A stretch of 64,000 bases of DNA. Source: Geodermatophilus sp. DSM 45219 (GTDB taxonomy: Bacteria; Actinomycetota; Actinomycetes; Mycobacteriales; Geodermatophilaceae). This document shows positions 1 to 64,000 of the stretch, piece by piece (position 1 is the first letter of the stretch; each line of letters opens with the position of its first letter). The translations under genes were made by a program, and so were the position numbers. The DNA lies in NCBI RefSeq assembly GCF_900104025.1, contig NZ_FNIQ01000002.1, forward strand, positions 310,001 to 374,000, read 5' to 3'. The notes beneath the pieces were generated by a model. The model worked only from the letters and a program-made list of their open reading frames with translations, was not told the DNA's origin and searched no databases.

Positions 1-2
1 TG

Positions 3-677
3 CGGCCGGGGGAACGCGCGCGGTCGCTCGCGGCCCTGCTGCACGTCGACCCCGCGGGCCGGGCGGTCCTGACCGAGCTCGTCGCCCGCTCCGGCCTCCC
101 CCCGCGGGACTGGCTGGCCCGGCTGTGCGAGGCGCTGCTGCCGGGGCTGCTGATCTGCCTCACCCGCCACGGCGTGGCCTTCTGCCCGCACGGGGAGAAC
201 ACCGTGGTCGTCCACGACACCGGCGACGTGCCGGTGCGGGTCCTGGTGAAGGACTTCGCCGAGGACGTCACGCTGCTGCCCGGTCGCGACTACCCGGGGC
301 TGTCCGAGCGGGCGGACCGGGTGCTGGTGCGCTGGCCGGCGGCGGAGATGGCGCACAGCATCACCAGCGCCGTCCTCGCCGGGCACTTCCGCTTCCTGGC
401 CGGCGTCGCCGAGGACCACCTCGGCGTTCCGGAGGGGACCTTCTGGGCGCTGGTGCGCGAGACCCTGCTGACCTGGCGGGCCGGCCACCCCGACCTCGCC
501 GCGGCCTTCGACGACCTGGGGCTGCTCGCCCCCGAGGTCGAGCGGGTCGCCCTCAACCGGGAGCACCTGACCGGCGGCGGGTTCCACGACCGCGCCGACC
601 GCGACGCCGCCCCCGACGTCGTCCACGGCTGCGCGCCGAACCCGCTGGCCGCCGTCCCCGCGGAGGTGCCGGCGTGA
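3..677 (+). CDS. IucA/IucC-family NRPS-independent siderophore synthetase, C-terminal part (5' cut by window)
   Basis: The frame is open from the first bases of the window, so the N-terminal part lies outside. About 224 residues remain. They contain the family's C-terminal signatures: an HGEN motif (near window position 190) followed by a KDF-x-ED motif (near 250), which belong to the ATP/carboxylate-binding core of IucA/IucC synthetases. These enzymes adenylate citrate or a related carboxylate and form an amide or ester with a hydroxylated polyamine or amino acid during hydroxamate siderophore assembly in the cytoplasm. The stop overlaps the GTG start of the next gene by 4 bases (GTGA), so the two are translationally coupled. 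The exact siderophore cannot be inferred from this fragment. Confidence 0.88.
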   Translation, partial: RPGERARSLAALLHVDPAGRAVLTELVARSGLPPRDWLARLCEALLPGLLICLTRHGVAFCPHGENTVVVHDTGDVPVRVLVKDFAEDVTLLPGRDYPGLSERADRVLVRWPAAEMAHSITSAVLAGHFRFLAGVAEDHLGVPEGTFWALVRETLLTWRAGHPDLAAAFDDLGLLAPEVERVALNREHLTGGGFHDRADRDAAPDVVHGCAPNPLAAVPAEVPA

Positions 678-2020
678 CCACCCTCGAGGAGCTGCGCGCC
701 GACGTCGACGCCGGCCGGGTCGACGAGGTCGTGCTGGCACTGCCCGACCTCGCCGGCCGGCTGCAGGGCACCCGGCTGTCGGCGCGGCACTTCCTGGACA
801 GCACCGTGGCCGACGGGCTCGGTGCCTGCACCTACCTGCTGACCACGGACGTCGACATGGCGGTCACCGCCCGCTCGACCGAGCTCGACCCGGAGGGCAC
901 CGGCTACGGCGACATGGTCCTCGCCCCGGACCTGGCCACGCTGCGGCCGCTGCCGTGGGACCCCGGCACCGTCCTGGTGCTGGCCGACGCCCGCCATCCC
1001 GACGGGAGGCCGGTGCAGGTGGCACCGCGGCAGGTGCTGCGCAGGCAGGTCGAGGCGCTCGCCGAGCTCGGCCTGGTCCCGCTGGCCGGTGTCGAGCTGG
1101 AGTTCCGGGTCTTCACCGAGTCCTACGCAGCGGCGGAGACGGCCGGCTGGTCCCGGCTCACCCCCGCCACCCGCACCGGGGTGGACTACGCCCTGGTGGG
1201 GCTCGAGCGCATGGACGCGCTCACCCGCCGGCTGCGCCGGGAGACCGTCGCCGCCGGGCTGCGCCTGGAGTCGGCCCGCGGTGAGTGCGCCCCCGGCCAG
1301 TACGAGATCGTCTTCCGGTACGAGGAGGCGCTGGCCGCGGCCGACGCCGCGGCGTTCTACAAGACGGCCGCCAAGCAGATCGCCGCGCAGGAGGGCATGG
1401 CCCTGACGTTCATGCCCAAGTACGACGCCGCCGAGGGGAACTCCTGCCACCTGCACGTCAGCCTCCGAGGGCCGGACGGCACCCCGGTCCTCGCCGGGGA
1501 CGGCGCGTACGGGGAGTCGGCGCTGCTCCGCCGGGTCCTCGCCGGCCAGCTCGCCTGCCTGCGGGAGCTGACCCTGCTGTTCGCCCCCACGGTCAACGCC
1601 TACAAGCGGCTGAGCCCGGGCGCCTTCGCCCCCACCGCGGTGGCGTGGGGGCCGGACAACCGGCTGGCCGCCCTGCGGCTGGCCGGCTCCGGGTCCTCGC
1701 TCCGGTTCGAGCACCGCGTCCCGGGTGGGGACGCCGATCCCCACCTCGCCCTGGCCGCCGTGCTCCTCGCCGCCCGGCACGGCATCGAGGCGGACCTGCC
1801 GCTGCCCGCCCCGGTGCGGGGCGCGCCCGGGACGGAGGCGCCGACCCTGCCGGCCTCGCTGTCCGAGGCCGCCGACCTCCTCGACGGCAGCGGGATCGCC
1901 CGCAAGGGCCTCGGCGACGGGGTCGTCGACGCCCTGGTCGCGGCCGCGCGCGCCGAGTGGGCCGCGTACTCGCGGGCGGTGTCCGAGTGGGAGCGTGCCC
2001 GCGGCTTCGAGCGGCGGTGA
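674..2020 (+). CDS. Glutamine synthetase-like amide ligase (GS family, non-GlnA type)
   Basis: The 448-residue product has an N-terminal beta-grasp part (about 1-95) and a GS catalytic domain. Visible motifs are a VELEFRVF strand, the metal/ammonia-site block NSCHLHVSL, NAYKRLSPGAFAP and RFEHRVPGGDADPHL. GS-like enzymes ligate glutamate or another carboxylate to ammonia, polyamines or ethanolamine using ATP. The GTG at 674 overlaps the stop of the siderophore synthetase gene, whereas longer frames would run through that gene in another frame. Coupling to an IucA/IucC gene suggests a role in siderophore assembly or amine supply rather than housekeeping ammonia assimilation; this is inference. 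The adenylylation loop typical of GlnA was not recognised. Confidence 0.85.
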   Translation: MTTLEELRADVDAGRVDEVVLALPDLAGRLQGTRLSARHFLDSTVADGLGACTYLLTTDVDMAVTARSTELDPEGTGYGDMVLAPDLATLRPLPWDPGTVLVLADARHPDGRPVQVAPRQVLRRQVEALAELGLVPLAGVELEFRVFTESYAAAETAGWSRLTPATRTGVDYALVGLERMDALTRRLRRETVAAGLRLESARGECAPGQYEIVFRYEEALAAADAAAFYKTAAKQIAAQEGMALTFMPKYDAAEGNSCHLHVSLRGPDGTPVLAGDGAYGESALLRRVLAGQLACLRELTLLFAPTVNAYKRLSPGAFAPTAVAWGPDNRLAALRLAGSGSSLRFEHRVPGGDADPHLALAAVLLAARHGIEADLPLPAPVRGAPGTEAPTLPASLSEAADLLDGSGIARKGLGDGVVDALVAAARAEWAAYSRAVSEWERARGFERR

Positions 2021-2030
2021 CCCCCGACGC

Positions 2031-2906
2031 CTACGTCGGGGGCCGCGTGCGGGGCTGACGCCCTTCGCGGGCGACGAGGCCCTGCAGCTCCTCGCGCATC
2101 ACCTCGGGGTACTGCAGCGGCACGAAGTGCGTGCCGGCGAGCGTGCGCAGCCGCGCACCGGGCACCGACCGCGCCGCCGCCCGGACGTCGGCCAGGTCGA
2201 CCAGGGTGTCGTGCCGGCCGGCCACGAACGCGACCGGGCAGCGCACGCTCGCGACGTCCAGCGGTGCGTGCTCCGCGACCGCCAGCGCCAGGTGCCGGTA
2301 CCAGCGCCAGTCGTGCCGCGAGAACTCGTGCAGCACGCGCTGGAGCGCGGCCGGGTGGGTGGCCTCCCGCGCGGGGCCCGCGACCCCCGCCGGGGTCAGC
2401 AGCTCGTGCCACGGCGGCAGGCTGGCCACCACCACCGGCAGCAGCGGCCCGAACACCGGCAGCAGCCGGCTGCTCAGCCGCCCCACCGGGGCACGCAGCC
2501 GCCGCGGCACGCCGTAGGGGGCGAACATCGCGGAGAAGCTCCCGCCCGGCACACCCGCCACCGCCAGCAGCGACCGGACCCGGGACCGCTGCTCGAGCGC
2601 GAGCTCGAACGCCACGTTGACGCCCAGCGACCAGCCGACCACCGTGGCCGAGGGCAGGTCGTAGGCGTCGAGGACCGCGCGGGCGTCGTCGGCGTGGTCC
2701 TCGACCCGCACCCGGCTCCGGTCGGCGGGCCGCTCGGAGCCGGACAGGCCGCGGTGCGCCCAGGTGACCACGCGGAAGCCGCTGTCCCGGCCGGTGATCC
2801 CCGGCCAGGCCGCGGGCGGCGCGCCCAGCCCGTTGCAGAGCAGGACCGGGACGCCGTCCCCGCCGTTGCTCCAGGCGCGCAGCCGGGTCCCGTCCGCGCC
2901 GCGCAC
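2031..2906 (-). CDS. Alpha/beta hydrolase
   Basis: This is an alpha/beta-hydrolase fold protein (291 residues from the GTG at 2906). It shows an oxyanion-loop region (NGLGAPPAAW), nucleophile elbow GWSLG, and a C-terminal GTHFVPL segment supplying the catalytic His; an Asp-rich GRHDTL strand precedes it. Substrate unknown. A longer frame begins with ATG at 2978, but its first ~24 codons would be read through a perfect 20-bp inverted repeat that looks like a terminator, so the internal GTG is preferred. The stop lies 10 bases past the end of the convergent glutamine synthetase-like gene. Confidence 0.75.
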   Translation of the reverse strand: MRGADGTRLRAWSNGGDGVPVLLCNGLGAPPAAWPGITGRDSGFRVVTWAHRGLSGSERPADRSRVRVEDHADDARAVLDAYDLPSATVVGWSLGVNVAFELALEQRSRVRSLLAVAGVPGGSFSAMFAPYGVPRRLRAPVGRLSSRLLPVFGPLLPVVVASLPPWHELLTPAGVAGPAREATHPAALQRVLHEFSRHDWRWYRHLALAVAEHAPLDVASVRCPVAFVAGRHDTLVDLADVRAAARSVPGARLRTLAGTHFVPLQYPEVMREELQGLVAREGRQPRTRPPT

Positions 2907-2916
2907 CGTCGTGTGG

Positions 2917-2970
2917 CCTCCCTGCGGGGTCCCGCCGTGAGCCCGCGAGTGGCGGGACCCCGCAGGGAGG
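2917..2970 (-). terminator. Perfect 20-bp inverted repeat, putative terminator
   Basis: Arms at 2917-2936 and 2951-2970 are exact reverse complements with a 14-base loop. The hairpin begins 8 bases after the stop of the ketosynthase III gene, as expected for a terminator of the fabG-carboxylase-ketosynthase operon. There is no U-rich tail, which is common in high-GC actinobacteria. It overlaps the 5' end of the longest possible reading of the downstream hydrolase. Confidence 0.8.
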
Positions 2971-2977
2971 TCCTCCA

Positions 2978-4939
2978 TCAGCCGAACGCCTCCCGCATCT
3001 CCTCCGAGGCCGACCCGGATCCGGCCGACGGCGCGGGCACCGGCGCCTCGCCACCGGCCTCGTGCGGCACGGACGGCGCCTGGACGGCGACCACCGCGGG
3101 GTCGACCCGCATCACGGTGTACCCGGCGACGGCGCCCGCGCCGAACCCGGGCGCGAAGACCCGCAGCGGCTCGGTGATCACCCCGTCGCGCACCGCGTCG
3201 TGGATGGCCAGCGGGATGCTCGCCGAGGAGGTGTTGCCGACCTGCTCGATGTTGAAGTAGAGCTGGTCAGCAGTCAGCCCGGCGCGCTCGGCCAGCCCGA
3301 TCACCATCGTCTTGTTCGCCTGGTGCGGCACGATCAGGTCGATCGCGTCCATCAGCGACCCGTCCCGGCCCTCCGGCGCGGGCAGCTGGCCGAGCTCGTC
3401 GATCATCTGCGACAGGTAGCGGCCGGCCAGCGCCTTCACCTGCGGACCGAAGACCGTGATGTTGTTGTCGAACTCGGGGTTGGGCCAGAGGATCGAGTTC
3501 ACCTCGCTGGCCGGGCCGCTGGCGTAGGTCTTCATGTAGTCGATGTCGCCGTCGGTGCCCTCGGGCGCCGGGCCGACGACCAGCGCCGCCGCACCGTCGC
3601 CGAAGATCATCCGCGAGGTGCGGACGTTGCCGATCTTGTCGGAGAACTTCTCGACGCAGACGACGAGGACCGGCCGCTCGACCTCCTGCAGCATCCGGAC
3701 GGCGTCGGCGACGCCGTAGGGCATGCCGGCGCAGGCGGCGATGATGTCGTAGGCCGCGTAGACCTGGTGCATCCCGAGCTGGCCGCAGAGGTAGGTGGCC
3801 AGCGACGGGATGAGCCGGGAGCTGGTGCAGGTGCAGACCAGCACGCCGCCGATCTCCTCCGGCTGCCGGCCCGCCTTGTCCAGCGCCGCCTCGGCGGCCT
3901 GCAGGGCGAGCTCCTCCAGCGGCAGCGAGCTGTACTCCCGCTGCTCGATGCCGGTCTTGGCCGCGATCTCGTCGGCGCTCATCGGCGACCAGTTGTAGGC
4001 CGTGTTGCGGATCAGGTCGTCGTTGCTGCACACCTGGTCGCCGTGCACCGCGGCCAGCGCCTCGATCCGCGGCTGCACCGAGAAGCGCTGCCGCACGTCG
4101 AGCTCGGGGTAGGGCCGCACCGGCGGCCGGGACTCCCGCGGCACGGCGGCCTGCCGGGGCTGCGCACCGGCGCGCAACCGGCGCAGGAACGCCCGCACCT
4201 CCTTGTCCCGCGGGTGGAAGGCGACCACGTAGTCGTCGTCCTTGAGGTCGCCGGCCTCGGCCAGCTCCATCTTCGACCGCTCCCAGGGGTACTGGTTGTG
4301 CAGCACCATCGCCCAGCGGTGCAGCGCCTCGAGCTCCGGCACGTCCTCGGAGACGTCGAGGATGTCGGTGTAGTCGTAGACCGGGTAGTCCGGGTCGTAG
4401 TCCGGCAGCCGGAAGGTCAGGTTCCCCGGCTGCTCCAGGAACTCCGCGACGGTCGGCTTGAGCGCCGGCAGCGTCGTCGCGTGGTGCCGGCGGTTGGCGA
4501 AGACGTCGAACAGGATGTCGAAGATGCGGTCCTCGCAGCCCTCGTCCCACCGCGAGGGCAGCTGCGGGTATGCCTGCTGGACGCCGCTGACCTTGGCCTC
4601 GCCCTCCTCCCACGGCTCCAGCACGGGCAGGAAGACGTCGGGGCGGGTCCGGGGGACGTCGGCCCAGCGGGTGGGCCGCTTGTCGTACATGGTGATCGAG
4701 AAGCGGTTGGCCCAGAACAGGTTCAGCGCGAGGTCGCGCATCAGGTCGTACCGGGTGGCGTAGCCGCCGGTCTGCACCCGCTCGAGGATCTCGGTGCCGC
4801 TCGGGGCCTTGGTCTCGAAGTCCCGGCGGATGACGCTGTCGAGCTGCTCCAGCGTCTCCATGGTGGAGAAGTCCAGCTCGGGCATGATGTTCGAGGGGAA
4901 CACCATGCGGCCGTGCTGGTTCAGGACGAAGGCGTTCAC
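2978..4939 (-). CDS. Beta-ketoacyl-ACP synthase III-like protein with long N-terminal extension
   Basis: This 653-residue protein is nearly twice the usual FabH length (~320). The C-terminal half, from about residue 280, is a KAS III domain with all three catalytic residues: Cys403 in AACAGMPYG, His in PHQAN and Asn in QVGNTSSAS. KAS III enzymes condense an acyl-CoA starter with malonyl-ACP or malonyl-CoA. The first ~280 residues are rich in acidic and aromatic residues and match no domain I recognise. The GTG at 4939 lies 23 bases after the carboxylase stop, in an operon with carboxylase and reductase genes. The setting suggests the carboxylase supplies malonyl-CoA for the condensation and the FabG-like enzyme reduces the product; substrate and role (fatty acid, polyketide starter or acetoacetyl-CoA for PHA) are inference. 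Confidence 0.82.
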   Translation of the reverse strand: MNAFVLNQHGRMVFPSNIMPELDFSTMETLEQLDSVIRRDFETKAPSGTEILERVQTGGYATRYDLMRDLALNLFWANRFSITMYDKRPTRWADVPRTRPDVFLPVLEPWEEGEAKVSGVQQAYPQLPSRWDEGCEDRIFDILFDVFANRRHHATTLPALKPTVAEFLEQPGNLTFRLPDYDPDYPVYDYTDILDVSEDVPELEALHRWAMVLHNQYPWERSKMELAEAGDLKDDDYVVAFHPRDKEVRAFLRRLRAGAQPRQAAVPRESRPPVRPYPELDVRQRFSVQPRIEALAAVHGDQVCSNDDLIRNTAYNWSPMSADEIAAKTGIEQREYSSLPLEELALQAAEAALDKAGRQPEEIGGVLVCTCTSSRLIPSLATYLCGQLGMHQVYAAYDIIAACAGMPYGVADAVRMLQEVERPVLVVCVEKFSDKIGNVRTSRMIFGDGAAALVVGPAPEGTDGDIDYMKTYASGPASEVNSILWPNPEFDNNITVFGPQVKALAGRYLSQMIDELGQLPAPEGRDGSLMDAIDLIVPHQANKTMVIGLAERAGLTADQLYFNIEQVGNTSSASIPLAIHDAVRDGVITEPLRVFAPGFGAGAVAGYTVMRVDPAVVAVQAPSVPHEAGGEAPVPAPSAGSGSASEEMREAFG

Positions 4940-4962
4940 GGGGGTCCTCTCGGTCGGGCGGT

Positions 4963-10461
<5,499 letters not shown>

Positions 10462-10507
10462 CCGGACACCTCTTCCTCTCGCTGGACTGGGGACGTCGTC
10501 TCGTCGG

Positions 10508-11323
10508 CTACATGTCGAGGCCGCCGTTGACCCCCCAGACCTGCCCGGTGATGTAGCCGGAGGCGTCCGCGGCGAGGAAGTGCACGACGCGGGCGACCTC
10601 CTCCGGCTCGCCCAGCCGGCCGATCGGGGTCTTGGCCCTGAGCTGGTCGAGGACCTTGTCCGGCACCGTCCCGAGCATCTCGGTGGCGGTGTAGCCCGGC
10701 GTCACGGCGTTGACGGTGATGCCCAGCCCGTCGGCCTTGCCCGAGCGCTGCACCTGCATCGCGGCCTCCCGGGCCAGCGTCTTGGTCAGCCCCAGCAGCC
10801 CGGCCTTGGCCGAGGAGTAGTTCGACTGGCCGATGCCGCCCATCTCGCCGATGACCGAGGAGATCATCACGATCCGCCCGGTGCCGCGCTCGAGCATGTG
10901 CTTCAGCGCGGCCTGCGACAGGTAGAAGGCGCCCGACAGGTTGACGTCGATGACCCGGCGCCAGTCGTCGTCGGTCATCTTCAGCACGGTGCGGTCGGCG
11001 GTGATGCCGGCGTTGTTGACCAGGATGTCGAGGCGACCGTGCTCCGCGATGACCTCGGCGACGGTGCGCCGGCAGTCGTCGGGGTTGGCGATGTCGCCCT
11101 TGTGCACGGAGAAACCCTGGTCGGGGAAGTCGTCGCAGAACTGCTTGCGGAAGCTCTCGGCGGCCTCGTCGTTGCCGCTGTAGCCGGCGGCGACGTCGGC
11201 GCCCTGGGCGGCCATGCTGCGGCAGATGGCCGCGCCGATCCCGCGGGTGCCACCGGTCACGAAGGCCGTGCGGCCCTGGAGCTTCTCGCCGGTCCTGCTC
11301 GTACGGGCCTGGGTCGCTGTCAC
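10508..11323 (-). CDS. 3-oxoacyl-ACP / acetoacetyl-CoA reductase (FabG/PhaB-type SDR)
   Basis: A 271-residue classical short-chain dehydrogenase: cofactor motif TGGTRGIG near residue 23, NNAG, catalytic Ser in ISSVIG, the YxxxK pair in QSNYSSAKAG, and a C-terminal GQVWGVNGG. The family reduces 3-ketoacyl-ACP or acetoacetyl-CoA with NADPH. It is the first gene of a minus-strand operon, 46 bases ahead of the single-chain carboxylase and followed by the ketosynthase III, which points to reduction of that ketosynthase's product. FabG and PhaB cannot be separated from sequence alone. An insert around QVQRSGKADGLG is slightly longer than in E. coli FabG. Confidence 0.9.
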   Translation of the reverse strand: MTATQARTSRTGEKLQGRTAFVTGGTRGIGAAICRSMAAQGADVAAGYSGNDEAAESFRKQFCDDFPDQGFSVHKGDIANPDDCRRTVAEVIAEHGRLDILVNNAGITADRTVLKMTDDDWRRVIDVNLSGAFYLSQAALKHMLERGTGRIVMISSVIGEMGGIGQSNYSSAKAGLLGLTKTLAREAAMQVQRSGKADGLGITVNAVTPGYTATEMLGTVPDKVLDQLRAKTPIGRLGEPEEVARVVHFLAADASGYITGQVWGVNGGLDM

Positions 11324-11562
11324 CGGCTCCTCCTGGGGACTCGGGTGCGCATCTGGTGCCTGGACCGGACCGGATCGTGACCGGGGTCACGTGTCCGGCA
11401 TCCCGGTACGGGCAGCATGGTGCCGACCGGGAGGCACGGCAAGGGCAGACCCGGCAGGGCGCCCGGTGACCGCTGTGTCCTGGCCGGGAGGTCGCGGCCG
11501 GGGGGCGGTCGCGCGGCCCCGGTCAGTACGGTCTGGTCCCCACCGTCCCGACGGAGGTGCCC

Positions 11563-12597
11563 GTGTCCGACGAGCCCGCTCTCCCCGCGAGCTGGTCGCT
11601 GCGCGCCGTCGCGGCCGCCCACCGCGTCAAGACCGGCGTCAACCGGGCGCTGTCCGGCCTCGCCCGCCGCCGCGGCTGGACGACCGCCGCCCTGGGCTAC
11701 CCCGGCTACGCCGCGCAGGGCCGGGCGCGGGTGCGCGGCCGGCTGCTGCTCGCCCCTCCGGGCACCGACCCGGACGCCCGACTCGACATCCCGGTCTGGC
11801 GCCGGCTGCTGACGCTGGAGCAGCCGCACGGCGAGATCGACGTGACCGTCGGCGGCACCCGCACCCGCGCCCGCGCCGACGAGGCCGGCCTCATCGACCT
11901 CACCGTGCCCGCCGAGCTCCGGCCCGGCCGGGCCGCCGCACTGCTGCACGCCGAGGGCCGCCCGCCGGCCACGGCGCCGGTCCACGTGGCCTCCCCCGAC
12001 GCGACCCGCGGCGTCGTCTGCGACATCGACGACACCGTCTGGATCACCGGCATCCGGCACCCGCTGCGGGCGGCGTGGCGCACGTTCGCGGGCAACGGCT
12101 CGACCCGCCGTCCGGTGGCCGGCATGGCCGCGCTGCTGAACCGGCTCGTCGAGGGTCTCCCGCACCCGCCCGTCGTCTACGTCAGCAACGGGCCGTGGAA
12201 CCTGGCCGGCCCGATCACGCACTTCCTGGAGCGGCACGACTTCCCCGCCGGCGCGCTGTCCCTCACCGACTGGGGCATCAGCCCGCGCGCCTGGTTCCGC
12301 AGCGGCCGCGCCCACAAGCGCGGCGCCCTGGAGCGGCTGGCCGCGGACCTGCCCGGCGTGCGGTGGGTGCTGGTCGGGGACGACGGCGAGCACGACCCGG
12401 CGATCTACGCCGACTTCGCCCGGTCGCACCCCGACCGGGTCGTCGCGATCGCGCTGCGCACCGTCGCCCCGATCGGCACCGAGCCGCCGCAGACCGAGGA
12501 GCGGGTCGGCGCCGTCCCCGTCGTCCGCGCCGGCGACGGCCGGGCCCTGGCCGACCTCCTGCACCGCAGCGGCGTGCTGGACACCGCCCGCCTCTAG
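11563..12597 (+). CDS. App1-family phosphatase (phosphatidate phosphatase-like, HAD catalytic domain)
   Basis: The 344-residue protein has the hallmark DIDDTVWITG loop (HAD motif I, DxDDT) near residue 155, a later VYVSNGPW motif and a terminal LVGDDGEHDP motif, the arrangement of the App1/DUF2183 phosphatases. Yeast App1 dephosphorylates phosphatidate and diacylglycerol pyrophosphate; the bacterial substrate is unknown. The GTG at 11563 is chosen because GGAGGT lies 4 bases upstream; the in-frame GTG at 11557 overlaps that ribosome site. The final G of its TAG stop is the first base of a 163-bp inverted-repeat element. Divergent from the FabG-like gene across a ~240-base region. Confidence 0.85.
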   Translation: MSDEPALPASWSLRAVAAAHRVKTGVNRALSGLARRRGWTTAALGYPGYAAQGRARVRGRLLLAPPGTDPDARLDIPVWRRLLTLEQPHGEIDVTVGGTRTRARADEAGLIDLTVPAELRPGRAAALLHAEGRPPATAPVHVASPDATRGVVCDIDDTVWITGIRHPLRAAWRTFAGNGSTRRPVAGMAALLNRLVEGLPHPPVVYVSNGPWNLAGPITHFLERHDFPAGALSLTDWGISPRAWFRSGRAHKRGALERLAADLPGVRWVLVGDDGEHDPAIYADFARSHPDRVVAIALRTVAPIGTEPPQTEERVGAVPVVRAGDGRALADLLHRSGVLDTARL

Positions 12598-12759
12598 GGC
12601 GCGTCTGACGGATCCATGCCGACGGAAGCGCCGGACAGGCGGATGCTCCGCACGGCCGAGGGGTCGCTGGATACCGGGGTCGTGTCCAGCGACCCCTCGA
12701 ACGCGGCGGAGCGCCGCGTGGGCGTTGCTATCGAGGCTGGAGGTCCGTCAGACACGCCC
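12597..12759. mobile_element. MITE-like foldback element, 163 bp
   Basis: The outer ends 12597-12612 and 12744-12759 are inverted repeats matching at 15 of 16 positions (core tctgacgga). The element folds back along its whole length, with scattered matches between the arms and a perfect 15-bp stem (12657-12671 with 12685-12699) around a 13-base loop. It contains no convincing gene. It fills the gap between two convergent genes, so it may also act as a bidirectional terminator. Sharp terminal repeats and internal decay of symmetry fit a small non-autonomous transposon derivative; no clear target-site duplication was found. Confidence 0.55.
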
Positions 12760-12772
12760 TGGGCCGGGTGCG

Positions 12773-13531
12773 TCACCGCGGCGTCGCCGCGACGTCGCCG
12801 CGACGGGCGGCGGGGACACCGAGCCCCTCGACCAGGCGTTCCATCTGCCCGGTGGGCGCGACCCCCAGCTCGTCGGCCAGCAGGGCCCGGAACTGGGCGT
12901 AGGCCCGCAGCGCCTCGGAGACGTTGCCCTCCGCCCGGTGCACCGACACCAGCGTGCGGTGCGCGCTCTCCCGCAGCGGCTCGGCCCGCACCACCGCGTA
13001 CGCGGCCTGCACCGCGTCGCCGTACCGGCCGGCCCCGGCGAACCGCTGCGCGACCTGCTCGAGAGCGTGCATCCGCAGCTGGCGCAGCCGCTCGCGCTCG
13101 AGCAGCACCCAGTCGTCGTACCAGCCGGGGAGCAGCTCGCCGAGGAGGCCGGCCTCGGGCACCTCGACCTCGGTGAGGCAGGACCGGGGGTCGCGGACCC
13201 GGCGGGCCCAGTCGTCGAGCTCCCGGACGTCGACCCGCACGCCGTCGGCCAGCGCCAGGCAGCCGGCCGACGCCTCCACGAGGCCGGGCACGGTCTTCTG
13301 CAGCCGCCACAGGGTCGACCGGAGGCTGCCGTGGGCGTGCTCCTCGGGGACGTCGGGCCACAGGTGCCCGGCGATGGCCGACCGCGGCGGCCGCCCGGTC
13401 AGGCAGATGTGCGCGACGAGGCGCTGCACGCCCCGCGGGAGGTCGTCGAGCCGACGGCCGTCAGCCGCGTCGGGCAGGTGCAGGCAGAACCCGTCGAGCA
13501 GTGTGACGTGCGGAGCCGGGGCGAGAGTCAC
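12773..13531 (-). CDS. BTAD-domain transcriptional regulator (SARP/AfsR-like)
   Basis: A 252-residue protein with an N-terminal OmpR/PhoB-like winged helix (LDDLPRGVQRLVAHICLTG..., helix with HGSLRSTLWRLQ at ~75-90) and a C-terminal bacterial transcriptional activation domain containing TPR-like repeats (AAYAVVRAEPLRESAHRTLV, SEALRAYAQFRALLADELG). This is the core of SARP-type activators, which bind direct repeats near the -35 box; no ATPase or sensor domain is present. Targets are not evident. A 68-residue hypothetical gene and a P450 lie upstream on the same strand and could be co-regulated. Confidence 0.82.
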   Translation of the reverse strand: MTLAPAPHVTLLDGFCLHLPDAADGRRLDDLPRGVQRLVAHICLTGRPPRSAIAGHLWPDVPEEHAHGSLRSTLWRLQKTVPGLVEASAGCLALADGVRVDVRELDDWARRVRDPRSCLTEVEVPEAGLLGELLPGWYDDWVLLERERLRQLRMHALEQVAQRFAGAGRYGDAVQAAYAVVRAEPLRESAHRTLVSVHRAEGNVSEALRAYAQFRALLADELGVAPTGQMERLVEGLGVPAARRGDVAATPR

Positions 13532-13618
13532 AGGAGCACCCCCTCGGGCACCTGCGGGGAAGGACTGCAGCAGTCAGGGGCCTCGGTGGCGGGATGCTCG
13601 GAGGTCGCCCGCCCGGTG

Positions 13619-13825
13619 TCAATCCGTCGTCGACCGGGACCCGGTGAAGTCGTCGAGCCAACCACGCACCGCATCGAGCACCTCACGGGGCGATGAGGCG
13701 ACGGCGACGGTGCGGTCCTCGTCGGGCGCGTCCGAGGCGACCGCGGACACCCGCGCACGGAAGTGCTCCGTCCCGCCCTCCAGCCACACGCGCACCAGCA
13801 GGGTCCCGCTCCGGTCCTCGCTCAC
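13619..13825 (-). CDS. Small hypothetical protein (68 aa)
   Basis: A short, acidic, soluble protein with a predicted beta-rich N-terminal half (TLLVRVWLEGGTEHFRARVSA) and a helical C-terminal part ending in DAVRGWLDDF. I do not recognise the family. The GTG at 13825 is preferred because GGAAGG lies 5-10 bases upstream; an ATG at 13930 would add 35 low-complexity residues. It lies between a P450 gene and a BTAD regulator on the same strand. Confidence 0.5.
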   Translation of the reverse strand: MSEDRSGTLLVRVWLEGGTEHFRARVSAVASDAPDEDRTVAVASSPREVLDAVRGWLDDFTGSRSTTD

Positions 13826-13978
13826 GGGCACCTTCCGCCGCAGGTCGCCACTCAGGGTGGCCCCGGCGGACCCTGGTGGGCGTGGTCGACCGGCGGGCCC
13901 ATGGTCCCTCGTCACCGTGGGTGAGCGCATTCCCCCGGGCGGATGACCCGGGCCGGCGACGGGCCGGACGTGACCCGG

Positions 13979-15166
13979 TCACGCCGCGCGGACCTCCAGC
14001 GGCAGCCGGGAGACGGCCACCATCGTCCACGGGTTGCGCTGCTCGACCGGCTCGTCGGCGGCCACCGCGATGTCCCGGTAGCGCTCCAGCAGCAGGCGCA
14101 GGGCCACCCGGGCCTCCAGCCGGGCCAGCGGGGCGCCGAGGCAGAAGTGGACGCCGTGCCCGAAGGTCAGGTGCGGGTTGGGCCGGCGGCGGACCTCGAA
14201 CCGGTCCGGGTCGGTGAAGACCCGCCCGTCCCGGTTGGCGGCGGCCAGCCAGGGCAGCACCACCTGCCCGGCCGGGATCCGCACGCCGCCCACCTCGGCC
14301 TCGGTCGTGGTCAGCCGGGCCACGCGCGGGAACGGCGTCCGCAGCCGCAGCACCTCCTCGATGGCCACCGGGAGCAGCCCCGGGTCGGCGCGGACCTCGG
14401 CGGCGGCGTCGGGGGCGTCGGACAGGGCCAGCACGCTGTTGCCCAGCGTCGCGGTGGTCGTGACGTGGCCGGCGACCAGCAGCAGCCCGACGAAGCCGAC
14501 GATCTCCTCGTACGCCAGCCGTTCGCCGTCCACCTCGGCCCGCACCAGCCGGCTGGTCAGGTCGTCGGCCGGGTGCAGCCGCCGGGACCGGATGTGGTCC
14601 AGGAAGTACGCGTTCATCTCCCGCACGACCGGCGCGACCGCGCCCACGGCCTGCTCGCCGGTCTCCAGCAGCGCCTGGTCCGGGTCGATCTCCTGGCCGA
14701 GCAGCACGTCGGCCCACCGTCGGAACAGGCCCCGGTCGGAGGTCGGCACCCCCAGCAGGTCGGCGATGACGATGACCGGCAGCGGGTAGGCGAGCGCGTC
14801 GACCAGGTCGAAGCGCTCCCCCGCCTCGTCCAGCAGCTGCCCGGTCAGCCGGGCGATCCGGGGCTCGAGGTCGGCGACCACCCGCGGGGTGAACGCCTGG
14901 CCGACCAGGGACCGCAGCGTCCGGTGCCGCGGCGGGTCCATCCGGACCAGGTTGCCGCGCTGGAAGAGCGCCAGGTCGTCCTGCTCGGGCTGCAGGGCGG
15001 TGAGGTCGGAGGAGAAGACGGCCGGGTCGGACAGGACGGCACCGGCCTCCGGGTGGCCCAGGACGTGCCAGCACTGCTGCTGGTCGTCGAAGTGGACCTG
15101 GCCCTGCTCCCGGCCGGCCTCCAGCCACGCGAGGAAGTCGTCGAACGTGGGGCGGGTGGTCGTCAT
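13979..15166 (-). CDS. Cytochrome P450
   Basis: A complete 395-residue bacterial P450. The I-helix motif reads AGHVTT (oxygen-activating Thr), the K-helix ExxR is EEVLR, and the heme loop FGHGVHFCLG carries the thiolate ligand Cys342. Length and motifs fit soluble class I P450s that need ferredoxin and ferredoxin reductase, neither of which is in the window. The ATG at 15166 is chosen because upstream codons in the longer frame (start 15337) lack P450 similarity and overlap the whiB2 promoter region. Substrate unknown. Confidence 0.92.
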   Translation of the reverse strand: MTTTRPTFDDFLAWLEAGREQGQVHFDDQQQCWHVLGHPEAGAVLSDPAVFSSDLTALQPEQDDLALFQRGNLVRMDPPRHRTLRSLVGQAFTPRVVADLEPRIARLTGQLLDEAGERFDLVDALAYPLPVIVIADLLGVPTSDRGLFRRWADVLLGQEIDPDQALLETGEQAVGAVAPVVREMNAYFLDHIRSRRLHPADDLTSRLVRAEVDGERLAYEEIVGFVGLLLVAGHVTTTATLGNSVLALSDAPDAAAEVRADPGLLPVAIEEVLRLRTPFPRVARLTTTEAEVGGVRIPAGQVVLPWLAAANRDGRVFTDPDRFEVRRRPNPHLTFGHGVHFCLGAPLARLEARVALRLLLERYRDIAVAADEPVEQRNPWTMVAVSRLPLEVRAA

Positions 15167-15395
15167 GTCTCCCCACGGTGCTCGCGGCCGGAGCGCGGGA
15201 CCAGGGACGACCGTCCCCGGTCCGCGACACGCCGGTCCGGCAGGCAACCCACAACTGGTGCCAGGACCCGTCGCCGGTTTCGTCCACGTTGTGCCAGTGC
15301 CTCGCTGGCCGCGGTTCCGTAACGTCACATACAGCAACGAGGCCGTACCGGTCCGTCACCCAGATGATCACTCCCCCTTCCCCGAGGAGCCCACC

Positions 15396-15752
15396 GTGTC
15401 CACTTCCGCCCGCCCGCACCTGACCCTGCTGACCGATGAGCACGCCCCGGCCTGGTACGCCCCGGCCGAGCAGCACGCGCACGCCACGTCGCCGTGGACG
15501 GACCTGTCCCCCGCGGGCGACGCCTCGTGGCGGCTGGAGGCGCTGTGCGCCGAGACCGACCCCGAGGCGTTCTTCCCCGAGAAGGGCGGCTCGACCCGCG
15601 ACGCCAAGCGCGTGTGCACCGGCTGCACCGTGCGCGCCGAGTGCCTGGAGTTCGCGCTGGCCAACGACGAGCGCTTCGGCATCTGGGGCGGGCTGTCCGA
15701 GCGCGAGCGCCGCCGGCTGCGTCTGCAGCAGCGCAGCGACCTCAGCGCCTGA
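15396..15752 (+). CDS. whiB2: WhiB2-type iron-sulfur regulator
   Basis: This 118-residue protein has the four WhiB cluster cysteines: one in LEALCAETDP, two in RVCTGCTV and one in AECLEFAL, followed by the GIWGG turn and a basic C-terminal tail (ERERRRLRL). The phrase DPEAFFPEKGGSTRDAK is characteristic of the WhiB/WhmD (WhiB2) branch, which controls septation and sporulation in actinobacteria through an NO-sensitive 4Fe-4S cluster and interaction with sigma A. The GTG at 15396 gives a ~40-residue N-terminal region before the cluster. A ~230-base leader separates it from the divergent P450 gene. Confidence 0.9.
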   Translation: MSTSARPHLTLLTDEHAPAWYAPAEQHAHATSPWTDLSPAGDASWRLEALCAETDPEAFFPEKGGSTRDAKRVCTGCTVRAECLEFALANDERFGIWGGLSERERRRLRLQQRSDLSA

Positions 15753-15846
15753 CCGCGCTGCCGTCGGCGGGTACGGGGACGGGGACGCGACCGCTGACCC
15801 GCCCGTCGCGCGTGCTCGACCGTCGCGGCGGGCACCGGGAGGTAGC

Positions 15847-16107
15847 GTGGGCCCGGACCGAGGAGGCCCCATCGCCACACACCGTGGACGCTGCGCAGAA
15901 GCTCATCTCGGCTGCCCCTGCCGGGGCGACGAGACGATCCACGAGGAACGGTCCCGCGAGATCACCGAGGCCCGCGGACGGTCGGCGGAGTCCGTCGAGT
16001 GCCCGGAGTGCGGCTCGCCGACGACGCCGCTGGCGATCGTCTCGTGGGGGAACTGCCGGGCCTGCCGCACGGCCCAGTCCCGCGAGGTGAACCCGCTCCG
16101 CTGGTGA
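15847..16107 (+). CDS. Small zinc-ribbon protein
   Basis: About 86 residues, or fewer depending on the start. The C-terminal 38 residues contain CPECG and CRAC pairs separated by ~20 residues, a typical four-cysteine zinc ribbon, and end in the sequence EVNPLRW. A second Cys cluster near the N-terminus (RCAEAHLGCPCRG) is present if the GTG at 15847 is used. A strong AGGAGG at 15860 would instead suit an ATC codon at 15871, a very rare start. Function unknown; it follows whiB2. Confidence 0.55.
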   Translation: MGPDRGGPIATHRGRCAEAHLGCPCRGDETIHEERSREITEARGRSAESVECPECGSPTTPLAIVSWGNCRACRTAQSREVNPLRW

Positions 16108-16128
16108 GCGGGCGCCGCTCCCCGCCGC

Positions 16129-17347
16129 TCAGCCGGGGCGCACCTTGCCCGGGTTCATCAGCCCGGCGGGGTCGAACAGCCGCTTGACGCCGCGCATGAG
16201 CTCCAGCTCCAGCCCGCTCTCGTAGTCGGCGACGACGTCCCGCTCGGCCTGTCCCAGCCCGTGCTCGGCGCTGATGCTGCCGTCGGACGCGGCCGTGGAG
16301 TCGTACACGATCCGGCTCAGGACCGCGGCCCGGGCCCGGAAGTCCCCGTCGTCGCCGCCCACCGGCCCGCTCAGGTCGTAGTGCAGGTTGCTGTCGCCGA
16401 CGTGGCCGTACGTGACCAGGCGGACGCCGGGCAGCGCGTCGGCCAGCGCCCGGTCGGTGGCGGCCACGAACCCGGGGATCGCGCTGACCGGCACGGTGAC
16501 GTCGTGCTCGAGGTTCGGTTCCTCGCGGTCCTGCGCCTCCGAGACGCCCTCGTGCCCCGTGGGTCAGCACGAACCGCACGCTCTGCCGCGACATGAGCTC
16601 GACGGCGGTCAGCCGGTCGCCGGCCAGCCCGCGGACGACGCCGATGAGGTCGACCGCCGCCTGCGGGTCCGGCAGGGCCACCCACGCCGTCGCCCGGCTG
16701 CGGACGGCCGGGAACAGCTCGAGGACGGCGGCGGTGATCACCCCGAGCGTCCCCTCGGCGTCGATGAACAGCTGCTCGAGGTCGTAGCCGGTGTTGTCCT
16801 TGCGCAGGCCGCGCAGCCCGTCCCACACCCGGCCGTCGGGCAGCACGACCTCCAGGCCGAGCGTGAGGTCGCGCATCGAGCCGTAGCGCAGCACGCCGGT
16901 GCCGCCGGCGTTGGTGGCCAGGTTGCCGCCGATCGTGCAGCTGCCCTCGGCGCCGAGGGACAGCGGGAACGGCCGCCCGGCGGCCGCCGCGGCCTCCTGG
17001 ACCGTCCGCAGCACCACCCCGGCCTCGACGGTCACCGTCGAGTCGGCGGCGTCGAGCTCGCGGATCCGCCGCATCCGGGTCAGCGACAGCACCACCTGGC
17101 GCCCGGAGGCGTCCGGCACCGCCCCGCCGCACAGCCCGGTGTTGCCGCCCTGCGGCACGACGGACACACCGGCCGCCCGGCACAGCGCGACGACGGCGGC
17201 GACCTCCTCGGTGCTGCCGGGGCGGACGACGGCCGCGGCGCGCCCGGAGTACGCGCCCCGCCAGTCGGTGAGGAACCCGGCCGGGTCGTCGACCAGCCCG
17301 GCGGGGCCGACGACGTCCCGCAGCCGGGCGGTCAGGTCCGTGCTCAC
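16129..17347 (-). pseudogene. FAD-linked oxidase/D-lactate-type dehydrogenase, broken by internal deletion
   Basis: The N-terminal ~265 codons encode a PCMH-type FAD domain of the D-lactate/D-2-hydroxyglutarate dehydrogenase family (PQGGNTGLCGG, CTIGGNLATNAGG, GYDLEQLFIDAEGTLG). Near 16555-16558 the frame breaks. The downstream frame resumes with the family's C-terminal block (VSEAQDREEPNLEHDV, then YGHVGDSNLHYD and AEHGLGQ). One base is in excess over a clean fusion, but family members also carry roughly 65-75 residues between these two blocks that are absent here, so an internal deletion of about 200 bp with frame loss is more likely than a point insertion. The GTG start at 17347 overlaps the mqo stop. 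A sequencing or assembly artefact is possible. Confidence 0.78.
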
Positions 17348-18816
17348 GGCGCGACCGCCGGGCGCACCGGCGCCAGCCCGAGCACCCGGCGGGCTCGCGC
17401 GACCTCCTCCGGCGTCGGCGGGGGCACCAACCCCGCCAGCCGCGGGCGCCACTCGTCGGCCTGCGCCGGGAAGCAGGCGGCGAGCACGTCGAGCATCGCC
17501 GCGACGGCGGTCGAGGCACCCGGCGAGGCGCCGAGCAGCCCCGCCAGCGACCCGCCCGCGGAGGTGACCACCTCGGTGCCGAAGCCGACGAGCGTGCCGC
17601 GGCCGCCGGTCTCCTTGAGCACCTGCACCCGCTGCCCGGCCGCGACCAGGGTCCAGTCCTCGTCGCGCGCGGTGGGGACGAACCGGCGCAGTGCCGCCAT
17701 CCGGGTCGACGGCGGGGCGGTGACCTGGCGCACCAGGTGGGCGATCAGCGACCGGTTGTCCCGCGCCGAGGCCAGCAGCACGGGCAGGTTCCCCAGCCGC
17801 ACCGACCGCGCGAGGTCGCTGCGCCGGCCGCGGGTGAGGAACCGGGGCGAGAACGCCGCGAACGGGCCGAACAGCAGCGACTCCCGCCCGTCGACGACCC
17901 GCAGGTCCAGGTGCGGGACGGAGATCGGCGGCGCTCCGGGCGCGGCGGAGCCGTAGGCCTTGGCCCGGTGTGCCGCCACCAGCTCCGGGCGCTCGGTGCG
18001 CAGGAACCGGCCGCTGATCGGGAAGCCGCCGTACCGGCGGACCTCCGGTACCCGCGCCGACTGCAGCAGCGGCAGCGTCCCGCCGCCCGCGCCGACGAAG
18101 ACCCACCGCGCCCGCAGCCGCCGGCGTCCGCCGGAGGCCCGGTCCCGGACGGCCAGTTCCCAGCGCCCGTCCCGCCGCCGAAGCGAGGTCACCTCGGTGC
18201 GCAGCCGCACCTCGCCGCCGCGCTCGCGCAGGGCGGCCAGCAGCCGCCGGGTGAGGACGCCGTAGTCGACGTCGGTGCCCTGGGCCGCCCGGGTGGCCGC
18301 GACCGGCTCGCCGTCGGTGCGACCGGCGAGGACGAGCGGCAGCCAGGAGGCGAGGACGCCGGGATCGTCGCTGAACTCGAGGTCGGCGAAGAGCGGGTGG
18401 CCGCGCAGCGCCTCGAACCGGGCCCGCAGGTAGGCCACGCCGTCCGTCCCCTGGCCCAGGCCGACGTGCGGCACCGAGCGGACGAACGCCTCGGGCGGGC
18501 CGAGCACGCCCCGCTCGACGAGCCGCCCCCAGAAGACCAGGGAGGCGGCGAACTGCTCGGCGACCCGCACCGCGCCGGCCGGGTCGACCGTGCCGTCGGG
18601 CCGCTGCGGCGTGTAGTTGAACTCGCAGAGCCCGGCGTGCCCGGTGCCGGCGTTGTTCCAGCCGGCCGAGCTCTCCTGCCCGGCGTCGTCCAGCCGCTCG
18701 AGGACGGCGATCCGCCAGTCCGGCCGCACCTCGGCCAGCAGCACCGCGAGCGTCGCGCTCATGACCCCGCCGCCCACGAGGACGGCGTCCCACTCCCCGA
18801 CCGGCACGGCGCCCAC
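17344..18816 (-). CDS. mqo: Malate:quinone oxidoreductase
   Basis: A ~490-residue FAD protein with the Rossmann motif VGGGVMSATLA at the N-terminus and the Mqo-typical segments SSAGWNNAGTGHAGLCEFNYTP, FVSVPH-like FVRSVPHVG, GRFLRTERPELVAAHRAKAYG and LLGASPGASTAV. The family oxidises malate to oxaloacetate at the membrane and passes electrons to quinone, bypassing NAD-dependent malate dehydrogenase. The GTG at 18816 is selected; an alternative GTG at 18807 differs by three codons, and the longer frame to 18972 lacks similarity. Its stop overlaps the start of the broken FAD-dehydrogenase gene by 4 bases. Confidence 0.92.
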   Translation of the reverse strand: MGAVPVGEWDAVLVGGGVMSATLAVLLAEVRPDWRIAVLERLDDAGQESSAGWNNAGTGHAGLCEFNYTPQRPDGTVDPAGAVRVAEQFAASLVFWGRLVERGVLGPPEAFVRSVPHVGLGQGTDGVAYLRARFEALRGHPLFADLEFSDDPGVLASWLPLVLAGRTDGEPVAATRAAQGTDVDYGVLTRRLLAALRERGGEVRLRTEVTSLRRRDGRWELAVRDRASGGRRRLRARWVFVGAGGGTLPLLQSARVPEVRRYGGFPISGRFLRTERPELVAAHRAKAYGSAAPGAPPISVPHLDLRVVDGRESLLFGPFAAFSPRFLTRGRRSDLARSVRLGNLPVLLASARDNRSLIAHLVRQVTAPPSTRMAALRRFVPTARDEDWTLVAAGQRVQVLKETGGRGTLVGFGTEVVTSAGGSLAGLLGASPGASTAVAAMLDVLAACFPAQADEWRPRLAGLVPPPTPEEVARARRVLGLAPVRPAVAP

Positions 18817-18977
18817 GCTAGGAACGGCGGCGACCGCTGTCCACGACCGCGGCTGCATCACGCCATGCCCGGCGGGCACGGGAGCACCGATGACTTCCGC
18901 CGGGCCCGGGCGTCTCCCCTCCGACGGCGGGACCGGGCGTCCGCGAGCGAGCGGACCGGCGAGAGGTGGCACACCGG

Positions 18978-19628
18978 ATGACGGAGACGACCGACGACGT
19001 GGACCGGCGGGTACGCCGCGAGCGGGCCCGGCTGCTCACCGTGCTGGAGGGGCTGGACGCCGACGGGTGGCGGACGCCGAGCCTGTGCGCCGGCTGGACG
19101 GTGCGCGACCTCGCCGTCCACCTGCTCATGCCCTACGAGCTGTCGGTGCCCCGGTTCCTCGCCCTGATGGTGCGCGCCGGGTTCCGCTTCGACCGGGCCG
19201 CGGACCGCTGGGTCCGGCGCGACCGCCGCTCCCCCGCGGAGGTCGTGGCGGCGCTGCGGGACACCGAGCACCGCCGGTTCGAGGCCGGGCCCGGTGCCCC
19301 GGCCGAGGCACCGCTGTCCCACCTGGTGATCCACGCCCAGGACGTCTACCGCCCGCTCGGGATCCCGTCGCCGACCGACCCGGAGGACGCCGCCATCGCC
19401 CTGGGCCAGCTGACCGGCCGGCGCGCGCTGGCCCCCGGCCTCCTCGACGGGCTGGCGTTCTCGGCCACCGACGCGGGGTGGCGCCACGGCACCGGCCTCC
19501 CGGTGACCGGCCCGGCGACCGCGCTGCTCACCACGCTCGCCGGCCGCCCGGCGGCAGTCGACGAGCTCACCGGCGACGGGGTCCCCGAGGTGCGGGCCCG
19601 GCTGCGGGCCGCCGCGGGCCCCGTCTAG
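18978..19628 (+). CDS. Mycothiol-dependent DinB/MDMPI-type enzyme
   Basis: A 216-residue protein of the maleylpyruvate-isomerase/DinB fold: the N-terminal block LCAGWTVRDLAVHLL and the later SHLVIHAQDVYRPLG supply the conserved His and Asp residues of the metal site. Relatives are mycothiol-dependent transferases or isomerases, or uncharacterised metalloenzymes. The ATG at 18978 follows GAGAGGTGG at a good distance. It stands alone between divergent mqo and the convergent AEC transporter gene and ends in TAG. Confidence 0.8.
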   Translation: MTETTDDVDRRVRRERARLLTVLEGLDADGWRTPSLCAGWTVRDLAVHLLMPYELSVPRFLALMVRAGFRFDRAADRWVRRDRRSPAEVVAALRDTEHRRFEAGPGAPAEAPLSHLVIHAQDVYRPLGIPSPTDPEDAAIALGQLTGRRALAPGLLDGLAFSATDAGWRHGTGLPVTGPATALLTTLAGRPAAVDELTGDGVPEVRARLRAAAGPV

Positions 19629-19682
19629 GCACCGCCCCGAGCCCCGACGGCCCCCGTGCAGGAGGAGGACGGGTGTCCTCCG

Positions 19683-20603
19683 TCAGCCGAGCAGCAGCGC
19701 GATCCCGAGGAGCACGGGGACCGACAGGACCGTGCTCAGCAGGACGACGTCCCGGACGAGCAGCGTGCCGCGGTCGTACGTCGAGGCGTAGACGAACACG
19801 TTCTGCGCCGTCGGCAGCGCCGAGGTCACCGTGACCGCGAGCAGCTCCACGCCGTCGAGGCCGGCGACCCAGCGGCCGAGGGCGTAGGCCAGCGCCGGCT
19901 GCGCGAGCGTCTTGAGCGCCACCGCCAGCCACACCCGGCCCGCGCCCTCGCCGGACGCCGGCCGCGGCGCGCCGTGCAGGCTCATCCCGTAGGCGAGCAG
20001 CGCGGCGGGCACAGCCAGGCCGGCGGTGAGCTCGACCGGCTCCAGCACCAGCGCCGGCAGCTGCACGCCGGTCGCGGCCACCAGCACGCCGAGGGCGCAG
20101 CCGACCACCACCGGGGTGGTGAGCGGCTGCAGCACCAGCTGCCAGCGGGGCCGGGCCGCGGCGCGCGAGCCGGCCAGCACGGCCAGCCCGACCGGGGCGA
20201 GCACCAGCACCTGGAACAGCAGCACCGGCGCGACGAACGAGGCGTCGTCCAGCACGTACACGGCGATCGGGACGCCGAGGTTGCCGGCGTTGACGTAGGA
20301 CGCGGCCAGCCCGCCGGCGGCCAGCTCGGCCGGCCGCAGCCGCCAGCGCCACCGGGCCAGGGCGGTGAACAGCAGCGCGCACAGCACCGCGCTGCCGGCC
20401 GTGGCCACCAGGGCCGGTGACACCAGCACCCCCGGGTCGGCGCCGGCGAGGGTGAGCAGCAGCAGCGCCGGCGTCGCGACGAAGTACGACACCCGCGACA
20501 GCGCGGCGGCGGCGTCCCGCCCGACGGCGCCGGTGCGGGCCACCAGCCAGCCCACGGCGATGACCGTGGCGAGGGCGGCGAAGCCGCCCACCACCCCGTT
20601 CAC
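19683..20603 (-). CDS. AEC-family permease (auxin efflux carrier family)
   Basis: A 306-residue integral membrane protein with about ten hydrophobic segments in two five-helix halves and family motifs VNAGNLGVPI and SALPTAQNVFVYAS. Bacterial AEC members export or import malonate, malate or related organic acids. The GTG at 20603 overlaps the stop of the ATP-grasp gene, placing it last in the aldarate catabolic transcription unit, where an organic-acid carrier makes sense. Substrate is inferred only from context. Confidence 0.87.
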   Translation of the reverse strand: MNGVVGGFAALATVIAVGWLVARTGAVGRDAAAALSRVSYFVATPALLLLTLAGADPGVLVSPALVATAGSAVLCALLFTALARWRWRLRPAELAAGGLAASYVNAGNLGVPIAVYVLDDASFVAPVLLFQVLVLAPVGLAVLAGSRAAARPRWQLVLQPLTTPVVVGCALGVLVAATGVQLPALVLEPVELTAGLAVPAALLAYGMSLHGAPRPASGEGAGRVWLAVALKTLAQPALAYALGRWVAGLDGVELLAVTVTSALPTAQNVFVYASTYDRGTLLVRDVVLLSTVLSVPVLLGIALLLG

Positions 20604-21463
20604 CCGATCGCGTCCCCGACCGCGCGGGCGAACCGGGTCAGCGCCTCCGGCGGGGCCTGCGGCAGGAACAGGCTGGGCTCGGTGAGCTCCAGCTCCAGCA
20701 CCACCGGCGCCCCGGCGGCGTCGGCGACCAGGTCGATCCGCGCGTACAGCAGCGGCGCGGCGCCGGGCACCAGCGACGGGACGGCGTCGAACACCGCCTG
20801 CGCCACCTCCCGCTGCCCGGGTGTCGCGACGACCGGCCGCAGGTCGCCGCGGCTGTCGCGGTCCTGGCGGACGCCCTCGCCCCGGCCCAGCAGCGGGCCC
20901 TTGCGCACCGCGTGCGAGAACTCCCCGCCGAGGAAGAGCATCGCGGTCTCCCCGGCGTCGTCCACGCTGGCCAGGTAGGGCTGCACCATCGCCGTCCGCC
21001 CGGCTCCGCGCAGCCCGGCGGCGTGCGCGAGCACGTCGGCCGGGTCGGTCCACCGCGCGGTGTCCCGGGAGCCGGCCGACACCGACGGCTTGACCACCCA
21101 CTCCCCCGCGTCCGGCAGCCCGGCTTCGTCGGTGGGGTCCCAGACCGTGGGCACGACCGGCAGGCCGGCGCGCGCCAGGTCGCGCAGGTGCGTCTTGTCG
21201 GTGTTCCAGCGCAGCACCGCAGCGTCGTTGCGCAGCCGCGGGACGGCGCCGGCCCAGGCCAGGAACTCCTCCCGCCGCCAGGCGTAGTCCCAGCAGGAGC
21301 GCACGACGGCCAGGTCGTAGCCGGCCCAGTCGACCGCCGGGTCGTCCCAGCGCACGCAGTCGACCGCGACCCCGCCCTCCCGCAGCGCCGGCGCGGCGAG
21401 CGGGAGGTCGGGGTCCACGCGCAGCCCGCGCTCGGAGCTGACCAGGGCGACCCGGGAGGTCAC
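20600..21463 (-). CDS. ATP-grasp ligase (RimK-like)
   Basis: A 287-residue protein: N-terminal Rossmann-like domain (VALVSSERG..., YDLAVVRSCWDYAWR), NTDKTHLRDLARAGLPVVPT, phosphate loop region WVVKPSVSAGSRDTA, and a metal site in VVLELELTEPSLFL. It resembles uncharacterised RimK-type/glutathione-synthase-like ATP-grasp enzymes such as those related to DcsG. Such enzymes join a carboxylate to an amine through an acyl phosphate. It is coupled on both sides by GTGA overlaps with the semialdehyde dehydrogenase and AEC genes, although an ATP-dependent ligase has no known role in aldarate catabolism. Confidence 0.82.
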   Translation of the reverse strand: MTSRVALVSSERGLRVDPDLPLAAPALREGGVAVDCVRWDDPAVDWAGYDLAVVRSCWDYAWRREEFLAWAGAVPRLRNDAAVLRWNTDKTHLRDLARAGLPVVPTVWDPTDEAGLPDAGEWVVKPSVSAGSRDTARWTDPADVLAHAAGLRGAGRTAMVQPYLASVDDAGETAMLFLGGEFSHAVRKGPLLGRGEGVRQDRDSRGDLRPVVATPGQREVAQAVFDAVPSLVPGAAPLLYARIDLVADAAGAPVVLELELTEPSLFLPQAPPEALTRFARAVGDAIG

Positions 21464-22974
21464 CGCGGCAGCTCCAGCACGCCGTCGATGCGCCGCGGGA
21501 TGCCGCGGAAGTCGTCGGTGAGCTCGGGCGGGAGCACCTCCTGCGGCGCGCCCTGCCAGGTGACCGGGCGCAGGAACCGGCGGACGGCCGTCGTCCCCAC
21601 CGAGGTGTGCTGGGAGTTCGTCGACGGCCACGGGCCGCCGTGGTGCTGGGCCCAGGACACGGCCACGCCGGTCGGGTAGGCGTCGTAGACCAGCCGGCCG
21701 GCGCGGGTGCGCAGCTGCTCCGAGACCGCAAGAGGCAGGTCGGTCTCCCCGGCGCCGCGCAGCACGGTGGCGGTCAGCGACGACGGCATCCGGTCCAGCG
21801 CGGCGGACAGCTCGGCCTCGCCGTCGTAGCGGGCCACCACCGACACCGGCCCGAAGCACTCCTCGGTCACCTGCTCGGGCAGCGCGGCGGCCGTCGTCTG
21901 CAGCAGCCGGGGCACGGCCTCAAAGCCGCGGCCCGAGGGCTCCCCGCCGCGGGCGATCTCCTCGACGCCGGGTGCGGCGGCCAGCCCGTCGGAGATCCGG
22001 CCGTAGGAGGCGGCGATGCCCTCGTTGAGCAGCACCGGCGCACCCGTGCCGCGCACGGCCTCGGCCATGGCCTCGACGACGGCGTCCCCCTCCGGTCCGG
22101 CCGGCACGAACGCCAGACCCGGCTTGGTGCAGAACTGGCCGCCGCCGAGGGTGGCGGAGCCGACCAGCTCCGTGCCGATCGTCGTCCCGCGCTCGGCGGC
22201 GGCCGTCGGGGTCACGACCACCGGGTTGAGGCTGGACAGCTCGCCGAAGAACGGCACCGGGTCCCGCCGCCGCTCGATGATCTCCAGCAGGGCGCGGCCG
22301 CCGTTCACCGAGCCGGTGAAGCCGACGGCGCGGATCGCGGGGTGGGCGACCAGGTCGGCGCCGCCCTGCAGGCCGTGCACGATGCCCAGCGTGCCGTCGG
22401 GCGCGCCGGCCTTGCGGGCGGCGGCGTCCAGGACGTCGAAGACCAGCTGCGAGGTCGCCGGGTGCGAGCCGTGCGCCTTGACGACGACGGGGCAGCCGGC
22501 CGCGAGCGCCGAGGCGGTGTCGCCGCCGGGCACGGAGAAGGCCAGCGGGAAGTTGCTCGCACCGAAGACCGCGACCGGGCCGATCGGGACCAGCATCCGG
22601 CGCAGGTCCGGGCGCGGGCCCATCGGGGTGTCCCCGGGGTGGTCGATGGCCGCCTCGAGGTAGCTGCCCTCGTCCAGCACCTCGGCGAACAGCCGCAGCT
22701 GGTAGCAGGTGCGGGTGAGCTCGCCGTTCAGCCGGGTCGGGCCCAGGGCGGTCTCGCGGTCGGCGACGGCGACCACGTCGCCCCGCCGGGCCTCCAGCGC
22801 GTCGGCCAGGGCACGCAGCAGCGCGGCCCGCCCGGCGCGGCCGAGGGCGTCCAGGCCGGGGGCCGCGGCGAGGGCGGCGGCGCAGAGCCGGTCGACCTCC
22901 TCGGTGGTGGTCTCCCGGGCGACCACCTCGACGGCCTCGCCGGTGCGGGGGTCGGTGCTGACGACGTCAGCCAT
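21460..22974 (-). CDS. Alpha-ketoglutarate semialdehyde dehydrogenase (NADP+)
   Basis: A 504-residue aldehyde dehydrogenase of the 2,5-dioxovalerate/ketoglutarate-semialdehyde branch: GPVAVFGASNFPLAFSVPGGDTASALAAGCPV, catalytic Glu in FFGELSSLNPV and nucleophile Cys282 in GGGQFCTKPG. The family converts alpha-ketoglutarate semialdehyde to alpha-ketoglutarate, the last step after KdgD in glucarate/galactarate breakdown. The ATG at 22974 has GGAGGAACC just upstream. It is the fifth enzyme gene of the cluster and its stop overlaps the ATP-grasp start. Confidence 0.92.
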   Translation of the reverse strand: MADVVSTDPRTGEAVEVVARETTTEEVDRLCAAALAAAPGLDALGRAGRAALLRALADALEARRGDVVAVADRETALGPTRLNGELTRTCYQLRLFAEVLDEGSYLEAAIDHPGDTPMGPRPDLRRMLVPIGPVAVFGASNFPLAFSVPGGDTASALAAGCPVVVKAHGSHPATSQLVFDVLDAAARKAGAPDGTLGIVHGLQGGADLVAHPAIRAVGFTGSVNGGRALLEIIERRRDPVPFFGELSSLNPVVVTPTAAAERGTTIGTELVGSATLGGGQFCTKPGLAFVPAGPEGDAVVEAMAEAVRGTGAPVLLNEGIAASYGRISDGLAAAPGVEEIARGGEPSGRGFEAVPRLLQTTAAALPEQVTEECFGPVSVVARYDGEAELSAALDRMPSSLTATVLRGAGETDLPLAVSEQLRTRAGRLVYDAYPTGVAVSWAQHHGGPWPSTNSQHTSVGTTAVRRFLRPVTWQGAPQEVLPPELTDDFRGIPRRIDGVLELPR

Positions 22975-23003
22975 GGTGGTTCCTCCAGTGGTGGGGCGAC
23001 GGA

Positions 23004-24173
23004 TCAGCGGATCGCGCCGACGGTGACGCGGTCGACCGTCCAGGCGCGGGCCTGGTCGCTGAGCGTGATGCCCAGTCCCGGCCGGTCGGAGATGTACATG
23101 CGCCCGTCGCGGGTCTCCAGGCGCTCGTTGAACAGCGGGTGCAGCCAGTCGAAGTGCTCCACCCACGGCTCGCGAGGGTAGGCCGCCGCCAGGTGGGCGT
23201 GGATCTCCATGGCGAAGTGCGGCGCGAGCTGCAGGTTCGCGACGTCGGCGAGGGTGGCCAGCCTGAGGAACTGGGTGATGCCGCCGATGCGCGGGGCGTC
23301 GGGCTGGATGACGTCGACCGCACCGTGCCGGATCAGCTCGGCGTGCTCGGCCACGCTGGTCAGCATCTCCCCGGTGGCGATCGCGGTGTCCAGCGACCGG
23401 GCGAGCTGGGCGTGGCCATCGGCGTCGTAGGCGTCCAGCGGCTCCTCGATCCAGACCAGGTCGAACTCCTCCAGCCGGCGGCCGACCCGCATGGCGGTCG
23501 GCCGGTCCCACTGCTGGTTGGCGTCGACCATGAGCGGCACGCCGTCCCCGATGTGCTCGCGCACGCCGCGGACCCGGCGCAGGTCCTCCGCCGAGTCGGG
23601 CAGCCCGACCTTGATCTTGATGCCGCCGATGCCCTGCTCGAGGGTGCGGGTGGCGTTGTCCGCCACCTGCTCGAGCGACTCGTGCAGGAAGCCGCCGGAG
23701 GTGTTGTAGCAGCGCACCGAGTCGCGGTGCGCGCCGAGCAGCTTGGCCAGCGGCAGGCCGGCGCGCTTGGCCTTGAGGTCCCACAGCGCGACGTCGACCG
23801 CGGCGATGGCCTGCGTGGAGGCGCCGCTGCGGCCCACCGAGGCGCCGGCCCACACGAGCTTGGTCCACAGCCGGCCGATGTCACTGGGGTCCTCGCCGAC
23901 CAGGTCCGGCGCGACCTCGCTCGCGTGCGCGAACTGCGCCGGGCCGCCGGCCCGCTTGGCGTAGCTGAACCCGACGCCCTCGTGCCCGCCCTCGGTGGTG
24001 ACCTCGGCGAACAGGAAGGCCACCTCGGTCATCGGCCGCTGCCGGCCGGTGAAGACCTTGGCGTCGCTGATCGGGTTCGGCAGCGGCAGGGTGACCGAGG
24101 ACAGGGTCACCGACTCGATGCGGTCCAGCACCGCCGGTGCGGTGGTGGGCGCGGTGGGGGCCGTGGTGGTCAC
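23004..24173 (-). CDS. Enolase-superfamily sugar acid dehydratase (L-talarate/galactarate dehydratase-like)
   Basis: A 389-residue mandelate-racemase subgroup enzyme: KxK motif in GGIKIKVG (base on second Lys), metal ligands in VDANQQW, WIEEPLD and ATGEML, His/Asp dyad region in DVIQPDAPRIGGITQF and APHFAMEIHAHLA. This pattern fits L-talarate/galactarate dehydratases, which dehydrate hexarates to 5-keto-4-deoxy-glucarate. It sits between gudD and the semialdehyde dehydrogenase gene. Related mandelate-racemase-type dehydratases acting on other acid sugars cannot be excluded. Confidence 0.85.
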   Translation of the reverse strand: MTTTAPTAPTTAPAVLDRIESVTLSSVTLPLPNPISDAKVFTGRQRPMTEVAFLFAEVTTEGGHEGVGFSYAKRAGGPAQFAHASEVAPDLVGEDPSDIGRLWTKLVWAGASVGRSGASTQAIAAVDVALWDLKAKRAGLPLAKLLGAHRDSVRCYNTSGGFLHESLEQVADNATRTLEQGIGGIKIKVGLPDSAEDLRRVRGVREHIGDGVPLMVDANQQWDRPTAMRVGRRLEEFDLVWIEEPLDAYDADGHAQLARSLDTAIATGEMLTSVAEHAELIRHGAVDVIQPDAPRIGGITQFLRLATLADVANLQLAPHFAMEIHAHLAAAYPREPWVEHFDWLHPLFNERLETRDGRMYISDRPGLGITLSDQARAWTVDRVTVGAIR

Positions 24174-24189
24174 GTGTCTCCTCGGTTCG

Positions 24190-25542
24190 TCAGCGGACCA
24201 GGCAGGGCCGCTTGGGGTCGAACGCCCAGCCGGGCACGAGGTACTGCATGGCCACGGCGTCGTCGCGCGCGCCGAGGCCGTGCTCGAGGTACAGCTCGTG
24301 CGCGGCGGCCAGGGCGTCGCGGTCCAGTTCCACCCCCAGGCCGGGCGCGGTGGGGACGGCGATGGCGCCGTCGCGGATCTGCAGCGGCTCGCGGGTGAGC
24401 GCCTGACCGTCCTGCCAGATCCAGTGCGTGTCCAGGGCGGTGATCTGCCCCGGCGCGGCGGCGCCGACCTGGGTGAACATCGCCAGCGAGACGTCGAAGT
24501 GGTTGTTCGAGTGCGAGCCCCAGGTCAGCCCGAAGTCGCTGCACAGCTGGGCGACGCGGACCGAGCCGCGCATGGTCCAGAAGTGCGGGTCGGCCAGCGG
24601 GATGTCCACGGCGTTCGAGCGGACGGCGTGCGCCATCTGCCGCCAGTCGGTGGCGATCATGTTGGTCGCGGTCGGCAGACCGGTGGCCCGGCGGAACTCG
24701 GCCATGGTCTCGCGGCCGGACCAGCCGCCCTCGGCGCCGACCGGGTCCTCGGCGTAGGCGAGCACCCCGTGCAGGTCGCGGCACAGCTCGACCGCCTCGG
24801 CGAGCAGCCAGCCGCCGTTGGGGTCCAGGGTGATCCGGGCGTCGGGGAACCGCTGCGCCAGCGCACGGACGGCGGCGACCTCCTCGCTCCCGGCGAGCAC
24901 GCCGCCCTTGAGCTTGAAGTCGGTGAACCCGTAGCGGGCCTGCGCGGCCTCGGCCAGCGCGACGACCGCCTCGGGGGTCAGCGCGGGCTCGCGGCGCAGC
25001 CGCTCCCAGTCGTCGGCGGGGTCGGCCTCGGCCAGGTACGGCAGGTCGGTGGCCCGCCGGTCCCCGACGTAGAAGAGGTAGCCCAGCATCGGCACGCTGT
25101 CGCGCTGCTGGCCCTCGCCGAGCAGCTCGGCCACCGGGACCTCCAGGTGCTGGCCCAGCAGGTCCAGCAGCGCGGACTCCAGCGCGGTGACCGCGTGGAT
25201 CGTCGTCCGCAGGTCGAAGGTCTGCAGGCCGCGGCCGCCGGCGTCCCGGTCGGCGAAGGTGGCCGCGACCTGCCGCAGCAGTCGGCCGTACCGCGCGACC
25301 GGCTGCCCGGCGAGCAGCTCGCCGGCGTCGGCGATGGTGCGGCGGATCGCCTCGCCGCCGGGCACCTCGCCCAGGCCGACGCGGCCCTCGGAGTCGGTGA
25401 CGACCGCGATGTTGCGCGTGAAGAAGGGCCCGTGCGCGCCGCTGAGGTTGAGCAGCATGCTGTCGTGCCCGGCGACGGGCACCACCTCGACGCGGGCCAC
25501 GGTGGGCGTGCGGCCGGTCACGACGTCCTCCATCGGGTTCAC
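24190..25542 (-). CDS. gudD: D-glucarate dehydratase
   Basis: A ~450-residue enolase-superfamily enzyme with diagnostic GudD motifs: [27 protein letters not shown] (KxK), [51 protein letters not shown] and DTHWIWQ. It dehydrates D-glucarate (and L-idarate) to 5-keto-4-deoxy-D-glucarate. The GTG at 25542 gives the 4-base overlap seen throughout this operon; the ATG at 25533 is a possible alternative that removes three residues. Confidence 0.93.
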
Positions 25543-26831
25543 CACCGGGGGCTCTCCGCGACGTACGAGGGGTCGACCCGCTGCATGTAGCCGGTGTCGT
25601 CCCGCTCGCGGAGGCCGCAGTCGAGGTACTGCTGGTGCAGCCGGGCCAGGCCGTCGGGGTCGAGCTCGATCCCGAGCCCGGGTGCGGTGGGCACCGCGAC
25701 CGCGCCGCCCTCGAACCGCAGGGCACCCGGGACGACGACGTCCTCGGCCGGGTCCTTCCAGGGCCAGTGCGTGTCGCAGGCGTAGTCGAGGTTCGGCGTG
25801 GCCGCGGCCAGGTGGGTCATCGCGGCGAGGCTGATGCCGAGGTGGGAGTTGGAGTGCATGGACAGCCCCATGCCGAAGGTCTCGCACACGGCGGCCAGCG
25901 ACTGGGACCGCCGCAGCCCGCCCCAGAAGTGGTGGTCGGAGAGGACCACCTGGACGGCGTCCTGGCGGACCGCGGGCGGCAGGTGCTCGAAGGCGACGAC
26001 GCACATGTTGGTGGCCAGCGGCATCGGCACCTCGCGCGCGACCGCGGCCATGCCCTCGATGGTCGGCGTGGGGTCCTCCAGGTACTCGAGCACCCCGTCC
26101 AGCGCCTGCCCGACGCCGATGGAGGTCTCGACGGTCCAGGCGGCGTTGGGGTCCAGGCGCAGCGGGTGCTCCGGGAACTCCGCGCGCAGCGCCTCGATCG
26201 CGGCGACCTCCTCCTCGGGCGGCAGCACGCCGCCCTTGAGCTTGATCGCGGTGAAGCCGAAGTCGTCGACCATGCGCCGGGCCTGCGCGACGAGGCCGTC
26301 GGGGTCGAGGGCGGCGCCCCACTCGTCCTCGGGGGCACCGGGGTGGCCGGCCCACTTGTAGAACAGGTAGGCGCTGTACGGCACGGCCGGGCGCACCGCC
26401 CCGCCGAGCAGGTCGCTCACCGGGCGGCCGAGGAGCCTGCCCTGCAGGTCGAGCGCCGCGACCTCGAACGGGGAGGACACCCGCTCGGCGGTGGCCGACC
26501 CGGTCACCATGCCGCTCATCCCGTGCCCGCCGCGGCCGTCGTCGGCCGAGAGGGCGGGCAGCACGCGCTGCCGGAGCCCCGGGAGGTCGAAGACGTCGAC
26601 CCCGACGAGTTCCTCGGCCGCGCGCCGGAGCCGGGCCAGGTGCGGCAGGTCGCCGTAGGACTCGCCGAGGCCGGTGACGCCCGCGTCGGTGTGCACCTGC
26701 ACCACCGAGCGCAGCGCGTACGGCTCGTGGACGCCGACCGCGTTGAGCAGCGGCGGGTCGCGGAAGGCGACCGGGGTGATCTCCACCCGGGTGACCCGGG
26801 CACCGTCGGTCGGCTGGGGGGAGGCGGGCAT
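25539..26831 (-). CDS. Glucarate dehydratase-related enolase-superfamily dehydratase (second paralogue)
   Basis: This 430-residue paralogue of the adjacent gudD retains the catalytic frame: [15 protein letters not shown] (KxK), [51 protein letters not shown] and CDTHWPWK. It diverges at substrate-contact positions; for example SDHHFW replaces ADPHFW. E. coli likewise carries a glucarate dehydratase-related GudX next to GudD. Substrate may be a different hexarate or pentarate. It starts with ATG at 26831, sharing one base with the KdgD stop. Confidence 0.85.
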
Positions 26832-27814
26832 CAGGAGACCTTGTCGACCAGGGCGGTCAGCTCGGCCAGCTCGGCCTCGGTCAGGTCCGACAGCGGCGGG
26901 CGGACCCGCCCGCCGTCCCGGCCGACGGCGGTCAGGCCCGCCTTGACGATGGAGACGGCGTAGCCCTTGGCCCGGTCGCGGATGTCGAGGTAGGGGATCA
27001 CGAAGTCGTTGAGCATCTGGTAGACGGCGGTGCGGTCCTGGGCGCGGACGGCGGCGTAGAAGCGCAGTGCGAACTCGGGCAAGAAGTTGTAGAGCGCCGA
27101 CGAGTACGTGGTGACGCCGAGTTGCAGGAGCGGCAGCGCGAAGGTCTCCGCCGTGGGCAGCCCGCCGACGTAGATCAGCCGGTCGCCGACGCGGGCGTAG
27201 GTGCGGGTCATCTGCTCGATGTCGCCCACGCCGTCCTTGAGGCCGATCAGGTTGGGGTTGCGCTCGGCCACCTCGGCCACCGTCGCGTCGGTGAGCACGG
27301 CGTTCGCCCGGCTGTAGACGATGACGCCCAGGTCGGTGGCGCGGCACACGGCGCCGATGTGCTCGACCAGGCCCCGCTGGCTGGCCTCGGTGAGGTAGGG
27401 CGGGAACAGCAGGAGACCCGAGGCACCCGCCGCCTGCGCCGCCTGGGCCTGGGCGACGGAGACGGCCGTGCCGCCGGTGGCGGGAGCGATGACCGGCACC
27501 CGGTCGGCGACCTCGTCGACGGCGACGCGCACCACGCGGTCCATCTCCGCCGAGGTCAGCGAGAAGCCCTCGCCCGTCCCGCCAGCGGCGAAGAGACCGG
27601 CCACGTCGAACCCCGACTGCCAGGCCAGGTGCTCGCGGTAGCGGGCCTCGTCGAACTGCAACTCGGCGTCGAAGTGGGTCACCGGGAAGGAGAGCAGGCC
27701 GGACTTCAGCCGGTCAGCGAGGGCGTCCGGGGGCAGCAGCGTCACGGGGATCGTGTCCTTGGTCCGACGGGTCCGCGCCGGGTCGTCCGGGGCGCGGGCT
27801 GTGGTCGCGGCCAC
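26831..27814 (-). CDS. kdgD: 5-dehydro-4-deoxyglucarate dehydratase
   Basis: A DHDPS/NAL-family TIM barrel with [14 protein letters not shown] near the N-terminus, [22 protein letters not shown] (Tyr) and the Schiff-base lysine in [11 protein letters not shown] (Lys193 in the long form). KdgD dehydrates and decarboxylates 5-keto-4-deoxy-glucarate to alpha-ketoglutarate semialdehyde. The GTG at 27814 gives 327 residues; an internal GTG at 27745 gives 304, the usual family length, so the first 23 residues may not be translated. First structural gene after the LysR regulator. Confidence 0.93.
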
Positions 27815-27868
27815 CGTAGGAAGACTGATCGATGCCCGTCCAATCGTCTTTGCGCATCGCTCGATGCC

Positions 27869-27878
27869 ATACCGGTAT
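27869..27878. promoter_or_regulatory. 10-bp perfect palindrome upstream of kdgD
   Basis: The sequence ataccggtat is its own reverse complement. It ends at the first base of the LysR-gene stop codon, ~55 bases upstream of the kdgD GTG start, a plausible operator position. No protein can be assigned to it. Confidence 0.35.
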
Positions 27879-28771
27879 CAGGATCGGCCGGTCCGCCGCT
27901 CCAGCACCGCGAGCGCCCGCCACAGCGCCGGGTTCTTCGAGTCCTTCGCCCAGAGCAGGTGCAGCTCCACCGGCTCGGGCACCGGGGTCTCCAGCCGGAC
28001 GAACCCGACACCCTCGATCGGCAGCCGCGCGGCGGACTCCGGCACGAAGGCCACCCCGCGACCGGCCGCGACGAGCCAGAGCATCGTGAGCACCTGGCTC
28101 ACCGTGTGCACGGTGTTCTCCGCGGCGATCGGCACGACACCGGCCACCAGGTCGTAGAAGTACTTCGCCTTGGTGGGCGAGTGCATGACCACCGGCGTGG
28201 ACGCGAGGTCGGCGGCCCGCGCGGGGCGCCCCAGCCCCAGCAGCCGGTGACCCACCGGGGCGGCGACGAGCAGCGCCTCGCGGTGCAGCAGCCGGTGCCC
28301 GAAGGCCTCCTCGTCGAAGGGCGGCCGCCCCAGTCCCAGGTCGACCTCCTCGTTGAGCAGCCCGGCGACCTGCTCGCGGGTCACCATCTCGGCGAGGTCG
28401 ACGTCGACGTCGGGCAGCTCCCGCGCCAGGTCGTTGAGCAGCTGCCCGAGCGTCCCGTAGGTCGAGGCGGCGGTGAAGCCGATCCGCACCACGCCGCTGG
28501 CGCCCGACGACACCCGGCGGGCGAGCTCGGGGGCGGAGTCGGCCAGGCCGAGGAGCCGCCGGGCCTCGACCAGGAAGACCTGGCCGGCGGCGGTGAGGGT
28601 GACCCGGCGGTTGTCCCGCTCGAGCAGCTGGGCGCCCACGACACGCTCCAGCTTCTGGATCTGGCGGCTCAACGGCGGTTGGGTCATCTTCAGCCGCGCG
28701 GCCGCCCGGCCGAAGTGCAGCTCGTCAGCGACGGCAACGAAACCGCGGAGCTGCTCGAGGGTGAACGCCAT
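27878..28771 (-). CDS. LysR-family transcriptional regulator
   Basis: A 297-residue LTTR. The N-terminal winged helix is clear (MAFTLEQLRGFVAVADELHF, AAARLKMTQPPLSRQIQKLE), with an effector-binding domain from about residue 90. It lies directly ahead of kdgD on the same strand and divergent to tctC, so it probably controls both the catabolic operon and the transporter in response to a sugar acid; this is inferred from position. The upstream gap (28772-28912) holds near-symmetric ccaatgccgcaatgg at about 28788-28802, a possible binding site. Confidence 0.92.
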   Translation of the reverse strand: MAFTLEQLRGFVAVADELHFGRAAARLKMTQPPLSRQIQKLERVVGAQLLERDNRRVTLTAAGQVFLVEARRLLGLADSAPELARRVSSGASGVVRIGFTAASTYGTLGQLLNDLARELPDVDVDLAEMVTREQVAGLLNEEVDLGLGRPPFDEEAFGHRLLHREALLVAAPVGHRLLGLGRPARAADLASTPVVMHSPTKAKYFYDLVAGVVPIAAENTVHTVSQVLTMLWLVAAGRGVAFVPESAARLPIEGVGFVRLETPVPEPVELHLLWAKDSKNPALWRALAVLERRTGRS

Positions 28772-28912
28772 GCCCGCAAGGTATCAACCAATGCCGCAAT
28801 GGATTTGGACAGGCATGAGCCGGTCTTCTTAGGCTCGCCGACGACCAGGCGTCCGTGACGCCACTCACACCGCCCGCGGCCCGGCCACGGCTGCTCTCCG
28901 AGGGGAACTCTC

Positions 28913-29920
28913 ATGACCACGATCAACCGCGCGCGCCGATGGGCGACGGCCGGTACCGGCCTGGCCCTGACCCTGTCGCTGGCCGCCTGCGGCGGCAACG
29001 TCGGCGGCGGGGGCTCCGATGCGGCCGAGTACCCCGACGGCCCGGTGACGATCCTGGTGGGTGCCGACCCCGGTGGCAGCACCGACCTCATCGCCCGGGC
29101 GGCAGCCGAGGGCATGTCCGACGAGCTCGGGGTCGCGGTCAACGTCGAGAACCGCCCCGGCGCCAACGGCGCGCTGTCGCTCCAGGAGCTCGCCGGCGAG
29201 GAGCCGGACGGGCAGACCCTGGCGGTCTTCAACGGCAGCCTGGCGTACATCACGCCGTTCGCGGTGGCCGAGGGCGAGGCCGTCTCGATCGAGGACTACG
29301 AGGTCGTCAGCGGGCTCTCGCTCGACGACTACGTGCTCGTCACCGCCCCGGACTCGGGCTTCGCGACGGTCGAGGACCTCGCCGCGGCCGGCCGGCCGAT
29401 CACCTTCGGCACCACGGGCGTGGGCACCGGCAGCCAGCTCTCCCAGGAGCTGCTGTTCAACCAGGCCGGCATCGAGGCGACCTCGGTGCCCTTCGACGGC
29501 GGCGCGCCGACGCTGACCGCCGTCCTGGGTGGCCAGGTCGACGTCGGTTCGATCCAGCTGGGTGAGGCCATCGAGCAGATCGAGGCCGGCGAGCTGACCC
29601 CGATCGTGACCTTCGCCGAGGAACGCCCGACCTACCTGCCCGACACCCCGACCGCGATCGAGGCCGGCTACGACGTGCCGGTGCAGCAGTCGCGGGCCCT
29701 CGTCGCCCCGCAGGGCACCCCTGCCGAGGTGGTCGACCGGTTGAACGAGGCCCTGGACGCCACCTTCGAGACCGAGGCCTACCAGCAGTTCAACGAGGAC
29801 AACCAGCTCACCCCGTGGGAGGTCGACGGCGCGCAGGTGACCGAGGAGTACACCTCCAACCTGCAGGACTACCGCGCCGTGGTCGAGGAGTACGGCATCG
29901 ACCTCGGCGCGGAGCAGTGA
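28913..29920 (+). CDS. tctC: Tripartite tricarboxylate transporter solute-binding lipoprotein (TctC/Bug family)
   Basis: A 335-residue periplasmic-type binding protein. The signal peptide ends in a lipobox (LAAC, Cys near residue 26), so it is anchored outside the membrane. Bug-family landmarks are TILVGADPGGSTDLIAR, NVENRPGANG, TFGTTGVGTGSQL and the aspartate-containing loop near VPFDGGAPTLTAVLGGQVD. It captures a carboxylate substrate for TctAB. Divergent from the aldarate LysR gene, so an aldarate is the likely ligand. The stop overlaps the tctB GTG. Confidence 0.9.
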   Translation: MTTINRARRWATAGTGLALTLSLAACGGNVGGGGSDAAEYPDGPVTILVGADPGGSTDLIARAAAEGMSDELGVAVNVENRPGANGALSLQELAGEEPDGQTLAVFNGSLAYITPFAVAEGEAVSIEDYEVVSGLSLDDYVLVTAPDSGFATVEDLAAAGRPITFGTTGVGTGSQLSQELLFNQAGIEATSVPFDGGAPTLTAVLGGQVDVGSIQLGEAIEQIEAGELTPIVTFAEERPTYLPDTPTAIEAGYDVPVQQSRALVAPQGTPAEVVDRLNEALDATFETEAYQQFNEDNQLTPWEVDGAQVTEEYTSNLQDYRAVVEEYGIDLGAEQ

Positions 29921-30573
29921 CCGCTGCCTCCGGCGGGGCGTCCGCGCCCGGGAGCCCCGGCGGCCGCTCGGCCGCCGGGGCTCCCCCGGCGGGCCGTCCG
30001 CAGCCCGAGGGCACGCCCGCTCCCGTCGCCGCCGAGGCCCGCCCGGCGGACCTCGACGACCTGCCGCTGGAGGAGATGAGCCTCGAGGAGGCCATCCACC
30101 GGGTCGAGGAGGCCGAGCACGAGGGCCGCCCGCCGGCCGCCGGCACGCCGAGCAACCTCGTCACGGCCGTCGTCGTCATCGCCCTGGGAGGAGCCGCCCT
30201 CGCCGGCGCGGTCGGCCTGGGCCTCGGCACCGCCGCGGAGCCCGGCTCGGGCACCTGGCCGATGCTCGTCGCCGTCGTCACCGTGCTGATCGGCGTCGCG
30301 CTGGTCGCGGTCGCCCGCCGGGCACACGACAGCGAGCGGTTCACGCGCAGCAGCCTGCTCGTGCTGGTCGGGCTCGCGACGATGGTCGTCTTCGTCGCCC
30401 TGCTGCCGGTCATCGGCTTCGAGATCCCGGCCGCGCTGCTCTGCTTCGTGTGGCTGCGCTTCCTGGGCGCCGAGAGCTGGCGGCTGTCGCTGGGCCTCAG
30501 CGTCGGCCTGGTCGCCGCGTTCTACCTCGTCTTCGTGGGCGCCCTCGGGGTGTCCATCCCGCACCTCTTCTAG
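29917..30573 (+). CDS. tctB: Tripartite tricarboxylate transporter small membrane subunit
   Basis: A 218-residue protein with four hydrophobic segments in the C-terminal two thirds, matching the four-helix TctB subunit. An unusual ~75-residue N-terminal cytoplasmic tail rich in Ala/Pro/Gly and then acidic (DLPLEEMSLEEAIHRVEEAEHE) precedes the first helix; the GTG at 29917 is supported by the 4-base overlap with tctC. It ends in TAG followed two codons later by another TAG. Confidence 0.85.
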   Translation: MTAASGGASAPGSPGGRSAAGAPPAGRPQPEGTPAPVAAEARPADLDDLPLEEMSLEEAIHRVEEAEHEGRPPAAGTPSNLVTAVVVIALGGAALAGAVGLGLGTAAEPGSGTWPMLVAVVTVLIGVALVAVARRAHDSERFTRSSLLVLVGLATMVVFVALLPVIGFEIPAALLCFVWLRFLGAESWRLSLGLSVGLVAAFYLVFVGALGVSIPHLF

Positions 30574-30581
30574 GAGTAGCC

Positions 30582-32111
30582 GTGGACTTCGCCCCGGTGC
30601 TCGACGGCTTCGGTGTCGTGCTCGAGCCGGTCAACCTGCTCTACTGCCTGATCGGTGTCGTCATCGGCATGCTGGTCGGCGTGCTGCCCGGGCTCGGCCC
30701 GGCGGCGACCATCGCCATCCTGCTGCCGATCACCTTCGGCATCGAGCCGGTGACGGCGATCATCATGCTGGCCGGCATCTTCTACGGGGCCCAGTACGGC
30801 GGGACCATCACCTCGGTGCTGCTGCGGCTGCCCGGTGAGGCGTCGTCGGTCGTCACCGTCTTCGACGGGTACGCCCTGGCCCGCCAGGGGCGCGCGGGGA
30901 CCGCACTGGGCATCGCGGCCATCGGCTCCTTCGTGGGCGGCACGGTCTCGATCGTCGCGCTGACCCTGGTGGCTCCCCTGGTCGCCGGCTTCGCGCTCGA
31001 CTTCGGCCCTCCCGAGTACACCGCCCTCGCGCTGCTCGGCATCCTGCTCGTCGCCACCGTCAGCGGGGGGAGCCGGCTCAAGGCCGTCGTGGCAGCCTGC
31101 GTCGGACTGCTGCTGGCCACCGTCGGCCGCGACACGTTCACCGGCGCCGAGCGGTTCACCTTCGACAACCTGAACCTGGCCGACGGCCTGGACTTCGTCC
31201 CGATCGCGATGGGCCTGTTCGGTCTCGGGGAGATCCTCTACAACCTCGAGGAACGGCACCGCACGGTGCACGCACCGGCCACGGTGGCCAACGTCTGGCC
31301 GTCCCGTACCGACCTCCGCCAGGCCTCCGGCGCCATCGGCCGCGGCTCGGTGCTCGGGTTCTTCCTCGGCATCCTCCCCGGCGGCGGCGCCACCATCTCC
31401 TCGCTGGCCGCCTACGCGCTGGAGAAGCGGCGGTCGAAGACGCCGGAGCGCTTCGGCAAGGGCGCCGTCGAGGGCGTCGCGGCACCGGAGACGGCGAACA
31501 ACGCGGCCGCGACGTCGTCGTTCATCCCGCTGCTCACCCTCGGGATCCCCGCCAACGGGACCATGGCGGTCATCTTCGGCGCGCTGCTGATCCAGGGCGT
31601 CGCCGTCGGCCCGCAGCTGGTCAGCCAGGAGCCCGAGCTGTTCTGGGGCGTCGTCAACTCCATGTACATCGACAACATCCTGTTGCTGATCATGAGCATC
31701 CCGCTGGTCGGCCTGTTCGTGCGGATCCTGCGGGTCAGGCCGGCGATCCTCGCCCCGGTCACCGTGATGATCACGCTCATCGGCGTCTACACGGTGAACA
31801 ACAGCGTGTTCGACATCGTGCTGGTGATCGTGTTCGGCGCCCTGGGCTACGTCATGAAGAAGCTGGGGTTCGAGCCGGGGCCACTGGTGCTCGCCTTCGT
31901 CCTCGGCTCGCTGCTGGAGGACTCGCTGCGCCGATCGCTGCGGATCTTCGAGGGCGACCCGACCGGCTTCCTGACCCGGCCGATCTCCGGGACGCTGCTC
32001 GTCCTCTTCGTGCTGGTCGCCCTCCTCCCGGCGTTCCAGGCCCTCCGCCACCGCCGGCGCGCCACCGCGCACGACGCCGCCGCCGCCACCGACGACAAGG
32101 AGCTCGTATGA
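30582..32111 (+). CDS. tctA: Tripartite tricarboxylate transporter large membrane subunit
   Basis: A 509-residue membrane protein with about 11-12 helices. Two inverted family motifs are visible: GVLPGLGPAATIAILLP near residue 35 and GILPGGGATISSLAAY near residue 265, plus FYGAQYGGTITSVLLRLPGE and TLGIPANGTMAV. TctA forms the cation-driven permeation pathway with TctB. The GTG at 30582 follows TAGGAG at an appropriate distance. The C-terminal tail is basic then Ala/Asp-rich; the stop overlaps the ATG of a 26-codon ORF. Confidence 0.92.
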   Translation: MDFAPVLDGFGVVLEPVNLLYCLIGVVIGMLVGVLPGLGPAATIAILLPITFGIEPVTAIIMLAGIFYGAQYGGTITSVLLRLPGEASSVVTVFDGYALARQGRAGTALGIAAIGSFVGGTVSIVALTLVAPLVAGFALDFGPPEYTALALLGILLVATVSGGSRLKAVVAACVGLLLATVGRDTFTGAERFTFDNLNLADGLDFVPIAMGLFGLGEILYNLEERHRTVHAPATVANVWPSRTDLRQASGAIGRGSVLGFFLGILPGGGATISSLAAYALEKRRSKTPERFGKGAVEGVAAPETANNAAATSSFIPLLTLGIPANGTMAVIFGALLIQGVAVGPQLVSQEPELFWGVVNSMYIDNILLLIMSIPLVGLFVRILRVRPAILAPVTVMITLIGVYTVNNSVFDIVLVIVFGALGYVMKKLGFEPGPLVLAFVLGSLLEDSLRRSLRIFEGDPTGFLTRPISGTLLVLFVLVALLPAFQALRHRRRATAHDAAAATDDKELV

Positions 32112-32188
32112 CCGAGTTGACGAGGTCACCCAGAGACACAGCACCGTCGGTCGCGACGCCGACGAGCGCCAGCGAGGAGCGCTCGTGA
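32108..32188 (+). CDS. 26-aa micro-ORF linking tctA and the Usp gene
   Basis: ATG at 32108 overlaps the tctA stop (ATGA) and the micro-ORF stop overlaps the GTG of the universal stress gene (GTGA). The peptide is hydrophilic, rich in Ser/Thr/Glu. Its codons (ttg, agg, tca, aga, aca, gca) are unlike the GC-ending codons of its neighbours. It may only pass ribosomes along, or it may be non-coding sequence; no family recognised. Confidence 0.35.
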   Translation: MTELTRSPRDTAPSVATPTSASEERS

Positions 32189-32574
32189 CCGTCCTCGTCG
32201 CTTACGTCCCCACGCCCGAGGGGGACGCCGCGTTCGCCGCCGCGGTCGAGGAGGCCGGCCGTCGCCGCGACCGGCTGGTCCTGCTCAACACCCCGCGCGA
32301 GGGCGCCCCGGTCAGCGCGGCCATGGCCGGCGAGGACGCCGTCCGGGCCCTCGTCGCCCGGGCGTCGGCCGCCGGCGTCGAGGTCGAGGTGCACCAGGAG
32401 GCGCACGCCGGCGACGTGGCCGACGAGGTCGTCCGGGTGGCCGGCGCGGTCGACGCGGCGGTGATCGTGATCGGCCTGCGGAAGCGCTCGCCGGTCGGCA
32501 AGCTGCTCATGGGCAGCACCGCCCAGCGGATCCTGCTCGACGCCGACCGCCCGGTGCTCGCCGTCAAGCCCTGA
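32185..32574 (+). CDS. Universal stress protein (UspA family)
   Basis: A 129-residue single Usp domain: N-terminal strand TVLVAYVPTPEG, acidic loop, VIVIGLRKRSPVGKLLMGSTAQRILLDADRPVLAVKP at the C-terminus containing the G-x2-G-x9-G-S-like nucleotide-binding motif in modified form. Usp subunits often accompany TTT transporters in actinobacteria, possibly as regulatory ATP/AMP-binding partners. It is the last gene of the tctCBA unit. Confidence 0.87.
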   Translation: MTVLVAYVPTPEGDAAFAAAVEEAGRRRDRLVLLNTPREGAPVSAAMAGEDAVRALVARASAAGVEVEVHQEAHAGDVADEVVRVAGAVDAAVIVIGLRKRSPVGKLLMGSTAQRILLDADRPVLAVKP

Positions 32575-32617
32575 CGCCCCGGACCGCGCCGGCCGGCCTC
32601 CTGGGAGGCTGGCCGGC

Positions 32618-32968
32618 GTGGCCGTCGAGCGGGTGGTGCCGGACCTGGTGAGCACGTCGATCGAGGAGGCGACCGGCTTCTACGGCCGGGTGCTGGGCCT
32701 GCAGCCGGTGATGGACGACGGTTGGATCGTTCCGCTCGCCGACCCGGACCGGCCGCACGTCCAGCTCAGCCTGGTGACGCGGGACGCGACCGCGCCGGTC
32801 GTCCCGGCCGTGTCGGTCCAGGTGGACGACGTCGACGCCGCCCATGCCGCCGCGCTGCGCGAGGGCGCCGAGATCGTCCACCCGCTGACCGACGAGCCGT
32901 GGGGCGTGCGCCGCTTCTTCGTCCGCGACCCCGACGGCCACGTCGTCAACGTGCTCGGCCACCGCTGA
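32618..32968 (+). CDS. VOC-family (glyoxalase-like) protein
   Basis: A 116-residue vicinal oxygen chelate domain with paired beta-alpha-beta-beta-beta units: ERVVPDLVSTSIEEATGFYGRVLGL at the start and GVRRFFVRDPDGHVVNVLGH at the end, with putative metal residues in HVQLS and the final DGHVVN region. The family includes glyoxalases, dioxygenases and resistance proteins; the role here is unknown. The GTG at 32618 lacks a strong ribosome site. It converges on the UGSC gene 16 bases away. Confidence 0.78.
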   Translation: MAVERVVPDLVSTSIEEATGFYGRVLGLQPVMDDGWIVPLADPDRPHVQLSLVTRDATAPVVPAVSVQVDDVDAAHAAALREGAEIVHPLTDEPWGVRRFFVRDPDGHVVNVLGHR

Positions 32969-32984
32969 CCCCCGGCGGCGGGGG

Positions 32985-33503
32985 TCAGCCCGGCGCGGTC
33001 ACCGCGGCCAGCACCGCCGCGTAGGCATCCTCGGCGACCGCGCGCAGCTCGGCGTCCGTGCGGTCCTGCACCGGGTGCGGCACCAGCACGTGGGGCGCCG
33101 GGAAGCCCAGCGCCGCCCCCTGCAGCCGGGCCGCGTCGGCGAAGGCCGCGCTGGCGAGGAAGACCCCCACCACGCCGCGGCGCTCCAGGTCGGCGATGTC
33201 GTGCACACTGCACGACGTGCACGAGCCCTAGTCGGCCAGCGCCTCGACCACCACCTCGCACTGCTCGGTGATCTCCTGCCGCAGGTCGACCGGGGCGACC
33301 CGCGCGAACGTGGGCTTCCGGTAGCGGCGCACCGTGACGCCGTCCGCCCGCAGCAGCTCCGCCAGGCGGTCCAGGACGACGTCGCCGCGGGCCTTGCCGA
33401 TGTCCAGCAGGCCCACCGTGCGGCCCTGCAGCGACGCCGGGCGCGGCAACGGCGCCCGGGCGGCCGGCCGGCGCTCGCCGGTCGGATCGAGGACCGTCGT
33501 CAC
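32985..33503 (-). CDS. UGSC-family selenoprotein, selenocysteine encoded by UAG
   Basis: Read conventionally, the frame is a 91-codon ORF ending in TAG (33228-33230) with ~80 more codons in the same frame. Joined, it is a 172-residue protein in which the TAG codon (position 92) is followed by Gly-Ser-Cys-Thr-Ser-Cys. That is the defining UGSC (Sec-Gly-Ser-Cys) motif of a known (seleno)protein family in which the first position is Sec or Cys. Sequence on both sides looks coding and conserved in style: TVGLLDIGKARGDVVLDRLAELL before, SVHDIADLERRGVVGVFLASAAFADAA after. The GTG start overlaps the stop of the thioredoxin-like gene. UAG-directed Sec is reported in Geodermatophilus and Blastococcus. 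Selenium-dependent redox function is inferred; no substrate is known. Confidence 0.88.
33199..33224 (-). promoter_or_regulatory. Candidate SECIS hairpin after the UAG of the UGSC gene
   Basis: Starting 3 bases after the UAG, an 8-bp perfect stem (tcgtgcac, 33217-33224, with gtgcacga, 33199-33206) encloses a 10-base loop 12-21 bases downstream of the codon. That is where the apical loop of the bacterial fdhF SECIS lies relative to its UGA. It is inside the coding sequence, as bacterial SECIS elements are. Confidence 0.55.
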
Positions 33504-34897
33504 GCCCGCACCTCCCGGGTCACCGGAACACTGCCCGTCTCGCCGGCGACCCAGCCCCCGACGATCGCGCTGAACAACCCCGCGTCGCCGCCGGCATGGG
33601 CCACCAGCAGACCACCGGGCCGGAACTTCGGCACCTCGCCGGCAGCGACCCCGGGCGGCAGGCCCTCGGCCATCCCGCCGGCCCCCCGCACCAGCTCCCC
33701 CGCCGGCAGCCGCAGCAGCCCGTCGAGCTCGGCCAGCAGCCGGGCCCGGTCCCAGCCGGCCGCCGCGAACACCCGGCCGTGCTCCGGGGAGACGACCAGC
33801 ATCGCGTCGAAGGCCATCGGCAGCTTCGGGTGCGCGTTGACGCGCAGGCAGGCCGCGAACGTGCGGGCCAGCGACTCCGGGTCCCGGCTGAGCTGGTCGA
33901 CCACCGGCTGCACGCCGGAGCCGGCGAAGACGGTGACCGCGTCGCCGGGCACCCCGCGGTCGGCCGCCAGCGGCGGGAACGGGCTGTCCTGCTCCCGCTC
34001 GGCGAAGCAGAAGGTGACCTTCCCCGGGTTGCCCAGGGTCGCCCGGTCCACCTCACCGGGACGCCCGCGGCCGACGTTGCGGACCACCAGCTGCAGCGCC
34101 CGGCCGATCGTGGCGTTCGCCCGGTTGCCCTGTCCCAGCGCGTTGACCCCGCTGTTCATCCCGATCCGCGTGGCCACCGGTCCGTTGACCACCACCACCG
34201 GCCCGGCGAAGTAGGTGGTCGCCAGCAGGCCGTGCAGCGCGAACTCCTCCGCCGACGCCGCCTCGACGGCCGCCAGGACGACCGGCAGGTGCTCGGGCAG
34301 GCAGCCGGCCAGCACCGCGTTGACCGCCACCTTCTCGACGGTGCAGGGCACCAGGTCCGGCGGGACGACGGCGACGACCTCCCCGGGGTCGCGGGTCGTG
34401 CCGCGCAGCATCCGCACCACCCGCTCCGGTGTCGGCGGCACCACGGGCAGTCCGTCGGTCCAGCCCCGGTCGAACAACGCCTCGTGCTCGTCCTCCAGGT
34501 CGGCCAGCTCGACCCGGCGGCTGGTCAGCCCGCTGCTCCCGTACCGCGCGTCGAGCGCGTCGACCCGGGTGGGGTCGACCGACAGCGACCCGCAGCCCGG
34601 CCGGTGCTCGGGCAGGCCCTCGCCCAGCCCGGCGACGCCGGCCAGCGCCTCCCACTGCCCACGGCTCCAGCCGACCACCCGCGCGGTCTCCGCGCCGTCC
34701 TCCACCCGCATCAGGGTGGGGACCGTCTCGATGCCCAGGCGGTAGGACAGCTCGAGGGCGGTGTCGTCGTGGTCGAACCAGGTGGGGTCGTCCTGGCACC
34801 ACACGGCGGCGCCCAGCCCGCGCAGCACCGGCTCGACCAGGACGCAGGTCGGGCAGTCCCGCTTGACGACGGCGACCAGGCCGTCGGGCAGCTGCAC
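33500..34897 (-). CDS. Thioredoxin-like domain fused to conserved domain, partner of the UGSC protein
   Basis: A 465-residue protein. Residues 1-~110 form a thioredoxin-like fold with an active-site CPTC (KRDCPTCVLV) close to the N-terminus and a cis-Pro loop (ETVPTLMRV). The remaining ~340 residues are a conserved domain I cannot name, with the phrases TDGLPVVPPTPERV, TVEKVAVNAVLAGCLPEHLPVVLAA, MNSGVNALGQGNRANATIGRAL and KVTFCFAEREQDSPFPPLA. I recall similar sequence in genes next to UGSC proteins, but this cannot be checked here. Both active-site cysteines are encoded by TGC, not TAG. The stop overlaps the UGSC start (GTGA), implying a redox pair. It is divergent from the OsmC-like gene with 83 bases between starts. 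Confidence 0.75.
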   Translation of the reverse strand: MQLPDGLVAVVKRDCPTCVLVEPVLRGLGAAVWCQDDPTWFDHDDTALELSYRLGIETVPTLMRVEDGAETARVVGWSRGQWEALAGVAGLGEGLPEHRPGCGSLSVDPTRVDALDARYGSSGLTSRRVELADLEDEHEALFDRGWTDGLPVVPPTPERVVRMLRGTTRDPGEVVAVVPPDLVPCTVEKVAVNAVLAGCLPEHLPVVLAAVEAASAEEFALHGLLATTYFAGPVVVVNGPVATRIGMNSGVNALGQGNRANATIGRALQLVVRNVGRGRPGEVDRATLGNPGKVTFCFAEREQDSPFPPLAADRGVPGDAVTVFAGSGVQPVVDQLSRDPESLARTFAACLRVNAHPKLPMAFDAMLVVSPEHGRVFAAAGWDRARLLAELDGLLRLPAGELVRGAGGMAEGLPPGVAAGEVPKFRPGGLLVAHAGGDAGLFSAIVGGWVAGETGSVPVTREVRA

Positions 34898-34980
34898 GGA
34901 CGCGACCCTAGCCGTCGGGGTTCGTCCGGGGCGTCGGCGGGGAAGGACCACGACGACGACCGACCAGAGCGGGGGACAGA
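34898..34980. promoter_or_regulatory. Divergent promoter region of the selenoprotein locus
   Basis: The 83 bases between the start codons of the thioredoxin-like gene and the OsmC-like gene must hold both promoters. A GCGGGGGA purine stretch precedes the OsmC GTG. I see no confident -35/-10 pair or operator. Confidence 0.5.
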
Positions 34981-35436
34981 GTGGCTGAGATCGCCTACGT
35001 GTCGGAGGTCCGCGTCGAGCGGCTGGGCGGGCCGCTCCGCGCGGCCCACCTGCCCGGCGAGGAGGAGCCGACCGTCTACGGGATGCACGGGGCCATCGCC
35101 GAGCACTACGGGATGCAGCCGGGTGCCGCACCGAGCCACGCCAGCACGATCGACCACCTCGTGGGCGCCGCACTCGGTTAGCTGACCGGGACGTTCGCCG
35201 GGGCCCTGGCGGCCCGGCGGATCGACCCCACCGGTCTGGTGGGGCACGCGCGCGGTGAGGTCGAGCTGGAGGGAAAGGTCCTGGTGGTCAAGCGCATCGC
35301 GGTCACCTACACCGGTCTGGACGTCGCCGAGGAGGACGCCGGGAAGGTGCAGAGGGTGCTCGCGGTCCATGCCGACGGCTGCCCGGTGGCGCGGAGCCTC
35401 AAGGGGTCGATCGAGATCACCACGCAGCTCGGCTGA
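34981..35436 (+). CDS. OsmC-like selenoprotein, selenocysteine encoded by UAG
   Basis: The frame is interrupted only by TAG at 35179-35181. Reading it as one residue gives a 151-residue OsmC/Ohr-type protein with that residue at position 67, in the context HASTIDHLVGAALG-x-LTGTFAGAL. In OsmC proteins this is the helix position of the peroxidatic cysteine. The second active-site cysteine of the family follows in HADGCPVARSLKGSIEI near residue 134. OsmC/Ohr enzymes reduce organic hydroperoxides using a Cys pair; a Sec version would be more reactive. Neither half alone makes a complete fold. It starts with GTG at 34981 after GCGGGGGA and stands opposite the UGSC/thioredoxin pair. Confidence 0.88.
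35196..35211 (+). promoter_or_regulatory. Candidate SECIS hairpin after the UAG of the OsmC-like gene
   Basis: Fourteen bases after the UAG, cgccgg (35196-35201) and ctggcg (35206-35211) can form a 6-bp stem (one G-U) with a GGCC tetraloop 21-24 bases downstream of the codon. The position suits a bacterial SECIS, but the high GC content makes chance hairpins likely. Confidence 0.4.
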
Positions 35437-35549
35437 CCCGGGTCCGCGCGCACGGACCCGTGGTGCCCGGCCGCGCCGGGGCGGGAGACTGCGACGTGCC
35501 GGGGAGCTCCACCGCCCCGGCGTCCGGACACCTGCGAGGGGGGCCGGCG

Positions 35550-36788
35550 ATGGGTGAGCGCACGACGTGCCTGGTCGTCGGTGGCGGCCCGGCCGGGATG
35601 GTGCTGGGGCTGCTGCTGGCCAGAGCAGGGGTCGAGGTGACCGTGCTGGAGAAGCACGCCGACTTCCTCCGCGACTTCCGCGGCGACACGGTGCACCCCT
35701 CGACGCTGCAGCTGCTCGACGAGCTCGGCCTGGGCGAGGAGTTCGCCCGGCTGCCGCACACGAGGGTGGAGCAGGTCGTCTTCCCGGCCGGGGACGGCGG
35801 CAGCGTGACCCTCGGCGACTTCCGCCGGCTCAGGGTCCGCCACCCCTACATCGCGATGGTGCCGCAGTGGGACCTGCTGGACCTGCTCGCCGACGCCGGA
35901 CGCCGCGAGCCGACGTACACGCTGCGCATGCAGACGGAGATGACCGATCTGGTCCGCGAGGGCGACCGGGTCACCGGCGTGCGGTACCGCACCGCGGACG
36001 GCGCCACCGGTGAGATCCGCGCCGACCTCACCGTGGCCTGCGACGGCCGGCACTCGGTCGCGCGGCGCCAGGCGGGACTGCGACCGGAGGAGTTCCCCGT
36101 CCCGATCGACGCCTGGTGGTTCCGCGTCCCCCGCCTGCCCGGCGACCACCCGGCCGCCCTGGCCCCGCGGGCGGCACCCGGCCGCTTCGCCGTCGTCATC
36201 CCGCGCGAGACCTTCCTGCAGGTGGCCTACATCGGCCGCAAGGGTGCCGACCCCGAGCTGCGCGCCCGCGGCATCGAGGCCTTCCGCCAGGACGTCGCGG
36301 AGCTGATCCCCGAGTTCCGGGACCGGATGGACGCGCTGGCGTCGATGGACGACGTGAAGCACCTCGACGTCCGGGTGGACCGGTTGCTGCGCTGGCACGT
36401 CGACGGGCTGCTGTGCATCGGCGACGCCGCACACGCCATGTCGCCGGTCGGCGGTGTCGGCATCAACCTCGCCGTCCAGGACGCCGTGGCGACGGCGACC
36501 CTGCTCGCCGAGCCGCTGCGCCGCGGCGTGGTGGGCCCGGCGGAGCTGGCCGCCGTCCGCACGCGCCGGCTGGTGCCGACCGTGCTGGTGCAGACCCTGC
36601 AGCGGGCGCTGCACCGCGCCCTGGTCGGGCCACTGGTCGAGGGACGACGGCCCGGGCCGCCCGCGCTCGCCCTCGCGCTGGTGCGGCGCATCCCCCAGCT
36701 GTCCGTCGTCCCGGCGTACCTCATCGGCGTGGGGCTGCGGCCCGAGCACGCCCCGCCCTTCGCCCGGCGGGCGCCGGCGCACTCCTGA
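35550..36788 (+). CDS. FAD-dependent aromatic hydroxylase-like monooxygenase
   Basis: A 412-residue class A flavoprotein monooxygenase: GGGPAGMVLGLLLARAGVEVTVLEK at the N-terminus binds ADP, the DG fingerprint is VACDGRHSVAR, and LLCIGDAAHAMSPVGGVGINLAVQDAV binds the flavin ribityl/pyrophosphate. The family (p-hydroxybenzoate hydroxylase, UbiH-like and polyketide hydroxylases) inserts oxygen into phenols or related substrates using NAD(P)H. The ATG at 35550 follows GAGGGGGG. Next on the same strand is a P450, so the two may act on a common substrate; none can be named. Confidence 0.87.
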   Translation: MGERTTCLVVGGGPAGMVLGLLLARAGVEVTVLEKHADFLRDFRGDTVHPSTLQLLDELGLGEEFARLPHTRVEQVVFPAGDGGSVTLGDFRRLRVRHPYIAMVPQWDLLDLLADAGRREPTYTLRMQTEMTDLVREGDRVTGVRYRTADGATGEIRADLTVACDGRHSVARRQAGLRPEEFPVPIDAWWFRVPRLPGDHPAALAPRAAPGRFAVVIPRETFLQVAYIGRKGADPELRARGIEAFRQDVAELIPEFRDRMDALASMDDVKHLDVRVDRLLRWHVDGLLCIGDAAHAMSPVGGVGINLAVQDAVATATLLAEPLRRGVVGPAELAAVRTRRLVPTVLVQTLQRALHRALVGPLVEGRRPGPPALALALVRRIPQLSVVPAYLIGVGLRPEHAPPFARRAPAHS

Positions 36789-36867
36789 CCCCGGCAGCCG
36801 AGTGGCGCGCGCACGCGCGGGACCTCCGTACCTGGCGCCCGCCGGCCGGCCCCGGGAGCCTCGGGCG

Positions 36868-38133
36868 ATGGACGACGGCCCGGTGGTGCAGCTCGACGCG
36901 GCGTTCTTCGCCGACCCGCACGCCCGCTACGCGCGGTTGCGCGAGGAGCGGCCGGTCGCGCGGGCGGTGACACCGGTGGGCCTGCCGGTCTGGCTGGTCA
37001 CCCGGTACGACGACGCCCGGGCCGCGCTGGCCGACCCGCGCCTGGCCAAGGACTCCGACGGGTTCGCCGCGGTGATCGAGCGCCAGCAGCTGCCGCCCGG
37101 GGCACGGGCCGTGTTCGCCCAGGAGCTCAGCCGGCACATGCTCAGCTCCGACCCGCCCGACCACACCCGGCTGCGCAAGCTGGTGGGCCGCGCCTTCACC
37201 GTGCGGGCGATCGCCGGCCTGCGCCCGCGGGTCGAGGCGATCGCCGCCGGGCTCGCCGACCGGATGGCCGCCGGCCCGGACGAGGTCGACCTGCTCGACG
37301 CGTTCGCCTTCCCGCTGCCCATGGCGGTGATCTGCGACCTGCTCGGCGTCCCTGAGGGCGAGCGCACGTCGTTCCGCCGCTGGTCGAACACGCTGCTGAC
37401 CTCCGACGGCGCGGTCGAGGAGCGCACCGCCGCGGGGATGTCCATGGCCACCTACCTCACCGCGCTGGTCGAGGAGAAGCGGGCGAGGCCGGCCGGCGAC
37501 ATGCTGTCGGCGATCGCCGCCGCCGCCGAGGACGCCGACCGGCTGTCGGCCGACGAGACCGTGTCGATGGCCTTCCTGCTGCTGGTCGCCGGGCACGAGA
37601 CGACGGTCAACCTGATCGGCAACGGCGTCCTCGCGCTGCTGCGCCGTCCCGACCGGCTGGCCGAGCTGCGCGCCGACCCCGGCCTCGTCCCCGCCGCCGT
37701 CGAGGAGTTCCTGCGCCTCGACGGGCCGGTCAACCTGGCCACGTTCCGGCACACCACCGAGCCCGTGCCCATCGGCGGCACGACCATCCCGGCCGGCGAG
37801 GTGGTGCTGGTGTCCCTCGCCTCGGCCAACCGCGACCCCGCCCACGTGGTCGCCCCCGACGAGCTGGACTGGCACCGCCAGGTCGGCCACCTGGCCTTCG
37901 GGCACGGCATCCACCACTGCCTCGGCGCCCCGCTGGCCCGGCTCGAGGGCGAGGTCGCCTTCCGGACGCTGCTCGGCCGCTTCCCCGACCTCGCCCTCGC
38001 CGCAGATCCCGACGAGCTGACCTGGCGGCAGAGCATCCTCATGCGCGGCCTGACCCGCCTGCCGGTGCGGCTCCGCGGCAGCAGTCCCGGCCGGGTGACC
38101 GCGGGGCACACCGCCACCGCCGGGACGCGGTGA
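36868..38133 (+). CDS. Cytochrome P450 (CYP107-like)
   Basis: A 421-residue soluble bacterial P450: ligand region HMLSSDPPDHTRLRKLVGRAFT, I-helix AGHETT, ExxR in EEFLR, and heme loop FGHGIHHCLG with Cys351. The overall pattern resembles CYP107 relatives such as polyketide or macrolide hydroxylases. The ATG at 36868 places the PVVQLDAAFFADPHARYARLR segment at the N-terminus, as usual. Electron-transfer partners are not in the window. It lies 79 bases after the flavin monooxygenase. Confidence 0.92.
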   Translation: MDDGPVVQLDAAFFADPHARYARLREERPVARAVTPVGLPVWLVTRYDDARAALADPRLAKDSDGFAAVIERQQLPPGARAVFAQELSRHMLSSDPPDHTRLRKLVGRAFTVRAIAGLRPRVEAIAAGLADRMAAGPDEVDLLDAFAFPLPMAVICDLLGVPEGERTSFRRWSNTLLTSDGAVEERTAAGMSMATYLTALVEEKRARPAGDMLSAIAAAAEDADRLSADETVSMAFLLLVAGHETTVNLIGNGVLALLRRPDRLAELRADPGLVPAAVEEFLRLDGPVNLATFRHTTEPVPIGGTTIPAGEVVLVSLASANRDPAHVVAPDELDWHRQVGHLAFGHGIHHCLGAPLARLEGEVAFRTLLGRFPDLALAADPDELTWRQSILMRGLTRLPVRLRGSSPGRVTAGHTATAGTR

Positions 38134-38149
38134 GCGCCGGCCCGGCCGC

Positions 38150-38566
38150 TCAGCGGTCGGGCGTGTCGACGCCCAGGTCCTGGAGCGCGGCGTGCACCCG
38201 CCGGGCGTCCCGGTGGGCGTAGCGCAGCCCGGGACGCTGCTCGTCGACCTCGACGGGCAGGCCCCGCGCGACCAGCAGGTCGGCCACCACCCGCGTCGCG
38301 GCAGCGTCGTCGGTGGAGGAGAGGCCCGTCGTCATCGCCGCCCACCTGCGGCGGTCCAGGGCGACCAGGCCCGTCACGACGACGACCGGCCCGAGGGCGG
38401 CCCGGACGGCCGGCGGCCGGCCGGTCCACCGCAGGGCCAGCGCCGACCCGGCGGCCGCGGCCAGGCAGGCGCCGCCGAGGGCGGCGTGGCCCACGGCGTC
38501 GAGCCGGGCGGTGCGGGGGAAGCGCGGACGCCGGTCCCCCGTCCACCGCGGTGCCCGCGGGGTCAC
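38150..38566 (-). CDS. Hypothetical two-helix membrane protein
   Basis: A 138-residue protein with two hydrophobic segments (about residues 22-42 and 50-68) and a C-terminal soluble part with VVADLLVARGLPVEVDEQRPGLRYAHRDARRVHAAL. No family recognised. The GTG at 38566 overlaps the stop of the upstream hypothetical gene (GTGA), so both are probably expressed together. Confidence 0.6.
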   Translation of the reverse strand: MTPRAPRWTGDRRPRFPRTARLDAVGHAALGGACLAAAAGSALALRWTGRPPAVRAALGPVVVVTGLVALDRRRWAAMTTGLSSTDDAAATRVVADLLVARGLPVEVDEQRPGLRYAHRDARRVHAALQDLGVDTPDR

Positions 38567-39225
38567 CGCCGCAGGCCGGACTCGAACGCCCGCCGCAGCA
38601 CCAGGTGCGCCGTGTGGGGGTCCGCGGTCGCCCCGGCCGAGCACACCACGGCTCCGGGGGCGAGCAGGTGCCACCAGCGGCCCTCGACCTCCAGGACGAC
38701 GGCGCTGGCGCGCACCGCCCCGACGTCCACCTGCCGGTCGAAGGCGACGTCCTCGGCCACCTGACGGACCAGCCCGTACGGGAAGCTGCCGGCCCGCTCG
38801 GCGCGGTGACCGGCGTCCAGCCGGTCGACCCAGCGGAGCGCCTCCGGGAAGGTGTCGACGACGGCCCGGCGCAGCGCCGGACGGTCCGCGAGGGCGGCGA
38901 AGTCCGGCGGCGACCCCACCTCCTCGCGCCGTGCCCGCACCGCCCACGACACGGGGTGGTCCGGGTCCGGCCGCTCCTCCTGCCGCTGCAGCTCCGCGTC
39001 GAGCAGCGCGGCCCACCAGCCGGTCCAGTGCCGGCCCGCCTCCCGGCGCTGCTGGTCGGAGAGCAGGGCGCGGCGGTCGGGCACCGTCCCGGCGAGCGGC
39101 GGCGGCACGGCCGGCCCCGGCGGGACCGCCAGCCCCAGGGCGTCCCGGACGAACAGCGCGACGTGCGGCAGCGAGTCCCGCGCGGACTCCGCGAACCGCC
39201 ACGACGTCGTCCCGGCGAGCTGCAC
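38563..39225 (-). CDS. Hypothetical protein (220 aa)
   Basis: A soluble Trp/Arg-rich protein with blocks RHWTGWWAALLDAELQRQ and AERAGSFPYGLVRQVAEDVAFDR and a C-terminal LEVEGRWWHLLAPGAVVCSA. I do not recognise it. The GTG at 39225 is preceded by GGGAGGTGCACC, a good ribosome site, and longer frames contain low-complexity sequence. Coupled to the downstream membrane protein gene. Confidence 0.6.
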   Translation of the reverse strand: MQLAGTTSWRFAESARDSLPHVALFVRDALGLAVPPGPAVPPPLAGTVPDRRALLSDQQRREAGRHWTGWWAALLDAELQRQEERPDPDHPVSWAVRARREEVGSPPDFAALADRPALRRAVVDTFPEALRWVDRLDAGHRAERAGSFPYGLVRQVAEDVAFDRQVDVGAVRASAVVLEVEGRWWHLLAPGAVVCSAGATADPHTAHLVLRRAFESGLRR

Positions 39226-39381
39226 GGTGCACCTCCCTCGGCCCGGCCACGTACGTGCTCCAGCGTGGCCCATCCGGCCGGCGACCGGGACCCGCCTCCG
39301 TGCGACACCTCGGCGACGTCCCGGGCAGGTGCGGGCAGCGGGGCCCGGAAACGCGATTGCGCCCCTCGCTACAACGGGGAG

Positions 39382-40377
39382 GTGCAGATCCTCGAGACCG
39401 GCCCCGACGAGGCAGCCTTCACCGGCTGGTGCGAGGTGTGGGCGGCGACCCAGCGCGCCGACCGGCCGGGCGAGGCGCCGCGGCCGGCGAGCGACCACGT
39501 CGCCCTGGGACGGCGGCTCACCACGCCGGGCGGCGCGCTGCAGGGCACCCACCGGGCCGCGGTCGACGGCGGCGCCGTCGTCGGCGCGCTCCGGGTGCTG
39601 CTGCCGGTGCGGGACAACCCGGCGGTCGCCTACCTCGACGTGGCCGTGCACCCGGCGCACCGCCGCCGGGGAGTCGGCAGCGCGCTGCTCGCCGACGGCG
39701 CCCGGCTGGCCGCGGCCGCCGGGAGGTCCACGCTGATCGCCGAGGTCGACGAGCCCGGGCCGGCGGCGCCGGGGCGCGCCTTCGCCCTGCACCACGGGTG
39801 GGCGTGCGACCTGCGGGAGACCCGCCGCGACCTGCTGCTCCCGGTCGACGAGCAGCGGCTATCCGCCCTGGAGGCCGGGGCCCGGGCGGCGAGCACGGGC
39901 TACGAGGTCGTCACCTGGCGGGACCGGACGCCGGACAGCCTCCTCGAGGACCGGGCGCTGCTCAGCCGCCGGATGTCCACCGACGCCCCGAGCGGCGACG
40001 TGCCGGTCGAGGAGGAGGACTGGGACGCCGCCCGGGTGCGCGAGCAGGAGGCCGTCCACGTGGCCCGGGACCGCACGGTGCTGTCCGCCGGCGCGGTGCG
40101 CGAGGGCCGGCTGGTGGCCTTCACCGACCTGCACGTGCCGCTGGCGACGCCGGAGCGGGCCGACCAGAGCGGCACGCTGGTGCTGCGCGAGCACCGCGGC
40201 CACCGGCTCGGCACCCGCGTCAAGACCGCGGTGCTGCGCGAGCTGGCCGCGACGCTGCCGCAGGTGCGCCGGATCAGCACCTACAACGCCGAGACCAACC
40301 GGCCGATGGTCGCGGTCAACGAGGCGCTGGGGTTCCGCCCGGCGGGCGGGCTGTCCACCTGGACGCGTCGACCCTGA
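39382..40377 (+). CDS. Two-domain GNAT N-acetyltransferase
   Basis: A 331-residue protein with tandem GNAT folds. The N-terminal domain has the acetyl-CoA loop HPAHRRRGVGSALL (motif A, RxxGxG); the C-terminal domain has LREHRGHRLGTRVKTAVL followed by YNAETNRPMVAVNEALGFRP. The same two-domain layout is found in mycothiol synthase MshD and in antibiotic-resistance acetyltransferases, but MshD identity is not claimed. The GTG at 39382 follows GGGGAGG. Its last 62 bases overlap the end of the convergent phaZ gene. Confidence 0.82.
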   Translation: MQILETGPDEAAFTGWCEVWAATQRADRPGEAPRPASDHVALGRRLTTPGGALQGTHRAAVDGGAVVGALRVLLPVRDNPAVAYLDVAVHPAHRRRGVGSALLADGARLAAAAGRSTLIAEVDEPGPAAPGRAFALHHGWACDLRETRRDLLLPVDEQRLSALEAGARAASTGYEVVTWRDRTPDSLLEDRALLSRRMSTDAPSGDVPVEEEDWDAARVREQEAVHVARDRTVLSAGAVREGRLVAFTDLHVPLATPERADQSGTLVLREHRGHRLGTRVKTAVLRELAATLPQVRRISTYNAETNRPMVAVNEALGFRPAGGLSTWTRRP

Positions 40378-41206
40378 CCGTCTCCCCCAGCCGCTCGCCG
40401 TCGAGGAAGCGGGTCACCAGGCCGGCGATCTCGTCGGGGCGCTCGAGGATGAACAGGTGCCCCCCGCCCCGGACGACGTGCAGCGTCGCGTCCGGGATGC
40501 GCCAGGCCAGCAGCCGCCCGTTGACCAGCGGGATGATCGGGTCGTCGTCCCCGGTGATGACCAGCGTCGGCTGCCGCAGGGTGTGCAGCCACGGCATGCT
40601 GCTCCACCCGGTGATCGCGTAGAGCTGACCGAGGTAGCCGATCGCCGACGGGGGCCGCACCCGGCCGACGACCGACTGCAGCAGCCGGCGGGGGTCGGTG
40701 CGGGCCATGCCGCCGTAGATGCTCCCGGCGATCCGCAGGTAGTGCTCGGGGTCGCGGTACCGGCGCGGCGTGGTCAGGTGCAGCAGCGCGGACGGCGCAC
40801 CGGGCATGCCGCCCACCCCGGGGGCCGTGGCCGCGAGCACCAGGCCCCGCACCCGGTGCGGCGCCTGCTTGGCCAGCTGCTGGGCCACCACACCGCCCAG
40901 GGAGACGCCGAAGACGTCGACCTCGTCGTACCCGAGCACGTCGAGCATCCCGGTCACCGTGCGCACCAGCCCCGGCATCCGCCGCGGGCTCCGGTAGGGC
41001 GTCGAGCCGCCGATGCCGGGCGCGTCGAAGCTGACCACCTGCCGTCCCCGGGCGACCAGCGCCCGCTCGAACGGCTCGGCGAGGTCCAGGCTCGCTCCCA
41101 GACCGGTGACGAGCAGCAGCGGGCGGCCCTCGCCGCGGACCGACGTCCGCAGCCGGACCTCCCCCACCTCGACCTTGCGGACGCGGGCCTCGTGCCCCGC
41201 CGTCAC
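40316..41206 (-). CDS. phaZ: Medium-chain-length PHA depolymerase-like alpha/beta hydrolase
   Basis: A 296-residue serine hydrolase strongly resembling the intracellular mcl-PHA depolymerase PhaZ of pseudomonads: FDAPGIGGST, nucleophile FGVSLGGVVAQQLAKQAP, LVLAATAPG, SPRRYRDPEHYLRIAGSIYGG-like segment, QPTLVITGDDDPIIPLVNGRLLAWRIPDATLHVV (Asp) and GGGHLFILERP (His). It would hydrolyse stored PHA to hydroxyacids. The GTG at 41206 overlaps the stop of the acyl-CoA dehydrogenase gene, in a unit with phaC. Confidence 0.85.
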   Translation of the reverse strand: MTAGHEARVRKVEVGEVRLRTSVRGEGRPLLLVTGLGASLDLAEPFERALVARGRQVVSFDAPGIGGSTPYRSPRRMPGLVRTVTGMLDVLGYDEVDVFGVSLGGVVAQQLAKQAPHRVRGLVLAATAPGVGGMPGAPSALLHLTTPRRYRDPEHYLRIAGSIYGGMARTDPRRLLQSVVGRVRPPSAIGYLGQLYAITGWSSMPWLHTLRQPTLVITGDDDPIIPLVNGRLLAWRIPDATLHVVRGGGHLFILERPDEIAGLVTRFLDGERLGETVRVDASRWTARPPGGTPAPR

Positions 41207-42393
41207 GCGAACGCCGAGGCGCCGGTGATGTCCCGGCCGACGATGAGGGTCTGGATGGTCTCGGTGCCCTCGAAGGTGTGGATCGACTCGATGTCGGCCA
41301 TGTGCCGGATGACGTGGAAGTCCAGCAGGATGCCGTTGCCGCCGAGCAGGTCGCGCGCCTCGGCCAGCACCGCCCGGGCGGTGGAGGTGTTGTGCGCCTT
41401 GGCCAGCCCCGCCAGCGTGGGCTCGACCCGGCCGGCCAGCGCCAGGTCGGCCAGCCGGCGGCAGTACAGCTGCATCGAGGTGACCTTGGCCAGCATCCCG
41501 ACCAGCCGCTCCTGGATCAGCTGGAACTCCACCAGCCGCTTGCCGAACTGGGTGCGCCGCCCGGCGTAGGTCAGCGCCGCCTCGTAGCCGGCGACGGCGT
41601 GGCCCAGTGCCATCCAGGCGCAGGAGCCCCGGGTGGTGGCCAGCACCGCGCCGGTGTCCTTGAAGCTGCGCCCGCCCGGCAGCACGTTCTCCGCCGGGAC
41701 GCGCACGTCCTCGAGCTCGATCTCGGCCTGCCACACCGCCCGCAGCGAGCCCTTGCCCTCGATCCGGCGCGCCCGGTAGCCCGGCGTCCCCTTCTCGACG
41801 AGGAAGCCCTTGACCTGCCCGTCCTCGGTGTCGCGGGCCCACACCACGACGACGTCGGCGACGGTGCCGTTGCCGATCCACTTCTTGGACCCGTCGAGGA
41901 CGTAGGAGTCGCCGTCCCTGCGAGCCGAGGTCTCCAGGGCGATGGAGTCCGAGCCGTGGTCGGGCTCGGTGAGCGCGAACGCGCCGAGGGCCTCGCAGCG
42001 GGCCATGGCGGGGAGCCAGCGCTGCTTCTGCTCCTCCGAGCCGAGCATGGCGATCGACTTCATCGCCAGCCCCGCCTGGACGCCGAGGAAGGTGCCCAGG
42101 CTGCCGTCGCCGCGGTTGAGCTCCATGTGCACCAGGCCCGCCGACAGCGCGTCCATCGGCGGGCAGCCGTAGCCCTCGATGCCGTCGCCCACCAGGCCCG
42201 CCGCGCCCAGCTTCTCGGCCAGCTCCCGGGGGAACTCGGCGCGCTCCCAGTAGCCGTTGATCACCGGCAGCACCTCGTCCTCGACGAAGGCCCGGGTGCG
42301 CAGCAGGTGGTCCAGCTGCTCGGGCGAGAGGTCCTCGCGCAGCTGGAAGTAGTCGGTGGACAGGGCGTTGCCGATGCCCTCGGCCAGCTCCAC
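41203..42393 (-). CDS. Acyl-CoA dehydrogenase (glutaryl-CoA dehydrogenase-like)
   Basis: A ~396-residue flavoprotein: substrate-binding ALTEPDHGSDS, FAD contact DGSKKWIGNG, YAGRRTQFGKRLVEFQ and the base-containing IHTFEGTETIQTLIVGRDITG. Overall phrasing (RGDGSLGTFLGVQAGLAMKSI) resembles glutaryl-CoA dehydrogenases, although a straight-chain acyl-CoA is possible. It sits between phaC and phaZ and could feed enoyl-CoA toward PHA monomers. The GTG at 42393 has GGAGGGG just upstream; a GTG at 42426, overlapping the phaC stop, would add 11 residues. Confidence 0.88.
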   Translation of the reverse strand: MELAEGIGNALSTDYFQLREDLSPEQLDHLLRTRAFVEDEVLPVINGYWERAEFPRELAEKLGAAGLVGDGIEGYGCPPMDALSAGLVHMELNRGDGSLGTFLGVQAGLAMKSIAMLGSEEQKQRWLPAMARCEALGAFALTEPDHGSDSIALETSARRDGDSYVLDGSKKWIGNGTVADVVVVWARDTEDGQVKGFLVEKGTPGYRARRIEGKGSLRAVWQAEIELEDVRVPAENVLPGGRSFKDTGAVLATTRGSCAWMALGHAVAGYEAALTYAGRRTQFGKRLVEFQLIQERLVGMLAKVTSMQLYCRRLADLALAGRVEPTLAGLAKAHNTSTARAVLAEARDLLGGNGILLDFHVIRHMADIESIHTFEGTETIQTLIVGRDITGASAFA

Positions 42394-42422
42394 GTCGGTC
42401 CCCTCCGGTCGGGAGTGTGCGG

Positions 42423-44117
42423 TCACGAGTCCCGCACGTAGCTGCCCGGCGCGGCCTCGCGGACCCGGAAGCGGGCGCTGCCGAGCTCCTCGGGCGCGTC
42501 CTTGTCCGGGCCGGACCGCTCGCCGAGCCAGGCGCTGTAGTCCGGCCACCAGGAGCCCTTCTCGGTGCGGGCGGTGTCGGACCACTCCTCGACGGGGGCG
42601 GAGTTGTCGTCGGTGACCCGGTAGCTGGACTTCGGGTTGCCCGGCGGGTTGACCAGCGCCGCGATGTGCCCGTTGGTGGAGAGCACGAAGCGCATCTTGC
42701 CGCCGAGCAGCTGGCTGCTGCGGTAGCACGACTGCCACGGGCAGATGTGGTCCGCGGAGCCGGCCAGCACGTAGGAGTCGACGGTGACCTGGCTCAGGTC
42801 CACCTCGGTGCCGAGCACCGTCACGCTGCCGGGGTGGGTCAGCTTGTTGCCCAGAGCCATGTCGACGAAGTCCGCGTGCAGCCGGGCGGTCATCCGGGTG
42901 GTGTCGGAGTTCCAGGACAGGATGTCGAACTTCGGCGGGCGCTTGCCCTGCAGGTAGTTGTTGACCCAGTAGTTCCAGATCAGGTCGTTGGGCCGCAGCC
43001 AGGCGAACACCTCGGCGAGCCTGCGGCCGTCGAGGTAGCCGGCGCGCCGGGAGGCCGCGACCGATTGTGCGGCGGTGTCCGGGTCCATCGTCGCGCCGAG
43101 CAGGCCGGCGCGGGTCTGGTCCAGCACGGTGACCAGCAGGCTCAGGCTGGCCAGCCGGTCCTGCCGGCCCTTCGCGGCCAGGACGGCGGCGGTCATGCTG
43201 GCCAGGATGCCGCCCGAGCAGGTGCCCATGAGGTTGGTGGACTCGACCCCGCAGATCTCCTCGACCGCGTCGAGGGCGTCGAGGATGGCTGTGACGTAGG
43301 TGTCGAAGCCCCACTCGCGGTGCCGGGCGTCGGGGTTGCGCCAGGACACCATGAAGACCTGCTGGCCCTGGCCGACGAGGTGCTCGACCAGGCTGCGCCC
43401 GGGCGCGAGGTCGAGCACGTAGTACTTGTTGATCGTCGGCGGCACGATGAGCACCGGCACGGTGCGGACGGTCTCGGTCGTCGGCCGGTACTGGATCAGC
43501 TCGAACACCGGCGTCCGCAGCACCACCGCGCCGGGGGTGACGGCGAGGTCCCGGCCCACCTCGTAGGCGTCCGGGTCGACCATCGTCGGCACCCGCGGCG
43601 GGCTGGCCAGGTCGCGCACCAGGTTCCGCGGCCCCCGCACGAGGTTGGCGCCGGCGGTGTCGATGAGGGCCTTCCACGCCACCGGGCTGATCAGCGGGTT
43701 GTTGCTCGGCGCGAGCGCGTCGACCAGGTTGGTGCCGGCGAAGCGCACCCGCTCGGCGTCCTTCCACTCCAGCGGCACGTCGTGCAGCAGGCCCAGGGCG
43801 GTCTCGCCGGTGGCGAGGTAGGCCTGGACCAGCCGCCGCAGCAGCGGGTTCTCCGTCCACGCCGGGTCGGCGAACCGCCGGTCCCGCTTGGAGGGGGCCA
43901 CGTCGCTGGTGCCCACGGCGATCTGCGCGAGCTGACCGGCCAGCTCCCGGGCGCGCGCGGCCACCTTGTCCGGACGGCGGGCCAGCCCGCCCAGGAACCG
44001 CAGACCCGGCTTCCCGGGGGACAGCCGCCGCACCGTCCCCTGGGCCGCCTGCGTCAGCAGCAGGTCGAGGGGGCCGGCAGCCCCGGCCACCTCACGTGAG
44101 TCGTCGACCGATGTCAT
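42423..44117 (-). CDS. phaC: Polyhydroxyalkanoate synthase (class I/II-type PhaC)
   Basis: A 564-residue PHA synthase. The lipase-like box GTCSGG carries catalytic Cys300, with Asp in AGSADHICPWQSCYRS and His in STNGHIAALVNPP completing the triad. Family landmarks VPPTINKYYVLDLAPGRSLVEHL, VSWRNPDARHREWGFDTYV and LIWNYWVNNYLQGKRPP are present. The length fits class I/II single-subunit enzymes that polymerise 3-hydroxyacyl-CoA at the granule surface. The ATG at 44117 follows GGGAGGGGCTGGC. Heads a unit with acyl-CoA dehydrogenase and phaZ. Confidence 0.94.
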   Translation of the reverse strand: MTSVDDSREVAGAAGPLDLLLTQAAQGTVRRLSPGKPGLRFLGGLARRPDKVAARARELAGQLAQIAVGTSDVAPSKRDRRFADPAWTENPLLRRLVQAYLATGETALGLLHDVPLEWKDAERVRFAGTNLVDALAPSNNPLISPVAWKALIDTAGANLVRGPRNLVRDLASPPRVPTMVDPDAYEVGRDLAVTPGAVVLRTPVFELIQYRPTTETVRTVPVLIVPPTINKYYVLDLAPGRSLVEHLVGQGQQVFMVSWRNPDARHREWGFDTYVTAILDALDAVEEICGVESTNLMGTCSGGILASMTAAVLAAKGRQDRLASLSLLVTVLDQTRAGLLGATMDPDTAAQSVAASRRAGYLDGRRLAEVFAWLRPNDLIWNYWVNNYLQGKRPPKFDILSWNSDTTRMTARLHADFVDMALGNKLTHPGSVTVLGTEVDLSQVTVDSYVLAGSADHICPWQSCYRSSQLLGGKMRFVLSTNGHIAALVNPPGNPKSSYRVTDDNSAPVEEWSDTARTEKGSWWPDYSAWLGERSGPDKDAPEELGSARFRVREAAPGSYVRDS

Positions 44118-44299
44118 GCCAGCCCCTCCCAGGAGAACCCCGTCCGTGGTGCCCGGCGTACGCACCGGGTCACCGGGCGCCGTCCGCATCATGCCCGTGC
44201 CACCCGGACCCATGCCCACGGGACGGGCGTCGCACGCCTCGATCCCACCTGGACGGGGTAGCTGCGGGGGCGGGTTCCGGCGACCAGGGGGAGGCAGGC

Positions 44300-45265
44300 A
44301 TGCGTGCCGCCGTCATCACGTCACGGGACGGGCCGGACGCCGTCCGCGTGCTCGAGGTGCCCGAGCCCCGGCCCGCCGCCGGCCAGGTCGTCGTCGACGT
44401 CCGGTGTGCCGGGGTCGCCTTCCCCGACGTGCTCCAGACCCGCGGGGAGTACCAGCTCCGTCCCGAGCTGCCCGTCGTCCCGGGCTGGGAGGTCAGCGGC
44501 GTCGTCCGGGCGGACGCCGGCGGCTTCCGCGCCGGGGACCGCGTGGCGGCCATGCCCGTCCTGGGCGGCCTCGCCGAGACCGTCGCCGTCGACCCCGCCA
44601 TGGTCTTCCCGCTGCCGGACACCGTGCCGTTCGACGCGGCGGCGGCGGTGCCCCTCAACTACCTGACCGCGCACCTCGCCCTCGGCCGCCGGGCGCGGCT
44701 GCGTACCGGCGAGACGGTCCTGGTGCACGGCGCGGCCGGCGGCCTCGGGACGGCGGCCTGCCAGCTCGCGGCCGCCGCCGGGGCGCGGGTGGTCGCCGTC
44801 GTGTCGAGCGCCCGGAAGGCGGAGGTCGCCCGCGCCGCGGGCGCGCACGACGTCGTGCCGGCCGACGGCTTCCGCGACGCGGTGCACCGGCTGACCGGCG
44901 GCCGCGGGGTGGACGTGGTCGTCGACCCCGTCGGCGGCGACCGGTTCCCCGACTCGCTGCGCTGCCTGGCCCGCGAGGGCCGGCTGCTCGTCCTCGGCTT
45001 CACCGGCCGGGGCATCCCCGCGGTCGCCGTCGACCGGCTGCTGCCGGGCAACACCACCGTGGTGGGGGTGGCCTCGGCCGAGCTCTGGCGGGCCGAGCCG
45101 GAGTACCCCCGGCAGCAGTGGCGCGACGTGGAACCGCTGCTGCGCTCCGGGGCGGTGGACCCGCCGATCGGCGCGGTGCACCCCCTCGCCGACACCGCCG
45201 AGGCCCTCCGCTCGCTGGACGAGCGGCGCGCGGTCGGCCGGGTGCTCGTCCGCGTCCGGGACTGA
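44300..45265 (+). CDS. NADPH:quinone oxidoreductase-like zinc-free MDR (paralogue 1)
   Basis: A 321-residue medium-chain reductase without zinc-ligand clusters: GVAFPDVLQTRGEYQ, PGWEVSGVV, cofactor motif HGAAGGLGTAACQLA, VDPVGGDRF and LVLGFTGRGIPAV. The family reduces quinones or enoyl thioesters with NADPH. The ATG at 44300 follows GGGGGAGG. Close paralogue of the gene at 59936-60901, with the same length and near-identical motif order. It is divergent from phaC. Confidence 0.88.
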   Translation: MRAAVITSRDGPDAVRVLEVPEPRPAAGQVVVDVRCAGVAFPDVLQTRGEYQLRPELPVVPGWEVSGVVRADAGGFRAGDRVAAMPVLGGLAETVAVDPAMVFPLPDTVPFDAAAAVPLNYLTAHLALGRRARLRTGETVLVHGAAGGLGTAACQLAAAAGARVVAVVSSARKAEVARAAGAHDVVPADGFRDAVHRLTGGRGVDVVVDPVGGDRFPDSLRCLAREGRLLVLGFTGRGIPAVAVDRLLPGNTTVVGVASAELWRAEPEYPRQQWRDVEPLLRSGAVDPPIGAVHPLADTAEALRSLDERRAVGRVLVRVRD

Positions 45266-45282
45266 GCGCGGCGGCGAGCTGC

Positions 45283-46749
<1,467 letters not shown>

Positions 46750-47382
46750 TCAGCCCTCGACGGGTCCGCAGGCGATGCGGCCGCCGGCGTCACCGGTGTT
46801 CCGGGTCATCTGGTCCGGGCCACCGGGCGCGTAGCGCTCGGGGACGTTGGCGTAGTTGTCCCGGTCGGCGTGCACCATCACCGCGCTGCCGTCCTCGTCG
46901 TCGAGCTGGTCGAGGGTCAGCGCGTCGGTGACGGCCGTCAGCGTCCCGGTGCCCGCCTCCGTCACGTACAGCACGGGCAGGTCGCCGGGGTGGTCCCCGT
47001 GGTCGGTCTCACCGGCACCGATGTGCCCGCCGGCGGACAGGAAGTCGCCCGTCATCGAGGGATCGGTCGGGCTGGGGCTGTCCGGCTCGCACAGGCCGAC
47101 GGCGTGCAGGTGGAACCCGTGGAAGCCCGGCGCCAGGCCGGTGACCTCCACCTCGACCCGGGTGCCCCCGTCCGCCTCGCTCAGGGTCGCCACGCCCACC
47201 TCCCCGCCCTCGGGGTCGACCAGCCGCGCGGTGAGCCCCCCGGCCCCGGCCGGCGGGGAGTCCGCAGCCGCCGAGACCCCGCCGGAGGACGCGGACGGCG
47301 CCTCCTCGTCTCCCGCACAACCGCCCACGGCGGCGGCGAGCGCACAGGCGGACAGGACGGTGGGGACGACCGGTCGGCGCAT
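46750..47382 (-). CDS. sodC: Copper/zinc superoxide dismutase lipoprotein
   Basis: A 210-residue secreted Cu/Zn SOD. A signal peptide ending in VGGC (Cys near residue 22) indicates lipid anchoring. Copper ligands lie in GFHGFHLHAVG and GGHIG; a zinc loop contains ETDHGDHPGDLP; VMVHADRDNY carries the bridging/copper His; the disulfide cysteines are in GLCEPD and RIACGP. It detoxifies extracellular superoxide. The ATG at 47382 follows a GGAGGAGGACCCC run. Confidence 0.92.
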   Translation of the reverse strand: MRRPVVPTVLSACALAAAVGGCAGDEEAPSASSGGVSAAADSPPAGAGGLTARLVDPEGGEVGVATLSEADGGTRVEVEVTGLAPGFHGFHLHAVGLCEPDSPSPTDPSMTGDFLSAGGHIGAGETDHGDHPGDLPVLYVTEAGTGTLTAVTDALTLDQLDDEDGSAVMVHADRDNYANVPERYAPGGPDQMTRNTGDAGGRIACGPVEG

Positions 47383-47714
47383 GGGGTCCTCCTCCTCGGT
47401 CTCGGCGGTTCCCCAGGCTTCTCCGGGCCGCGCTCCCGGGCCAGGACCTTCGGTCCTCGGCCGCCGGCGTGCGCCCGGCGTGCCGCCACGACACGCCGCG
47501 GCGAGGCCAGGAGGACGGCGGCCCGCAGGCCGGCGCGTCCCGGCGCGTCCCGGCGGGGTCGAGGGGGAGGAACGGACCCAGCCGGCGTGCACCCGGTGAG
47601 GTCGCACAGGAGGTGTCCCGGGTGCGCCGGCCGTCCCGGCTCCGGTGACCGGGTCCCCGGTCCTCCCGACGGGGCCGTCCCCCACGCCGCACCCCGGGGT
47701 TCGAGGTCGACCCG
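47383..47714. other. 332-bp intergenic region with weak repeats
   Basis: Between the acyl-CoA dehydrogenase stop and the sodC start, both on the minus strand. It holds a tandem 10-bp direct repeat (cggcgcgtcc at 47531-47540 and 47541-47550) and an imperfect inverted repeat (about 47582-47596 with 47618-47630) that could be a weak terminator. No gene, RNA or confident promoter seen. Confidence 0.4.
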
Positions 47715-48854
47715 TCAGCGGGCGAGCTGGCGGCTGATCACCAGGCGCTGGATCTGGTTGGTGCCCTCGAAGATCTGCATGACCTTGGCCTCGCGCATGT
47801 AGCGCTCGACGGGGAAGTCGCGGGTGTAGCCGTACCCGCCGAGCACCTGGACGGCGTCGGTGGTCACCCGCATCGCCGCGTCGGTGGCGACCAGCTTGGC
47901 CACCGACGCCTGGCGGCTGTAGGGACGGCCGGCGTCGCGGCGGCGGGCGGCGTCGAGGTAGGTGGCCCGCGCGGTGTCGACGGCCGCGGCCATGTCGGCC
48001 AGCAGGAACCCCAGGCCCTGGTGGTCGATGATCCTCCGCCCGAAGGTGCTGCGCTCGTGCGCGTAGTCGACCGCGGAGTCCAGCGCCGCCTGGGCCAGCC
48101 CGGTGGCGACCGCGGCGATGCCGAGACGCCCGGAGTCCAGCGCGGAGAACGCGATCGGCAGCCCCTGGCCCTCGGTGCCGATCAGCCGGTCGGCGTCGAT
48201 CAGCGCGCCGTCCCAGTTGGCCATCGTGGTCGGGATGGCGTGCAGGCCCATCTTCTCCTCGGGCCGGCCGAACGACAGGCCCTCGACCTGCCCGGGTGCG
48301 AGGAAGCAGGAGATGCCGCGGGAGCCCTCGCCGGTGCGGGCGAACAGCGCGTAGAAGTCGGCCTTGCCGCCGTGGGTGATCCACGCCTTGGTGCCGGTCA
48401 CCCGGTACCCGCCGTCGGTCCGCTCCGCCCGGCACGCGAGCGCGGCGGCGTCCGACCCGGCCTGCGGCTCGGACAGCGAGTACCCGCCGACCAGCTCCCC
48501 GGCCAGCATCCGCGGCAGCCACCGCTCCTGCTGCTCCGGCGTCCCGAAGGTGGCCAGCGGGTGGCAGGACAGCCCGTGCACCGACACCGCCACGGCCACC
48601 GCCGCCCAGCGCGCGCCGAACTCCTCGAGCACCTGCAGGTAGACCTCGTAGGGCTGCCCGCCGCCGCCCAGCTCCTCCGGGTAGGGCAGGCCGAGCAGCC
48701 CCAGCTCCCCCAGGGTCGCGAACAGCCCCTCGGGATAGCTCTCGGCGCGCTCGTGCTCATCCACCCGGGTGGCCAGTTCCTTGTCCGCGACCTCGCGGAC
48801 GAGGGCGAGCAGGTCCTCGGCCTCCTCGCTCGGCAGCAGGCGGTCCACGGTCAC
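47715..48854 (-). CDS. Acyl-CoA dehydrogenase
   Basis: A 379-residue standard ACAD: GGYSLSEPQAGSDAAAL, GTKAWITHGGKADFYALFART, the FAD/substrate block ERSTFGRRIIDHQGLGF, QVLGGYGYTRDFPVERYMREAKVMQIFEGTNQIQ with the catalytic Glu in the last segment. It introduces a 2,3-double bond in acyl-CoA and passes electrons to ETF. The downstream partner of an acyl-CoA ligase gene 16 bases upstream on the same strand, so likely part of fatty- or branched-acid catabolism. Confidence 0.92.
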   Translation of the reverse strand: MTVDRLLPSEEAEDLLALVREVADKELATRVDEHERAESYPEGLFATLGELGLLGLPYPEELGGGGQPYEVYLQVLEEFGARWAAVAVAVSVHGLSCHPLATFGTPEQQERWLPRMLAGELVGGYSLSEPQAGSDAAALACRAERTDGGYRVTGTKAWITHGGKADFYALFARTGEGSRGISCFLAPGQVEGLSFGRPEEKMGLHAIPTTMANWDGALIDADRLIGTEGQGLPIAFSALDSGRLGIAAVATGLAQAALDSAVDYAHERSTFGRRIIDHQGLGFLLADMAAAVDTARATYLDAARRRDAGRPYSRQASVAKLVATDAAMRVTTDAVQVLGGYGYTRDFPVERYMREAKVMQIFEGTNQIQRLVISRQLAR

Positions 48855-48870
48855 GGCAGGCCCTCCAGGG

Positions 48871-50574
<1,704 letters not shown>

Positions 50575-50705
50575 GGCGGGGTCCTCCCTGCGCGTCGGCG
50601 GGTGCGCCCGGCGGGCTCCGGGTGCTCGGACCTCCGGACGCCGCGTGGCGCATGTCACTCTAGGCCCCGTCCAGCCCGGAACCCGCAGGCCACAGGAGTG
50701 GAACC

Positions 50706-52295
50706 GTGTTCGACGAGACGCTCACCGCGACCATCGCCGAGGCCCGCCGGCACGCCCTCGGCGACCTGCTGCGGCGCTCCGCGGCCCGGGTGCCGCGGAG
50801 GACGGCGCTGCGCTTCCGCGACCGGTCCCACACCTACGCCGAGCTCGACACCGTGGTCGACCGGGTCGCCAACGCGCTCACCGCCCGCGGCGTGGCGAAG
50901 GGCGACCGGGTGGCGCTGCTGTCGCACAACGACGACGGCTACGTGGTGCTCACCTTCGCCCTCGCCCGGCTGGGCGCCATCGCCGTCCCGGTGAACTTCA
51001 TGCTGGGTGCCGGCGAGGTCGCCTACATCCTCGACCACTCCGGGGCCACCGGCGTCGTGGCCGAGGCCGCGCTGCTGCCGGTGGCGCAGGGGGCGATCGA
51101 GCAGGCCGGGCGGGTGGGCGAGGTCGGTGTCCGCGGCGTCCTGGGCGGGGACGGGGACCCGCCCGGCGGCTGGGAGGCGTTCGGGACCTGGGCGGCGCAC
51201 GACGACGCGACCGCGCCGCAGGTCCCCGTCGCCGACGACGACGTGCTGCAGCTGATGTACACCAGCGGCACCGAGTCGCGGCCCAAGGGGGTGATGATGA
51301 CCAGCCGCAGCCTGGTCGGCCAGTACGTCAGCTGCATCGTCGACGGGCGCTACAGCGCCGCGGACGTCGTCCTGCACGCGCTGCCGCTGTTCCACGTCGC
51401 GGCCCAGCACTGCTTCCTGAACCCGAACCTCTACCTGGGCGGCACCAACGTCGTCCTCGACGGGCCGGACCCGGCCACGGTGCTGGAGACCGTCGAGCGG
51501 GAGCGGATCACCAGCCTGTTCTGCCCGCCGACGGTGTGGATCGGGCTGCTGCGCCACCCCGACTTCGACCGCCGCGACCTGTCCTCGCTGGCCAAGGGCT
51601 ACTACGGCGCGTCGATCATGCCGGTGGCGGTGGTCGAGGAGCTGCGCCGCCGGCTGCCGGGCACGGCGCTGTTCAACTTCTACGGCCAGACCGAGATGTC
51701 CGCGCTCGCCCTGGTGCTGTCGCCGGAGGACCAGTTGCGCAAGCCCGGGTCGGCCGGCACGGCGGTGGTCAACAGCGAGACCCGGATCGTCGACGAGGCC
51801 GACCGGCCCGTGGGCCCCGGCGTGGAGGGCGAGATCGTGCACCGCAGCCCGCACGCCACCGCCGGCTACTGGAACGACCCGGAGAAGACCGCGGAGGCGT
51901 TCCGCAACGGCTGGTTCCACAGCGGCGACCTCGGCGTGATGGACGAGGACGGCTTCACCACCGTGGTCGACCGCAAGAAGGACGTGATCAAGACCGGCGG
52001 GGAGAACGTGGCCAGCCGGGAGGTGGAGGAGGTCGTCCACCAGCACCCCGCGGTCGCCGAGGTCGCCGTCTTCGGCATCCCGCACCCGCGGTGGATCGAG
52101 GCGGTGGCGGCGGTCGTCGTCCTCCGCGAGGGGCGGACGGTGGACCCCGACGAGCTGGTCCGGTTCTGCCGGGAGCGGCTGGCCGGCTACAAGACCCCGC
52201 GGTACGTGGCCGTCGCCGAGACCCTGCCCAAGAACGCCAGCGGGAAGATCCTCAAGCGCGAGCTGCGGACGACGTTCGCGGACCTGGCCGGCTGA
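50706..52295 (+). CDS. Fatty-acyl-CoA synthetase (FadD-like)
   Basis: A 529-residue adenylate-forming enzyme: MYTSGTESRPKGVMMTSRSL, FNFYGQTEMSALA, GWFHSGDLGVMDEDGFTTVVDRKKDVIKTGGENVASREVEE-type block and the C-terminal lysine motif LPKNASGKILKRELR. It activates fatty acids to acyl-CoA thioesters. The GTG at 50706 follows CACAGGAGTGGAACC. It is ~95 bases upstream of a PHA depolymerase gene on the same strand and divergent from a second ligase gene. Confidence 0.9.
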   Translation: MFDETLTATIAEARRHALGDLLRRSAARVPRRTALRFRDRSHTYAELDTVVDRVANALTARGVAKGDRVALLSHNDDGYVVLTFALARLGAIAVPVNFMLGAGEVAYILDHSGATGVVAEAALLPVAQGAIEQAGRVGEVGVRGVLGGDGDPPGGWEAFGTWAAHDDATAPQVPVADDDVLQLMYTSGTESRPKGVMMTSRSLVGQYVSCIVDGRYSAADVVLHALPLFHVAAQHCFLNPNLYLGGTNVVLDGPDPATVLETVERERITSLFCPPTVWIGLLRHPDFDRRDLSSLAKGYYGASIMPVAVVEELRRRLPGTALFNFYGQTEMSALALVLSPEDQLRKPGSAGTAVVNSETRIVDEADRPVGPGVEGEIVHRSPHATAGYWNDPEKTAEAFRNGWFHSGDLGVMDEDGFTTVVDRKKDVIKTGGENVASREVEEVVHQHPAVAEVAVFGIPHPRWIEAVAAVVVLREGRTVDPDELVRFCRERLAGYKTPRYVAVAETLPKNASGKILKRELRTTFADLAG

Positions 52296-52390
52296 CCGGC
52301 CCGGCGAGTCCCGCCGGGCCGCACCCGGAGCCGTCGGTTACCGTCCGGTACGTGTGGCACGGACCACACCCGAGCGACACCGGAGGACCC

Positions 52391-53635
52391 GTGCTCTACA
52401 CCGCGTACCAGTGGCAGCAGCGGCTGACCGCGCCGGCCCGGACGACGACGGCGCTGACCGCACGGGCCCTGGAGGCGCTGCCGGCGCCGCTGGCCGCACT
52501 CCCCGCCGCCCGCCGGGTGCGGGCCGCCTGCCGGATCGTCGCCGACGCCCGGCCCACGCACGTCCGCCCGGAGTGGGGCATCGACTCCGTGGACGTCGAC
52601 GGCCGGCCGGCCGAGGTGGCCGTGGAGCCGGTGCTGTCGACGCCGTTCGCCGACGTCCTGCACTTCACCAAGCCCGACGTCGCCGGCCAGCCGCAGGTGC
52701 TGGTCGTGGGGCCGATCTCCGGCCACTTCGCCACGCTGCTGCGGCCCACGGTCCGCACCCTGCTCGCCGACCACGACGTGTACGTCGTCGACTGGCACAA
52801 CGCACGCGACGTCCCGGTGGCGGCGGGGCGCTTCGGGCTGGACGAGTACGTCGACCACGTCGTCCAGGCGATCCGGCACCTCGGCCCGGACACCCACGTC
52901 CTGGCCGTGTGCCAGCCCGCACCGCTGGTGCTCGCCGCCGTCGCCCTGCTGGCGGCGGACGGCGACCCCGCCCAGCCCCGCAGCGTCACGCTCATGGCCG
53001 GGCCCATCGACACCCGGGTCAACCCCAACCGGGTCAACGAGACCGCCGGCCGTCACCCGCTGTCGCGGTACGAGCGGATGCTGACCACCACGGTCCCGGC
53101 GCAGTACCCGGGCGCCGGCCGGCGGGTCTACCCCGGGGTCGCGCAGCTGACGGCGTTCATGTCGCTGAACCCGCGGCGACACCTCGGCGCGCACGTGGCG
53201 ATGTACCGGGCCATGGTGGCCGGCGACGAGGCGACGGCGGCGACCACCCGAGCCTTCTACGACGAGTACGGCGCGGTCATGGACGTGCCCGCGGAGTTCT
53301 ACCTGGAGACGCTGCGCCGCGTCTTCATGGAGCACGACCTGCCCCGCGGCGTCTTCACCTGGCGCGGCCGGACGGTCGACCCCTCCGCCATCGAGCACAC
53401 CGCGCTGCTCACGGTCGAGGGCGCCCAGGACGACATGTGCTCGCCCGGGCAGACCGAGGCCGCGCACGCGCTGTGCACCGGGATCCCGGCCGAGCACCGG
53501 CGCCACCACCTGCAGCAGGGCGTGGGCCACTACGGGGTCTTCGCCGGCTCGCGCTGGGAGACCGAGATCTACCCGGTCCTGCGCGCCTTCATCGCCGAGC
53601 AGGAGGCCGCGCGGGAGGTGGTCCCGGTCGGCTGA
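52391..53635 (+). CDS. phaZ: Intracellular polyhydroxyalkanoate depolymerase (Cys-type)
   Basis: A 414-residue protein of the intracellular PHB depolymerase family: a Cys nucleophile in LAVCQPAPLVLAAVA replaces the usual Ser, with the context DVYVVDWHNARDVP, SVTLMAGPIDTRVNPNRVNE, and a C-terminal VEGAQDDMCSPGQTEAAHALC (Asp) and GVGHYGVFAGSRWETEIYP (His). It hydrolyses amorphous granules to 3-hydroxyacids. The GTG at 52391 has CGGAGGACCC upstream. It is unlike the Ser-type phaZ at 40316. Confidence 0.9.
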   Translation: MLYTAYQWQQRLTAPARTTTALTARALEALPAPLAALPAARRVRAACRIVADARPTHVRPEWGIDSVDVDGRPAEVAVEPVLSTPFADVLHFTKPDVAGQPQVLVVGPISGHFATLLRPTVRTLLADHDVYVVDWHNARDVPVAAGRFGLDEYVDHVVQAIRHLGPDTHVLAVCQPAPLVLAAVALLAADGDPAQPRSVTLMAGPIDTRVNPNRVNETAGRHPLSRYERMLTTTVPAQYPGAGRRVYPGVAQLTAFMSLNPRRHLGAHVAMYRAMVAGDEATAATTRAFYDEYGAVMDVPAEFYLETLRRVFMEHDLPRGVFTWRGRTVDPSAIEHTALLTVEGAQDDMCSPGQTEAAHALCTGIPAEHRRHHLQQGVGHYGVFAGSRWETEIYPVLRAFIAEQEAAREVVPVG

Positions 53636-53708
53636 CCGGGACGGCGGGCGGCCCGCGCCCGGGCCCGCAGCAGGACGGCGACGCCCAGGACCGCGGGGCG
53701 GCCGGCGG

Positions 53709-54086
53709 TCAGCGGCGGTGCCAGCGGACCGCGCCGTACGCGGACGTGCCGAGCACGATCGAGGAGAGCACGACGCTGCGCGGCGCCACGTCACCGCCCC
53801 GGCGCGCCACCAGCACGGCCGCGGCGTCGAGCGCGGTCAGCAGCAGGGTGACCTCCGTCGTCCGCCGGGCCTGCGGCGCGGGGGTGACCAGCAGGGCCGC
53901 GCCCATCGCGATGTTGCGGGCCGCGGCCAGCCGGACCAGCAGCGGCAGCAGCACGTCGGTGCGCGTGCCGGTGTCGTCGGCCCCCAGCAGGCGGGGCAGC
54001 GCCCGCGGGGCGAACAGCGCCGCCGTCCCGATCCAGATCGACAGCGTCCCGATGGTCTTCCGGGTGACGTCCCAGTCCCTCGCCAT
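53709..54086 (-). CDS. Small membrane protein (125 aa, unknown)
   Basis: A hydrophobic protein with about three to four membrane segments (residues ~15-30, 45-65, 75-95, 100-118) and the segment ARNIAMGAALL. It resembles short actinobacterial membrane proteins of unknown function (DUF4267-like), without certainty. The first of three adjacent minus-strand genes in map order, converging on the phaZ gene. Confidence 0.6.
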   Translation of the reverse strand: MARDWDVTRKTIGTLSIWIGTAALFAPRALPRLLGADDTGTRTDVLLPLLVRLAAARNIAMGAALLVTPAPQARRTTEVTLLLTALDAAAVLVARRGGDVAPRSVVLSSIVLGTSAYGAVRWHRR

Positions 54087-54092
54087 GGCCGG

Positions 54093-54647
54093 TCACTGCC
54101 CGCCGGGCGACCGCGCCAACCGGCGCCCTGCGGCGATGACCAGCACCATCGCCAGGAACGGCAGGGTGACGACGCTGGCCACCCCGTCGCTGACCGTGGC
54201 GACGGCGAAGGCCACGGCGCCCGGTGCGTCGAGCGGGCCGAGCACGCCGTCGACGCCGAGCGCGGCGATCGAGGGCGGCAGCGTGAGCAGCGCGGAGACC
54301 GCTCCCCCGAGGACGACGCCCAGCGCGACCGCACCCGGCGCCGTCCGGACCGCGCGCAGCGCCAGGCCGGTGCCCCGCCCCAGCGCCCCGCGCGGGGCGA
54401 GCCGCCCGCCGCCGGGCAGCGCGGCCACCGCGCCGGTCACCCACAGCTGGGCGACCAGGGCGGTGCCGAAGCCGACGACGTCGACCAGCAGGGCGGCCAC
54501 GACGCTCGGGCTGTCGTGCACGAGCAGCTGCCGTGCCACGTCGGGGACGGTGTTGACGGCCGTGGCCAGCAGCGCGGCGAGGTAGGCGGGGCGCCGGTGC
54601 CGGACCAGGGCCGCCAGGGCGGCGCGCACCACGCCCACCGGCGTCAC
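54093..54647 (-). CDS. Hypothetical integral membrane protein
   Basis: A 184-residue protein with four to five hydrophobic segments and basic loops, beginning VTPVGVVRAALAALVRHRRPAYLAALL. No family recognised. The GTG at 54647 overlaps the methyltransferase stop, so it is coupled to that gene. Confidence 0.6.
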   Translation of the reverse strand: MTPVGVVRAALAALVRHRRPAYLAALLATAVNTVPDVARQLLVHDSPSVVAALLVDVVGFGTALVAQLWVTGAVAALPGGGRLAPRGALGRGTGLALRAVRTAPGAVALGVVLGGAVSALLTLPPSIAALGVDGVLGPLDAPGAVAFAVATVSDGVASVVTLPFLAMVLVIAAGRRLARSPGGQ

Positions 54648-55270
54648 GGGCGGGTGGCGACGAGGGCGGTCCAGCAGCCGGCCAGCCGGGTCTGCTGGCC
54701 GACGACGGTCAGCCCGGCGCCGCGGCAGGCGGCGGCGATGCCCTCCGGGGTGGGCCGGTCGCCGTCGGCCGGGTGCCGCGACACCGCCCGCAGCGGGCGG
54801 CTGTCGACGAACCGCGCGGTCATCTCGCAGGAATAGAACCGCCCGCCGGGGCGCAGCACGCGGGCGGCCTCCCGGACGACGTCCCGCCACGCGTCGCTGT
54901 GGTGCAGCACGTGGTAGCCGAACACCGCGTCGTAGGCCGCCGCGGCGGCGGTCAGCGACGTCGCGTCGCCCTCCTGCACGTCGACCCGCGTACCCAGGTC
55001 GCGCACCGCCTCCCGGCAGGCCGCGACGCTCGCGCCGAACCGCTCGACGCCGTCGGCGTGCCCGGCCCCGAAGACCTCGAGCGCCAGCCGCAGCCCGGTG
55101 CCGCGGCGGCCGGTGCCGAGCTCGAGCACCTGGCCGCCGGGGACCCGCCCGCCCAGCCGGAGCAGGAGGGGCGCCTCGATGCGGCGCTGCGCCAGCGCCC
55201 GGAGGCGGGAGTTGACCCAGAGCCGGTTGGCGTCGACGAGGGTCGGCGGGACGGGGCGGCTGGTCGGCAT
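54644..55270 (-). CDS. Class I SAM-dependent methyltransferase
   Basis: A 208-residue methyltransferase: motif I VLELGTGRRGTGLRLALEVFG, acidic EGDATSLTAA, YDAVFGYHVLHHSDAWRDVVREAARVLRPGG (motifs II/III region). It could methylate a small molecule or lipid; relatives are Methyltransf_11 members. It is coupled to a downstream membrane protein and begins with ATG at 55270, 41 bases from the riboswitch-regulated cell-wall gene on the same strand. Confidence 0.82.
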   Translation of the reverse strand: MPTSRPVPPTLVDANRLWVNSRLRALAQRRIEAPLLLRLGGRVPGGQVLELGTGRRGTGLRLALEVFGAGHADGVERFGASVAACREAVRDLGTRVDVQEGDATSLTAAAAAYDAVFGYHVLHHSDAWRDVVREAARVLRPGGRFYSCEMTARFVDSRPLRAVSRHPADGDRPTPEGIAAACRGAGLTVVGQQTRLAGCWTALVATRP

Positions 55271-55311
55271 CGTGCCGTCCTGCCCCGGAGGCGCCGGGGG
55301 TAACCGGCGGG

Positions 55312-56196
55312 TCAGCCCCGGTAGTTCACGTGCGGGTGGTCCATGTGGTTCGCGGTGCGGCTGCCGCGGTCGGCCATCGACTTCCAGGAGCCGCCGGGCG
55401 AGGAGAGCATCCGCTGCTCCCAGATGATGTAGTCCACACCGAGCTCGTCCCAGTGCGCGATGTGGTACTCGACGATCGCGTCGCCGAGTGCCGAGTCGCT
55501 CATGACCATGTAGTCCAGCGCCAGGCCCGACGGGTGCCCACCGGGGTCGGCGGCGCTGGGCCGGGTGCCGCCGAGGGTGATCGAGGCGGCGCCGGGCACG
55601 TTGCTCACCACGGCGTTCGCGGCGGCCTGCACCACGGCGGCGACCGGGCCCGAGCTGTTCGTGATCTTCGCGACCGCGCCGGCCGCGGCCGCGGCCCGCG
55701 GGGCAGCGGCGGCGGGCGCGGCCTCACCGGCCTGTGCGGGAGCGGCCGCGGTCGCGGACGCCTGGGCCGCCTGCGCCGCCGCGGCCTCCTCGGCGGCCTT
55801 CGCGGCCGCCTCCGCCTCGGCCTTCGCCTTGGCGGCGGCCTCCGCCTCGGCCTTCTGCCGGTCGAGCACCGCCTGGTCGGCGGCGGCCTGGGCCTGCTGC
55901 GCGGCGGTCTCCGCGGCCTCGCGGCTGCTGCGGCTGGCGGCCAGGTCCTGCAGCGGCTGCAGCTGCTCGGTCACGTCGAGCGGCGCGGCCTGGGCGGTCA
56001 GCCCGAGCTCCTGGGCGACGCTGACGGTCGCCGCCGGGACGGCCTCGGCCTGGGCGGCGGGCTCGGGGCCGACGACGACGCCGACCAGGACGGCGCCGGC
56101 GGTGGCCACGCCCAGGTACAGCGCGGGACGGCGGACGGCAGCGGGGGGACGGCGGCGCGAGCGGGCGGGGCGGCCGTAGGTGATGCGGCGTGACAT
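55312..56196 (-). CDS. Secreted/envelope protein with M15-like C-terminal domain (paralogue A)
   Basis: A 294-residue protein: a basic N-terminus, one hydrophobic segment (~residues 24-48), a long Ala/Glu/Lys-rich coiled coil (~75-145), then a ~105-residue domain. The final domain has GGHPSGLALDYM and NHMDHPHVNY, which supply the His/Asp/His pattern of M15-type zinc peptidases and match the conserved C-terminal domain of actinobacterial cell-wall proteins (ARB-07466/VldE-like). A role in peptidoglycan hydrolysis is inferred. The gene lies behind a c-di-AMP riboswitch. The paralogue at 57192 has the same final domain with a LysM module instead of the coiled coil. Confidence 0.78.
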   Translation of the reverse strand: MSRRITYGRPARSRRRPPAAVRRPALYLGVATAGAVLVGVVVGPEPAAQAEAVPAATVSVAQELGLTAQAAPLDVTEQLQPLQDLAASRSSREAAETAAQQAQAAADQAVLDRQKAEAEAAAKAKAEAEAAAKAAEEAAAAQAAQASATAAAPAQAGEAAPAAAAPRAAAAAGAVAKITNSSGPVAAVVQAAANAVVSNVPGAASITLGGTRPSAADPGGHPSGLALDYMVMSDSALGDAIVEYHIAHWDELGVDYIIWEQRMLSSPGGSWKSMADRGSRTANHMDHPHVNYRG

Positions 56197-56423
56197 GGGG
56201 TGGGGGGTCTCCGAGGCGTGCGGGCGCAGCGGCGCGACGGGGCGCTGCGGGGTGACGGGGAGTGGCCGTGCGGGACGCCGCTGCTCGCGGGGGGAGCGGC
56301 TGGGAGCCGGTCGAGCGCGGGTGCTCGGTCGGGAGCCGGCGGGCGTCCTCGTCGGGTCAGGTGCGGCGGCGCACCCGGGTCCGGAGCCGGCGGGCTGGTG
56401 CGGCAGGGCAGGGGCACGCCATC

Positions 56424-56560
56424 CGGCGGCTCTCCGTTCTTCCGTGAGCCGCCTACCGGGTTAGCTGACGGGTTCGGGCGGGAAGCAGCCCTACCTGCAC
56501 CCGGACGTGCGTCCAGGAGCGGGATTCACCCCAGTACTGCGGTGGGTCCCCGGCTCGCCC
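56424..56560 (-). ncRNA. c-di-AMP (ydaO-yuaA) riboswitch A
   Basis: Reading the minus strand, conserved blocks occur in order: GGGGTGAATCCC (~56532-56521), GTAGGGCTGCTTCC (~56495-56482), CCCGAACCCGTCAGCTAACCCGGTAGGCGG (~56478-56450, given in parts as 5' and 3' halves of the core). P1 pairs GAGCCG (56556-56551) with CGGCTC (56451-56446). Downstream, GGCGGCT (56453-56447) can instead pair with AGCCGCC (56431-56425), a mutually exclusive hairpin serving as expression platform. In actinobacteria this class controls resuscitation factors and wall hydrolases, turning them off when c-di-AMP is high. Confidence 0.88.
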
Positions 56561-56627
56561 CGGAGGGCGACTCGGCGGCGTCCGGGCGGGCCCCCCACGG
56601 GGGCGTGACGACCGACCGGACGCATCG

Positions 56628-56656
56628 ACCGTAGCTGCGTTATGCAGCTGTGACAA
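56628..56656 (-). promoter_or_regulatory. Putative sigma70-type promoter of the riboswitch A transcript
   Basis: On the minus strand TTGTCA (56656-56651) and TACGGT (56633-56628) are separated by 17 bases, upstream of the riboswitch. The spacer contains a perfect 6-bp inverted repeat (agctgc-gttat-gcagct, 56633-56649), a possible operator. Confidence 0.5.
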
Positions 56657-56975
56657 TCCGCGGTCGCCGATCTCGTGCGTGACACGCGTCGCGGACCCAC
56701 CGGTCCGCCGACCCGGGCTGCTACGGCGGCGCCGGGGAGCTGGCGGGCGGAGCTCACCCAGGAACCCTCCCGGGGCTCCGCCCGCGGTCAGCATGCTGGC
56801 GACCCACCGGTTCCGCAACAGGTGTCCACGACGTCCGAGCCTCGCCGGGCGCCGGCCCCGCCCCTGGCCGGCAGCCCGACGGACGGGACCCGTCGCGGGC
56901 ACCGGGACCGGTCGCGCAGTGGCGCCCGGTCGCGGACCGGGGGTTCCCCGCGGTGCGGCGGGGCACCTCCTCCCC
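56657..56975. other. 319-bp region upstream of riboswitch A and small ORF
   Basis: It lies between the riboswitch A promoter (minus) and the 50-codon ORF (plus). I see no RNA, repeat or confident promoter for the plus-strand ORF. Confidence 0.4.
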
Positions 56976-57128
56976 ATGAGCGAGATGGACCCGCGGGACC
57001 CCAGCACCCTCTACGCGGAGGGGCCGGTCACCGCCGAGCCACCCGAGGACGACGTGCCCGAGACCTCGCCGCTGCCCGACTCCGGCGGCACCGGCCCGGG
57101 CCCGGACGACCTCGACCGGCTGCTCTGA
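56976..57128 (+). CDS. Small acidic hypothetical protein (50 aa)
   Basis: A 50-residue, Pro/Asp/Glu-rich, probably disordered protein starting MSEMDPRDPSTLYAEGPVT. ATG at 56976 follows CACCTCCTCCCC, a weak ribosome site. It ends 7 bases before a strong hairpin terminator. No family recognised. Confidence 0.5.
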   Translation: MSEMDPRDPSTLYAEGPVTAEPPEDDVPETSPLPDSGGTGPGPDDLDRLL

Positions 57129-57135
57129 AGGAGGA

Positions 57136-57181
57136 CCCCGTCCTCCCCGCCCCTCGCGGGCCCGGGGCGGGGAGGACGGGG
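57136..57181. terminator. Bidirectional terminator, perfect 18-bp stem
   Basis: Arms 57136-57153 and 57164-57181 are exact complements around a 10-base loop. It sits between the convergent small ORF and the LysM gene, serving both. Confidence 0.85.
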
Positions 57182-57191
57182 CCGCGGAGGA

Positions 57192-58010
57192 TCAGCCGAC
57201 GTAGTTGACGTGCGGGTGGTCCATGTGGTTCGCCGTCGCGCTGCCGCGGTCGGCCATGGCCTTCCACGCGCCGGTCGGCGAGGTCAGGATCCGCTGCTGC
57301 CAGATGACGTACTCGACACCCAGCTCGTCCCAGTGGGCGACGTGGAAGGCGACGATCGCGTCGCCGAGGGCGGCGTCGCTGCCGACCATGTAGTCCAGCG
57401 CCAGGCCCGACGGGTGGCCGTTCGGGTCCGTCGCGCTGGGGCGGGTGCCGCCGAGGGTGATCGAGCCGGCGCCGGGCACCTCGCTCACCACCCGGTTCGC
57501 GGCGGCCTGCACCTGCGGGGCCACGTCCCCGGCACTGTTGGTGATCTCGGCGGTGACCGCCGGGGCGGGTAGCGGAGCGGCAGCGGCCAGCGGCAGCGCC
57601 GGGGCGGCGGCAGCGGGAGCCGACTGACCGACCGAGCCGGCCACCGGCGCCGGGGCGGCCGGCTCCGACGCCGCGGTCACCAGCACCTGACCGGGGAAGA
57701 TCCGGTTCGGGTCGGCGCCGATGACGGTGACGTTGCGCTGGTACAGGTCCCGCCACGACTGGCCGTGGGCGGCGGCGATCTTCGCGATCGTGTCCCCGCG
57801 CTCGACGGTGTGGCCGGCGTCCGCGGCGGCGGCTGTGGCCGCCACGGGGAGCTCGACGGCGTGCGTGGGGAGGGGGGCGGTCGTCCCGGCGAGGGCCTGG
57901 CCCGGGGAGCTCAGGACGCCGAACCCGACGACGGTGGCGCCGGCGGCGACGGGCGCCTTGGCGAGCACCTTCTTGGTGCGGACGTAACGGGGTGCGCGGT
58001 GCTTGGCCAT
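57192..58010 (-). CDS. LysM cell-wall protein with M15-like C-terminal domain (paralogue B)
   Basis: A 272-residue secreted protein: a basic N-terminus with a hydrophobic stretch (~17-42), a LysM module (HTVERGDTIAKIAAAHGQSWRDLYQRN..., ~65-110), an Ala/Pro linker and the same ~105-residue C-terminal domain as paralogue A (NGHPSGLALDYM and NHMDHPHVNYVG). LysM would anchor it to peptidoglycan. The ATG at 58010 lies directly behind a hairpin that buries its ribosome site. A c-di-AMP riboswitch precedes it. The M15-like activity is inferred. Confidence 0.82.
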   Translation of the reverse strand: MAKHRAPRYVRTKKVLAKAPVAAGATVVGFGVLSSPGQALAGTTAPLPTHAVELPVAATAAAADAGHTVERGDTIAKIAAAHGQSWRDLYQRNVTVIGADPNRIFPGQVLVTAASEPAAPAPVAGSVGQSAPAAAAPALPLAAAAPLPAPAVTAEITNSAGDVAPQVQAAANRVVSEVPGAGSITLGGTRPSATDPNGHPSGLALDYMVGSDAALGDAIVAFHVAHWDELGVEYVIWQQRILTSPTGAWKAMADRGSATANHMDHPHVNYVG

Positions 58011-58027
58011 GGTGATCTCCGATCACC
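58011..58027 (-). promoter_or_regulatory. Hairpin sequestering the ribosome site of the LysM gene
   Basis: ggtgatc (58011-58017) and gatcacc (58021-58027) pair perfectly around a 3-base loop, immediately upstream of the ATG. The only Shine-Dalgarno-like purines (GGAGA on the minus strand, about 58021-58017) fall in this hairpin, so its formation would block translation. Confidence 0.6.
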
Positions 58028-58212
58028 GCCGGCGAGGTGAGCTGTCGGGTTCGGGCGATCGGTGCCCGGCCGCGGTCTCGCGGCTTCACCCCGAGGCGCG
58101 CGGGAGCCCGGGGTCTGTGCCCGGGTCGGAGCGCGCCGTGGTCGTGGGTCCCCCACCCCTGCCCTGGGATCTGGAGGCAACCGGTGGGCAGGGTTTGGCG
58201 GAACCGGCGCCG
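58026..58212 (-). ncRNA. c-di-AMP (ydaO-yuaA) riboswitch B
   Basis: Minus-strand blocks appear in ydaO order: GCCGGTTCCGCCAAACCC (~58207-58190), GGGGTGAAGCC (~58092-58082) and CCCGAACCCGACAGCTCACC (~58056-58037) followed by CGCCGGCGGT. The outermost stem pairs CGCCGG with CCGGCG. It lies between the transcript start and the LysM gene and is longer than riboswitch A because of an extended middle arm. Ligand-bound state is expected to reduce expression. Confidence 0.85.
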
Positions 58213-58380
58213 CGCTCTTCTTTGCTGAGCGCACACGAAACGCTACGTGCAGTCATGTGAACTGTCGTCGTGACGCCGGTCACAATCCGGTCCCGGAACG
58301 GCGCGCCGCAGGTCGCTCCGGCGTGTCGGCCGACTGCGTCGCCCGTCACGTCGGACGGCGGCCCGGTCGCCGGGAGGCGG

Positions 58381-59223
58381 TCAGCGGGGGGTGCGGTGCG
58401 CGTCGAGCCAGGCGACGACGTCCCCGAGCACGGCGTCCTTCTCCGGCTCGTTGTGCGGCTCGTGGAAGAGCCCCTCGTAGGTCCTCACCGTGAGGTCCGC
58501 GGAGCCGGCGTGCGCGCGGACGACCTCGCTCGCGGCCGGCGGGACCAGCCGGTCGGCGGTGCCGTGCAGGACCAGCAGCGGCAGGGTGAGCGAGGGCAGC
58601 CGCTGCGGCATGGCCAGCGCGGTGGTCATCAGCTCGGCGCCGGTGCGGGCGACCATCTTCCCGGTGTGGTTGAGCGGGTCGGTCCGGTAGTCGCGGACCA
58701 CCTCCGGGTCCCGGCTGACCGCCTCCGCGTCCAGCTGCAGCACCCCGACGTCGGGCAGCACGCGGGACAGCAACGGCGCCACGGTCCGCTGCACGGCGTT
58801 CGCGGCGCTGGTGTCCAGCGCCGCCGCGGAGATCACCGCGCCGGTGACCCGGGGGTCCGGCGTCCCGGTCAGGTACTGCAGGGCGACCAGCCCGCCCAGG
58901 CTGTGCCCGTAGACGAACAGCGGGACGCCGGGGTGCTGCTCGCCGGCGTACCGCACCAGCGCGGCGACGCCGTCGACGGCGGCGGCCATGCTGCCGATGT
59001 TGCCGCGCCGGCCCGGCGAGCGGCCGTGGCCGGGGTGGTCGACGGCGTGCGTCGCGTAACCCGCGGCGGCCAGCCGCTCGGCGACGTACCGGTAGCGGCC
59101 GCCGTGCTCGTGCGCGCCGTGCACCAGGACGACGGCGCCGACCGGCCCGGGCACCGTCCAGGCCTGCCGGTACTGCCCCGAGGACAGCGTGCCCTCGGTG
59201 TGCGCGGGCCGGGCAGCGGTCAT
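58381..59223 (-). CDS. Monoacylglycerol lipase-like alpha/beta hydrolase
   Basis: A 280-residue hydrolase with the MAGL signature: VVLVHGAHEHGGRY, HPGHGRSPGRRGNIGSM, nucleophile GHSLGG, LVLHGTADRLVPP (Asp) and TYEGLFHEPHNEPEK (His). It likely releases fatty acids from monoacylglycerols or lysophospholipids. The ATG at 59223 is preceded by GAGGTCC. Divergent from the helix-hairpin-helix gene. Confidence 0.88.
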   Translation of the reverse strand: MTAARPAHTEGTLSSGQYRQAWTVPGPVGAVVLVHGAHEHGGRYRYVAERLAAAGYATHAVDHPGHGRSPGRRGNIGSMAAAVDGVAALVRYAGEQHPGVPLFVYGHSLGGLVALQYLTGTPDPRVTGAVISAAALDTSAANAVQRTVAPLLSRVLPDVGVLQLDAEAVSRDPEVVRDYRTDPLNHTGKMVARTGAELMTTALAMPQRLPSLTLPLLVLHGTADRLVPPAASEVVRAHAGSADLTVRTYEGLFHEPHNEPEKDAVLGDVVAWLDAHRTPR

Positions 59224-59322
59224 CGGGCGGACCTCCTCGTCGGGGTGGCGGTGCCAGCGCATCCTGCAGCAGCCGGCGGACCGGCTGCCCGCGGGTCGCC
59301 GGGCGGCCCTAGGTTGGAGGCC

Positions 59323-59829
59323 ATGCCGAGCACGTCGCCGGGCGCCGCGCCCGGAGGGACCGTCCGCGACCTGGGCCTGCCGGCGCGGGCGGTCACCGCG
59401 CTGACCCGGGCCGGGATCACCACCACCGAGCAGCTGGCCGCACTCACCCGCGCCGAGCTGGTCGCCGTCAACGGGCTGGGCCCGGGCACGGTGGCCGCCA
59501 TCCGCCGCGTCGTCCCCGAGCCGCCCGGCCGCCTCGCGCCGCCGGAGCCCGCCCCGCCGGGGGACGACGAGGAGTCGCCGGCCGCCCCGGCGATCCCGTC
59601 CTTCGAGTCGCTGCGCTCGACCCGCCGCCGGACGACGGTCGACCTGATCGTGCCGGCGACCCCTCCCCCCGCCGATCCCGTGCCGTCGGCCCCCCGGCCG
59701 CCCGACTACGCCGACCTGTGGCGCCTCGGGGTGGCGCTGGGCTCGGCCGCGGCGACCCTGCCGCTGCGGCTGACCCTGTTCGCCGTCCGGGAGCCCGCCC
59801 GCCGGCTGCGGCGGCTGCTCCGCGGGTAG
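59323..59829 (+). CDS. Helix-hairpin-helix domain protein
   Basis: A 168-residue protein. Residues ~15-60 form an HhH/RNA polymerase alpha-CTD-like motif (VRDLGLPARAVTALTRAGITTTEQLAALTRAELVAVNGLGPGTVAAIRRV); an acidic, Pro-rich linker follows, and the C-terminal tail is basic and amphipathic (REPARRLRRLLRG) with a short hydrophobic stretch. DNA binding or membrane association is possible. Ends in TAG. Confidence 0.72.
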   Translation: MPSTSPGAAPGGTVRDLGLPARAVTALTRAGITTTEQLAALTRAELVAVNGLGPGTVAAIRRVVPEPPGRLAPPEPAPPGDDEESPAAPAIPSFESLRSTRRRTTVDLIVPATPPPADPVPSAPRPPDYADLWRLGVALGSAAATLPLRLTLFAVREPARRLRRLLRG

Positions 59830-59935
59830 CGCCGAGGCCCGGAGGCGCCGCCCGGGCACCCGAGGCCGGCGCGCCGCCGGTCGCCGGCTCTGACAAGCTC
59901 GCGCGGTCGTCGTTCCCCACCGTGCAGGAGGACCC

Positions 59936-60901
59936 GTGCGCGCCGCCCAGATCGCCACCCTCGACGGCCCCTCGGCCATCTCCGTGGTCGACGTCCCCGA
60001 GCCCGACGCGGACGGCCGGGTGGTCATCGACGTGCACGTCGCCGGCGTGACCTTCCCCGAGGTCCTGCTCAGCCGCGGCGAGTACCAGGTCAAGCCGGAG
60101 CTGCCGTTCGTCCCCGGCAGCGAGGTCGCCGGCGTCGTCCGCAGCGCGCCGGAGGGCAGCGGCCTGCAGCCCGGCCAGCGGGTGGCGGCCTTCCCCGGCT
60201 TCGGCGGCTTCGCCGAGGTGGCCGCGGCCGACCCGGGCTTCGTGTTCCCGCTGCCCGACGGCGTGGGCTTCGAGCAGGGCGCGGCGCTGCCGATGAACTA
60301 CCTGACCATGCACTTCGCGCTGGTCCGCCGCGGCCGGCTGCAGGAGGGCGAGACGGTGCTGGTGCACGGCGCGGCCGGCGGCCTGGGGACGGCGGGCATC
60401 CAGCTGGCCAAGGCCTACGGCGCCCGCGTGCTCGCCGTGGTGTCCAGCGAGGCCAAGGGCGCGACGGCGCGGGCCGCGGGCGCCGACGAGGTGGTGCTCG
60501 CCGACGGCTTCCGCGAGCGGGTGAAGGAGCTCACCGGCGGCCGCGGCGTCGACGTCGTCGCCGACCCGGTGGGCGGCGACCGGTTCACCGACTCGCTGCG
60601 CAGCCTCGCCCGCGAGGGCCGGCTGCTGGTCCTCGGCTTCACCGGCGGGGAGATCCCCACGGTCAAGGTCAACCGGCTGCTGCTCAACAACGTCTCGGTC
60701 GTCGGCGTCGGCTGGGGCGCCTTCTGGACGGGCGACCCCGGCTACGTGCAGGAGCAGTGGCGGGACCTGCAGCCGCTTCTCGAGCGCGGCGCGCTGGACC
60801 CGGTGCTCGGCACGGTGCACGACCTGGCCGACGCCGCGGCCGCGGTCACCGAGCTCGACGAGCGCCGCGCGACCGGCAAGGTGCTGCTCCGGGTCCGCTG
60901 A
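59936..60901 (+). CDS. NADPH:quinone oxidoreductase-like zinc-free MDR (paralogue 2)
   Basis: A 321-residue medium-chain reductase with the same landmarks as the 44300 gene: GVTFPEVLLSRGEYQ, HGAAGGLGTAGIQLAKA, VADPVGGDRF and VLGFTGGEIPTV. Likely reduces quinones or enoyl substrates with NADPH. The GTG at 59936 follows CAGGAGGACCC. Compared with paralogue 1, the cofactor motif is followed by GIQLAKAYG rather than CQLAAAAG. Confidence 0.88.
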   Translation: MRAAQIATLDGPSAISVVDVPEPDADGRVVIDVHVAGVTFPEVLLSRGEYQVKPELPFVPGSEVAGVVRSAPEGSGLQPGQRVAAFPGFGGFAEVAAADPGFVFPLPDGVGFEQGAALPMNYLTMHFALVRRGRLQEGETVLVHGAAGGLGTAGIQLAKAYGARVLAVVSSEAKGATARAAGADEVVLADGFRERVKELTGGRGVDVVADPVGGDRFTDSLRSLAREGRLLVLGFTGGEIPTVKVNRLLLNNVSVVGVGWGAFWTGDPGYVQEQWRDLQPLLERGALDPVLGTVHDLADAAAAVTELDERRATGKVLLRVR

Positions 60902-60969
60902 AGAAGGACCACCCTCCTCCCCACGCCCCGCAAGCTCGGCGCGGGCCCCGGAAGGGGGGCCGAAACGGG

Positions 60970-61461
60970 TCAGTCCGTCGGCGACGCGGGCGCGGTCGGC
61001 GGGGTCGGCGGCGTAGTCGGTGCGGAAGGTGGAGCGGTGCCTGTCGGCACCGACCCGGTCGCCTCGCAGGCGGCGGTCCCGGCCTGCAGCCGCTGCTGCA
61101 GCGGCTGCAGCCGGCGGACCACCTCGTCGAGCTGGGCCGCGTCCAGCGACGCCGCGGCGGCGCCGAGGTCGTCGACGGTCGCGGCGATGTCCCGCGCGGC
61201 GTTGAGCGCGCGCAGGCAAGCGGCGTCGACCACGACGGGGCCGGTCGGCTCGGCCGGACCCGGCGGCGGCGCGGCCGGCTCGGACGCCACGGCCCCCTGC
61301 GCCGTCGTCGCCACGGGCGCGTCCTCCCCCAGCAGGCCGACCAGCAGCACCCCGGCGGCCAGGCCGAGGACGAACGTCCCGGTGGCGAGCCAGCGGGTCC
61401 AGCCGCGGTCCGCCCGGCCCTCCGGCGGCTCCTCCTGGCGCCGCGAGACCGGCTGTGCCAT
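60970..61461 (-). CDS. Hypothetical membrane-anchored protein (163 aa)
   Basis: A basic N-terminus, one transmembrane helix (~residues 26-46: ATGTFVLGLAAGVLLVGLLG), then a Pro-rich linker, a helical segment (LRALNAARDIAATVDDLG, VVRRLQPLQQRLQAG) and a Thr/Pro-rich tail. Topology suggests an external helical domain. No family recognised. The ATG at 61461 has GGACGACC upstream. Confidence 0.65.
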   Translation of the reverse strand: MAQPVSRRQEEPPEGRADRGWTRWLATGTFVLGLAAGVLLVGLLGEDAPVATTAQGAVASEPAAPPPGPAEPTGPVVVDAACLRALNAARDIAATVDDLGAAAASLDAAQLDEVVRRLQPLQQRLQAGTAACEATGSVPTGTAPPSAPTTPPTPPTAPASPTD

Positions 61462-61551
61462 CGGTCGTCCTCTCGCCCGGCGGTCCCGAGAGGCCGGTCG
61501 TACCCTGCGGGAGCAGCGATACGCGCCGGTCCAGGCTGGTGGGAGGCCGCG

Positions 61552-63876
61552 TTGTCCGCACGGCACTGGGGCGGGTCCCTCGTCCGGGCCCCGGCGGCCG
61601 CGCTGCGTGCCGGAGGCCGGGCCGCCCGGACGGCCGTGGTGGCCGGGCGGTGGCTCGTCCTGGCCGGCTGGCTCGTCCTGGCCGTGGCGGCCGTCCTGCT
61701 CCCCGAGCCCAGCGGCGGTGGCGGCGGGGACGACGTCGGCGGGCTGCTCCCCCCGGGCAGCGAGGCGGTAGCCGTGCAGGCGCGCAGCCTGGAGCTGTTC
61801 CGGGTGCCGGTCCTCTCCGAGACCACCGTCGTCGTGCACGACCCCGAGGGGCTGGACCCGCTCACCCGGGCCGACGTCGCCCTGTGGGCCCTGGCGCACA
61901 CCCAGGCCACGCTCGAGGGCACCGTGTCGCCGAGCGGCGAGCAGGTCGTCGCGGCGGTGCCGATCCCGACCTCGGCGCCCGACACCGCGGTCACCTACCT
62001 GTACGTCACCCAGGGCACCTCGCTCGCGGAGGCGACCTCGCTGGCCCGCCAGTACGCCAGCCACTTCGACAACCAGGCCTCGGTGCAGACCTCCGTCACC
62101 GGGCTGACGCCGGCCCGGGTCGCCCAGGCCGAGTACCTGGAGTCGCGGCTGCTGGTCTTCGAGGTGGCGACGCTCGTCCTGATCGCGGTCGTCGTGGCGC
62201 TCACCTTCCGCTCGGTCGTCGCGCCGGTCGTCGTGCTGTTCGTCGCGGGGCTGGGCTACGTCGTCGCGGTGCACGTGCTGGCCGTCGCCGCGGCCGCCCT
62301 CGGCTTCGCCCTGCCCGACCAGCTCCGGCCGCTGACCGCCGCCCTGCTCATCGGCGTGGTCACCGACTACTGCGTGCTCTTCTTCTCCGGCTACCGGCGA
62401 CAGCTGGACCGCGGCCTGCACCGGCACGAGGCGGCCCGCCGGGTCGTGCTCACCGAGGGGCCGATCGTGGCCGTCGCCGGGGTGACCGTCGCGGCGGGGA
62501 CGGCGGCCCTGCTGGTCGCCGAGTTCGCCCTGTTCCGGGCGTTCGGCCCGGCCCTGGCGCTCACCGTGGTGGTGGGGCTGCTCGTGTCGCTCACCCTCGT
62601 CCCCGCCGTCCTGGCCGTCCTCGGCCGGTGGCTGTTCGCCCCGTCGCCGGTCAGCGGCGGCCGGGCCCTGGAGGCCGGTGCCGGACGCGGCACGCGGTGG
62701 CTGGCGCGGGTGCTCGCCGGCCGGCGGGGGGCCGTGGCCGGGCTGCTGCTGGGGGTCGCCGTGCTGGTCCCGGCGGCGCTGCCGCTGTCGGACATGCGGC
62801 TGGGCGTGTCGTTCTCCAGCGCGCTGCCGGACGACGACCCCGTGCAGCGCGGCGCCCAGGTGCTCGAGGACACCGGCGTCCGCGGCATCACCGCGCCGAT
62901 CGAGGTGATCCTCGAGGGCGAGGACGTCGCCCGGCAGCGGGAGGCCCTCACCCGGCTGCAGGAGGCGCTGGCCGCCCAGCCCGGGGTCGCACGGGTCCTC
63001 GGACCGGCGCAGAACCCGCTCCCGGAGGAGTACGGCATCGTCTTCTCCGAGGACGGCGACGCGGCCCGGTTCGTGGTCGTCTTCGACAGCGACCCGCTGG
63101 CGGCCACCGCGATCGCCGACCTGCGCACGCTGCGCGACCGCCTCGACGGGCTGGTCGCCGGAGCCGGCGTCGAGGGCGTGACCGTGGGGGTCACCGGCCA
63201 GACCGCGATCGCGAGCGAGCTGGACCGGATCACCCGCGACAACCTGCAGCGCACCCTCGTCGCGGTGCTCCTGGTGGAGCTGGTCATCCTGTCGCTGTTC
63301 CTGCGCGCCCTGCTGACACCCCTGGTGCTGCTCGCGCTGAGCGCCCTGGGCGTCGCGGCCGCCCTCGGGCTGACCGTCGTCGTCTTCCAGGGCGTGCTCG
63401 GGGAGCCGGGCCTCACCTTCTACGTGCCCTTCGCCACCGCCGTGCTGCTGCTGGCCCTCGGGTCGGACTACAACGTCTTCGCCGTCGGCGCGATCTGGGA
63501 GCAGGCCGGCCGGCGCCCGCTCGCCCAGGCCATCGCCGTCGCCATGCCGGCGACCGCCCGGGCGATCAGCGCCGCCGGCCTGATCCTGGCCGCCACGTTC
63601 GCCATGGTCGCGATCATCCCGCTGAGCACCTTCCGCCAGATCGCCTTCGCGATGGCGGTCGGCCTGCTGATCGACACGTTCGTCGTCCGGCCGGTGCTCA
63701 CCCCCGCCGTGCTCACCCTCCTCGGCCGCAGCGCCGGCTGGCCGGGCCGGCGGATCCGCACCGGGGCCGCCCGGCCCGGGGCCGGCGAACAGCAGGGGAT
63801 GCTGGCCGAGGAGTCCGCGCGGCAGCGCACCGACGCGCCGCCCCGCACCACGGTCGGGGCAGGCGGGCAGACGTGA
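61552..63876 (+). CDS. MMPL/RND-family membrane transporter
   Basis: A 774-residue transporter with twelve hydrophobic segments in two six-helix repeats and two large external loops (about 65-175 and 415-545). Family motifs include LLIGVVTDYCVLFFSGYRR (first repeat, acidic/Tyr pair) and LLALGSDYNVFAVGAIWEQ (second). MMPL proteins export lipids or siderophore-type molecules using the proton gradient. The TTG at 61552 is favoured because GGGAGG lies 5-7 bases upstream and no ATG/GTG gives a comparable start; longer frames read into unrelated sequence. Confidence 0.85.
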   Translation: MSARHWGGSLVRAPAAALRAGGRAARTAVVAGRWLVLAGWLVLAVAAVLLPEPSGGGGGDDVGGLLPPGSEAVAVQARSLELFRVPVLSETTVVVHDPEGLDPLTRADVALWALAHTQATLEGTVSPSGEQVVAAVPIPTSAPDTAVTYLYVTQGTSLAEATSLARQYASHFDNQASVQTSVTGLTPARVAQAEYLESRLLVFEVATLVLIAVVVALTFRSVVAPVVVLFVAGLGYVVAVHVLAVAAAALGFALPDQLRPLTAALLIGVVTDYCVLFFSGYRRQLDRGLHRHEAARRVVLTEGPIVAVAGVTVAAGTAALLVAEFALFRAFGPALALTVVVGLLVSLTLVPAVLAVLGRWLFAPSPVSGGRALEAGAGRGTRWLARVLAGRRGAVAGLLLGVAVLVPAALPLSDMRLGVSFSSALPDDDPVQRGAQVLEDTGVRGITAPIEVILEGEDVARQREALTRLQEALAAQPGVARVLGPAQNPLPEEYGIVFSEDGDAARFVVVFDSDPLAATAIADLRTLRDRLDGLVAGAGVEGVTVGVTGQTAIASELDRITRDNLQRTLVAVLLVELVILSLFLRALLTPLVLLALSALGVAAALGLTVVVFQGVLGEPGLTFYVPFATAVLLLALGSDYNVFAVGAIWEQAGRRPLAQAIAVAMPATARAISAAGLILAATFAMVAIIPLSTFRQIAFAMAVGLLIDTFVVRPVLTPAVLTLLGRSAGWPGRRIRTGAARPGAGEQQGMLAEESARQRTDAPPRTTVGAGGQT

Positions 63877-64000
63877 GCGGCGGCCCGGCGCCCGCCGGCC
63901 ACGGCCCGGGGGGCCACCGCCGCCCTCGCGGCGGTCGTCGTCCTGGGGACGGCGCTGCTGCTCGGGGCGGCCGAGTGGCTCGCCCGGGTCGGGGCGGAGT
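63873..64000 (+). CDS. Truncated gene start with putative membrane segment, apparent frameshift
   Basis: A GTG at 63873 overlaps the MMPL stop (GTGA), the usual coupling here, but its frame becomes Arg-rich after a run of six G (63908-63913). Dropping one G gives ATAALAAVVVLGTALLLGAA, a clear membrane segment, then EWLARVGAE. Either the gene is frameshifted or the run is miscounted. Cut by the window edge; family not assignable. Confidence 0.5.
   Translation, partial: MSGGPAPAGHGPGGHRRPRGGRRPGDGAAARGGRVARPGRGG

What the first reader, a model, noticed from the sequence alone, without database searches (positions are those of the whole stretch)
34981..35436. Second UAG-Sec candidate: OsmC-like protein with amber codon at the peroxidatic position
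Only one codon (TAG, 35179-35181) interrupts a 152-codon frame. It occupies the helix position of the OsmC/Ohr peroxidatic Cys, while the second conserved Cys (in GCPVARS) is intact. Two independent amber codons at catalytic chalcogen positions within 2 kb make chance nonsense mutation very unlikely. The rarity of UAG as a Sec codon adds to the interest.
Basis: partly seen in the sequence, partly recalled or inferred. Interest (0 to 1): 0.95.

Follow-up and report, generated by a model that had tools for sequence, protein, structure and literature searches.

The report
UAG selenoprotein with displaced insertion signal
In a soil bacterium, probably a Geodermatophilus, an OsmC-family redox gene carries the stop codon UAG where its relatives carry cysteine or UGA, and because the genome has a selenocysteine tRNA that matches UAG the codon is likely read as selenocysteine, probably directed by an RNA hairpin that sits 33 bases further downstream than in the other selenoprotein genes compared.

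Summary
In detail: one TAG (35179-35181) interrupts a 152-codon OsmC frame. The genome has selA, selB, selD and a tRNA-Sec with anticodon CUA. The gene occurs in 17 of 112 family genomes; all 17 have one TAG at the same codon and a CUA tRNA-Sec. Relatives outside the family have TGA there (69 of 69 named loci read) or, further out, mostly Cys; the four TGA genomes with a clear tRNA-Sec all have UCA. AlphaFold gives an OsmC/Ohr fold (pLDDT 96) with the codon in the central helix. UAG-Sec in Geodermatophilaceae (FDH, UGSC, AhpC) and UGA-Sec OsmC-like proteins were known; I found no report of UAG-Sec OsmC. The surprise is the signal. FDH (30 of 30 UAG, 8 of 8 UGA rows read) and UGSC (22 of 22 UAG loci) carry an RGUSU-loop hairpin with its loop at nt 22-26 from the Sec codon. 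OsmC has this element only at nt 55-59, displaced by 33 nt; a conserved hairpin, 33 nt long if its outer pairs form, lies between. Codons under the displaced hairpin are nearly frozen. My untested reading: the first hairpin folds out and restores SelB geometry ('bridged SECIS'). No translation or selenium data exist here.

The parts
34981..35436 (+). OsmC-family gene, 152 codons counting the final TGA; GTG start is predicted
   Evidence: 17 relatives
35179..35181 (+). in-frame TAG, predicted Sec codon (residue 67)
35380..35382 (+). codon of conserved Cys134 (GCPVARS), presumed resolving residue
   Evidence: sequence; invariant in 35 of 35 aligned
35192..35224 (+). hairpin H1, nt 14-46 from the U of the UAG (33-nt span if the two outer pairs form)
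   Evidence: RNAalifold; pair counts; pair probabilities (0.39 in 66 nt, 0.81 in 90 nt)
35226..35244 (+). hairpin H2, nt 48-66: 7-bp stem with loop GGUCU (35233-35237); candidate displaced SECIS
32988..33503 (-). UGSC-family gene with its own in-frame TAG (33228-33230); used here as comparison
33198..33216 (-). hairpin of the UGSC gene at nt 15-33 from its UAG, 7 bp, loop AGUGU at nt 22-26
33500..34897 (-). gene divergent from OsmC, between it and UGSC, with a weak thioredoxin-like match; neighbour, not needed for the mechanism
   Evidence: PF13098, 19.7 bits, under the cut-off of 27

Best explanation
This is an OsmC-family gene whose in-frame UAG, placed at the catalytic cysteine column and matched by a genome-encoded tRNA-Sec with anticodon CUA, is likely decoded as selenocysteine, with a downstream GGUCU-loop hairpin (H2, nt 48-66) as the likely SelB signal. 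Shown by sequence: the codon, its conservation, the tRNA gene, selA/selB/selD and the hairpin sequences. Inferred: SelB brings Sec-tRNA(CUA) to the ribosome and H2 lets it win over RF1 at this UAG. Inferred: hairpin H1 (nt 14-46) folds out, so that H2 sits effectively 18 nt from the codon, as the corresponding loop does in FDH and UGSC. Inferred from the OsmC/Ohr family: Sec67 attacks a hydroperoxide or similar oxidant and Cys134 resolves it.
For: Same-codon TAG in 17 of 17 family genomes with the gene. TGA at that codon in 69 of 69 named loci outside the family and in the closest outside copy (83% identity); Cys in 7 of 8 stop-free phylum rows. tRNA-Sec CUA in all 17 UAG genomes, UCA in the 4 UGA genomes with a clear tRNA-Sec. 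selA, selB, selD over cut-off. OsmC/Ohr fold, residue 67 in the central helix. RGUSU loop at nt 22-26 in FDH 30 of 30 UAG and 8 of 8 UGA rows (two identical) and UGSC 22 of 22 UAG loci; in OsmC only at nt 55, in every TAG copy and 7 TGA copies. Synonymous diversity 0.02 in codons 81-88 against 0.43 in codons 2-66. Pro83 CCC, Gly85 GGT, Leu86 CTG, Val87 GTG in 24 of 24 copies. No RGUSU hairpin in the six Cys homologues tested.
Against: No peptide, 75Se or reporter data. Folding energy is not distinctive against dinucleotide shuffles (z -0.41); 84 of 2000 synonymous recodings fold as well. A 7-bp RGUSU hairpin arises in 1.43% and a 6-bp one in 5.6% of 100000 synonymous recodings. H1 pairing probability in the window's own sequence is 0.39 in 66 nt (0.81 in 90 nt), and its outer pair 0.23-0.55; in L163 pair 15-45 is lost (2 of 18 rows unpaired there). 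Predicted H2 is weak in some TGA copies (L071 0.12 in 90 nt, L074 0.07 in 66 nt), and L069 breaks its outer pair. H2 spacing (51 nt) lies outside the 16-37 nt of the published bSECIS model. The exact 33-nt match depends on the two outer pairs of H1.
Confidence: 0.8

Rival explanations
1. UAG is read as Sec, but the signal is H1 (loop at nt 28-32), homologous to the GCGCGC-UGGMR-GCGCGC hairpin of the other UGA copies; H2 is conserved for another reason.
For: H1 lies where the hairpin of the other UGA copies lies (loop at nt 29-33 in three read; folds), its spacing of 24 nt fits the 16-37 nt model, and 97.9% of its pair cells are kept.
Against: The H1 loop varies (CUGGC, CUCGC, CUGAC, CUAGC) and lacks G in its first two positions; it does not resemble the RGUSU loop of FDH and UGSC; H2 codons are more frozen than H1 codons.
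Confidence: 0.15
2. UAG is a real stop and the gene is a decaying or split gene making a 66-residue peptide, or a regulated truncation, with little or no Sec insertion.
For: UAG may still serve as a stop in this genome (4 of 29 frames in a crude count over the window); termination will compete at some level.
Against: Same codon in 17 of 17 genomes of four genera, with the C-terminal half conserved at 83-92% identity overall; TGA, not random stops, in outside copies; a matching tRNA-Sec and two further kinds of UAG gene in the genome.
Confidence: 0.03
3. UAG is read as an amino acid other than Sec (pyrrolysine or a suppressor tRNA).
For: ARAGORN names the CUA tRNA tRNA-Pyl.
Against: Rfam scores the same tRNA as tRNA-Sec (65.1 bits over 47); it lies between selD and selA; the column is Cys or UGA in relatives. 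I did not search for pylS.
Confidence: 0.02

Closest known systems
UAG-decoded selenoproteins of Geodermatophilaceae: FDH and UGSC (Mukai 2016, as cited in PMC5330540) and AhpC of Blastococcus saxobsidens DD2 (PMC5330540)
   Same: Same family of bacteria, tRNA-Sec with CUA, UAG at the Sec site; this genome has FDH and two UGSC genes with TAG.
   Different: OsmC is not among the cases named in the passages seen; its RGUSU hairpin lies 33 nt further downstream.
OsmC-like selenoproteins with UGA (Sargasso Sea, PMC1088965; PMC9312934; PMC13188914)
   Same: OsmC family with Sec in place of the catalytic Cys.
   Different: Codon UAG here; motif U-L-T-G-T rather than the listed UxxT. I did not compare with the listed accessions.
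OsmC/Ohr peroxidases (PDB 2onf, 1nye, 1n2f)
   Different: Sec predicted instead of the first Cys; only 7-18% identity in the OsmC/Ohr rows.
Bacterial SECIS (E. coli fdhF type)
   Same: Small loop with G-U, as in the FDH and UGSC hairpins.
   Different: Spacing 51 nt against 16-37 nt in the model, with another hairpin in between.

Membership tests
OsmC/Ohr family (PF02566) | profile match over the curated cut-off | tested here: met
   37.2 bits, cut-off 27.5
OsmC/Ohr family (PF02566) | OsmC/Ohr fold | tested here: met
OsmC/Ohr family (PF02566) | two conserved chalcogen positions (central helix, and before the last helix) | tested here: met
   residues 67 and 134 invariant in 35 aligned, position 67 being Sec codon or Cys; placed by model. 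Distance between them not measured
OsmC/Ohr family (PF02566) | hydroperoxide reductase activity | not testable with these tools
   needs an enzyme assay
NCBIfam OsmC subfamilies (TIGR03562, TIGR03563) | score over the curated cut-off | tested here: not met
   24.0 bits against 85.8 and 23.9 against 166.15
UAG-decoded selenoproteins of Geodermatophilaceae | tRNA-Sec with anticodon CUA | tested here: met
   17 of 17 genomes with the gene
UAG-decoded selenoproteins of Geodermatophilaceae | further UAG-Sec genes and Sec machinery in the genome | tested here: met
   FDH, two UGSC genes, selA/selB/selD
UAG-decoded selenoproteins of Geodermatophilaceae | selenium in the protein | not testable with these tools
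   needs 75Se label or mass spectrometry
Published bSECIS model (PMC13188914) | apical loop of 3-9 nt with G in its first two positions, 16-37 nt after the codon | tested here: not met
   H1: 24 nt but loop begins CU; H2: loop GGUCU but 51 nt
OsmC-like selenoprotein of the reviews | motif UxxT | tested here: not met
   U67-L68-T69-G70-T71; motif

The most novel reading that the evidence does not exclude
OsmC mRNAs of this clade carry a 'bridged SECIS': the SelB-binding GGUCU hairpin lies 33 nt too far from the Sec codon, and a folded 33-nt hairpin inside the coding sequence takes up the surplus, so that ribosome and SelB meet standard geometry. The module stayed intact while the Sec codon and the tRNA anticodon differ between UGA/UCA and UAG/CUA lineages.
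Probability: 0.5. Interest if true: 0.82.

Novelty: new variant of a known kind. Interest (0 to 1): 0.68.

Why it matters
It adds a protein family to the small set of natural UAG selenoproteins and gives UGA and UAG versions of one gene (83% identical, each beside the fitting tRNA-Sec), a natural experiment on codon reassignment. If the bridged signal is real, SECIS searches limited to 16-37 nt would miss genes of this kind, and the spacing rule becomes a rule of distance in space that can be tested directly. Public records hold only halves of the gene in this family (three named records of 84 residues).

Tried and rejected
Folding energy as proof of a SECIS: rejected, not distinctive in so GC-rich a stretch. 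A 48-nt fold first suggested a GGCC loop at nt 24-27, and the 72-nt minimum-energy fold shows it too; set aside because variants such as L012 and L013 break that stem. A 57-nt fold pairs nt 7-11 with 53-57; it competes with H2. When 66 nt are given, the minimum-energy fold holds H2 in 7 of the 11 copies folded (not in L017, L069, L071, L074).

Operon linkage as a clue to function: OsmC lies beside the thioredoxin-like gene in 5 of 5 own-genus genomes (with UGSC next in the window and in the three named ones with longer flanks) and in none of the 12 other-genus UAG genomes on the flanks held (1.5 kb; 4 kb or less for the 8 of them with named records) by tblastn at 1e-4. No shared function is claimed.

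My first regular expression missed LG-stop contexts and was replaced. L202 did not match the pattern and was not read. The best 80 of 204 genome-contig loci were kept by the tool; the other 124 were not seen. tRNA anticodons were read in 59 of the 108 family genomes with a match. Of 34 loci scanned for UGSC, 22 have the D-stop-GSC pattern; the 12 others (L221-L228, L230-L233) have no stop. FDH loops were read in the 30 loci handed out.

Papers: Mukai 2016 is not held; I know it from citing passages and recall. No UAG-OsmC report showed in the listings of searches, and no displaced two-hairpin SECIS in those of 68, 92 and 93; the library lacks most subscription papers.

Full report
What is there. 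The frame 34981-35436 is open except for TAG at 35179-35181. Read through, it matches PF02566 OsmC over residues 55-148 (37.2 bits, cut-off 27.5). No second copy was found in the genome at E 0.01.

The machinery. The genome (12 contigs, 4.97 Mb) has selA (TIGR00474, 409 bits), selB (TIGR00475, 287 bits) and selD (TIGR00476, 386 bits), all over cut-off and in one 19-kb stretch. Between selD and selA lies a tRNA that Rfam scores as tRNA-Sec (65.1 bits, gathering 47) with anticodon CUA; ARAGORN calls it tRNA-Pyl. Other UAG genes in the genome: a formate dehydrogenase with TAG before HS and two UGSC-family genes with one TAG each, one of them the neighbour at 32988-33503.

The column. A search of 112 family genomes found the gene in 17 (4 of 12 genera), each with exactly one TAG, at the same codon. 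Eleven named records (Geodermatophilus, Blastococcus, Modestobacter; L056-L066) encode the same sequences as eleven of these and add no independent cases. The other 69 of the 80 loci kept (of 204 found) all have TGA there; they come from Rubrobacter, Pseudonocardia, Ornithinicoccus and others, many of them MAGs labelled Acidobacteria, Gemmatimonadetes, Chloroflexi or Deltaproteobacteria. In the order (397 genomes) there are 15 hits: 14 TAG, all in the own family, and one TGA at 83% identity (G133). In the phylum (396 genomes) 46 genomes hit; of 56 rows, one has TAG (the window), 41 have one TGA, 8 nearly full-length rows have no stop, and 6 are fragments, among them G730 pieces with TAA and TAG and a G670 piece with TGA. 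I placed the TGA on the column in 18 of these loci. Of the 8 stop-free rows, 7 have Cys at the column and one (L210) has not. Twelve metagenome proteins with Trp at the column are most simply UGA read with another code by the source; this is inference. Three named public proteins of 84 residues ('OsmC family protein' of Geodermatophilus sp. DSM 44513, Blastococcus montanus and B. mobilis) are only the part after the stop.

Codon and anticodon. A DNA match to the tRNA exists in 108 of 112 family genomes. I read 59 of them: 52 CUA and 7 UCA, the latter all in genera g5-g7. All 17 genomes with UAG-OsmC are among the CUA ones. Of five UGA-OsmC genomes checked (G133, G434-G437), four have a tRNA-Sec over the cut-off, all UCA; the fifth (G434, a MAG) has none over it. 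So both anticodons occur inside the family, and the OsmC codon agrees with the tRNA in the 21 genomes where both were read. The tree puts the 17 TAG copies and the G133 TGA copy in one supported clade (96/90); whether G133 lies inside or beside the TAG copies is unresolved.

The signal. Count the U of the Sec codon as 1. In FDH, a 5-nt loop GGUCU at nt 22-26 occurs in 30 of 30 UAG loci read, 29 with a 7-bp stem, including changes on both sides of the stem; in UGSC the loop is AGUGU (21) or AGUCU (1) at nt 22-26 in 22 of 22 UAG loci, 21 with 7 bp. In 8 FDH rows from UGA decoders (two identical) it is again RGUCU at 22-26. OsmC has no such loop there. In 130 nt after the codon its only RGUNU hairpin of 6 bp or more has its loop at nt 55-59, in all TAG copies and in seven TGA loci (L067-L071, L074, L163), and in none of the other 63 named TGA loci nor of the 18 phylum loci read, some of which repeat named ones. 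The offset is 33 nt. RNAalifold over 14 distinct TAG sequences places another hairpin at nt 14-46, a span of 33 nt, and H2 at 48-66. Taking H1 out leaves 11 unpaired nt before a hairpin of 7 bp and 5-nt loop, as in FDH and UGSC. The exact fit depends on the two outer pairs of H1, whose probability is modest.

Selection on the RNA. Four-fold-site diversity among the 17 TAG copies is 0.43 in codons 2-66, 0.165 (65-72), 0.232 (73-80), 0.02 (81-88) and 0.482 (89-96); other low blocks are 33-40 (0.305), 97-104 (0.29) and 113-120 (0.302). Across 17 TAG and 7 TGA copies Pro83 is CCC, Gly85 GGT, Leu86 CTG and Val87 GTG in 24 of 24, against backgrounds of 31, 24, 53 and 45%. The peptide DPxGLVG occurs in 35 of 44 proteins classed as C-terminal halves, in neither of 2 full-length Cys proteins and in none of 12 Trp ones; a crude pattern put one C-half among the N-halves. 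Counted pairs: 98.3% of cells paired, two pairs with a change on both sides, 8 of 500 shuffles as high (18 distinct rows). Against: energies are not distinctive (z -0.41), 84 of 2000 synonymous recodings fold as well, and 1.43% of 100000 recodings hold a 7-bp RGUSU hairpin somewhere in the stretch.

Literature. PMC5330540 (passages) states that Geodermatophilaceae tRNA-Sec have CUA and that FDH, UGSC and, in B. saxobsidens DD2, AhpC use UAG; it cites Mukai 2016, which I could not read. PMC5133445 (passages) cites UAG in Blastococcus. PMC1088965 (passages), PMC9312934 (passages) and PMC13188914 (passages; section 5) list OsmC-like selenoproteins with motif UxxT; the last gives the 16-37 nt bSECIS model and says that some putative elements do not fit it. 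PMC8659212 (passages) names G23 and U24 in the apical loop, the same positions as in the FDH and UGSC loops here. That the window is from Geodermatophilus is inferred: same-genus genomes carry OsmC sequences equal to those of named Geodermatophilus records.

Verdict. The codon use is known for this family. New, as far as my searches reach, are the OsmC member and the displaced hairpin.

Noticed in passing
   Followed up: partly
33500-34897 (-); L104:6-1298: The gene divergent from OsmC has a 34% homologue beside a UGA-OsmC in a Gemmatimonadetes MAG (L104), a second case of this neighbourhood outside the family.
   Followed up: no
L140, L141, L145, L148-L151 (tRNA loci of genera g5-g7): tRNA-Sec with UCA persists in seven genomes of the same family while 52 others read have CUA, so the anticodon change can be dated inside the family.
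   Followed up: partly
L067-L135: UGA-OsmC is spread over many bacterial groups; copies outside the actinobacterial clade show a near-constant GCGCGC-UGGMR-GCGCGC hairpin about 23-38 nt after the codon.
   Followed up: partly
L221-L228, L230-L233: UGSC-family copies without an internal stop occur in the same bacterial family as UAG copies; their residue at the Sec column was not read.
   Followed up: no
L002:1501-1592: ARAGORN names the CUA tRNA-Sec tRNA-Pyl, a likely source of wrong annotation.
   Followed up: yes
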